This document shows, piece by piece, positions 1 through 24,202 of a stretch of 24,202 nt of DNA. Under the pieces are notes generated by a model. It made no database searches. It saw only the letters and a program-made list of their open reading frames with translations, and was not told the DNA's origin. Origin of the DNA: a virus; IMG/VR virus record IMGVR_UViG_3300047480_000369, positions 1-24,202 of that record; one strand, written 5' to 3'. The first letter of the stretch is position 1. Each line of letters opens with the position of its first letter. Made by a program: the position numbers and the translations under genes.

Positions 1-178
1 GGATAACTGGTAGGCATGCTGCAATACCACCCTTAATTAAATCTCCTGGGTCAGTGTTTCCAGTCATGTAAAGAGCAATGGCTGCACCTAGAAAGTGACG
101 ACCATAGCTTGCTAACGCTGCTAGAATTTTCTCTTGCATTGTTACCTTTCCATCATTGTTTAGATCTTCTTTTGTCAT
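1..178 (-). CDS. Holin-like membrane protein with EF-hand-like N-terminus (partial)
   Basis: The gene runs off the left edge; 59 codons are visible. Translation begins MTKEDLNNDGKVTMQEKI. Residues 5-16 (DLNNDGKVTMQE) fit a calcium-binding EF-hand or dockerin loop, with acidic or amide residues at loop positions 1, 3 and 5, Gly at 6 and Glu at 12. An Ala-rich hydrophobic stretch follows (LGAAIALYMTGNTDPGDLIKGGIAACLPVI), resembling small actinophage holin-like proteins with a TDP-x-x-L/I turn between two membrane helices. The start at 178 is supported by a GGAGG ribosome-binding site. The holin role is inferred from sequence style and from the lysozyme gene nearby. The C-terminal part is outside the window. 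Confidence 0.6.
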   Translation of the reverse strand, partial: MTKEDLNNDGKVTMQEKILAALASYGRHFLGAAIALYMTGNTDPGDLIKGGIAACLPVI

Positions 179-193
179 AAGATCCTCCTATTT

Positions 194-229
194 CTGGGCC
201 CTATGCCCAGGAATTTTGGGTTTCCCCAA
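194..229 (-). terminator. Two tandem hairpins downstream of the ribonucleotide reductase gene
   Basis: CTGGGC (194-199) pairs with GCCCAG (205-210), and TTGGG (216-220) pairs with CCCAA (225-229). They lie between the end of the reductase gene and the holin-like gene on the same strand. Neither has a clean U-tract, so termination or mRNA 3'-end processing is only likely. Confidence 0.4.
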
Positions 230-246
230 TTCTTATTATATACCTA

Positions 247-2181
247 TTAAGCGGAAATGTCTACAATCTCACAATTTCCATCTGAGGTACATGCAAGCGT
301 CTGTGTTCCGCTTGTTCCGTCTTCTGTTTCATAGAAAGATAAATCTTCCCAACGAATTGAAGACGGCATCTTGGCAAGAAGCTCTAAGTATTCTGTTTCT
401 GTAACTTCTTGATATGGAGCTTGCTTATATGAATGATCTGAATGCGGTAGGAATGAAATACCTGATACCTCATCAAAATGCTTATAGACCCAAGCACCAA
501 CTTCCATCCATTCATCTTCTTTTACAGATACAGTAATAGATGGCTTATGCTCACACCATTCACGCTGATATACAAGCCATGTATTTAGATGATCAATAGC
601 TGTAAGATCATCTCTAACAATTGCACCTTCTGGTGCTTTTACAGGAAATGAAAACACATATGTGTCGTTTGGCTTCATTACATCATCTTCTACAGGAATT
701 CCTACTTCCTTTAAGAATGTTGATAGTGGATCCTTCTTATCCCCACGAACTGTGCGGATATAGTATGGAGAATGCCATGCATGCATTCCTGATGATACGC
801 CAGTCAACTGTGAAACAGTTCCTGAAGGCTTAACGCATGTAATTGCTGCAGACTCATTAATTCCGATCTTTGAAGATTCCTCTTTGTTTGTTACACGAGC
901 ATAGTCTCTCATATCATTTAAGAACTGCCCAAGTCCTTCCAAATCTTGTTTTCCAGACATGAACTCATGCCCAAATTGTCCAGTTATTGAAACACCTAGC
1001 AGCCTTTCCTCTTCTGTATTATCTTTCCAGATCTTACGAAGGTACTTAAAGTCTGTGAGTGTGGACTGCCATGTTCCAAGAACTGTTGCTAGTCTAATTT
1101 TGTTTTGAATATCTTTTCTAGAGTCGTGTTCTCTAATTACAACTTCGGATAAATTACAGAACTGATAAGGTCTAAGGATAATTTCTGAGCATGGGTTAGT
1201 TCCATAATGGATTTCTTCGCTTCTGCGTCCCCATTTTGCTGCCTGCTTTTGAGCAGCGGCAACATTGTATATGCCACGCTCACCAGATTTTGAGTCATAT
1301 AAATTCTTCCATTCCGCAATAAACTGCTCCATCTCTGGCTTGCGAGAATATGCGACTGAGTTATTTGATAATGCACGTTGTGAATTGTTTTCCCACCAAT
1401 TACCAGACTTTGCTGCTGCCATTTCAATATCATTAATATTAGACAGAGAAATCATTGCAGATCTACGAACTCCGCCAACAACTACAACTTCACCAATCTT
1501 ACACATTATATCGTGAGCTTCAATAGGCTTCAACTGACGACCTGCTGCACCCTTAAACTTTGCAATTGTAAAATCAAAAAGATTAATTAATGGTTGTGGA
1601 CCTGAAGAGCGACCTCCCATTGTCTTAAGACGTGCACCTGCTGGACGAAGCTTTGAAACATCTACTGCTGGAATCTGTCCCGCCCAAAGCATTGCAAGAA
1701 GTTCACGATAAGCCTTTGCCCAACCAGTCTTTGAATCTTCTACAACTATTACAGTTGTTGACTTCTCAAATGATTCTGGGACGGCAGGAAGTTTATTAAC
1801 ATACTTGTACTCAACAGAGAATCCAACACCAGTTCCACACATAAGAATATACATTGTTTCATCAAAAGAACGTGGTGAGTCAACTGGAACAAATGAGCAG
1901 TTGTACCCTGCAACATGGTCTCTATCGAGAGCAGGACCAGCAGTCATTACTGCTCTCATTGATGGCATTACATTTCTATCGTATACAGCATTTTTAATTT
2001 CTTCTACGAACTCAGGTTCTGGAGTATAGTTATAGTTTTGCTTAAGATGATCTAGCATAAACGCAAAATATCTATCTACTGTTTCACCCCATGTCTCTCG
2101 ACGATTTTCTGCAGAAATCCATCTTGCATATCTTGATAATGCAATAAAGTTCTCATATGGGTTTTCAATAGTTCTTGACAT
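247..2181 (-). CDS. nrdJ: Adenosylcobalamin-dependent class II ribonucleotide reductase (ribonucleoside-triphosphate reductase)
   Basis: 644 aa. The enzyme makes deoxyribonucleotides for phage DNA synthesis using a B12-derived radical, independently of oxygen. Seen: the N-terminal ALSRYARW motif (residues 15-22), YNCSF with C95, CGTGVGFS (115-122), and NPCSEI (329-334) followed by CNL at 342. By alignment with the Lactobacillus monomeric enzyme, C331 is the thiyl-radical cysteine. N329 and E333 are its active-site partners, and C95/C342 is the substrate-reducing pair, with the same 11-residue spacing between C331 and C342 as between C408 and C419. The C-terminal C631/C637 pair probably re-reduces the active site. 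At 644 aa it is shorter than the roughly 740 aa reference. A start at 2181 is supported by AAGGAG upstream. A host supply of B12 is implied. Confidence 0.93.
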   Translation of the reverse strand: MSRTIENPYENFIALSRYARWISAENRRETWGETVDRYFAFMLDHLKQNYNYTPEPEFVEEIKNAVYDRNVMPSMRAVMTAGPALDRDHVAGYNCSFVPVDSPRSFDETMYILMCGTGVGFSVEYKYVNKLPAVPESFEKSTTVIVVEDSKTGWAKAYRELLAMLWAGQIPAVDVSKLRPAGARLKTMGGRSSGPQPLINLFDFTIAKFKGAAGRQLKPIEAHDIMCKIGEVVVVGGVRRSAMISLSNINDIEMAAAKSGNWWENNSQRALSNNSVAYSRKPEMEQFIAEWKNLYDSKSGERGIYNVAAAQKQAAKWGRRSEEIHYGTNPCSEIILRPYQFCNLSEVVIREHDSRKDIQNKIRLATVLGTWQSTLTDFKYLRKIWKDNTEEERLLGVSITGQFGHEFMSGKQDLEGLGQFLNDMRDYARVTNKEESSKIGINESAAITCVKPSGTVSQLTGVSSGMHAWHSPYYIRTVRGDKKDPLSTFLKEVGIPVEDDVMKPNDTYVFSFPVKAPEGAIVRDDLTAIDHLNTWLVYQREWCEHKPSITVSVKEDEWMEVGAWVYKHFDEVSGISFLPHSDHSYKQAPYQEVTETEYLELLAKMPSSIRWEDLSFYETEDGTSGTQTLACTSDGNCEIVDISA

Positions 2182-2241
2182 TTTGCGTGTAAAACTCCTT
2201 CTCCGCCTTGCGGGTTAATTAAAAAAAATGAATAGATACCA

Positions 2242-2270
2242 ATTCTACCAAACTTTATTTAGAGTGGGAA
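2242..2270 (-). promoter_or_regulatory. Possible promoter of the ribonucleotide reductase gene
   Basis: On the minus strand, TTCCCA (2270-2265) is followed 17 bp later by TAGAAT (2247-2242), about 60 bp before the reductase start. The match to the sigma-70 consensus is only moderate. No cobalamin riboswitch fits in this roughly 95-bp gap. Confidence 0.3.
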
Positions 2271-2276
2271 GGGGTT

Positions 2277-3272
2277 TTAAAATTTTTCTTCTAAATGACT
2301 AAAAGCATTCTTAGTCAACTTAATCCAATTGTATTCATCATGAATTTCAGTCGACTGGGCATAGTAATATCCAGAATATGCTCTAAAGTTTTCTGTAACA
2401 TCTAGCATTTGCTTTTCTAAATGTTCTTGATCTGGCTTAAACATTTGTCCAACATGTGGGTCGCCAATTGCTTTAGGCAAAGTCTCAGTTGTGAGTTTAG
2501 ACTTTAACTTTAACGGTCCTATATACTTTTCATAATGTGCCCATGGATAAGTTGTTATTACTGGCATACCAGTTGCAAGTCCTTGTAAAGGAATAAAGCC
2601 AAATCCTTCTCCCCATGTTGGATATAGCAAACAATGGTGGGTATGATAAAGATTTACAAGATTTTGGACATCATATTCATCTGTAATGATAGATATATTT
2701 GAATACTTTTCATTTGGCATAATTGCATTACCAAACTTATCATAGTATCTCAATGTATGTGAATGATGTGCTTTGATTGTTAATCTGTATTTAGGATTAT
2801 TGCCAAATAACTTCGTAAAAGCTTCTAGTACATTCTCCCCGCCTTTTCTTGGCGCAGGTTCACCTATGTGCAAAAATCTAAATACGTCATCTACTTTTCT
2901 TTTGTATGGTTTCCAAATATCTTCTATACCATGTGGATAAACTGTTATATCTTTATTTACGCCATTATCTTTAAATACCTGTGCGTTCCAATCAGATGTT
3001 GCCCAAACTTCATCACAAAAATTATTATATGTATCAACCCAGTCTCTACGCATTCCAGTAGATTCCCAAGGGGTGTATCCAATTTGATATTGATTCTTGT
3101 GTAACTTAAAATGTTGAGGTTGTGTAAAGTTTAATTGTATCTGAGCTTTAGGATCTGACCATCTAACTTCATGACCTAATTTATGTAAAGAATTAACTAT
3201 ATTTTGTGCAGCATACCCAAATCCTACAGACGGATTTAATCCAGAACGTGGAACATACAAAGAAATACGCAT
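2277..3272 (-). CDS. GT-B fold glycosyltransferase (GT4-like)
   Basis: 331 aa from the ATG at 3272, which has TAGGA upstream; an in-frame TTG at 3287 is possible but less likely. The N-terminal domain has a glycine-rich NPSVGFGYAAQNIVNSLHKLGH segment, the usual acceptor-domain loop. The C-terminal Rossmann domain has FLHIGEPAPRKGGENVLEAF (donor binding) and EGFGFIPLQGLATGMPVI. That last segment is the GT4 EX7E region, but the second Glu appears as Gln. It probably transfers a sugar to a virion protein, to modified phage DNA or to the host surface; the substrate cannot be read from the sequence. It sits just upstream of the reductase on the same strand. Confidence 0.82.
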   Translation of the reverse strand: MRISLYVPRSGLNPSVGFGYAAQNIVNSLHKLGHEVRWSDPKAQIQLNFTQPQHFKLHKNQYQIGYTPWESTGMRRDWVDTYNNFCDEVWATSDWNAQVFKDNGVNKDITVYPHGIEDIWKPYKRKVDDVFRFLHIGEPAPRKGGENVLEAFTKLFGNNPKYRLTIKAHHSHTLRYYDKFGNAIMPNEKYSNISIITDEYDVQNLVNLYHTHHCLLYPTWGEGFGFIPLQGLATGMPVITTYPWAHYEKYIGPLKLKSKLTTETLPKAIGDPHVGQMFKPDQEHLEKQMLDVTENFRAYSGYYYAQSTEIHDEYNWIKLTKNAFSHLEEKF

Positions 3273-3292
3273 TAAAATCCTAGTCAACTAGC

Positions 3293-3322
3293 TTGACAGT
3301 TATTTGCTGACAATGCTATTAT
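3293..3322 (+). promoter_or_regulatory. Sigma-70-type promoter of the lysozyme operon
   Basis: A perfect TTGACA (3293-3298) is followed 18 bp later by TATTAT (3317-3322). The AGGAGG ribosome-binding site (3342-3347) and ATG (3350) follow. A minus-strand TATAAT (3326-3321) overlaps this -10, so the intergenic region between lysozyme and glycosyltransferase genes appears divergently transcribed. Confidence 0.75.
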
Positions 3323-3349
3323 TATAGTTCGTTATCTCTATAGGAGGAA

Positions 3350-3925
3350 ATGCCCATGGAGAATATCAAACAACGCTTGAGCGAAGTTGCTCATAGTTGG
3401 GTGCATATAGGAATGATAACATTATTTCTATTTGGTGTCCAGCCATCAACGATGGAAAGTCAAGCAAATGCTCTGCAATCAGAAGTGGTTGTAGAGAAAA
3501 AAGAAACAGAACAACTGAAAAAAGAAACGCTGGAAAAATTCAGCAACACTGTATACAAGCCTTCGGAGATGCTTACAGATAAAGAGTTAATACAACTCCT
3601 CAAAGCTGTAGGTTTTGAAGGAAAAGCCCTTAAAACGGCTTGGGCTATTGCTAAGACAGAGTCTAATGCTAGACCACTAGCTTACAATGGTAACAGGAAT
3701 ACTGGAGACAGTTCCTACGGAATTTTTCAGATTAATATGTTGGGAAAACTCGGCATTGATCGGAAAGAGAAATTCGAACTGAGGTCAAATATACTTTTAT
3801 TTGATCCCGTAGTAAACGCAGAGATAACGTATTACATGACACAGGGCGGAAATGACTGGAGTTCATGGTCGTCAATGAAAACAGGGGCGATGAAAGAGTG
3901 GTTAGCGAAGTTCCCTAACCAATAG
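3350..3925 (+). CDS. Lysozyme-like / transglycosylase SLT-domain protein (membrane-anchored endolysin or tail lysin)
   Basis: 191 aa. It probably cleaves the glycan backbone of peptidoglycan. Residues 17-31 (WVHIGMITLFLFGV) form an N-terminal membrane or signal-anchor segment. A charged coiled-coil-like linker (47-65) follows, then a lysozyme-fold domain. AWAIAKTESNARP holds the likely catalytic Glu at E104, and GDSSYGIFQIN (119-129) is the SLT/lysozyme substrate-cleft motif. The strong AGGAGG ribosome-binding site fixes the start. It is the first gene of a plus-strand block. A signal-anchored endolysin would reduce dependence on a holin, though a holin-like gene lies at the left edge. Confidence 0.85.
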   Translation: MPMENIKQRLSEVAHSWVHIGMITLFLFGVQPSTMESQANALQSEVVVEKKETEQLKKETLEKFSNTVYKPSEMLTDKELIQLLKAVGFEGKALKTAWAIAKTESNARPLAYNGNRNTGDSSYGIFQINMLGKLGIDRKEKFELRSNILLFDPVVNAEITYYMTQGGNDWSSWSSMKTGAMKEWLAKFPNQ

Positions 3926-3940
3926 GAATGGAGAAAGTCG

Positions 3941-4153
3941 TTGAAGATACAAACAGTATCTAAATACTTGGCTTTAGCAGAGGAAGGCCTTGTGTCTAAA
4001 TTGGAATGTCCAATAGACCAGGGCCTTCTAATGCCCAACCTAGATTCAAATGATATAATTTATCTATATTGCTTATCTTGCAATTATAAAAATAATATGG
4101 GGCTAGAAGTTTATGATAGAATCGAAAGAGCCGTCCGAGAAAATACAAACTGA
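3941..4153 (+). CDS. Small putative zinc-binding protein (TTG start)
   Basis: 70 aa, starting at TTG with GGAG-like bases upstream. It shows one cysteine in LECPIDQG and a pair in YCLSCNYK, a pattern like a zinc ribbon with a missing fourth ligand. No family recognised with certainty. It follows the lysozyme gene by 15 nt and probably shares its mRNA. The 3' end overlaps the next short reading frame by 41 nt. Confidence 0.65.
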   Translation: MKIQTVSKYLALAEEGLVSKLECPIDQGLLMPNLDSNDIIYLYCLSCNYKNNMGLEVYDRIERAVRENTN

Positions 4154-4229
4154 CGGCGGACAAATAAAAGAAACAGACCAAATGGGTCGTGAAAAATTCT
4201 GGGAAGATCTAGGAAGACCTAATGACTGA
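4113..4229 (+). CDS. 38-aa hydrophilic microprotein
   Basis: This short frame starts MIESKEPSEK and ends EDLGRPND. It starts inside the preceding gene and ends 8 nt into the next one, the tight nesting common in this genome. Its composition (Glu/Lys/Asp-rich, one Trp) looks protein-like and a weak TAGAAG precedes the ATG. An alternative is a non-coding gap with translation only of the flanking genes. Function unknown. Confidence 0.5.
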   Translation: MIESKEPSEKIQTDGGQIKETDQMGREKFWEDLGRPND

Positions 4230-4428
4230 AAAAGAACAATCTCAAAATATCGAAGATAACCTAGACATGGTTAATTATATTATGCTACATAGAATTTATG
4301 ATGTACTAACAATTATTGCAAACAAGCTGGTGGGACCTGAAGATACATCCAAACTTATAGAATATCATGATCAAGGATTTTTACTAGGTCCCACCCCTTC
4401 TTATACACCACAAACAGATAATGAATAA
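4222..4428 (+). CDS. Hypothetical 68-aa protein
   Basis: It starts at ATG within the end of the previous small gene and overlaps the following CxxCxxCC gene by 8 nt. It is acidic at the N-terminus, then has an amphipathic helix (MVNYIMLHRIYDVLTIIANKL, residues 16-36) and a Pro/Gly-rich tail. I do not recognise a family. Operon position beside the lysozyme suggests a late or lysis-linked role, but nothing in the sequence proves it. Confidence 0.7.
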   Translation: MTEKEQSQNIEDNLDMVNYIMLHRIYDVLTIIANKLVGPEDTSKLIEYHDQGFLLGPTPSYTPQTDNE

Positions 4429-4879
4429 GTCTTGTAAAGACTGTACAAAATGTTGTGAAGGTTATTTAACTGGAACAATTCGTGGGCATGTTATGGGAAC
4501 AGAGACAGAAGATCCACATAAGCCTAAGCCATGCTTCTTTGTTGAAATAAATAGCGGATGTAAAATATATAAATCTAGACCAGTAGATCCATGTAGAGCA
4601 TATAAATGTCACTGGATTATAAATCCTGAAGTTCCAGAACACTTTAAGCCCAGCATATCTAAAACAATTGTAAGCAATAAAAAGGTTAATGGAATATCTT
4701 ATTTACTATTAGCAGAAGCTGGCGCTCCTCTAAATAGAGAAGTTCTAGAATGGTATCACGACTACTGCATTTCAAATAAAATAAATTTTGCTTTTAAGAT
4801 TGGTAAAGAGATGCACCTTAAAGGCTCTAATGAGTTTATAGCAGCAATGAATAAATCTTATAATAAATGGTTGACTTAA
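4421..4879 (+). CDS. YkgJ-like CxxCxxCC metal-binding protein
   Basis: 152 aa. The N-terminus carries C5-x2-C8-x2-C11-C12, the signature of the YkgJ/zinc- or iron-chelating family (PF03692). Further cysteines follow in KPCFFVEINSGCKIYKSRPVDPCRAYKC, so up to eight Cys could bind a metal or Fe-S centre. The C-terminal half lacks motifs. Family members are mostly uncharacterised; some modify other proteins or bind iron. It is the last gene before the structured RNA at 4906. Confidence 0.8.
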   Translation: MNKSCKDCTKCCEGYLTGTIRGHVMGTETEDPHKPKPCFFVEINSGCKIYKSRPVDPCRAYKCHWIINPEVPEHFKPSISKTIVSNKKVNGISYLLLAEAGAPLNREVLEWYHDYCISNKINFAFKIGKEMHLKGSNEFIAAMNKSYNKWLT

Positions 4880-4899
4880 AAAATCTAATATGTGATAAT
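4871..4899 (+). promoter_or_regulatory. Sigma-70-type promoter for the 4906 RNA
   Basis: TTGACT (4871-4876), 17 bp, then GATAAT (4894-4899). The expected start is at about 4906, exactly the first base of the first RNA stem. The -35 overlaps the last codons of the upstream gene. Confidence 0.65.
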
Positions 4900-4905
4900 A
4901 ATAAT

Positions 4906-5004
4906 GCGCTGGTTGTAGCATCCCACCACTTTTGCTCCCAGCGTTTGATCGCAAGATCAGCAAGACCCATTCGGATCCGCCTCTGAATGGGTTTTGTCCT
5001 TTTT
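4906..5004 (+). ncRNA. Candidate structured small RNA with own promoter and terminator
   Basis: About 99 nt. CGCTGG (4907-4912) pairs with CCAGCG (4938-4943), with an inner AGCA/TGCT helix and a C-rich apical loop (TCCCACCACTTT). A second hairpin is TGATC-GCAA-GATCA, with a GNRA tetraloop. ACCCATTC (4965-4972) pairs with GAATGGGT (4985-4992) and is followed by a T-rich tract, giving an intrinsic terminator. A promoter sits in place upstream. It resembles C-rich-loop actinobacterial sRNAs such as 6C RNA in style but does not match that family exactly. Target unknown. A terminator-only reading would not explain the first two hairpins. Confidence 0.6.
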
Positions 5005-5009
5005 AGCGG

Positions 5010-5015
5010 TATAAT
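5010..5015 (+). promoter_or_regulatory. -10 element giving a leaderless transcript
   Basis: TATAAT at 5010-5015 is 6 bp before the ATG at 5022, so transcription should begin at or next to the start codon. No Shine-Dalgarno sequence precedes the ATG. Confidence 0.55.
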
Positions 5016-5021
5016 AATAGA

Positions 5022-5297
5022 ATGATTAGACACTCTTTAAAGACTCTATCTACAACAACTCCTACTGAGATAACAATAGAAGACTCAGTTAATGGGGTAT
5101 GTACTCTTATTGTACAAAATACTGATTTATCCTCAAATGTTTATCTTGGTAATAGTTTAGTGTCGGCGGCAGACTATGGATTTATTTTATACCCAAAACA
5201 AGCATTTACTGTAGAACTTAGGCCATTTGATAGGCTATATGCAATAGGAGATGCTCCTGTTATAGTTGCATGCATGTCTATTGAGAGAGCTACATGA
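5022..5297 (+). CDS. Small beta-rich virion-type protein
   Basis: 91 aa, probably translated from a leaderless mRNA. The sequence is rich in Thr, Val, Ile and Ser (EITIEDSVNGVCTLIVQNTDLSSNVYLG), typical of beta-sandwich head decoration or tail proteins of phages, with an RLYAIGD turn near the C-terminus. It overlaps the next gene by 4 nt (ATGA), implying translational coupling with the tail-fibre-like protein. Assignment as a structural protein is inferred. Confidence 0.65.
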   Translation: MIRHSLKTLSTTTPTEITIEDSVNGVCTLIVQNTDLSSNVYLGNSLVSAADYGFILYPKQAFTVELRPFDRLYAIGDAPVIVACMSIERAT

Positions 5298-6028
5298 TTC
5301 AAAGTACAGTTGGATTTACAAATCCACAAGAACCTACTCCACCGCCTGCTTATGTAAGTACAGTAAAGCATTTAGTTAAAGCTGCAGAAGAAGTTACTAA
5401 AGGTCAGGCAGTTTATATAAGTGGAACAACTGGTCAATCTGGAACTAACATGTTGGCAAGTAAGGCATCTAATAATACGGAGTCTACCTCTACAAAAACA
5501 ATGGGGCTAATGGAGCAAAGCCTGGCAGTTAATGGAATTGGTTATGTTATAACAGAAGGTCTACTTACTGGAATAAATACATCTATGGCTCAACCAGGAG
5601 ATCCAGTATGGTTAGGACAAAATGGTAATCTTTTATATGGACTAAATAATAAACCAAAAGCTCCACTACATTTAGTTTTTATTGGAATAGTAACACGTGC
5701 TCAGCAAAATAATGGAGAAATTTTTGTAAGACCTCAAAACGGTTTTGAATTAGACGAGCTTCATGATGTTAAAATAAATACTCCACTTGATGGGCAAACA
5801 ATTCTATATAATTCTACGTCTAATCTTTGGGAAAATGGATCTATTAGAGATGAGGTTGGACTTAGCTATAAATCAGGATTTCCTGCATCAAAAACATCTA
5901 CTGGTGTTACTGGTGAAATAGCAATTGATGGTACTAATGGAATTCTTTATATTTGTACATCACCAAATAACTGGCAGAAAGTTTCTTTAAACGCTGCTAC
6001 ATTTACTAATCCTGGCGGATTCCTATAA
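5294..6028 (+). CDS. Tail-fibre / virion surface protein
   Basis: 244 aa. After a Pro-rich start (EPTPPPAY, residues 13-20) comes a repetitive beta-rich region with KGQAVYISGTTG, PGDPVWLGQNG and GEIFVRPQNG. ELDELHDVKI, a segment seen at the base of many phage tail-fibre and spike proteins, follows. The C-terminal third has GQTILYNSTSNLWENGS and FPASKTSTGVTGEIAIDGTNGILYICTSPNNWQKVSL, a pattern recurring in fibre repeats. It probably forms a trimeric surface appendage contacting the host. Its stop lies 1 nt from the tRNA-Thr 3' end, on the opposite strand. Confidence 0.72.
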   Translation: MIQSTVGFTNPQEPTPPPAYVSTVKHLVKAAEEVTKGQAVYISGTTGQSGTNMLASKASNNTESTSTKTMGLMEQSLAVNGIGYVITEGLLTGINTSMAQPGDPVWLGQNGNLLYGLNNKPKAPLHLVFIGIVTRAQQNNGEIFVRPQNGFELDELHDVKINTPLDGQTILYNSTSNLWENGSIRDEVGLSYKSGFPASKTSTGVTGEIAIDGTNGILYICTSPNNWQKVSLNAATFTNPGGFL

Positions 6029-6029
6029 G

Positions 6030-6101
6030 AGCCTCGTAACAGATTTGAACTGTTGACCCTTCGCTTACAAGGCGAATGCTCTACCACTGAGCTAACAAGG
6101 C
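6030..6101 (-). tRNA. tRNA-Thr (UGU)
   Basis: A cloverleaf can be drawn: acceptor GCCTTGT/ACGAGGC with discriminator U, a D-arm with AGCTCAGTGGTAGAG, and anticodon loop CTTGTAA (anticodon UGU) on stem TTCGC/GCGAA. The T-arm contains GTTCAAATC. CCA is not encoded. It reads ACA codons, which are common in this AT-rich phage. Confidence 0.9.
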
Positions 6102-6271
6102 AAATGCCAACCACGACTTTGATTCTTAATCTAAACCATCTGTTGGCTGTTATACCTAGTTCTCGCTTCATCATCTGATTCATGAGCCTGAACGCTTTCA
6201 TCAAACGGCTGGAACACGGTAAGATTCAGTATAACTATCTCCACATAGATTGTTCAGATCTATGTTTTGAG
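6102..6271. other. Spacer between two tRNAs
   Basis: 170 bp without a convincing gene. An ACATAGAT (6243-6250) / ATCTATGT (6258-6265) hairpin followed by TTTT on the plus strand could end transcripts from the virion genes. A minus-strand open frame passes through here, but it continues through tRNA-Thr and is not credible as a protein. The remainder might be a decayed third tRNA; no cloverleaf could be completed. Confidence 0.45.
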
Positions 6272-6344
6272 CTGGACCACCAGGGCTCGAACCTGGGACC
6301 TAGAAGTTAACAGCTTCCCGCTCTGCCGACTGAGCTATGGTCCA
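6272..6344 (-). tRNA. tRNA-Asn (GUU)
   Basis: 73 nt without CCA. The acceptor TGGACCA/TGGTCCA pairs perfectly and the discriminator is G, as expected for tRNA-Asn. The D-arm is AGCTCAGTCGGCAGAGC and the anticodon loop CTGTTAA gives GUU on a GGAAG/CTTCT stem. The T-arm has CCAGGTTCGAGCCCTGG. Confidence 0.93.
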
Positions 6345-6354
6345 TGAAATATTA

Positions 6355-6383
6355 ATTATACTAAATATAGTGCGAAATGAAAA
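6355..6383 (-). promoter_or_regulatory. Promoter of the tRNA-Asn/tRNA-Thr unit
   Basis: On the minus strand, TTTTCA (6383-6378) is followed 17 bp later by a perfect TATAAT (6360-6355). The expected start is a few bases before the tRNA-Asn 5' end, so both tRNAs probably share one precursor. Confidence 0.6.
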
Positions 6384-6419
6384 GTGCGCCCGAAAAAGTG
6401 CTGCGGCGGTAGAGAAGAA

Positions 6420-6740
6420 CTAATCAATATATTGAACTGGTAACAATCTGTGCTTATCTATATCATATGCAGATGCAATTCGATGAAGGCCATCTAGGAT
6501 CAGCTTATTATTAAATGATAGATCTACAGGTATTTGGATCCAATTAGCCTTTATGGAATCATATAGAGAATCCCTGAAATTTCTGTGAGATTCACGAAGC
6601 TTTCTTTTATATACGAGATCTTCGAGCACTGCGACAGACTCTTCAGTATATTCGAACCCAAGGTCTCGATATTCTGTAAATTCGACGGGGTCTACTCGAA
6701 AGTGCTCCTTTATCTCCTTAGCAGTTAATACAACTATCAT
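6420..6740 (-). CDS. ParB/Srx-like nuclease-domain protein
   Basis: 106 aa. The C-terminal segment LILDGLHRIASAYDIDKHRLLPVQYID matches the core of ParB N-terminal/sulfiredoxin-like folds (usual form DGxHRxxAA). Such domains in phages bind nucleotides, act as DNA nicking or binding proteins, or modify bases. The first 70 residues are charged and helical without motifs. It overlaps the upstream HNH gene by 4 nt (ATGA), so the two are coupled. Confidence 0.6.
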   Translation of the reverse strand: MIVVLTAKEIKEHFRVDPVEFTEYRDLGFEYTEESVAVLEDLVYKRKLRESHRNFRDSLYDSIKANWIQIPVDLSFNNKLILDGLHRIASAYDIDKHRLLPVQYID

Positions 6741-7018
6741 TTTCTTTTAGCACTCTTTCTCATATGAGTCCTAATACGATGACAATTAGAACATACTATC
6801 TCACATTTGGCTATTTCTTCATCTATTTTCTTTTTTGATAGAGTAGGAATTAATTCCATTACATTCTTATGCTTAACCCCTCGAACATGGTCAAAGTCCA
6901 TAACATAATAGGGATAATTCTCTCCACAGTCCATACAGGGAGACTTCTCCTTAAGATCTCTTATGTATTGCGCCAAATAAGCCTTCTGCTTGGCAATAGA
7001 GACCTTTTCAGTCTTCAT
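6737..7018 (-). CDS. HNH endonuclease
   Basis: 93 aa. Zinc-knuckle cysteines C28-x2-C31 and C76-x2-C79 flank the active-site core DFDHVRG (D41, D43, H44), and CSNCHR follows, giving the HNH beta-beta-alpha-metal fold. Freestanding HNH enzymes in phages nick or cut DNA, often as homing endonucleases or in packaging. Here it lies next to endonuclease VII and tRNAs rather than a terminase, so a homing or recombination role is more plausible. Confidence 0.87.
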   Translation of the reverse strand: MKTEKVSIAKQKAYLAQYIRDLKEKSPCMDCGENYPYYVMDFDHVRGVKHKNVMELIPTLSKKKIDEEIAKCEIVCSNCHRIRTHMRKSAKRK

Positions 7019-7055
7019 CTTAGGGTCTTACCTGTAATAATGCCCATATGGCTTA

Positions 7056-7061
7056 ATTATA
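7056..7061 (-). promoter_or_regulatory. Extended -10 promoter before the HNH gene
   Basis: The minus strand reads TTGCTATAAT, an extended TGn -10 at 7061-7056, about 38 bp before the HNH start at 7018. No -35 is visible. Confidence 0.5.
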
Positions 7062-7074
7062 GCAAGAGAATTTT

Positions 7075-7428
7075 TTAAACTTCCCCGCTTTTTTCATTTA
7101 AATATGCAATTGCTTTATTTAGAAGATCAGTACTATCTCTAAACTGACCAAGACCAATGTTACAGGAGTTACAGAGCCATGCTCTAAATTCTCCTGTTTC
7201 CCAGCTATGGTCTAAATACCACTTAGGAGAATCTCCACCACAAATTGGACAACGATAATCTTGCTTTGGATATTCATTTTCTTTTTTTAGTTGACTAGTA
7301 ATTTTCTGAGATATAGACTGACATGGTCTACAAACAGATTTATAATGAATTTTCTTCAAGCTTGTTACAGCAATAACCATTTCTTCAATTGGTTTTTCTA
7401 TTTTACATACTCTACATGTTCTAGTCAT
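7075..7428 (-). CDS. Recombination endonuclease VII
   Basis: 117 aa from the ATG at 7428; an in-frame ATG at 7434 exists, but AAGGG is well spaced only for 7428, which also gives an ATGA overlap. There are two zinc-knuckle pairs at the N-terminus (C5-C8, C33-C36). Then comes the endonuclease VII core: CPICGG (C60-C63), LDH (73-74), WLCNSCNIGLGQFRDS (C86-C89) and a C-terminal helix (LLNKAIAYL). T4 endonuclease VII resolves Holliday junctions and branched DNA before packaging. Confidence 0.88.
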   Translation of the reverse strand: MTRTCRVCKIEKPIEEMVIAVTSLKKIHYKSVCRPCQSISQKITSQLKKENEYPKQDYRCPICGGDSPKWYLDHSWETGEFRAWLCNSCNIGLGQFRDSTDLLNKAIAYLNEKSGEV

Positions 7429-7532
7429 TTGCATCCCTTATAATGATTATATAGTGTCATATGTGCAAAGCCTGATCTGACTTCTATTTCCCGCCCACAT
7501 TTATCACATTTAACAACTCTATTAGCCGCCAT
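7425..7532 (-). CDS. 35-aa zinc-knuckle microprotein
   Basis: It begins MAANRVVKCDKCGREIEV. The CxxC pair plus the terminal H-x3-C (HYKGCK) gives a plausible single zinc site. The stop overlaps the endonuclease VII start (ATGA), so it is probably the first cistron of that operon. Function unknown; such microproteins often act as DNA- or protein-binding adaptors. Confidence 0.68.
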   Translation of the reverse strand: MAANRVVKCDKCGREIEVRSGFAHMTLYNHYKGCK

Positions 7533-7573
7533 ATTTAAATTATATATTACTCAATTATTCTAGTCAACTACTT

Positions 7574-7648
7574 TTATTGTTTAGGATTTTTGAAGAACAT
7601 GAAATATAAAACCCATACTGTCAAGATAATAAATATTGATGCTTCCAT
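7574..7648 (-). CDS. 24-aa single-pass membrane microprotein
   Basis: It begins MEASIFIILTVWVLYFMFF and ends with the basic tail KNPKQ, a textbook small transmembrane peptide (N-out/C-in by the positive-inside rule). The ATG overlaps the stop of the upstream gene as TAATG, with GAAAG upstream. A lysis accessory or membrane-complex role is possible; nothing specific can be said. Confidence 0.6.
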   Translation of the reverse strand: MEASIFIILTVWVLYFMFFKNPKQ

Positions 7649-7833
7649 TATTTGATCTTTCTACGAAATACTGCTTGTCCACCAAGTCCTCTAAAACAAT
7701 AGAATTCCCAATTATCTACAGATTCATTATTTAAAAAATTTGTAAATACAGAATCATATCTATTTCCTGGAGTAAATCCTTTGATCTTCCCACGATTTTT
7801 CTTGTTAAGTCTTACAACCTTATATTCGTACAT
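7648..7833 (-). CDS. Hypothetical basic 61-aa protein
   Basis: Lys/Arg-rich at both ends (VVRLNKKNRGKIKGF near the start, VFRRKIK at the end), with an aromatic middle (NWEFYCFRGLGG). A strong AGGAG precedes the ATG and a TATAAT lies at 7852-7847 on the same strand. Basicity suggests nucleic-acid contact. I recognise no family. It leads the short operon that continues with the membrane microprotein. Confidence 0.65.
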   Translation of the reverse strand: MYEYKVVRLNKKNRGKIKGFTPGNRYDSVFTNFLNNESVDNWEFYCFRGLGGQAVFRRKIK

Positions 7834-8213
7834 TATTCTCCTATATATTATATATTGATATCTGGGGATTTAGATTTTTTAGCAAAGCCCCCCTTTCCCC
7901 CCATTGAAAAAATTGCTACAATGTTGGATAAAAGGAGAAAGCTGACATCTGGTACATTTGAGTTCCTTAGTGTAAGCCCCCCACAAACCATGATAAGTGT
8001 ACCATGTGAAAAATTGTCGAGTCAACACTTTAATAAAACTTTTTTTAGTCGACCAGTATTTTCATATTTGTAAAATGTTAATAAAAAATTTTTTTTGAGT
8101 TTTGAAAAATCCTGGTCGATTTAAAAATCAGATTTCTAAAAATGTTAATATAGATTTTATTTGTATGATCCACGATTTTAAAATGTCCGATTTGTCTAAT
8201 TAGTGCGCCCATA

Positions 8214-8229
8214 TGTGACTTAACTCACA
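8214..8229. promoter_or_regulatory. Crp/GlxR-like operator 1a
   Basis: TGTGACTTAACTCACA, a perfect TGTGA-N6-TCACA palindrome. Its centre is 84.5 bp before the -10 of the first TGTCAG promoter. Confidence 0.7.
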
Positions 8230-8239
8230 GAAAAAACCA

Positions 8240-8255
8240 TGTGACCTACCTCACA
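8240..8255. promoter_or_regulatory. Crp/GlxR-like operator 1b
   Basis: TGTGACCTACCTCACA, a second perfect TGTGA-N6-TCACA palindrome, 26 bp (centre to centre) downstream of operator 1a and 58.5 bp before the -10. Confidence 0.7.
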
Positions 8256-8289
8256 ATGTCCTAATATGTCCGAATTGTCCCCTTGAAAA

Positions 8290-8311
8290 TGTCAGACCCC
8301 TCATGTAGAGT
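8290..8311 (+). promoter_or_regulatory. TGTCAG-box promoter 1
   Basis: TGTCAG, exactly 10 bp, TAGAGT (8306-8311). It drives the gene at 8361, whose ACGAAAGG leader matches the regulon. The -10 is weak, but spacing is that of the other copies. Confidence 0.6.
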
Positions 8312-8360
8312 TATATACATAAGAAGTTGAGAAAGTCTCAACACGAAAGGTTAGGTCAAA

Positions 8361-8573
8361 ATGACTAACACTATAATCTCAGTAGTAGTAGAACCTACTC
8401 ATGCTCTATCCTCTAGTAACACTAAGGATAACAATATCTTCCGCCTTGCTAATGGTAACTACATTAGCCGTATGGCTTATGTCTATATGGTAGCAAGTGA
8501 GAACCTTATCTCTCACAAGTACCTATCACCTAATGAGAGTAAATGGGTACTCTCTCAGAAAGTAGGTGCTTAA
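8361..8573 (+). CDS. Hypothetical 70-aa protein
   Basis: The ATG at 8361 follows a GAAAGG ribosome-binding site. The protein has a Ser/Thr-rich start, then IFRLANGNYISRMAYVYMVASENLISHKYLSPNESKWVLSQ. Phage microproteins with such NGNYISRMAYVYM stretches are known to me only as hypothetical. It is the first gene of the long plus-strand array, so immediate early expression and host takeover are likely but inferred. Confidence 0.75.
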   Translation: MTNTIISVVVEPTHALSSSNTKDNNIFRLANGNYISRMAYVYMVASENLISHKYLSPNESKWVLSQKVGA

Positions 8574-8574
8574 T

Positions 8575-8832
8575 ATGAACAAGTGCCTAAAGAATAATTG
8601 CACACATGGTGCTAAGTTTATTGACCGCTACGAAATCGTAGAGGGTCAAGTAATCCGCAAGGATAACCATAAATGGCACTTCTGCTCTACTTGCGATAAG
8701 GTAGTGCATAAGGACTACATCTTATGGCATGAGATGAAATGCAAATCGTTTCATGATTTAGCTAAAAATTGTATCGCTAAAGGTCACTACCTAAGCGGAC
8801 TACATAGCGAGGGTGTGGCTTGCAATATGTGA
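8575..8832 (+). CDS. Cysteine/histidine-rich putative zinc protein
   Basis: 85 aa from the ATG at 8575 (AGTAGG 8 nt upstream; an in-frame GTG at 8566 is the alternative). C4-x4-C9, then HFCSTC (CxxC), HEMKC and late Cys/His residues could form two zinc sites. It lies 1 nt after the previous stop and is probably cotranscribed. No family recognised. Confidence 0.72.
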   Translation: MNKCLKNNCTHGAKFIDRYEIVEGQVIRKDNHKWHFCSTCDKVVHKDYILWHEMKCKSFHDLAKNCIAKGHYLSGLHSEGVACNM

Positions 8833-8860
8833 GCAACACCACACTAAATAGACTTGAAAA

Positions 8861-8882
8861 TGTCAGACCTATGATGTACCTT
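8861..8882 (+). promoter_or_regulatory. TGTCAG-box promoter 2
   Basis: TGTCAG (8861-8866), 10 bp, TACCTT (8877-8882), 36 bp before the next start codon. The -10 keeps only TAnnnT. Confidence 0.5.
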
Positions 8883-8918
8883 AATCTTATTAGAAACTAA
8901 CAGAAAGAAGAACAATAA

Positions 8919-9083
8919 ATGAAAATCACTTACTCAGTATGGCAAGGCTCTCTATGCAAGGGCACAGGATTTACCGCTAAGAAAATGTCAGAGGTAATGG
9001 ATACAATTAAAGAACTAAACAGCACAGATGTAAAGCCTAAGTTTGAGGCGTTCATCTCTAAAGTAGAACAGGATAACAAGTAA
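8919..9083 (+). CDS. Hypothetical 54-aa protein
   Basis: It begins MKITYSVWQGSLCKGTGF and ends KVEQDNK, preceded by AGAAAGAAG. It fits small phage proteins with an N-terminal beta-hairpin and a C-terminal helix. Its stop overlaps the next start (TAATG). The codons for KMSEVMDTI also spell a complete TGTCAG-N10-TACAAT promoter. Confidence 0.7.
   Translation: MKITYSVWQGSLCKGTGFTAKKMSEVMDTIKELNSTDVKPKFEAFISKVEQDNK
8986..9007 (+). promoter_or_regulatory. Intragenic TGTCAG-box promoter 3
   Basis: TGTCAG (8986-8991), 10 bp, TACAAT (9002-9007), wholly inside the 54-aa gene and 76 bp before the next start codon (9083). Confidence 0.5.
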
Positions 9084-9268
9084 TGACTAAGTGGGATACA
9101 ATTCAAGAAGATGTTAAAGATGCTTATGTTTGGATGGATGAAGAAGAACAATATGAGCAACTAGTAGAAGAAGAAGAGGATATCTTCGGCTTTACTAAGG
9201 CTATACAGATAGACCACTTAACAGATGATGAATTAGATGAAGTATTTAATATGTTTGGAGATAAGTAA
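9083..9268 (+). CDS. Very acidic 61-aa protein
   Basis: Long Glu/Asp runs (MDEEEQYEQLVEEEEDIFGF) give a strongly negative protein, a property of DNA-mimic and inhibitor proteins of phages. It has no cysteines or membrane segments. Coupled to its neighbours on both sides (TAATG upstream, TAAATG downstream). DNA mimicry is speculative; composition is the only evidence. Confidence 0.72.
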   Translation: MTKWDTIQEDVKDAYVWMDEEEQYEQLVEEEEDIFGFTKAIQIDHLTDDELDEVFNMFGDK

Positions 9269-9415
9269 ATGACACTAGAACTAACTACAGAATTTCTATA
9301 TATAAATTCCGATTTCTTAGGGCTATACGCTAATATCCCTACCTATTTGCTTATTGGTATCCCCGCCCTTATTTGGTCTTGGCGCTTAGCGATGCGAGAT
9401 AAAGAAGAGGCGTAA
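9269..9415 (+). CDS. 48-aa single-pass membrane protein
   Basis: It begins MTLELTTEFL. A hydrophobic helix (YANIPTYLLIGIPALIWSW, about residues 20-38) is followed by a basic, then acidic tail (RLAMRDKEEA). It starts directly after the acidic gene's stop and ends the operon before a hairpin. Possible role: altering the host membrane, or superinfection exclusion (inference). Confidence 0.65.
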   Translation: MTLELTTEFLYINSDFLGLYANIPTYLLIGIPALIWSWRLAMRDKEEA

Positions 9416-9431
9416 ATCACATACGCCTAAC

Positions 9432-9440
9432 GGCGTGTCG
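9432..9440 (+). repeat. GGCGTGTCG repeat, copy 1
   Basis: GGCGTGTCG followed by ATTTGAC. The inverted partner CGACACGCC lies at 9569-9577. Confidence 0.6.
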
Positions 9441-9459
9441 ATTTGACTTTGTCAGATCG

Positions 9460-9479
9460 GCCCGCAGTCTTTTGCGGGC
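9460..9479 (+). terminator. GCCCGCA hairpin, perfect copy
   Basis: GCCCGCA (9460-9466) pairs with TGCGGGC (9473-9479) around a 6-nt loop, downstream of the membrane-protein gene. There is no U-tract, as in many actinobacterial terminators. Related imperfect copies follow other genes in the array. Confidence 0.6.
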
Positions 9480-9480
9480 G

Positions 9481-9542
9481 TTATCCACAGCTTTATACAC
9501 AGGTGTGGAAATCCCTTAAAAATTGAGCGTAAGTTATCCACA
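9481..9542. other. DnaA-box cluster (candidate replication or regulatory site)
   Basis: TTATCCACA at 9481-9489, TTATACACA at 9493-9501, TGTGGAAAT (reverse, one or two mismatches) at 9504-9512 and TTATCCACA at 9534-9542. Two boxes match the bacterial DnaA consensus exactly and one matches TTATNCACA, within 62 bp of non-coding DNA. Confidence 0.6.
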
Positions 9543-9556
9543 TGACCTAAATCACA
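9541..9556. promoter_or_regulatory. Crp/GlxR-like operator 2 (imperfect)
   Basis: CATGACCTAAATCACA, one mismatch in the left half. It overlaps a DnaA box and is centred 62.5 bp before the -10 of promoter 4. Confidence 0.45.
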
Positions 9557-9568
9557 AAAATAGTTTTG

Positions 9569-9577
9569 CGACACGCC
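9569..9577 (-). repeat. CGACACGCC repeat (inverted to the 9432 copy)
   Basis: CGACACGCC, the exact inverted complement of GGCGTGTCG at 9432-9440; the pair brackets the hairpin and DnaA boxes. Confidence 0.55.
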
Positions 9578-9594
9578 CGAAAAACGGGTCAAAA

Positions 9595-9616
9595 TGTCAG
9601 TGGTCTATGTTAGGAT
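9595..9616 (+). promoter_or_regulatory. TGTCAG-box promoter 4
   Basis: TGTCAG (9595-9600), 10 bp, TAGGAT (9611-9616). It gives a leader of roughly 45 nt for the gene at 9669. Confidence 0.6.
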
Positions 9617-9668
9617 ACTAGTATCAAGATTAAATAAGGTTTTAATCGTTAAAAGAAAGGTAGTTAAA

Positions 9669-9857
9669 ATGACTACACTAAATCAAATCAGAGAGATTAC
9701 TCTCGCTAATGTTTCTGCTGATGAAGCAAATCAAATCGTCTGCGTTTTTTGCTCAGACTACGCAGGAAGTTTTTACTGCGGAAATTGTAATGAATACAAG
9801 GGTTTAATGACTCTTGGTGAATGGTTATCTTATACAAAAGAAAGTTGGTTAGCATAA
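9669..9857 (+). CDS. Small zinc-binding protein
   Basis: 62 aa from the ATG at 9669, which follows AGAAAGG; a longer in-frame reading from 9594 would start inside the promoter box and is rejected. VCVFCSDYAGSFYCGNCNEYKG shows two CxxC pairs 11 residues apart, a typical zinc ribbon. The C-terminus is an aromatic helix (LGEWLSYTKESWL). Overlaps the next gene by 1 nt (TAATG). Confidence 0.75.
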   Translation: MTTLNQIREITLANVSADEANQIVCVFCSDYAGSFYCGNCNEYKGLMTLGEWLSYTKESWLA

Positions 9858-9961
9858 TGAATTTAGACGAATTCAAAAAGCACGTTGAAGCACAACGTGA
9901 AGCAAGCAAGGCTGAAGCCCTTGCCGTTCTATCCGCTACTATTAGAAAGGAAAACGAATAA
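9857..9961 (+). CDS. 34-aa helical microprotein
   Basis: Begins MNLDEFKKHVEAQREASK, with an Ala/Glu/Lys-rich single helix throughout. TAATG couplings to both neighbours support translation. Function unknown. Confidence 0.6.
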   Translation: MNLDEFKKHVEAQREASKAEALAVLSATIRKENE

Positions 9962-10050
9962 TGGATTTCTTAGATTACATGGATGAAATCTACGAGGAAC
10001 TCGTAGATGAATTCGGTCATGAGATCGAATCGGAATGTATCCACGAATAA
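9961..10050 (+). CDS. 29-aa acidic microprotein
   Basis: Begins MDFLDYMDEIYEELVDEFG and ends IESECIHE, a strongly acidic amphipathic helix. The start overlaps the upstream stop (TAATG) and AGAAAGG lies upstream. Could be a small inhibitor-type peptide; no family recognised. Confidence 0.6.
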   Translation: MDFLDYMDEIYEELVDEFGHEIESECIHE

Positions 10051-10053
10051 TCG

Positions 10054-10069
10054 TGTGATACATTTCACA
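10054..10069. promoter_or_regulatory. Crp/GlxR-like operator 3
   Basis: TGTGATACATTTCACA, a perfect TGTGA-N6-TCACA palindrome directly after the stop codon of the upstream gene, about 200 bp from the next -10. Confidence 0.65.
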
Positions 10070-10079
10070 TCGACACAAC

Positions 10080-10173
10080 GGCGTGTCGACTTGACACGGC
10101 CCGCAAAAGCTATGGGGGCAATTTGTCCCTTATGTCCGATTTAAGAAATCCCCTAAAAATCCTGCGACACGCC
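10080..10173. repeat. Inverted pair GGCGTGTCG ... CGACACGCC
   Basis: GGCGTGTCG (10080-10088, followed by ACTTGAC) and its inverted complement CGACACGCC (10165-10173) flank a GCCC...GGGC hairpin and a TGTCC direct repeat, the same order as at 9432-9577. Confidence 0.55.
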
Positions 10174-10181
10174 GAAGATCT

Positions 10182-10197
10182 TGTGATTTTTATCACA
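10182..10197. promoter_or_regulatory. Crp/GlxR-like operator 4
   Basis: TGTGATTTTTATCACA, a perfect TGTGA-N6-TCACA palindrome centred 73.5 bp before the -10 of promoter 5. Confidence 0.7.
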
Positions 10198-10246
10198 CGG
10201 GCTGAGCGTCTCAAAATATGGAATTACTGGCTAGTAAGTAGAAAAA

Positions 10247-10268
10247 TGTCAGACCCGTAGGCTATAAT
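10247..10268 (+). promoter_or_regulatory. TGTCAG-box promoter 5
   Basis: TGTCAG, 10 bp, perfect TATAAT (10263-10268). The hexamer at the -35 position is AGAAAA, not TTGACA. The AACGAAAGG leader follows. Confidence 0.75.
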
Positions 10269-10299
10269 TACGGCATAACAAAAACGAAAGGTGGAAACT

Positions 10300-10488
10300 A
10301 TGTCCGCAAATGTCTATACAATCGAAAACCTACTTGTAGGAAAAACTTATCGCTCTCGTTCAACCGAAAGCAAAATTGTCCATGCTGAGAAACACCCTCA
10401 CGCAGTTTGGTATGATGGTTGCGAGAGTTATCTCGTAGAATTATCAAATGGAAAATTCCGCACACTAGCCGTAAAGGTTGGTGACTAA
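10300..10488 (+). CDS. Small beta-barrel-like hypothetical protein
   Basis: 62 aa from the ATG at 10300, 8 nt after AACGAAAGG; a GTG at 10291 is in frame but overlaps the ribosome-binding site. LLVGKTYRSRS...VWYDGCESYLVELSNGKFRTLAVKVG suggests a five-strand SH3-like barrel. Role unknown. Followed closely (2 nt) by the next gene. Confidence 0.72.
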   Translation: MSANVYTIENLLVGKTYRSRSTESKIVHAEKHPHAVWYDGCESYLVELSNGKFRTLAVKVGD

Positions 10489-10490
10489 TA

Positions 10491-10613
10491 ATGGGATACA
10501 TTGAAATTTTTAGATTAGATGAAAACGGAGCGGGCTGGGTAGATTTATCCGAAGCCACCGCCGATGAAATGCTAACTCTTGAAATTAGTTTATTTCAAGA
10601 GGGCGCTCTCTAA
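10491..10613 (+). CDS. 40-aa acidic hypothetical protein
   Basis: Begins MGYIEIFRLDENGAGW. Likely a beta-hairpin followed by an acidic helix (DLSEATADEMLTLEISLF). It begins 2 nt after the upstream stop, so it is cotranscribed from promoter 5. No family recognised. Confidence 0.65.
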   Translation: MGYIEIFRLDENGAGWVDLSEATADEMLTLEISLFQEGAL

Positions 10614-10615
10614 TT

Positions 10616-10637
10616 TGTCAGTGCTAACTGATACAAT
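10616..10637 (+). promoter_or_regulatory. TGTCAG-box promoter 6
   Basis: TGTCAG (10616-10621), 10 bp, TACAAT (10632-10637), starting 2 bp after the upstream stop codon. AACGAAAGG follows. Confidence 0.7.
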
Positions 10638-10666
10638 ACCAACAACAAAACGAAAGGAAAACTAAA

Positions 10667-10801
10667 ATGGTAAAAGATGTAAAAGAAATAATCGCCGTTG
10701 CTTGTGATGAGTGTGGTGGTGCTGGCTTCCTATTTTGGGGAGATGAAAATAATTATGATGTAGAACAATGCGATTGTGCATTAGATGTGTGGGGTTTGTA
10801 A
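10667..10801 (+). CDS. 44-aa zinc-finger-like microprotein
   Basis: Begins MVKDVKEIIAVACDECGG. CDECGGAGF is a DnaJ-type CxxCGGxG knuckle, paired with CDC further on, enough for one zinc site. TAATG overlap with the next gene. Confidence 0.65.
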   Translation: MVKDVKEIIAVACDECGGAGFLFWGDENNYDVEQCDCALDVWGL

Positions 10802-11004
10802 TGTATAAGATTTCAGTTGCCTATGATGAAAATGCACCTCATTGGTCAAAAGAATACTCAGATGAGTTAAATGCTCATGAGGAGTTTGCTAAGTTTGTTG
10901 ATTGGGGTTTTGCTGATGAGTATGCAACAATTAACTTATTTACACCAAGTGGCAAATGCTACACAAAGATTTTTCACCGAAACGGAAAGGTAGTAAAGCG
11001 ATAA
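10801..11004 (+). CDS. Hypothetical 67-aa protein
   Basis: Start at 10801 by the TAATG overlap; the longer frame from 10768 lies inside the previous gene. Mixed alpha/beta sequence with ENAPHWSKEYSDELNAHEEFAKFVDWGFADEYATINLF. It may bind a partner protein through its acidic surface; there is no recognisable motif. Coupled to the next gene through another TAATG. Confidence 0.7.
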   Translation: MYKISVAYDENAPHWSKEYSDELNAHEEFAKFVDWGFADEYATINLFTPSGKCYTKIFHRNGKVVKR

Positions 11005-11192
11005 TGATGACACGAAAAGACTATGTTGCAACTGCAGAAATTTTAAAGTATGTGAGCGACAAAACTCACCCAGCCGTTTTTTCTAAAATGGTTGTAGATT
11101 TTGCGGAGATGTTTGCGAAAGATAATCCACGATTTGACGCTAATCGTTTTTACTCCGCAAGCAATTACAAAATTCCAACTTTCACCAACTAA
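11004..11192 (+). CDS. Helical 62-aa phage protein
   Basis: Starts MMTRKDYVATAEILKYVSD; the start at 11004 is set by the TAATG overlap, not the longer frame from 10956. The segment FAEMFAKDNPRFDANRFYSAS recurs in many small actinophage proteins as far as I can recall, always of unknown function. Helix-rich, basic and acidic faces. Confidence 0.72.
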   Translation: MMTRKDYVATAEILKYVSDKTHPAVFSKMVVDFAEMFAKDNPRFDANRFYSASNYKIPTFTN

Positions 11193-11211
11193 AAAAACAA
11201 AAGGACAGAAA

Positions 11212-11337
11212 ATGAAATTACCAAATAAAGAAAGAATAAAAAAGGTTTTGGAGTTGCGCCGCAGTAATGCGGCAACTCCGATCCCTAGTAAAAAAATTTA
11301 TTCACGAAAACGAAAACACAAAAATAAAAGTAGTTGA
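11212..11337 (+). CDS. Basic 41-aa protein with ELRRSNAA motif
   Basis: Begins MKLPNKERIKKVLELRR. It contains VLELRRSNAATPIPSKK and ends in a Lys/Arg-rich tail (KKIYSRKRKHKNKSS), suggesting nucleic-acid binding. Similar ELRRSNAA-plus-basic-tail peptides occur in other actinophages to my knowledge. The codons for this motif form a strong hairpin (11250-11279). AAAGGACAG precedes the ATG. Confidence 0.65.
   Translation: MKLPNKERIKKVLELRRSNAATPIPSKKIYSRKRKHKNKSS
11250..11279 (+). repeat. Intragenic GC-rich hairpin
   Basis: GGAGTT (11250-11255) pairs with AACTCC (11274-11279) and GCCGCA (11258-11263) with TGCGGC (11268-11273), with a 2-nt bulge and a GTAA loop, in the middle of the small basic gene. 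It could slow ribosomes or be autoregulatory. Confidence 0.5.
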
Positions 11338-11349
11338 AAATTCAACTAG

Positions 11350-11370
11350 CCCGCACAAGCTGTGGGGGCA
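11350..11370 (+). terminator. GCCCGCA-type hairpin after the small basic gene
   Basis: GCCCGCACA and TGTGGGGGC pair around AGC with one G-G mismatch. Same position and form as the 9460 hairpin. No U-tract. Confidence 0.5.
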
Positions 11371-11410
11371 TGATCATCGTTACGTCAAGTACCAACACAC
11401 CCTGAAATTT

Positions 11411-11426
11411 TGTGAGATCTCTCACA
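11411..11426. promoter_or_regulatory. Crp/GlxR-like operator 5
   Basis: TGTGAGATCTCTCACA, a perfect TGTGA-N6-TCACA palindrome centred 41.5 bp before the -10 of promoter 7. Confidence 0.7.
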
Positions 11427-11443
11427 ACAAATAGATTAGTTTT

Positions 11444-11465
11444 TGTCGGTGCTATCCGCTATAAT
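11444..11465 (+). promoter_or_regulatory. TGTCGG-box promoter 7
   Basis: TGTCGG (11444-11449), 10 bp, TATAAT (11460-11465). The leader has AACGAAAGG before the ATG at 11491. Confidence 0.75.
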
Positions 11466-11490
11466 TACCGCATAACGAAAGGGAAAACTT

Positions 11491-11640
11491 ATGTGCGCTG
11501 TATGCTATGGAAATGCTCACGGGCTAACTGCCTATTCAATTAAGCCTAATAATCTATGTGTTATTCACTATCAAGAATGGGCTCATGAAAAAACTTTTGA
11601 CGAATTGGAAGGAACTCATGACTACTTTGAACTCGTCTAA
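11491..11640 (+). CDS. 49-aa hypothetical protein preceding GP88
   Basis: Begins MCAVCYGNAHGLTAYS. A CxxC pair at the N-terminus plus C23 and H26 make a possible zinc knuckle, followed by an acidic tail (EKTFDELEGTHDYFELV). Its last 23 nt overlap the GP88 start, so translation of the two is coupled. Confidence 0.68.
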   Translation: MCAVCYGNAHGLTAYSIKPNNLCVIHYQEWAHEKTFDELEGTHDYFELV

Positions 11641-12358
11641 ATTAAAACGTTCTAACGATAGAAAGGTCGCTAATGCCGTCTCCCCAAATGGAAAAACTCC
11701 AACAATTGCCAACACCTTCGGCCTACCTGCAGGAAAAAACTATTCATGTCCTGGCGCAACGTCTATCTGTGAAAGTGTTTGCTACGCTGGTAAGCTCGAA
11801 AAAGTTTATAAGGGAGTAAAAGCAACTCTTCTGCATAACTGGGACCTACTACGTAATGAAGACCGTATGGGGATGTATTCTCTACTTTCCGAAATGATTG
11901 CAGAATTCAAGGCTGATTGTGTTAAGCGCAATGCTAAGATGTTATTCCGCATTCACTGGGATGGCGATTTCTTTAACGATGAGTATGCACAAGCATGGCG
12001 CTTAGTAATTGAGGAACAACCTGATATTAAATTCTGGGTATATACACGTGTAAAGTCTGCAGCGCTCATTCTTAAGGATATTCCTAACCTATCTCTTTAT
12101 TTCTCTACCGACGATGAAAATAAAGATATCGCTCATGACTTACGCAAAAATAACGACGGTATTAAATTAGCGTATCTAGGAAAAACTTTTGCAGTCACCG
12201 AAAGTACTATGAAAGATTTAATTGGAAAGCCTGGTGCTAAGTGTCCTGAGAATAATAAACAAATTCCGTTAATTTCAACTAATGGTTCCGCCTGCGTATC
12301 ATGCGGACTTTGTGTATATGGAAAAGCAGATGTTAGATTTAGCGCAACTAAAAAATAA
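11618..12358 (+). CDS. GP88 family protein
   Basis: 246 aa from the ATG at 11618, which has GGAAGGAA upstream; an upstream in-frame start at 11558 lacks one. It matches the GP88 family (PF17338) of actinophages: NYSCPGATSICESVCYAGKL (C44, C51, C55), an LLRNEDRMGMY helix, FRIHWDGDFFNDEYAQAW, FWVYTR, and a C-terminal cluster CVSCGLC (226-232). The cysteine pattern suggests a bound metal or iron-sulfur cluster. Biochemical function is unknown. It is the largest protein in this part of the array. Confidence 0.88.
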   Translation: MTTLNSSKLKRSNDRKVANAVSPNGKTPTIANTFGLPAGKNYSCPGATSICESVCYAGKLEKVYKGVKATLLHNWDLLRNEDRMGMYSLLSEMIAEFKADCVKRNAKMLFRIHWDGDFFNDEYAQAWRLVIEEQPDIKFWVYTRVKSAALILKDIPNLSLYFSTDDENKDIAHDLRKNNDGIKLAYLGKTFAVTESTMKDLIGKPGAKCPENNKQIPLISTNGSACVSCGLCVYGKADVRFSATKK

Positions 12359-12368
12359 AGGAGAAGAA

Positions 12369-12482
12369 ATGAAATACTTTAATGCATTAATGGCCACGGT
12401 CCTTGGATCAGAAGAGGAGCGAGAAGCTGCGAAAAAATATTTAAAAGAAGTCGATCCTGACATTTGGGACCAGGAGGAGTAA
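12369..12482 (+). CDS. 37-aa acidic microprotein
   Basis: Begins MKYFNALMATVLGSEEE, with an acidic helical tail ending DPDIWDQEE. The AAAGGAG ribosome-binding site ahead of the ATG at 12369 is strong; a longer frame from 12282 lies within GP88. Cotranscribed with GP88. Confidence 0.65.
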   Translation: MKYFNALMATVLGSEEEREAAKKYLKEVDPDIWDQEE

Positions 12483-12484
12483 AG

Positions 12485-12504
12485 GGCCCGCAAAGGAGTG
12501 GGGG
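12485..12504 (+). terminator. GCCCGCA-type hairpin after the GP88 unit
   Basis: GCCCGCA and TGGGGGC pair imperfectly around AAGGAG. Same position relative to the operon end as the other copies. Confidence 0.45.
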
Positions 12505-12528
12505 CAAAACTCCTGTTACGTCAAGTTA

Positions 12529-12581
12529 CGACACGCCCTGGATTTTGTGAAATTTATCACAAAATAAATTTACGACACGCC
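12529..12581 (-). repeat. Two CGACACGCC copies
   Basis: CGACACGCC at 12529-12537 and again at 12573-12581, flanking a Crp-like palindrome. The first is preceded by GTCAAGTTA, so the element reads GGCGTGTCG...TTGAC on the minus strand, as in the 9432 and 10080 copies. Confidence 0.6.
12546..12561. promoter_or_regulatory. Crp/GlxR-like operator 6
   Basis: TGTGAAATTTATCACA, a perfect TGTGA-N6-TCACA palindrome centred 61.5 bp before the -10 of promoter 8. Confidence 0.7.
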
Positions 12582-12598
12582 GAAGCTCGATTAGTAAA

Positions 12599-12620
12599 TG
12601 TCGGTGGGTTACGCTATAAT
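12599..12620 (+). promoter_or_regulatory. TGTCGG-box promoter 8
   Basis: TGTCGG (12599-12604), 10 bp, TATAAT (12615-12620), AACGAAAGG leader, ATG at 12649. The -35 position holds TAGTAA. Confidence 0.75.
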
Positions 12621-12648
12621 TGCGCTATCGACAAACGAAAGGTAAAAA

Positions 12649-12900
12649 ATGTCTCAATTCGCAAACTGGAAATCGTATCCATTCACCGTTGATGGTGTGG
12701 AATTCGTATCTTTATTAGACCCTAATGGCTCTATGTATCAGCAAGTATCTCGTATGCCTGCTTCCGTATTTACTCTAATGAACGAGGGCGCTATCCGTGA
12801 GTTAATCGGAAAAGTATCTCTCATGTCTAGGTCTGAAATTCAAGACGAACTTGACCGTGTAAATGAGGGCTACGGTCAGGCTTACTTAGCCCTAGCGTAA
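12649..12900 (+). CDS. Hypothetical 83-aa protein
   Basis: ANWKSYPFTVDGVEFVSLLDPNGSMYQQVSRMPASVFTLM suggests an N-terminal beta-sheet, followed by two helices (AIRELIGKVSLM; EIQDELDRVNEGYGQAYLAL). The start has an ideal AACGAAAGG leader. I do not recognise a family. Monocistronic: the next promoter starts 3 bp after its stop. Confidence 0.75.
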   Translation: MSQFANWKSYPFTVDGVEFVSLLDPNGSMYQQVSRMPASVFTLMNEGAIRELIGKVSLMSRSEIQDELDRVNEGYGQAYLALA

Positions 12901-12903
12901 AAA

Positions 12904-12935
12904 TGTCGGTGGGTAGGTGTATAATCTACCCACCG
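12904..12935 (+). promoter_or_regulatory. TGTCGG-box promoter 9 embedded in a perfect 10-bp inverted repeat
   Basis: TGTCGG (12904-12909), 10 bp, TATAAT (12920-12925). CGGTGGGTAG (12907-12916) pairs exactly with CTACCCACCG (12926-12935), so box and -10 lie in one palindrome. It can be read as an operator or as the upstream gene's terminator. Confidence 0.7.
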
Positions 12936-12953
12936 CACAACGAAAGGAAATAA

Positions 12954-13229
12954 ATGTTATCTACCGCTTCTGCTCTACTAAACGCAACTGAGGAAGGCAT
13001 AATTGGTGAAAGCCAGATGCTAATGGCTTCTTATATTGTTCATAACCGAAACGATTTTTCGCAAGATGAAATGGCTAAAGCCATGTTCATGTATGCTACC
13101 GAAATTGCTTCTGCCGTAACTGATAAAGTTACTAAAGTATTACTAACTGAAACACAATTCAGAGAACTAATTGAAAGTATCACCGAAATCGAAACAATGA
13201 GAGATGAGGTATTGAACAATGGGGAGTAA
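12954..13229 (+). CDS. Helical 91-aa hypothetical protein
   Basis: Leucine/alanine-rich helices (TASALLNATEEGIIGESQMLMASYIV; EMAKAMFMYATEIASAVTDKVTKVLLTE; ELIESITEIETMRDEVLNN), no cysteines. It follows AACGAAAGGAA. The last 11 nt overlap the next gene. Function unknown; an all-alpha fold is the only inference. Confidence 0.75.
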   Translation: MLSTASALLNATEEGIIGESQMLMASYIVHNRNDFSQDEMAKAMFMYATEIASAVTDKVTKVLLTETQFRELIESITEIETMRDEVLNNGE

Positions 13230-13494
13230 TCTCGCTTATGACCTTGCGTCAGATGAGCTAGGCTTAGACCTAGAAACTGCTATTGGTTATCACTTACAGG
13301 GTAATCATTACCCACCCGTCCCGCTCTCAATGGTTGAGCCTTGTATCGAGGCTATTGACGCTTATTGGGACGAGGACTACAACAAACTGATCGAAATGCC
13401 TGAAGGTGTATTTTATCGTGGAGATAAGTATGCGCCCGCCCATGCTATCGTGGAACAACACCACTTAGACGCATGGCTACCGAATTGTGACTAA
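13219..13494 (+). CDS. Acidic 91-aa hypothetical protein
   Basis: It begins MGSNLAYDLASDELGLDL. There is an acidic helix, then HLQGNHYPPVPLSMVEPCIEAIDAYWDEDYNKLIEMPEGV and HAIVEQHHLDAWL. The His/Pro-rich middle and final HH could bind metal. It starts inside the previous gene (GGGG just before the overlap), so it is coupled. Its stop codon lies inside a Crp-like palindrome. No family recognised. Confidence 0.73.
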   Translation: MGSNLAYDLASDELGLDLETAIGYHLQGNHYPPVPLSMVEPCIEAIDAYWDEDYNKLIEMPEGVFYRGDKYAPAHAIVEQHHLDAWLPNCD

Positions 13495-13501
13495 ACTCAC
13501 A
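13486..13501. promoter_or_regulatory. Crp/GlxR-like operator 7
   Basis: TGTGACTAAACTCACA, a perfect TGTGA-N6-TCACA palindrome overlapping the stop codon of the upstream gene and centred 42.5 bp before the next -10. Confidence 0.65.
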
Positions 13502-13504
13502 CAG

Positions 13505-13541
13505 GCAGAGCCTACTAAATGTCGGTGGGCTCTGCTATAAT
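13505..13541 (+). promoter_or_regulatory. TGTCGG-box promoter 10 with flanking hairpin
   Basis: TGTCGG (13520-13525), 10 bp, TATAAT (13536-13541). GCAGAGCC (13505-13512) and GGCTCTGC (13528-13535) form an 8-bp stem whose loop holds the box and whose right arm abuts the -10. Confidence 0.7.
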
Positions 13542-13568
13542 TCAATCTCAACTAACGAAAGGAAACAA

Positions 13569-13721
13569 ATGAGCACAACCCTAGAAATCGGACAGACAAT
13601 TACAACCGCAAAGAGCGGTGTTGTCGGAGTAATCAAAGCAGTAGATAATCACCCAAGCGGTGTAAATCGTGTCTTGCTTGATGTAAATGGGACAGAACGC
13701 TGGACTAGCGTATCTAACTAA
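13569..13721 (+). CDS. 50-aa SH3-like small protein
   Basis: Begins MSTTLEIGQTITTAKSG. TAKSGVVGVIKAVDN and VNRVLLDVNGTERW read as five short beta-strands with Gly turns, like KOW/SH3-type barrels that bind nucleic acid or protein. AACGAAAGGAAAC leader. Monocistronic between two TGTCGG promoters. Function inferred from fold style only. Confidence 0.68.
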   Translation: MSTTLEIGQTITTAKSGVVGVIKAVDNHPSGVNRVLLDVNGTERWTSVSN

Positions 13722-13766
13722 ATAAAGATAAGACCTGAGTATGTCTATAAACTACTCCGCAATTTT

Positions 13767-13788
13767 TGTCGGTGGTATCCGCTATACT
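13767..13788 (+). promoter_or_regulatory. TGTCGG-box promoter 11
   Basis: TGTCGG (13767-13772), 10 bp, TATACT (13783-13788). Leader contains AACGAAAGG. Confidence 0.72.
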
Positions 13789-13827
13789 ATTGGCTAAACA
13801 AACAACTAACGAAAGGGAAATAAACAG

Positions 13828-14247
13828 ATGGCAAGAGGAAAAGCAATTAGCGTTAAAATCGCTACAACTAAGGTAATCAAGGCACTAGAGGGTGCGCTTG
13901 ATAAACTAAACAAAGACTATGCTTCACAAGAGGCAAACGAGGCTAAGCACAAGAAGGCAATAGAAAAGTGGCAGAAAGATGTCGCTAAGTTAGCACTTGA
14001 TAAGGTTAGCAAGGCAACAGACTTGTCTGCTCATACTCGCTACAATGGCGAAATAAATGTATCTTTCCAACTTCCTGCTGGAACTATCGTTCTACCTGAT
14101 GAGCCAAAGAAGGACTACATCACTTTCCATGAGTGGCAGTATCGTGAGCAAAAAGAGGAAATTGAGAACGCAATTCGTATTCTCAAGATGACCGACGAGG
14201 AAGTTGTAAATACTTCAACTTATAACGCAGTTGCTCGTTATCTATAA
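13828..14247 (+). CDS. 139-aa protein with N-terminal coiled coil
   Basis: Residues 10-65 are a Lys/Ala/Glu-rich coiled coil (VIKALEGALDKLNKDY; EAKHKKAIEKWQKDVAKLALDK). A beta-stranded part follows with LSAHTRYNGEINVSFQLPAGTIVLPDEP, then a final helix (EEIENAIRILKMTDEEVV). No cysteines. Phage proteins of this layout are known to me only as hypothetical. Start set by AACGAAAGGG 11 nt upstream. Confidence 0.76.
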   Translation: MARGKAISVKIATTKVIKALEGALDKLNKDYASQEANEAKHKKAIEKWQKDVAKLALDKVSKATDLSAHTRYNGEINVSFQLPAGTIVLPDEPKKDYITFHEWQYREQKEEIENAIRILKMTDEEVVNTSTYNAVARYL

Positions 14248-14257
14248 ATAAATAGTA

Positions 14258-14283
14258 GGGGGCTAGACAAAAATCTAGCCCCC
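14258..14283 (+). terminator. Intrinsic hairpin abutting the next promoter
   Basis: GGGGGCTAGA less its first base (14258-14267) pairs with TCTAGCCCCC (14274-14283) around CAAAAA. A TGCTATAAT extended -10 (TATAAT at 14288-14293) begins 4 bp later. Here the hairpin takes the place of the TGTCRG box. Confidence 0.65.
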
Positions 14284-14284
14284 A

Positions 14285-14293
14285 TGCTATAAT
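14285..14293 (+). promoter_or_regulatory. Extended -10 promoter for the 14321 gene
   Basis: TGCTATAAT (14285-14293) with no -35 and no TGTCRG box. AAAGGAAC precedes the ATG at 14321. Confidence 0.55.
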
Positions 14294-14320
14294 TCTAATC
14301 CCTACTAACAAAGGAACAAA

Positions 14321-14563
14321 ATGAAAAATCGTTTTCGTGTAGAAATCTATGATGAGAACAAGGACAACGACCTTACTATTTATTCAGAGCAAGGTGTTGA
14401 TAAAGAATACTTAACGGAATTAGTTTTTTCTAATCTCCGCCGCTTCTCTGGTAATGTTCGTGCTTATGTCTATGACCAACTAAAGAAAAAGAAAACAACA
14501 GCAGTTTATTTACCGATGGAAGTTATCCCAAAGAAAACAGAACTAACTAAATTGCTTGGTTAA
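14321..14563 (+). CDS. Hypothetical 80-aa protein
   Basis: Starts MKNRFRVEIYDENKDND. It has alternating strands and helices (LTIYSEQGVDKEYLTELVFSNLRRFSGNVRAYVYDQLKKKKTTAVYL), resembling small phage proteins with a ferredoxin-like or DpnD-type fold. Basic C-terminus. Monocistronic between terminators. No family recognised. Confidence 0.72.
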   Translation: MKNRFRVEIYDENKDNDLTIYSEQGVDKEYLTELVFSNLRRFSGNVRAYVYDQLKKKKTTAVYLPMEVIPKKTELTKLLG

Positions 14564-14568
14564 TAATC

Positions 14569-14593
14569 TTGGGGCGGGGATCACCCGCCCCAA
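14569..14593 (+). terminator. Strong GC hairpin terminator
   Basis: TTGGGGCGGG (14569-14578) pairs perfectly with CCCGCCCCAA (14584-14593), loop GATCA. No U-tract, but a 10-bp GC-rich stem. Confidence 0.65.
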
Positions 14594-14603
14594 TTCCCAA
14601 GCT

Positions 14604-14623
14604 GGGCCCGCAGACGTGGGGGG
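14604..14623 (+). repeat. GCCCGCA-type hairpin, degenerate copy
   Basis: GCCCGCA and TGGGGGG flank GACG, directly before a DnaA box, the same order as at 9460-9489. Confidence 0.4.
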
Positions 14624-14654
14624 TTATCCACAGCCTTACGAAAGCTGTGGAAAA
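14624..14654. other. DnaA-box pair in a hairpin
   Basis: TTATCCACA (14624-14632) and TGTGGAAAA (14646-14654, reverse orientation, one mismatch). The inner CCACAGC/GCTGTGG arms form a perfect 7-bp stem. Confidence 0.55.
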
Positions 14655-14667
14655 CGCCGTAAAATTT

Positions 14668-14683
14668 TGTGAGATTGATCACC
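14668..14683. promoter_or_regulatory. Crp/GlxR-like operator 8
   Basis: TGTGAGATTGATCACC, one mismatch at the last base, centred 62.5 bp before the -10 of promoter 12. A minus-strand TGTCC-GAAT-TGTCT lies at 14699-14686. Confidence 0.6.
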
Positions 14684-14721
14684 TGAGACAATTCGGACAT
14701 ATTACATCTAACTATTGATAA

Positions 14722-14743
14722 TGTCAGACCCCCCTGCTATAAT
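14722..14743 (+). promoter_or_regulatory. TGTCAG-box promoter 12
   Basis: TGTCAG (14722-14727), 10 bp, TATAAT (14738-14743), with TTGATA at 14715-14720, the only copy that also has a -35-like hexamer at 17 bp. Drives the DUF932 gene. Confidence 0.75.
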
Positions 14744-14775
14744 TGCTAAATCAACCTAACTGAAAGGAAAAATTC

Positions 14776-15783
14776 ATGGCTCATAACCTTGAAACAAATG
14801 GCGACGAAGTCGCTTTCGCTTTGCGTGGAACTCCTGCATGGCACAATCTCGCTAACCGAATCTTCTCACAAGATGAAGCGGTTTCTACTCAACTAATGCT
14901 TGATGAAGCAAAACTTTCTAATTGGAATGTTTCGCTTTCTCCTGTTGCTGATTATATTCCAGAATCTTGGAATGATACTAGCGGTGCTCAATATGTAACC
15001 CGCACAAATCCATTCAATGGTGGAACTGATGTTCTATCTGTTGTTGGTTCTCGCTATAAAGTCGTGCAGAATGAAGAACTATTCTCATTCGCAGACAATA
15101 TCTTAGACGGAGATTCTCGCTGTGCTTGGGAATCTGCTGGCTCTCTAAAGAATGGTAAAGTCGTATTCGGCTCTCTTACTGTTCCTCGTGAAATGGTGCT
15201 AGACCCACAAGGTGCTAACGATAAGACAAAATTGTATCTTATTGTTTGGACATCTCATGATGGTTCTGTTGCTGTTCAGGCTGCAATTACTCCTGTTCGT
15301 GTTGTATGCCAAAACACTCTAAATCTTGCGATGAAGTCTGCTAAGCAATCTTTCAAGATTCGCCACACGCAGACCGCAGACGGCAAGATTCAAATTGCTC
15401 GTGAAACTCTTGGGCTTACTCTTGGATACTTTGACGCATTCGAAAAAGAAGCGCAGGAACTCTTCAAGCAGGAAATTACTGATAAGGAATTCTCTGACCT
15501 TATCAAAACAATTTATCCTAAGCCTGAAGATAAGTCTAAGTTGGCTTTGACTAAGTGGGAAAATAAAGTTGTCTTGCTTGATGACCTTTATCATAACTCA
15601 CCAACTAACGCTAATATCAAAGGCACAAAGTGGGGCGCATTCAACGCTCTAACTGAACGCCTAGATTATTTCCGACCAACTCGGAAAAATAATAACGAAT
15701 CTAAGTGGGCTTCTGCTTCAGGATTCGACCCAATTATTACCGCAGAAAAAAATAAAATTCTGCAAGTAGTAAAAGCGTTTTAA
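14776..15783 (+). CDS. DUF932 phage/plasmid-like protein
   Basis: 335 aa, the usual family length (TIGR03299-like). Family marks: ALRGTPAWHNLANRI (16-30), LSNWNVSLSPV, SRYKVVQNEELFSFADNIL, RVVCQNTLNLAM, and a C-terminal FNALTERLDYF. Members are found on phages and plasmids; some are adjacent to or involved in antirestriction or DNA processing, but the activity is unproven. GAAAGG precedes the ATG. Monocistronic, followed by tRNA-Asp. Confidence 0.87.
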   Translation: MAHNLETNGDEVAFALRGTPAWHNLANRIFSQDEAVSTQLMLDEAKLSNWNVSLSPVADYIPESWNDTSGAQYVTRTNPFNGGTDVLSVVGSRYKVVQNEELFSFADNILDGDSRCAWESAGSLKNGKVVFGSLTVPREMVLDPQGANDKTKLYLIVWTSHDGSVAVQAAITPVRVVCQNTLNLAMKSAKQSFKIRHTQTADGKIQIARETLGLTLGYFDAFEKEAQELFKQEITDKEFSDLIKTIYPKPEDKSKLALTKWENKVVLLDDLYHNSPTNANIKGTKWGAFNALTERLDYFRPTRKNNNESKWASASGFDPIITAEKNKILQVVKAF

Positions 15784-15824
15784 TTAACGCAAAATCCTGA
15801 GCATGATTTAAAACTGCTCCACAC

Positions 15825-15898
15825 GGTTCGTTAGCTTAGTTGGATAAAGCGCTACCCTGTCACGGTAGAGATCACGGGTTCAAGTCCCGTACGAATCG
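15825..15898 (+). tRNA. tRNA-Asp (GUC)
   Basis: 74 nt without CCA. Acceptor GGTTCGT/ACGAATC with one G-U pair and discriminator G, D-arm TAGCTTAGTTGGATAAAGC, anticodon loop CTGTCAC (GUC), T-arm CGGGTTCAAGTCCCG. No separate promoter is obvious, so it is probably processed from the DUF932 mRNA. Confidence 0.93.
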
Positions 15899-15952
15899 CT
15901 GAGATTTCAATATCAATATGTGAGACGCCCGCAGATCTAAAGGCCAATTTTT

Positions 15953-15968
15953 TGTGTTACGTATCACA
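15953..15968. promoter_or_regulatory. Crp/GlxR-like operator 9 (imperfect)
   Basis: TGTGTTACGTATCACA, one mismatch in the left half, centred 51.5 bp before the -10 of promoter 13. Confidence 0.55.
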
Positions 15969-15995
15969 AAGAAATTCCCTGGAAATCCTTGTAAA

Positions 15996-16017
15996 TGTCA
16001 GTGTGGGCCTGTATAAT
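15996..16017 (+). promoter_or_regulatory. TGTCAG-box promoter 13 (leaderless)
   Basis: TGTCAG (15996-16001), 10 bp, TATAAT (16012-16017). The ATG at 16025 lies 7 bp past the -10, where transcription should start. Confidence 0.68.
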
Positions 16018-16024
16018 TCTCAGC

Positions 16025-16672
16025 ATGACAACCTGGACTAAATATACGTACGCATGTGACCCAAATGAATGTGACTCATTGATCGAATTTACATCCAGAG
16101 ATGGATTTGGATTCCCGTCTGGAAGTGTGAATAACATCACATGTCCATGTGGGCGTGTCCCAATTCTTTTGTCAGTGCATGATGCTACAATTACACCAAC
16201 AAACGAAAGGAATGAAATGGAAACAACAAGCACGGCTCCATACTCATATGATGCTAATACCTTGGTAACATATAAGTCAATTAATAATGGTGAGGTAACT
16301 TATCCTACACTTAAGGTAAATGAATTAGAGATTCATCTTGATTCATACCGCCGACTACAGGACCAGTTAGCAATTAGCAATGGACAGATTAGCAAGATTC
16401 TTGATAATCTTTCTGCAGACGGTTGGTATAATCCAAACTACGAGAAGTTAGAAGTTCTCAATGACCTATGCGAAATTCTTGGTCACGAGCCAAAGCAAAC
16501 AGTTCGCATTACTGGAACTATTTCATTTGAAATCGACTACGACATTCCTCTAGAAGAGGTAGAAGATTTTGATGCACATTATTTCCTACAGGATACTTTA
16601 ACTCTTGATGCATACAATGGAGACGTTGTTGTCGAATCTTGGACAGTAGAAGATTCGGACGTGAGTTACTAA
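16025..16672 (+). CDS. Two-part protein with internal promoter and second start (16217)
   Basis: 215 aa in the long form. The N-terminal 55 residues hold a zinc-finger-like layout (YACDPNECDSLIEF, then ITCPCGRVP). Then, without a stop, the reading frame crosses TGTCAG-N10-TACAAT, an AACGAAAGG leader and an ATG at 16217. That start would yield a separate 151-aa protein beginning METTSTAPYS, with two helices (LEIHLDSYRRLQDQL; LEVLNDLCEILG) and a beta-rich acidic C-terminus. The long form should be leaderless. The layout looks like two array genes fused by loss of the first stop, or deliberate nested isoforms. Neither half has a recognised function. Confidence 0.72.
   Translation: MTTWTKYTYACDPNECDSLIEFTSRDGFGFPSGSVNNITCPCGRVPILLSVHDATITPTNERNEMETTSTAPYSYDANTLVTYKSINNGEVTYPTLKVNELEIHLDSYRRLQDQLAISNGQISKILDNLSADGWYNPNYEKLEVLNDLCEILGHEPKQTVRITGTISFEIDYDIPLEEVEDFDAHYFLQDTLTLDAYNGDVVVESWTVEDSDVSY
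16170..16191 (+). promoter_or_regulatory. Intragenic TGTCAG-box promoter 14
   Basis: TGTCAG (16170-16175), 10 bp, TACAAT (16186-16191), followed by CAAACGAAAGGAAT (16200-16213) and the internal ATG at 16217. Confidence 0.65.
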
Positions 16673-16884
16673 TGTATTTTGAATTAACTGCTCCAAACCA
16701 GTTGGCCCTGCAAAGGGCCTACTGGTCAGCGGAGATGATTGGGTTAGACCCACAATTAATTGCACCATTGACATTCAATATCGGAACTGGTAGTATTGAG
16801 AAAGTAAGTTCAATACGAGATACATATAATCTAACAGAGACTTATGTATCTGAATACGAACCAACAGGATATACTAGGAGATAA
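16672..16884 (+). CDS. Hypothetical 70-aa protein
   Basis: Starts at 16672 by TAATG overlap. MYFELTAPNQLALQRAYW, then LIAPLTFNIGTGSIEKVSSIRDTYNLTETYV; mixed alpha/beta, no motif. Followed 1 nt later by the next gene, which uses AGGAG inside this gene's 3' end. Confidence 0.7.
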   Translation: MYFELTAPNQLALQRAYWSAEMIGLDPQLIAPLTFNIGTGSIEKVSSIRDTYNLTETYVSEYEPTGYTRR

Positions 16885-16885
16885 A

Positions 16886-17041
16886 ATGGATTACCAAGAC
16901 GGTTTTGAAGACGGTGTCAAGTTTGCCCGTGAGGTTATTATTGCCAATATTAGATTATGGGCTGAATCATCTGATGACGGACAAGTTTATGATGACATTG
17001 CCGACCAAATCGAATTTGGGACTGTAGATTATGACCTCTGA
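16886..17041 (+). CDS. 51-aa hypothetical protein
   Basis: Begins MDYQDGFEDGVKFAREVI; the DYQDGFEDGVKFA segment is an N-cap acidic helix seen in various small phage proteins. AGGAG 5 nt before the ATG at 16886. Ends in an acidic tail and overlaps the DUF7455-like gene by 11 nt. Confidence 0.7.
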   Translation: MDYQDGFEDGVKFAREVIIANIRLWAESSDDGQVYDDIADQIEFGTVDYDL

Positions 17042-17240
17042 GGATCTAGATAAGTGGATTGGCTGTGACCAATGTGGTTCCGCCCAAGCTTTATATTTAG
17101 TTAAACTTATTGAGGGTGAGCTTGCATTCTGCGGGCATCATTATAACAAGAATAAAGAGGCCCTTGACAAAAAGGCCTTTGAAATTATACAATTGAATAA
17201 GACAGAAGAAACACCCGTAATAGAAAAGGAAGAGGTATAA
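17031..17240 (+). CDS. DUF7455-like zinc-finger protein
   Basis: 69 aa. CDQCGSAQALYLVKLIEGELAFCGHHYNKN has the actinobacterial DUF7455 pattern: CxxC, about 17 residues, then CGHH, giving a Cys/His zinc site. The C-terminal part is acidic and Glu/Lys-rich. The family is small and typical of actinobacteria and their phages, with unknown function. Overlaps the previous gene by 11 nt, so translation is probably coupled. Confidence 0.8.
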   Translation: MTSEDLDKWIGCDQCGSAQALYLVKLIEGELAFCGHHYNKNKEALDKKAFEIIQLNKTEETPVIEKEEV

Positions 17241-17242
17241 CG

Positions 17243-17650
17243 GTGGGAGATAGAGCAAATTTCGGATTTGTACAGCCGAATGGAAATACAATCGTACTAT
17301 ATGGACACTGGGCAGGACATCAGATGTTAGGCAAACTAGCGGACGCCGTCATCGCTGCTCGTCCACGTTGGAATGACCCAGCATATGCAACACGTATAGC
17401 AATTAGCAATATCATTGGTAATGACTGGAACATGGAGACTGGATTTGGCCTACATGTAAATGAGATTTCAGACAACGAGCACAAGATTGCTATCGTTGAC
17501 TGGGAGCAACAGACATTCAGTCTTCATGAAGAGGATGATTTCCGTAATACGGAGAACAAGGTCCGTGGAATGAAGAACGAGGCGCTATTCACAATGGACC
17601 TTTCTACATTCTGTGAGAAGTATGCCTTGGATGAAATGCTAGTCAACTAA
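17243..17650 (+). CDS. Conserved actinophage-type protein (GTG start)
   Basis: 135 aa from GTG at 17243, preceded by GGAAGAGG. GDRANFGFVQPNGNTIVLYGHWAGHQMLGKLADAV at the N-terminus, then WNDPAYATRIAISNIIG and DWEQQTFSLHEEDD. Proteins opening with DRANFGF...LYGHWAG recur in phages as I recall; none is characterised. A probable alpha/beta fold. It ends the operon before the small-RNA promoter. Confidence 0.76.
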   Translation: MGDRANFGFVQPNGNTIVLYGHWAGHQMLGKLADAVIAARPRWNDPAYATRIAISNIIGNDWNMETGFGLHVNEISDNEHKIAIVDWEQQTFSLHEEDDFRNTENKVRGMKNEALFTMDLSTFCEKYALDEMLVN

Positions 17651-17661
17651 TATGCTATAAT
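17651..17661 (+). promoter_or_regulatory. Extended -10 promoter of the 17668 small RNA
   Basis: TATGCTATAAT with TATAAT at 17656-17661. The predicted start, 17668, is the first base of the first RNA hairpin. Confidence 0.6.
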
Positions 17662-17667
17662 ATGAAT

Positions 17668-17817
17668 AGGTCCGTGTGACCTGTTCATTGAGTAGTAGGG
17701 TGCGGCTAATTAGGTATAATCACCAAGTCGCTAAGTAAAGCAGGTTTACTTAATTCCTTTCGTTTGACTAGCAGCCCTACTTTTAAAACCCCCAGTAGCT
17801 TTCCTGGGGGTTTTTGC
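17668..17817 (+). ncRNA. Candidate regulatory small RNA with anti-leader (anti-Shine-Dalgarno) sequence
   Basis: About 150 nt from promoter to terminator, with no credible open frame. AGGTC/GACCT (17668-17682) is a 5' hairpin. AGTAGGG (17694-17700) pairs long-range with CCCTACT (17775-17781). Between them, TAAGTAAA (17732-17739) pairs with TTTACTTA (17745-17752). CCTTTCGTTTG (17756-17766) is left single-stranded just after that stem. Its complement is CAAACGAAAGG, the leader motif of at least eleven genes here; the match to the leader at 16200-16213 is 14 nt. Base-pairing would block ribosome binding, so the likely role is trans-acting translational control. A minus-strand gene is excluded because no start codon follows. 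Confidence 0.68.
17785..17815 (+). terminator. Intrinsic terminator of the small RNA
   Basis: AAAACCCCCAG pairs with CTGGGGGTTTT (stem 17785-17795 with 17804-17814), loop TAGCTTTC, followed by TTTGCTTT. A classical Rho-independent terminator. Confidence 0.85.
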
Positions 17818-17943
17818 TTTGCCCTCAGATGGTGAGGGTAGCATATGCTATTTACGAGTGTCAAGTATTTTCCCTAAAATTCCACAATTTGAGATCAGCT
17901 TGATCAAATGTGGTGGGCATCACAGGGATATTCTATAGACAAT
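17818..17943. other. Regulatory spacer with imperfect operator
   Basis: No gene. Contains TTTGAGATCAGCTTGATCAAA (near 17888) and TGTGGTGGGCATCACA (17909-17924, one mismatch to TGTGA-N6-TCACA), centred 43.5 bp before the next -10. Confidence 0.5.
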
Positions 17944-17965
17944 TGTCAGTGGTGGAATGTATAAT
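17944..17965 (+). promoter_or_regulatory. TGTCAG-box promoter 15
   Basis: TGTCAG (17944-17949), 10 bp, TATAAT (17960-17965), AACGAAAGG leader, ATG at 17993. Confidence 0.75.
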
Positions 17966-17992
17966 TAAGCCATATCAACGAAAGGATATACA

Positions 17993-18766
17993 ATGCCAAA
18001 TTGGGTATATAACACCTTGACAATTCAAGGTCCAAAAGAGGAAATTGATTCTATCAAAGAAAGACTGAATCGTCCATTTACATTAGCACAAGAGACATAT
18101 GGTATGGGTGATATTTCATCTTCTGGATTCCCCACCAAAATTAAGCAGGTTGAATATAACAATCCTGTCTTTGCTTTCTTCAACATTCATTCATATAAGG
18201 ATGACGGTATTACTGATGAAGAATATGCATGCCAGCCTGACCGTGGCAATATCGACATGAAAGACCCTGATTGGTTCCGCAAATCTGTTGAGTTTGCTAA
18301 GACCCAAAAGGATTGGTATTCATGGAATAATTCTAATTGGGGAACTAAATGGGATGTTGCTGTTCGTGATGAGGATGAATATCCAAATACAGAACTAATT
18401 GAATATAAGTCAGAGGGTGATGATAATTGGCTTGTATATAAGTATGAGACTGCTTGGTCTCCTGCCGTCACCGTTTTGCAGAAGTTGTCTCATCTTGTTC
18501 CTAACTCTCTTCTTACATTAGAATACGAAGAAGAGCAGGGTTGGGGTGGAGAACTAGAGATTGTCCGTGGTGATGTAAAAGAAATCTTAGAATATGAGAC
18601 ACGTTGCTATGCATGCGATTCATATGATACATTAGATTATTGCGATAATGATTGTGGTCAATTCTGTTCATCTTGTAATGAGGGCTCATGGAGAGATGAA
18701 GAGGCTATGAAAGAATGTCAGACCCACATGGTATTATTGGAATCTACAGAAAAGGTGGAAGCATGA
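17993..18766 (+). CDS. DUF1281/YubB-like protein with C-terminal zinc cluster
   Basis: 257 aa. Opening MPNWVYNTLTIQGPKEEIDSIKERL is the hallmark of the YubB/Api92-like ferredoxin-like family (DUF1281, PF06924/PF18406) found on phages and plasmids. The middle has WNNSNWGTKWDVAVRDED and PAVTVLQKLSHL. A C-terminal cluster of eight cysteines (CYACDSYDTLDYCDNDCGQFCSSC) adds a zinc domain not typical of the core family. Function unknown. Its 3' end holds a promoter and overlaps the next gene (ATGA). Confidence 0.82.
   Translation: MPNWVYNTLTIQGPKEEIDSIKERLNRPFTLAQETYGMGDISSSGFPTKIKQVEYNNPVFAFFNIHSYKDDGITDEEYACQPDRGNIDMKDPDWFRKSVEFAKTQKDWYSWNNSNWGTKWDVAVRDEDEYPNTELIEYKSEGDDNWLVYKYETAWSPAVTVLQKLSHLVPNSLLTLEYEEEQGWGGELEIVRGDVKEILEYETRCYACDSYDTLDYCDNDCGQFCSSCNEGSWRDEEAMKECQTHMVLLESTEKVEA
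18716..18737 (+). promoter_or_regulatory. Intragenic TGTCAG-box promoter 16
   Basis: TGTCAG (18716-18721), 10 bp, TATTAT (18732-18737), inside the last codons of the DUF1281-like gene and 26 bp before the next start. Confidence 0.6.
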
Positions 18767-18993
18767 GTTTCTTAGAAAACGAAAACCAAATGGTGATTGA
18801 CGCTGAACTGCAAGAAATTGCAGAACAATTGTTAGATGATTGGATGAATTCTAATTTAGATGAAGGCCAACTGTATGCAGATTGGAGAATTGCAGATATG
18901 TCATCTAGCAATTATCTAAAAGGTAGGTTTAATCAATTTTATGATTTAGAACCTGACAACCAATATTATCTAGAGTTTGATGAGGAGGCATAA
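18763..18993 (+). CDS. Acidic 76-aa hypothetical protein
   Basis: The start at 18763 forms an ATGA overlap with the upstream stop and has AAAGGTGG before it. Two acidic helices (VIDAELQEIAEQLLDDWMNS; KGRFNQFYDLEP) and an aromatic, acidic end (NQYYLEFDEEA). No motif recognised. Coupled to the next gene by TAATG. Confidence 0.7.
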   Translation: MSFLENENQMVIDAELQEIAEQLLDDWMNSNLDEGQLYADWRIADMSSSNYLKGRFNQFYDLEPDNQYYLEFDEEA

Positions 18994-19163
18994 TGCTAGG
19001 TTATGACTTAGAGGATTTAAATATAATGATAGATTCATTAGCAGAAGTTATTCAGATTGAAGAATCTTCTCAGACCCCGTCAATTTCTGATAGAAATCTA
19101 GGCGGACTTAAAACAAGTTTATCATTCTTACAAGGCTTATGGGCAGAGGGGTATTTTGAATAA
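18993..19163 (+). CDS. 56-aa helical protein
   Basis: It begins MLGYDLEDLNIMIDSLAEVI. A leading amphipathic helix is followed by NLGGLKTSLSFLQGLWAEGYFE. Coupled at both ends by TAATG. GGAGG lies just upstream. No family recognised. Confidence 0.68.
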   Translation: MLGYDLEDLNIMIDSLAEVIQIEESSQTPSISDRNLGGLKTSLSFLQGLWAEGYFE

Positions 19164-19378
19164 TGGAAGAAATGATCGAATATATGAAGTTACATTTAAT
19201 TAGCTTGGAACAAGATTCTGAGGCTCTACAAGTTGAAATGGATTTATTTGAGGAAATGGAATCAAATGAGTACCATGCTTTGGAGATTGAGGATATCTCT
19301 ACTAACGGGCAAATCATTGCTACCGCCCACTTATTGTCAGTGGCTCGTGATATACTGGCCAAAACAAAGGAGAAATAA
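19163..19378 (+). CDS. 71-aa coiled-coil-like acidic protein
   Basis: MEEMIEYMKLHLISLEQDSEALQVEMDLFEEMES reads as one long heptad-like helix, then IIATAHLLSVARDILAKTKEK. Probably oligomeric. TAATG at the 5' end, overlapping next gene by 1 nt. Internal codons encode the TGTCAG box at 19335. Confidence 0.7.
   Translation: MEEMIEYMKLHLISLEQDSEALQVEMDLFEEMESNEYHALEIEDISTNGQIIATAHLLSVARDILAKTKEK
19335..19356 (+). promoter_or_regulatory. Intragenic TGTCAG-box promoter 17
   Basis: TGTCAG (19335-19340), 10 bp, TATACT (19351-19356), 22 bp before the next ATG; AAAGGAG follows. Confidence 0.6.
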
Positions 19379-19659
19379 TGCAAGAGCAGGCGGACAAGTT
19401 GGACCCACATCTACAGCGCTTAGTTGAGGCTGGAGTTAGCGGCATTGATATCATGCATGGCCAATTAAAGATTGACATGCTGGAGGCAGAAGCCCGTTAC
19501 GCAGAAGCACAGCGTATTGAGGAGGAGAACGACTACTCAGACGCAATGGAATCCATGGAGCGTAAGTACGAAGAAGGATTTCTAGACGCTCTCACAATGA
19601 TGTACAAATATACATACGACATTAGTTTTGCCTTGGCGGCAAGGGAGGCTGGAGAATAA
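19378..19659 (+). CDS. Helical 93-aa protein
   Basis: Ala/Glu-rich helices throughout (LQRLVEAGVSGIDIMHGQLKIDMLEAEARYAEAQRIEEEN; YEEGFLDALTMMYKYTYDISFALAAREAGE), a likely coiled-coil hairpin. AAAGGAGAAATA precedes the start. Function unknown. Last base overlaps the next gene. Confidence 0.72.
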   Translation: MQEQADKLDPHLQRLVEAGVSGIDIMHGQLKIDMLEAEARYAEAQRIEEENDYSDAMESMERKYEEGFLDALTMMYKYTYDISFALAAREAGE

Positions 19660-19991
19660 TGGACCTACAAGAACAAACACGCATGCAGGACGTCTATCAT
19701 GATATCGAAGACATCATTGAAAAGATTTCCGTGCTCCCAGTTGGACAACCCTTAGTTTGGGTTTATGTTTGGGATGTTGCAAGGGACCTATACAGAGACA
19801 TTCAGGAAGGCGGAGACGATGAGTACTGCGTCACCATGGGTGAAGAAGAGGTCTGGGAATTGTTCTGGACACAGGCAGATAAAAATGGATTTAGTTTAGA
19901 ATATGGGACTGAAGACCTATATGAATCACTACGTGACTGGATGATTGACCAGGAAATCATTGAACTTGTTGAGGAGGAAGATGATGAATGA
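19659..19991 (+). CDS. Acidic 110-aa hypothetical protein
   Basis: MDLQEQTRMQDVYHDIEDIIEKISVLPVGQPLVWVYVWDVARDLYRDIQEGGDDEY, then EEVWELFWTQADKNGFSLEYGTEDLYESLRDWM and a final IELVEEEDDE. Trp- and acid-rich, helical; highly negative overall. No cysteines. Coupled to both neighbours. Confidence 0.73.
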   Translation: MDLQEQTRMQDVYHDIEDIIEKISVLPVGQPLVWVYVWDVARDLYRDIQEGGDDEYCVTMGEEEVWELFWTQADKNGFSLEYGTEDLYESLRDWMIDQEIIELVEEEDDE

Positions 19992-20112
19992 TCAGGAGTT
20001 AATTAATTACAAATTAGAATTAGCCCGTGCCTGGATTCAAAACGGGCACGAAGATTTGGCTAAAGATTTAGTTAGATCTATTATCGAGAGGGACGGGGGA
20101 CCAAATGAGTAA
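19984..20112 (+). CDS. 42-aa helical microprotein
   Basis: Begins MNDQELINYKLELARAW. A helical hairpin (RAWIQNGHEDLAKDLVRSIIE) with an acidic turn, like a single TPR-like repeat. Overlaps upstream by 8 nt and downstream by 8 nt; GAGGAGGAAG lies before the ATG. Confidence 0.66.
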   Translation: MNDQELINYKLELARAWIQNGHEDLAKDLVRSIIERDGGPNE

Positions 20113-20338
20113 TTATGCACCAAGCTTAGAAATCCTGGAAATTGCATACGATGTATCACCAGGAGGAACTAGAACATTTGAGATCTATGATAAGGAAGGA
20201 ATTGAACCAGTTCAGCTTCCAATATATGAGACAGAGTCCTTGACAGATGCTTGTGAATATTGCTACAATCTAGGTAAGGACTTTATTGTCCGTACATATG
20301 CTGAATGGGAAATGAGGGAATTACTTGAAGACATTTAA
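20105..20338 (+). CDS. Hypothetical 77-aa protein
   Basis: It begins MSNYAPSLEILEIAYDV. The N-terminal half is beta-rich (IAYDVSPGGTRTFEIYDKEGIEPVQLPIYETES), the second half helical with CEYC (residues 51-54). A start in GGGGGACCA context. Overlaps the next gene by 14 nt. Confidence 0.7.
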   Translation: MSNYAPSLEILEIAYDVSPGGTRTFEIYDKEGIEPVQLPIYETESLTDACEYCYNLGKDFIVRTYAEWEMRELLEDI

Positions 20339-20564
20339 AGTAATTGGTCGTCTTATGTCCGATTATGCCGTCAATGTAGAAGCGGCAGATGCGGACCAGG
20401 CATACGACATAGCAGCAAATTTAGAGTCCCACAAGTGGTCTCAATTGGAAACAGATGATGTAATTGAACCAATTGAGGTGGAGCTCGTAGATATACAACT
20501 AAATAAAGATATAGAGGATGAATGGCCATCAATGGAAAATGGGATTCTAATTGAGGGCAAATAA
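20325..20564 (+). CDS. DpnD/PcfM-like small protein (TTG start)
   Basis: 79 aa from TTG at 20325, preceded by GAGGGAATTAC. KTFKVIGRLMSDYAVNVEAADADQAYDIAANLESHKW matches the beta-alpha pattern of DpnD/PcfM-type domains (V-x-A-x-x-x-x-A), a small plasmid/phage domain of uncertain role. The C-terminus is acidic (DEWPSMENG). End of this transcription unit. Confidence 0.66.
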   Translation: MKTFKVIGRLMSDYAVNVEAADADQAYDIAANLESHKWSQLETDDVIEPIEVELVDIQLNKDIEDEWPSMENGILIEGK

Positions 20565-20581
20565 TTTCTCTTACGAGGGTA

Positions 20582-20610
20582 TTTACAAATTCGTGAATAT
20601 CAGATATAAT
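20582..20610 (+). promoter_or_regulatory. Sigma-70-type promoter for the 20642 gene
   Basis: TTTACA (20582-20587), 17 bp, TATAAT (20605-20610). No TGTCRG box, so this unit differs from the rest of the array. GAAAGGA precedes the ATG. Confidence 0.7.
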
Positions 20611-20641
20611 AAATATAACCGATCATGAAAGGATCAAACAA

Positions 20642-20788
20642 ATGACAACAAAGCGTGAATATCTAGCAAGCAAGGGAATTACTGTTGGCCGCCGTGGCCG
20701 TTTCTCAGGTGCAGCGAAGCAGGCTTTGGCAGAGGCGGAACAAAATGGAATTAAGTTCTCAGCTGAAGTCAAGACCCCAAAGAAGTAA
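20642..20788 (+). CDS. 48-aa basic RGR-motif protein (Lsr2-like tail)
   Basis: Begins MTTKREYLASKGITVG. The core GRRGRFSGAAKQALAEAEQNG resembles the RGR minor-groove DNA-binding element of Lsr2 C-terminal domains, flanked by helices. A role as a small DNA-binding or anti-silencing protein competing for host Lsr2 sites is possible but inferred. High Arg/Lys content. Monocistronic. Confidence 0.62.
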   Translation: MTTKREYLASKGITVGRRGRFSGAAKQALAEAEQNGIKFSAEVKTPKK

Positions 20789-20805
20789 TCTCATATATTG
20801 AGACG

Positions 20806-20827
20806 GGGGCTGGCGAAAGTCAGCCCC
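20806..20827 (+). terminator. Hairpin between the RGR gene and the next promoter
   Basis: GGGGCTG (20806-20812) pairs with CAGCCCC (20821-20827), loop GCGAAAGT. Its right arm overlaps the AGTCAG box of the following promoter. Confidence 0.6.
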
Positions 20828-20839
20828 TTCTGATATAAT
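20818..20839 (+). promoter_or_regulatory. AGTCAG-box promoter 18
   Basis: AGTCAG (5/6 match to the box, 20818-20823), 10 bp, TATAAT (20834-20839), AACGAAAGG leader, ATG at 20863. Confidence 0.65.
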
Positions 20840-20862
20840 CGACAAAACGAAAGGCGGATACA

Positions 20863-21147
20863 ATGGCAACAAAAGAACACAAGGTGGGAGAACTACTAGC
20901 AAACTCAGTAGAAGACCATTACTTCAATCCAGCAAGTCTAGGATATTATCTATCACAGCAACCTATATGGACTATCGACAGGGTCATGGAGGTAGTTCTC
21001 TGGATTATTGAGAAGAATGCTCGTGTCTATGAAGAACGGGCGGGACATCAAGAAGTCTCCGAAGGTCTTGCTATAGCATATAAACTAGACCAACTTGTAG
21101 ATAAGATAAAGCAAGCAAATCAATTCAATAACATCAAACTGCCTTAG
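20863..21147 (+). CDS. Helical 94-aa hypothetical protein
   Basis: HKVGELLANSVEDHYFNPASLGYYLSQQPIWTIDRVMEVVLWIIEKNARVYEERAGHQEV followed by LAIAYKLDQLVDKIKQ; mostly helical, no cysteines. It ends the plus-strand array just before a strong terminator. No family recognised. Confidence 0.75.
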   Translation: MATKEHKVGELLANSVEDHYFNPASLGYYLSQQPIWTIDRVMEVVLWIIEKNARVYEERAGHQEVSEGLAIAYKLDQLVDKIKQANQFNNIKLP

Positions 21148-21165
21148 ATCTAAATAGAAGTAATT

Positions 21166-21210
21166 GGGACAGTTGGACAGAGATGTCCAATTTGTCCCTT
21201 TTTCTTTTTT
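21166..21210 (+). terminator. Strong intrinsic terminator ending the plus-strand array
   Basis: GGGACA (21166-21171) pairs with TGTCCC (21193-21198) and TTGGACA (21173-21179) with TGTCCAA (21184-21190), followed by a T-rich run of about 12 nt. Confidence 0.85.
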
Positions 21211-21592
21211 CAAAATGAGGGCAGCTTAGCGCTTTTACGACGAATGAAAAAAAATCCTGGAAATTTTGATCTAAATGTAATTAAATGTATATAGAATTTA
21301 AATAAATGTATATAGAATCTCACATAATGAGATCCAAATCTGTCAAAATTGTGGGCAAATTTTCCCGTTTACGGGAGCATTTTTATATCCCAGAAATGTT
21401 GACAGAATGGGCCAAATATGCCATTTACGACAGGTATTGACAAATCGTGGAAAATTTGCTACAAATGGGATTACGTCTTATATAATGAGATGGTCAATTA
21501 CATGTATATATCTATATATAATAATTACCAATAATTGATAGTAAATTAATAACCATTTTACTCCACAATACTCCACTTTACTCCACATAAAA
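21211..21592. other. Gene-free AT-rich region with direct repeats
   Basis: About 380 bp between convergent transcription units. It holds two AAATGTATATAGAAT copies (21283 to 21318), TTACGAC-type fragments, TTGACA-N17-TACAAA near 21440-21468, a very AT-rich stretch (about 21490-21558) and three TACTCCAC copies exactly 10 bp apart (21559, 21569, 21579). No open frame of coding character. Candidate origin or regulator-binding region. Confidence 0.6.
21559..21586 (+). repeat. Three TACTCCAC direct repeats, 10-bp period
   Basis: TACTCCAC starts at 21559, 21569 and 21579, so the copies lie on one face of the helix, beside an AT-rich stretch. Confidence 0.75.
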
Positions 21593-21607
21593 GGGCATAG
21601 AATGCCC
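21593..21607 (-). terminator. Terminator of the minus-strand operon
   Basis: On the minus strand GGGCAT-TCT-ATGCCC is followed by TTTTATG, an intrinsic terminator about 80 bp past the last minus-strand stop. Confidence 0.65.
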
Positions 21608-21684
21608 ATACAAGGGAGATTTTGGGAGGGGGAATAGGAGAAGCTATCCTTTAGCGTAAAACAATTTCTAAATGGTTCACAGCG

Positions 21685-21816
21685 CTACTTAGAGCAGATT
21701 AAACATGTAAATGGATCCTCATTTGATTTGAGGAATATCTTCTTGCATATACTGCAAGGTACTCTATATGACTCTATATATTCTATATATGCTTCTAGGT
21801 TATCTAGGATTCCCAT
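21685..21816 (-). CDS. 43-aa zinc-ribbon microprotein
   Basis: It begins MGILDNLEAYIEYIESY, then PCSICKKIFLK and CLICSK give two CxxC pairs, a compact zinc ribbon. GGGAGAA precedes the ATG. Last gene of the minus-strand operon. Confidence 0.65.
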   Translation of the reverse strand: MGILDNLEAYIEYIESYRVPCSICKKIFLKSNEDPFTCLICSK

Positions 21817-21827
21817 TTCTCCCGCCC

Positions 21828-21962
21828 CTATTCTTCAAATGAAATTTGTGAAGCCCATATGTCGTCTTGGACCTTATTTTCTTCGACTCTTGGGCAATAT
21901 TCTGGATTCTTATTGCATCTAGGAAATAGGGATGATTTATCACACTTGCATACTATACTCAT
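21828..21962 (-). CDS. 44-aa cysteine-rich microprotein
   Basis: It begins MSIVCKCDKSSLFPRCNK; C5, C7, C16 and C23 could bind one zinc. An acidic tail ends ISFEE. ATGA overlap with the upstream gene. Confidence 0.62.
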   Translation of the reverse strand: MSIVCKCDKSSLFPRCNKNPEYCPRVEENKVQDDIWASQISFEE

Positions 21963-22129
21963 ATACTCCACCATCCTTGAGCTACCGCCTTTCCAGATGC
22001 TATCCAATCCTTATGTTGTTCTGCTACTAGTTTCCAATCTATTTCATGGGTCTCCCCGCCACATTTTGGACAAGGATTAGCATACATGTATTTATATGTA
22101 TGTTCACAAAATAGATTATTCTTAGTCAA
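21959..22129 (-). CDS. 56-aa zinc-binding protein (TTG start)
   Basis: TTG at 22129 with GGGGAT upstream. FCEHTYKYMYANPCPKCGGETHEI gives C8, H10 and C20-x2-C23 as zinc ligands; a Trp-rich helix ends WIASGKAVAQGWWSI. Small phage proteins of this CEHTYKY...CPKCGG type are familiar as hypothetical proteins. Starts 5 nt after its upstream neighbour. Confidence 0.68.
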   Translation of the reverse strand: MTKNNLFCEHTYKYMYANPCPKCGGETHEIDWKLVAEQHKDWIASGKAVAQGWWSI

Positions 22130-22134
22130 CTAGT

Positions 22135-22218
22135 TTATCCCCAATTCTGGCTCTGTAACCATGCCATGTAATTTAAAAATAAAAACAGAAATACTAGTAT
22201 ACCAAATGCAATTTTCAT
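22135..22218 (-). CDS. 27-aa single-pass membrane microprotein
   Basis: MKIAFGILVFLFLFLNYMAW then LQSQNWG, nearly all membrane helix. ATGA overlap with the upstream gene. Perhaps a signal-anchor peptide; role unknown. Confidence 0.6.
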   Translation of the reverse strand: MKIAFGILVFLFLFLNYMAWLQSQNWG

Positions 22219-22601
22219 TTACGAACTATTCTCCAGGCATCTCCTGTAATTGGATCTTCATTCCACCAATAATCCCAATATGGAGTACCATTATCATCGT
22301 AATCATCCCAGGCTTCCCCGCTCATATCTATATCTTCTAGACTTTCTTTTAGTGCATCCATGTCTAGTTTATATACTGTTCCCCACCACTCATAGGGATA
22401 GTCAAATAGTTTATATAACCTAAATCCAAAAGCTTCCATGAATCGGTTATGCCACTTATACTCTGAATCCCACTCTAATTTATCGTTATGTCTAAGTCCA
22501 ATATGAAAGAACCACATTGAAATAGGATGAAACACATTATTGGCAATAAAGCGCAAAGGTACTATGCGTGTTCTATGCTCTGGTGTGGTAATTTCTTTCA
22601 T
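22215..22601 (-). CDS. Aromatic-rich 128-aa hypothetical protein
   Basis: It begins MKEITTPEHRTRIVPL. Hydrophobic NNVFHPISMWFFHIGL (about residues 21-36) may be membrane-associated. Then comes EYKWHNRFMEAFGFRLYKLFDYPYEWWGTVYKL, and an acidic WDDYDDNGTPYWDYWWNED. Very high Trp/Tyr content. No family recognised. ATGA overlaps on both sides. Confidence 0.7.
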   Translation of the reverse strand: MKEITTPEHRTRIVPLRFIANNVFHPISMWFFHIGLRHNDKLEWDSEYKWHNRFMEAFGFRLYKLFDYPYEWWGTVYKLDMDALKESLEDIDMSGEAWDDYDDNGTPYWDYWWNEDPITGDAWRIVRK

Positions 22602-22735
22602 TCTGCTACCTCTCTAGGGATCATAGCTCCACATCTTTCACAATAGTCATATGTTGAGCCAGTAAATGGACATGATCCAGCCGTAATTAGCTCTTTATGT
22701 CCTTTTATTCTACATATAATTCTACCAAGAATCAT
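22598..22735 (-). CDS. DUF1660-like zinc microprotein
   Basis: 45 aa. MILGRIICRIKGHKEL (C8, H13), then CPFTGSTYDYCERCGAM (CxxC). This is the layout of the DUF1660 prophage family (PF07874): CRxxGH and YCxRCG. Four ligands make one zinc site. ATGA overlaps upstream and downstream. Confidence 0.72.
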   Translation of the reverse strand: MILGRIICRIKGHKELITAGSCPFTGSTYDYCERCGAMIPREVAE

Positions 22736-22953
22736 TTTACTTTAATCTCTTTCTTCAGCCCGTCGATAATTGAATCCCATTCATTATGAGTAATCTTAGA
22801 ATAGATCAAGGATTCCGCCTTAATTCTACCCAATTCTCTGGCTGATTCTGGATTAATTCCAGGCATAGATTCTTCGACCAGCTTTACGCATGCTGCGTAT
22901 ATGGTCTGTGCCTTAAATGCCTTATCCATGCCAGTACATTCTGCTATATACAT
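22732..22953 (-). CDS. Helical 73-aa hypothetical protein
   Basis: AFKAQTIYAACVKLVEESMPGINPESARELGRIKAESLIYSKIT and a basic end KKEIKVK; helical, no zinc pattern. GAGAGAAGA lies upstream. No family recognised. Confidence 0.68.
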   Translation of the reverse strand: MYIAECTGMDKAFKAQTIYAACVKLVEESMPGINPESARELGRIKAESLIYSKITHNEWDSIIDGLKKEIKVK

Positions 22954-22990
22954 TTATGTCTTCTCTCTTTCCGCTGCACTTTTCGCTTCA

Positions 22991-23185
22991 CTAATTGCGA
23001 TCAATATGACCTAAATTAATGTATGTGTTATCTATATTGGTTATTATATTATAATTCTTTGGTTTTGTATATGGCTTACCCGCCCCATTTCTACACATTA
23101 CCATGCGGTCTGAGCCAACCTTATGCCAGTCCCAGAATATGGAGGAGCTAAACTTCATGCTGCATCTGTCGCAAGTAGGGGTCAT
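22991..23185 (-). CDS. 64-aa C2HC zinc-finger protein
   Basis: It begins MTPTCDRCSMKFSSSIF. C5-x2-C8, H21 and C31 match a single C2HC/C2H2-like finger; the C-terminus is polar and unstructured. ATGA overlap with the upstream gene. Confidence 0.68.
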   Translation of the reverse strand: MTPTCDRCSMKFSSSIFWDWHKVGSDRMVMCRNGAGKPYTKPKNYNIITNIDNTYINLGHIDRN

Positions 23186-23457
23186 TTAGGCTCCTCGATT
23201 GGATTTCTATCTAAACTAAAATAGTTTTCATAATAGCCGTAAGACATTTTCTTTAACTTTTTATCAATAGCTCTCCACATGCCCCATTCAGTGTATGCAA
23301 GACCACCCTTACAGGCACGACTCCAGTATCCTTCATCTGACTTTGTACCCATCTGATACCACTTTTGTATCTCCCAGAATCTGGCTCTCTTTCCATATCT
23401 CCAGTCACGAGTTACTTTGACAACATACTTTGGTCGCTCAATTTTCTTTTTGCTCAC
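23182..23457 (-). CDS. Basic 91-aa hypothetical protein (GTG start)
   Basis: GTG at 23457 in a GTGA overlap, AAGGAG upstream. KKKIERPKYVVKVTRDWRYGKRARFWEIQKWYQ is very basic and aromatic. No motif recognised; nucleic-acid binding is plausible from charge. Confidence 0.7.
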   Translation of the reverse strand: MSKKKIERPKYVVKVTRDWRYGKRARFWEIQKWYQMGTKSDEGYWSRACKGGLAYTEWGMWRAIDKKLKKMSYGYYENYFSLDRNPIEEPK

Positions 23458-23633
23458 ACAAAACTCCTTGGATTAAATAAATTTCTCCATGAATGAAATG
23501 CCCACCCATTTTTTGTGCGGTAATAAGTAAGTTCAAAGACTGCATACTCAGTCCTTACATGATCAATAACTGTATGAGTAATGTCAGAGGTATGATAATA
23601 CTTACCCTGCATAGGGCCATTAATTGCTATCAT
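23454..23633 (-). CDS. 59-aa hypothetical protein
   Basis: It begins MIAINGPMQGKYYHTSD, has His/Thr-rich beta-strands (SDITHTVIDHVRTEYAVFEL) and ends NLFNPRSFV. ATGA overlap upstream, GTGA downstream, supporting translation despite its short length. Confidence 0.63.
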   Translation of the reverse strand: MIAINGPMQGKYYHTSDITHTVIDHVRTEYAVFELTYYRTKNGWAFHSWRNLFNPRSFV

Positions 23634-23992
23634 GCAAGTAAATCCAATGCTTCTTTTTGAATTTCTTCCCAGCCATCTTCATGAAAATACCAACGATTTG
23701 CCTCCTCGTTATTAATATGATCAATAATTTCTTGCTTAGTTCCCCAAGCAATGCTATTAATAATATCTTCTTTTAGTTCATTAAACTCTGCATCATTTTC
23801 ACATGCCTGCAAAACATCGCATCCAGAACATGAGCCATATCCAATAACATAAAAAGAATATTTGTCCTCATTTTTTAGCAGGTATATATAATCACCCTGC
23901 CATGTTCCCATAACCCATTCTCCAAGAACTTCACCCTGAGTAGCAACTATTTGATCATAACTCATGGGTGGTAAATAGTATTCGTATGTCAT
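23630..23992 (-). CDS. 120-aa protein with GSCSGCD motif
   Basis: It begins MTYEYYLPPMSYDQIV. The N-terminal half is beta-rich (LGEWVMGTWQGDYIYLLKNEDKYSFYVIGYGSCSGCDVLQAC) and the C-terminal half acidic and helical. GSCSGCD is a recurrent motif in small phage proteins I know only as hypothetical. Cys pair could be redox-active or metal-binding. ATGA overlaps at both ends. Confidence 0.72.
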   Translation of the reverse strand: MTYEYYLPPMSYDQIVATQGEVLGEWVMGTWQGDYIYLLKNEDKYSFYVIGYGSCSGCDVLQACENDAEFNELKEDIINSIAWGTKQEIIDHINNEEANRWYFHEDGWEEIQKEALDLLA

Positions 23993-24144
23993 TCTAACTC
24001 CTTCTCAATAGCTTTAATTCCTTCAAGGACGGGACCCCAGATAGATGACCCATAATTATCATTAAAGTATTTAAACATTTCTAGCCCCGCCTGTGTTTTA
24101 ATTCCAGTAGTTATTGATATCCTTTTAAACTCTGATTTACTCAT
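23989..24144 (-). CDS. 51-aa hypothetical protein
   Basis: It begins MSKSEFKRISITTGIK and ends ILEGIKAIEKELE-like (VLEGIKAIEKELE); amphipathic helices with GSSIWGPVLEGI, a segment that resembles the end of the next partial gene (GDGIDTCVIKGINA). ATGA overlap at both ends. Confidence 0.63.
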   Translation of the reverse strand: MSKSEFKRISITTGIKTQAGLEMFKYFNDNYGSSIWGPVLEGIKAIEKELE

Positions 24145-24202
24145 TTACCCATCATAGCATTTATACCCTTGATTACACAAGTGTCTATGCCATCTCCATA
24201 TC
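24141..24202 (-). CDS. C-terminal fragment of a small protein (partial)
   Basis: The 19 visible codons end YGDGIDTCVIKGINAMMGK; the start lies beyond the window. It overlaps the next gene at ATGA. Likely another member of this family of short proteins. Confidence 0.6.
   Translation of the reverse strand, partial: YGDGIDTCVIKGINAMMGK

Follow-up and report, generated by a model that had tools for sequence, protein, structure and literature searches.

Does a short cassette in a viral genome encode an RNA that pairs with a leader shared by the genes around it? The stretch of DNA that raises this question (the window) is an IMG/VR virus record of 24,202 bases, whose relatives are phage contigs from fresh water, the largest of about 120 kb. 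The nearest named relatives of gene 17243-17650 are Actinomycetia phage DSL-LC01, which was assembled from a lake metagenome (PMC10611076), and Streptomyces phages of the Stanwilliamsviridae, and the ribonucleotide reductase of the window is also nearest to Streptomyces phages; the host of the virus is therefore probably an actinobacterium. In the Streptomyces phages Yaboi and Wofford, a tmRNA gene (L167:12416-12694 and L168:12418-12697) directly follows the homologue of gene 17243-17650, and the corresponding place in the window holds the small RNA. A tmRNA identity was rejected for the latter, as ARAGORN finds no tmRNA in the window.

The RNA gene in the window has its own promoter and terminator, as expected of trans-acting antisense RNAs that occlude ribosome-binding sites (RBS), and its transcript is predicted to start near 17668. 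The extended -10 and the intrinsic terminator had both been reported in the first-pass annotation, made from the letters of the window, and both are borne out (Table 1). A TGnTATAAT motif lies upstream of 86 of 126 distinct homologues and a -10 of any kind upstream of 99, while a terminator-like hairpin is present in 92 of the 126; the promoter or the terminator is not recognisable in about one quarter of them. An automated terminator scan of the window did not pick up the terminator at 17785-17815, we guess because the A and T runs were counted into its stem. An inverted repeat, CCCTCA-GATGG-TGAGGG (17822-17838), lies directly 3' of the terminator and could be an operator or a hairpin; a similar element is found downstream of the RNA in relatives.

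The leaders in the window precede 11 genes, all on the + strand, and each lies 6-11 nt before an ATG. Ten of the 11 read AACGAAAGG, and that at 8342 reads CACGAAAGG. The runs of complementarity between leader and RNA are 8-14 nt long, the longest being CAAACGAAAGGAAT at 16200-16213; the genes, run lengths and longest match claimed in the first-pass annotation all check at their coordinates. The leaders start a short distance after -10 boxes, and TGTCRG is found upstream of all of them except the one at 20846. With up to one mismatch, AACGAAAGG has 14 matches compared with 5.0 expected, and none of 100 shuffles scores as high. The products of the target genes mostly fall into no family; GP88 and DUF932 genes adjoin the targets, and both were scanned too. 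A single reverse-strand 8-mer in 24 kb, such as the copy in the RNA gene, is unremarkable alone and takes its weight from conservation, and relatives were therefore examined.

Homologues of the RNA were collected by pattern, by neighbouring proteins and by profile. About 67 distinct homologues were found, mostly at the same locus in related freshwater phage contigs, the usual place being between the orthologues of genes 17243-17650 and 17993-18766. At the gathering score, Rfam 15 finds only tRNAs in the window, and the best other match of the RNA region reaches 20.5 bits against a cut-off of 39; two scaffold variants likewise match no Rfam family. The window has three tRNA genes, at 6029-6101 and 6271-6344 (Thr and Asn, - strand) and at 15825-15899 (Asp, + strand). 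Searched as nucleotides against phage records, neither the RNA region nor the entire window gives a match, and our first pattern finds none in bacterial genomes. A looser pattern gives four bacterial matches, which lie in coding-like sequence and were judged to be chance. The putative RNA family is thus new, widely conserved and structured; it has no Rfam entry and occurs in many freshwater phage contigs.

The RNA of the window folds with a minimum free energy (MFE) of -48.1 kcal/mol (z = -2.98; one of 200 shuffles is as good). Folding with covariation from relatives, using an alignment of 54 homologues, supports three helices, P1, P2 and P3, whose covariation score is 0.402, compared with 0.131 +/- 0.010 for shuffled alignments and at most 0.093 for slid partners. 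RNAalifold, with the structure not supplied, returns the identical 18 pairs. Two P2 pairs are changed on both sides, in 26 and 22 of the 54 sequences. One P2 pair runs through GC, CG, AU and UA and the next through GU, UG, CG and UA, in each case with no break among the 54. Of the stems claimed earlier, the 5' hairpin, the folded core and the terminator are present, but the conserved fold differs slightly from the MFE fold of the window, with the conserved loop closed by P3 (GCAG/CUAGC). The AAGUAAA/UUUACUU hairpin of the window MFE was not adopted, since by eye it shows recurrent mismatches in relatives and is perfect only in part of the family.

Table 1. Positions of the RNA elements, the leaders and the loop-less scaffold variants (window coordinates unless a contig is named)
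Feature	Position	Strand	Basis or remark
Extended -10 promoter of the RNA, TGCTATAAT	17653-17661	+	Sequence
Small RNA gene, predicted transcript	17668-17817	+	Fold z, homologues at the same place, CM match of 81.3 bits
5' hairpin, AGGTCC..GGACCT type	17668-17682	+	Seen in many homologues; sequence varies among relatives
P1, 5' strand (pairs with 17774-17780)	17695-17701	+	Covarying helix
P2, 5' strand, GCGGCT (pairs with 17726-17731)	17702-17707	+	99.4% of cells paired
P2, 3' strand	17726-17731	+	Covariation
Single-stranded linker UAAgUAAA, conserved	17732-17739	+	Also retained by homologues that lack the anti-leader loop
P3, 5' strand (pairs with 17768-17772), closes the anti-leader loop	17740-17743	+	Covariation
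Anti-leader CCTTTCGTTTG	17756-17766	+	P3 loop holds its invariant core, CTTTCGTT (17757-17764)
P3, 3' strand, one bulged base	17768-17772	+	Covariation
P1, 3' strand	17774-17780	+	Covariation
Intrinsic terminator AAAACCCCCAG-TAGCTTTC-CTGGGGGTTTTT	17785-17815	+	Sequence and fold
Leader CACGAAAGG, gene 8361	8342-8350	+	
Leader AACGAAAGG, gene 10300	10283-10291	+	
Leader, gene 10667	10649-10657	+	
Leader, gene 11491	11474-11482	+	
Leader, gene 12649	12634-12642	+	
Leader, gene 12954	12939-12947	+	
Leader, gene 13569	13554-13562	+	
Leader, gene 13828	13808-13816	+	
Leader, gene 16217	16200-16213	+	Longest complementarity (14 nt)
Leader, gene 17993 (DUF1281_C, Api92-like)	17977-17985	+	
Leader, gene 20863	20846-20854	+	No TGTCRG upstream
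Scaffold variants without CTTTCGTT	L096:6840-6910, L141:7259-7317, L154:7107-7166, L233:2994-3059		Also L207 and L242

The loop sequence CUUUCGUU is invariant in all 54 aligned homologues, and the P3 loop otherwise varies in length and sequence. When viral contigs are searched with a pattern that does not contain the loop sequence, 67 of 73 distinct scaffold matches have CUUUCGUU, and some of the remainder look like chance matches in coding sequence. In the window, the predicted unpaired probability is 0.87-0.98 for CCTTTC and 0.41-0.91 for GTTTG, and with the loop closed by the covarying P3 this agrees with the exposure of CCTTTCGTTTG that had been claimed. The CUUUCGUU stretch is predicted to be unpaired with an average probability of 0.63, compared with 0.42 for the core, while single-sequence folding buries the loop in some members (for example, 0.21 unpaired in L133). 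The candidate seed is accessible, conserved and complementary to the Shine-Dalgarno (SD) regions of several targets.

Among relatives, 12 genomes of 107-120 kb have 8-13 AACGAAAG sites each, and most of these lie on one strand in a single cluster of about 10-14 kb around the RNA, whose loop, inside this cluster, is the usual opposite-strand copy of AACGAAAG. An ATG follows nearly every leader at the loci inspected. The reversed control pattern shows no such enrichment in phages, and a freshwater actinobacterial draft genome has two such leaders compared with six matches to the reversed control. Because the leaders are clustered near the RNA and rare elsewhere, the regulon would be local and not phage-wide. 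The regulon-wide RBS switch proposed in the first-pass annotation is narrowed accordingly in its targets to the local cluster, but the exposure and invariance of the loop and its evolutionary link to the leaders stand.

This link is seen in phages that lack the loop sequence. The scaffold occurs without it in L096 and L100, in L141 and L154 and in the more distant L207, L233 and L242; these variants keep P1, P2 and the UAAnUAAA linker, and their P3 is short or different. The RNA is degenerate or undetected in L103, L124 and L131. Phages without the loop sequence have 1-3 leaders per about 10.7 kb compared with a mean of 4.8 in the 39 phages with it (L101, described below, is set aside in this count), and the loci of L207, L233 and L242 have zero leaders. 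Hairpins without the complementarity, which had been named as evidence against pairing, are thus seen in some relatives, but few or no leaders are found there. For the seven genes that most often bear a leader, AACGAAAG is found upstream of the orthologues in 237 of 374 distinct regions from phages with the loop and in one of 20 from phages without it, the totals being summed by hand and related phages treated as independent. An SD-like sequence stays in 18 of these 20 regions, and the AACG part is lost. The AACG half is unexplained by 16S pairing and is missing where the loop is missing, which argues for pairing as the function; its loss together with the loop is, we suggest, the strongest single argument. 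Pairing as the function of the putative RNA is well supported by these comparisons.

We consider it likely that the locus encodes a structured, trans-acting antisense RNA of the phage that occludes the RBS of a local regulon and so shuts its genes off together. The RNA would be transcribed from its own extended -10 and fold, so that the P1-P3 scaffold offers the CUUUCGUU loop, and each target mRNA would pair with it through the AACGAAAG(G) leader close to its 5' end. The SD lies inside the leader, and the duplex would cover it, block binding of the 30S subunit and silence together the translation of about ten genes within about 12 kb, which may serve a stage switch of infection. We infer the production of the RNA, its pairing in cells, the repression and the timing of the switch from sequence. 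If true, one master RNA would control a regulon at the level of translation, and no protein regulator is obvious. The same pairing could instead activate or protect the mRNAs, by blocking decay from the 5' end or by recruiting mRNA. The leaders do lie near the expected 5' ends of the mRNAs, a short way after the -10 boxes, and the direction of regulation is unreadable from sequence; however, the duplex would cover the SD itself, and phages without the loop keep ordinary SDs on the corresponding genes, which implies that translation is independent of the RNA. We regard activation as unlikely.

Another reading takes the scaffold as the functional part, binding a protein or the ribosome, with the loop secondary, for example with the leader mRNAs acting as a sponge for the RNA. 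The scaffold and the UAAnUAAA linker are indeed kept without the loop sequence in several phages. On the other hand, the four lineages that lack the loop all have few leaders, and in L101 the loop sequence sits in an unrelated hairpin, so that we give this reading little credence. The loop state has switched at least four times on a tree built from the 17993 protein, with four lineages lacking the loop sequence. In independent pairs of phages that differ in the loop, the number of leaders nearly always shifts in the same direction, with about three such pairs, a number at which significance is unreachable. In L101 the usual RNA has lost the loop sequence and six leaders remain within 10 kb; here TTCCCTTTCGTTG is found in the loop of a separate strong hairpin, GGGGAGGTTGG-TTCCCTTTCGTTG-CCAACCTCCCC (about 7360-7395), about 2.4 kb downstream of the start of the 17993 orthologue. 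We take this one case as a probable relocation of the anti-leader to another hairpin. As the scaffold survives without the loop sequence, antisense action is perhaps not its sole role, which suggests that the scaffold may have a second role of its own.

There are exceptions to the link between loop and leaders. At least three leaders persist in L131, where no RNA is detected, and L110, which has the RNA, has a single leader. In DSL-LC01 (L170, OQ999401), leaders of a related kind, ACGACGAAAGGACAA in most cases, precede 21 genes, and the genome gave no homologue of the RNA. The loops of two hairpins in it, near 30161 and 41345, are partly complementary to the DSL-LC01 leader, and sites in coding regions score equally.

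The preferred reading, RBS occlusion by the loop, is also consistent with pairing energies. Each of the 11 leaders of the window is bound more tightly by the loop than by the 16S tail (means, -15.0 and -9.9 kcal/mol, respectively), and the binding of the loop to 29 further start regions is weak (-7.7 kcal/mol). These values serve as a consistency check only, as selection of the targets rested on the match itself and the 16S tail is background knowledge. Among 31 loop types, leaders bind their own loops better than swapped ones, by 0.80 kcal/mol (0 of 5,000 permutations; related phages are treated as independent). Base-by-base covariation between the flanks of the loop and those of the leaders is weak, and the flanking dinucleotide matches little.

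The loop could also be a mimic of the 16S anti-SD, directed at SDs in general, of host or phage, with the match to the leader reflecting the shared SD. CCUUUC equals the end of actinobacterial 16S rRNA, and to this extent the anti-SD resemblance pointed out in the first-pass annotation is real, but it is secondary: it is CUUUCGUU that is invariant, many loops have A or U at the first C of CCUUUC, and the CGUU half has no 16S counterpart. The loss of AACG with the loop while the SD stays, and the far weaker binding of non-leader starts (-7.7 compared with -15.0 kcal/mol), also speak against such a mimic, which we hold to be very improbable. It is hardly credible that AACGAAAGG is a DNA operator that recurs, reversed, in the RNA gene: the repeated sites, which do adjoin promoters, are fixed in orientation and in spacing to the ATG and include the SD, and the reversed one falls in the loop of a covarying RNA.

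Among known systems, the closest analogues are the c4 RNA of phages P1 and P7 and RNAIII, and the RNA described here belongs to neither. In P1 and P7, translation of the phage ant mRNA is blocked by c4 loops that pair around its RBS (PMC12197685). The putative RNA resembles c4 as a phage-made structured RNA with loop complementarity to the ribosome-binding region of the phage's own mRNA; however, c4 targets the ant mRNA, while here one loop matches about ten genes, most of them with their own promoter, and the Rfam C4 covariance model gives no match at E values up to 10. In Staphylococcus aureus, UCCC loops of RNAIII and the Rsa RNAs pair with the SD of many mRNAs (PMC3861533). The RNA here shares with them an accessible C-rich hairpin loop aimed at the SD of many mRNAs, but RNAIII and the Rsa RNAs are chromosomal, use a short SD-directed motif and have targets without a uniform extended leader. 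The phage small RNAs covered in the same review as c4 mostly target one phage gene or host genes: lambda OOP and P22 sar are antisense to one phage gene, and lambda PreS has an Hfq-dependent host target (PMC12197685). OOP, sar and PreS are phage-encoded regulatory RNAs, as the RNA here putatively is, and differ from it in having one phage gene (OOP and sar) or a host target (PreS).

A uniform leader is also known from cluster K mycobacteriophages, in which the start-associated sequence (SAS), an SD with extra conserved bases, precedes many right-arm genes, and a single SAS in opposite orientation is found in the K1 phages Anaya, Adephagia, Angelica and CrimD (PMC3203893). The SAS resembles the leaders here both in its uniform SD-containing form and in its single reversed copy. 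It differs in sequence (GGGATAGGAGCCC compared with AACGAAAGG here), so that our leaders are not SAS, and no RNA partner is proposed for it in the cited cluster K papers. In Angelica (L290, HM152764), the only reversed SAS (58634-58646) lies in the loop of a strong hairpin, which is also found in Amelie and Niklas and, in that form, is absent from six other cluster K phages. Late transcription in Adephagia is reported to start between genes 92 and 93 (PMC11373665), and the reversed-SAS hairpin, close to this reported start, may be a parallel to the RNA here, a lead rather than a proof. It is conceivable, as a tentative generalisation, that actinophages recurrently use one extended SD leader per gene block and one silencing hairpin loop to end one stage of infection, as may be seen here, in L101 with a different hairpin and in cluster K1 mycobacteriophages, the scaffold here having a further function. 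A regulon of the kind proposed for the window would give a testable reason for the uniform start-site leaders of actinophages, including the unexplained SAS of cluster K. The region of the reversed SAS is unannotated in several cluster K phages.
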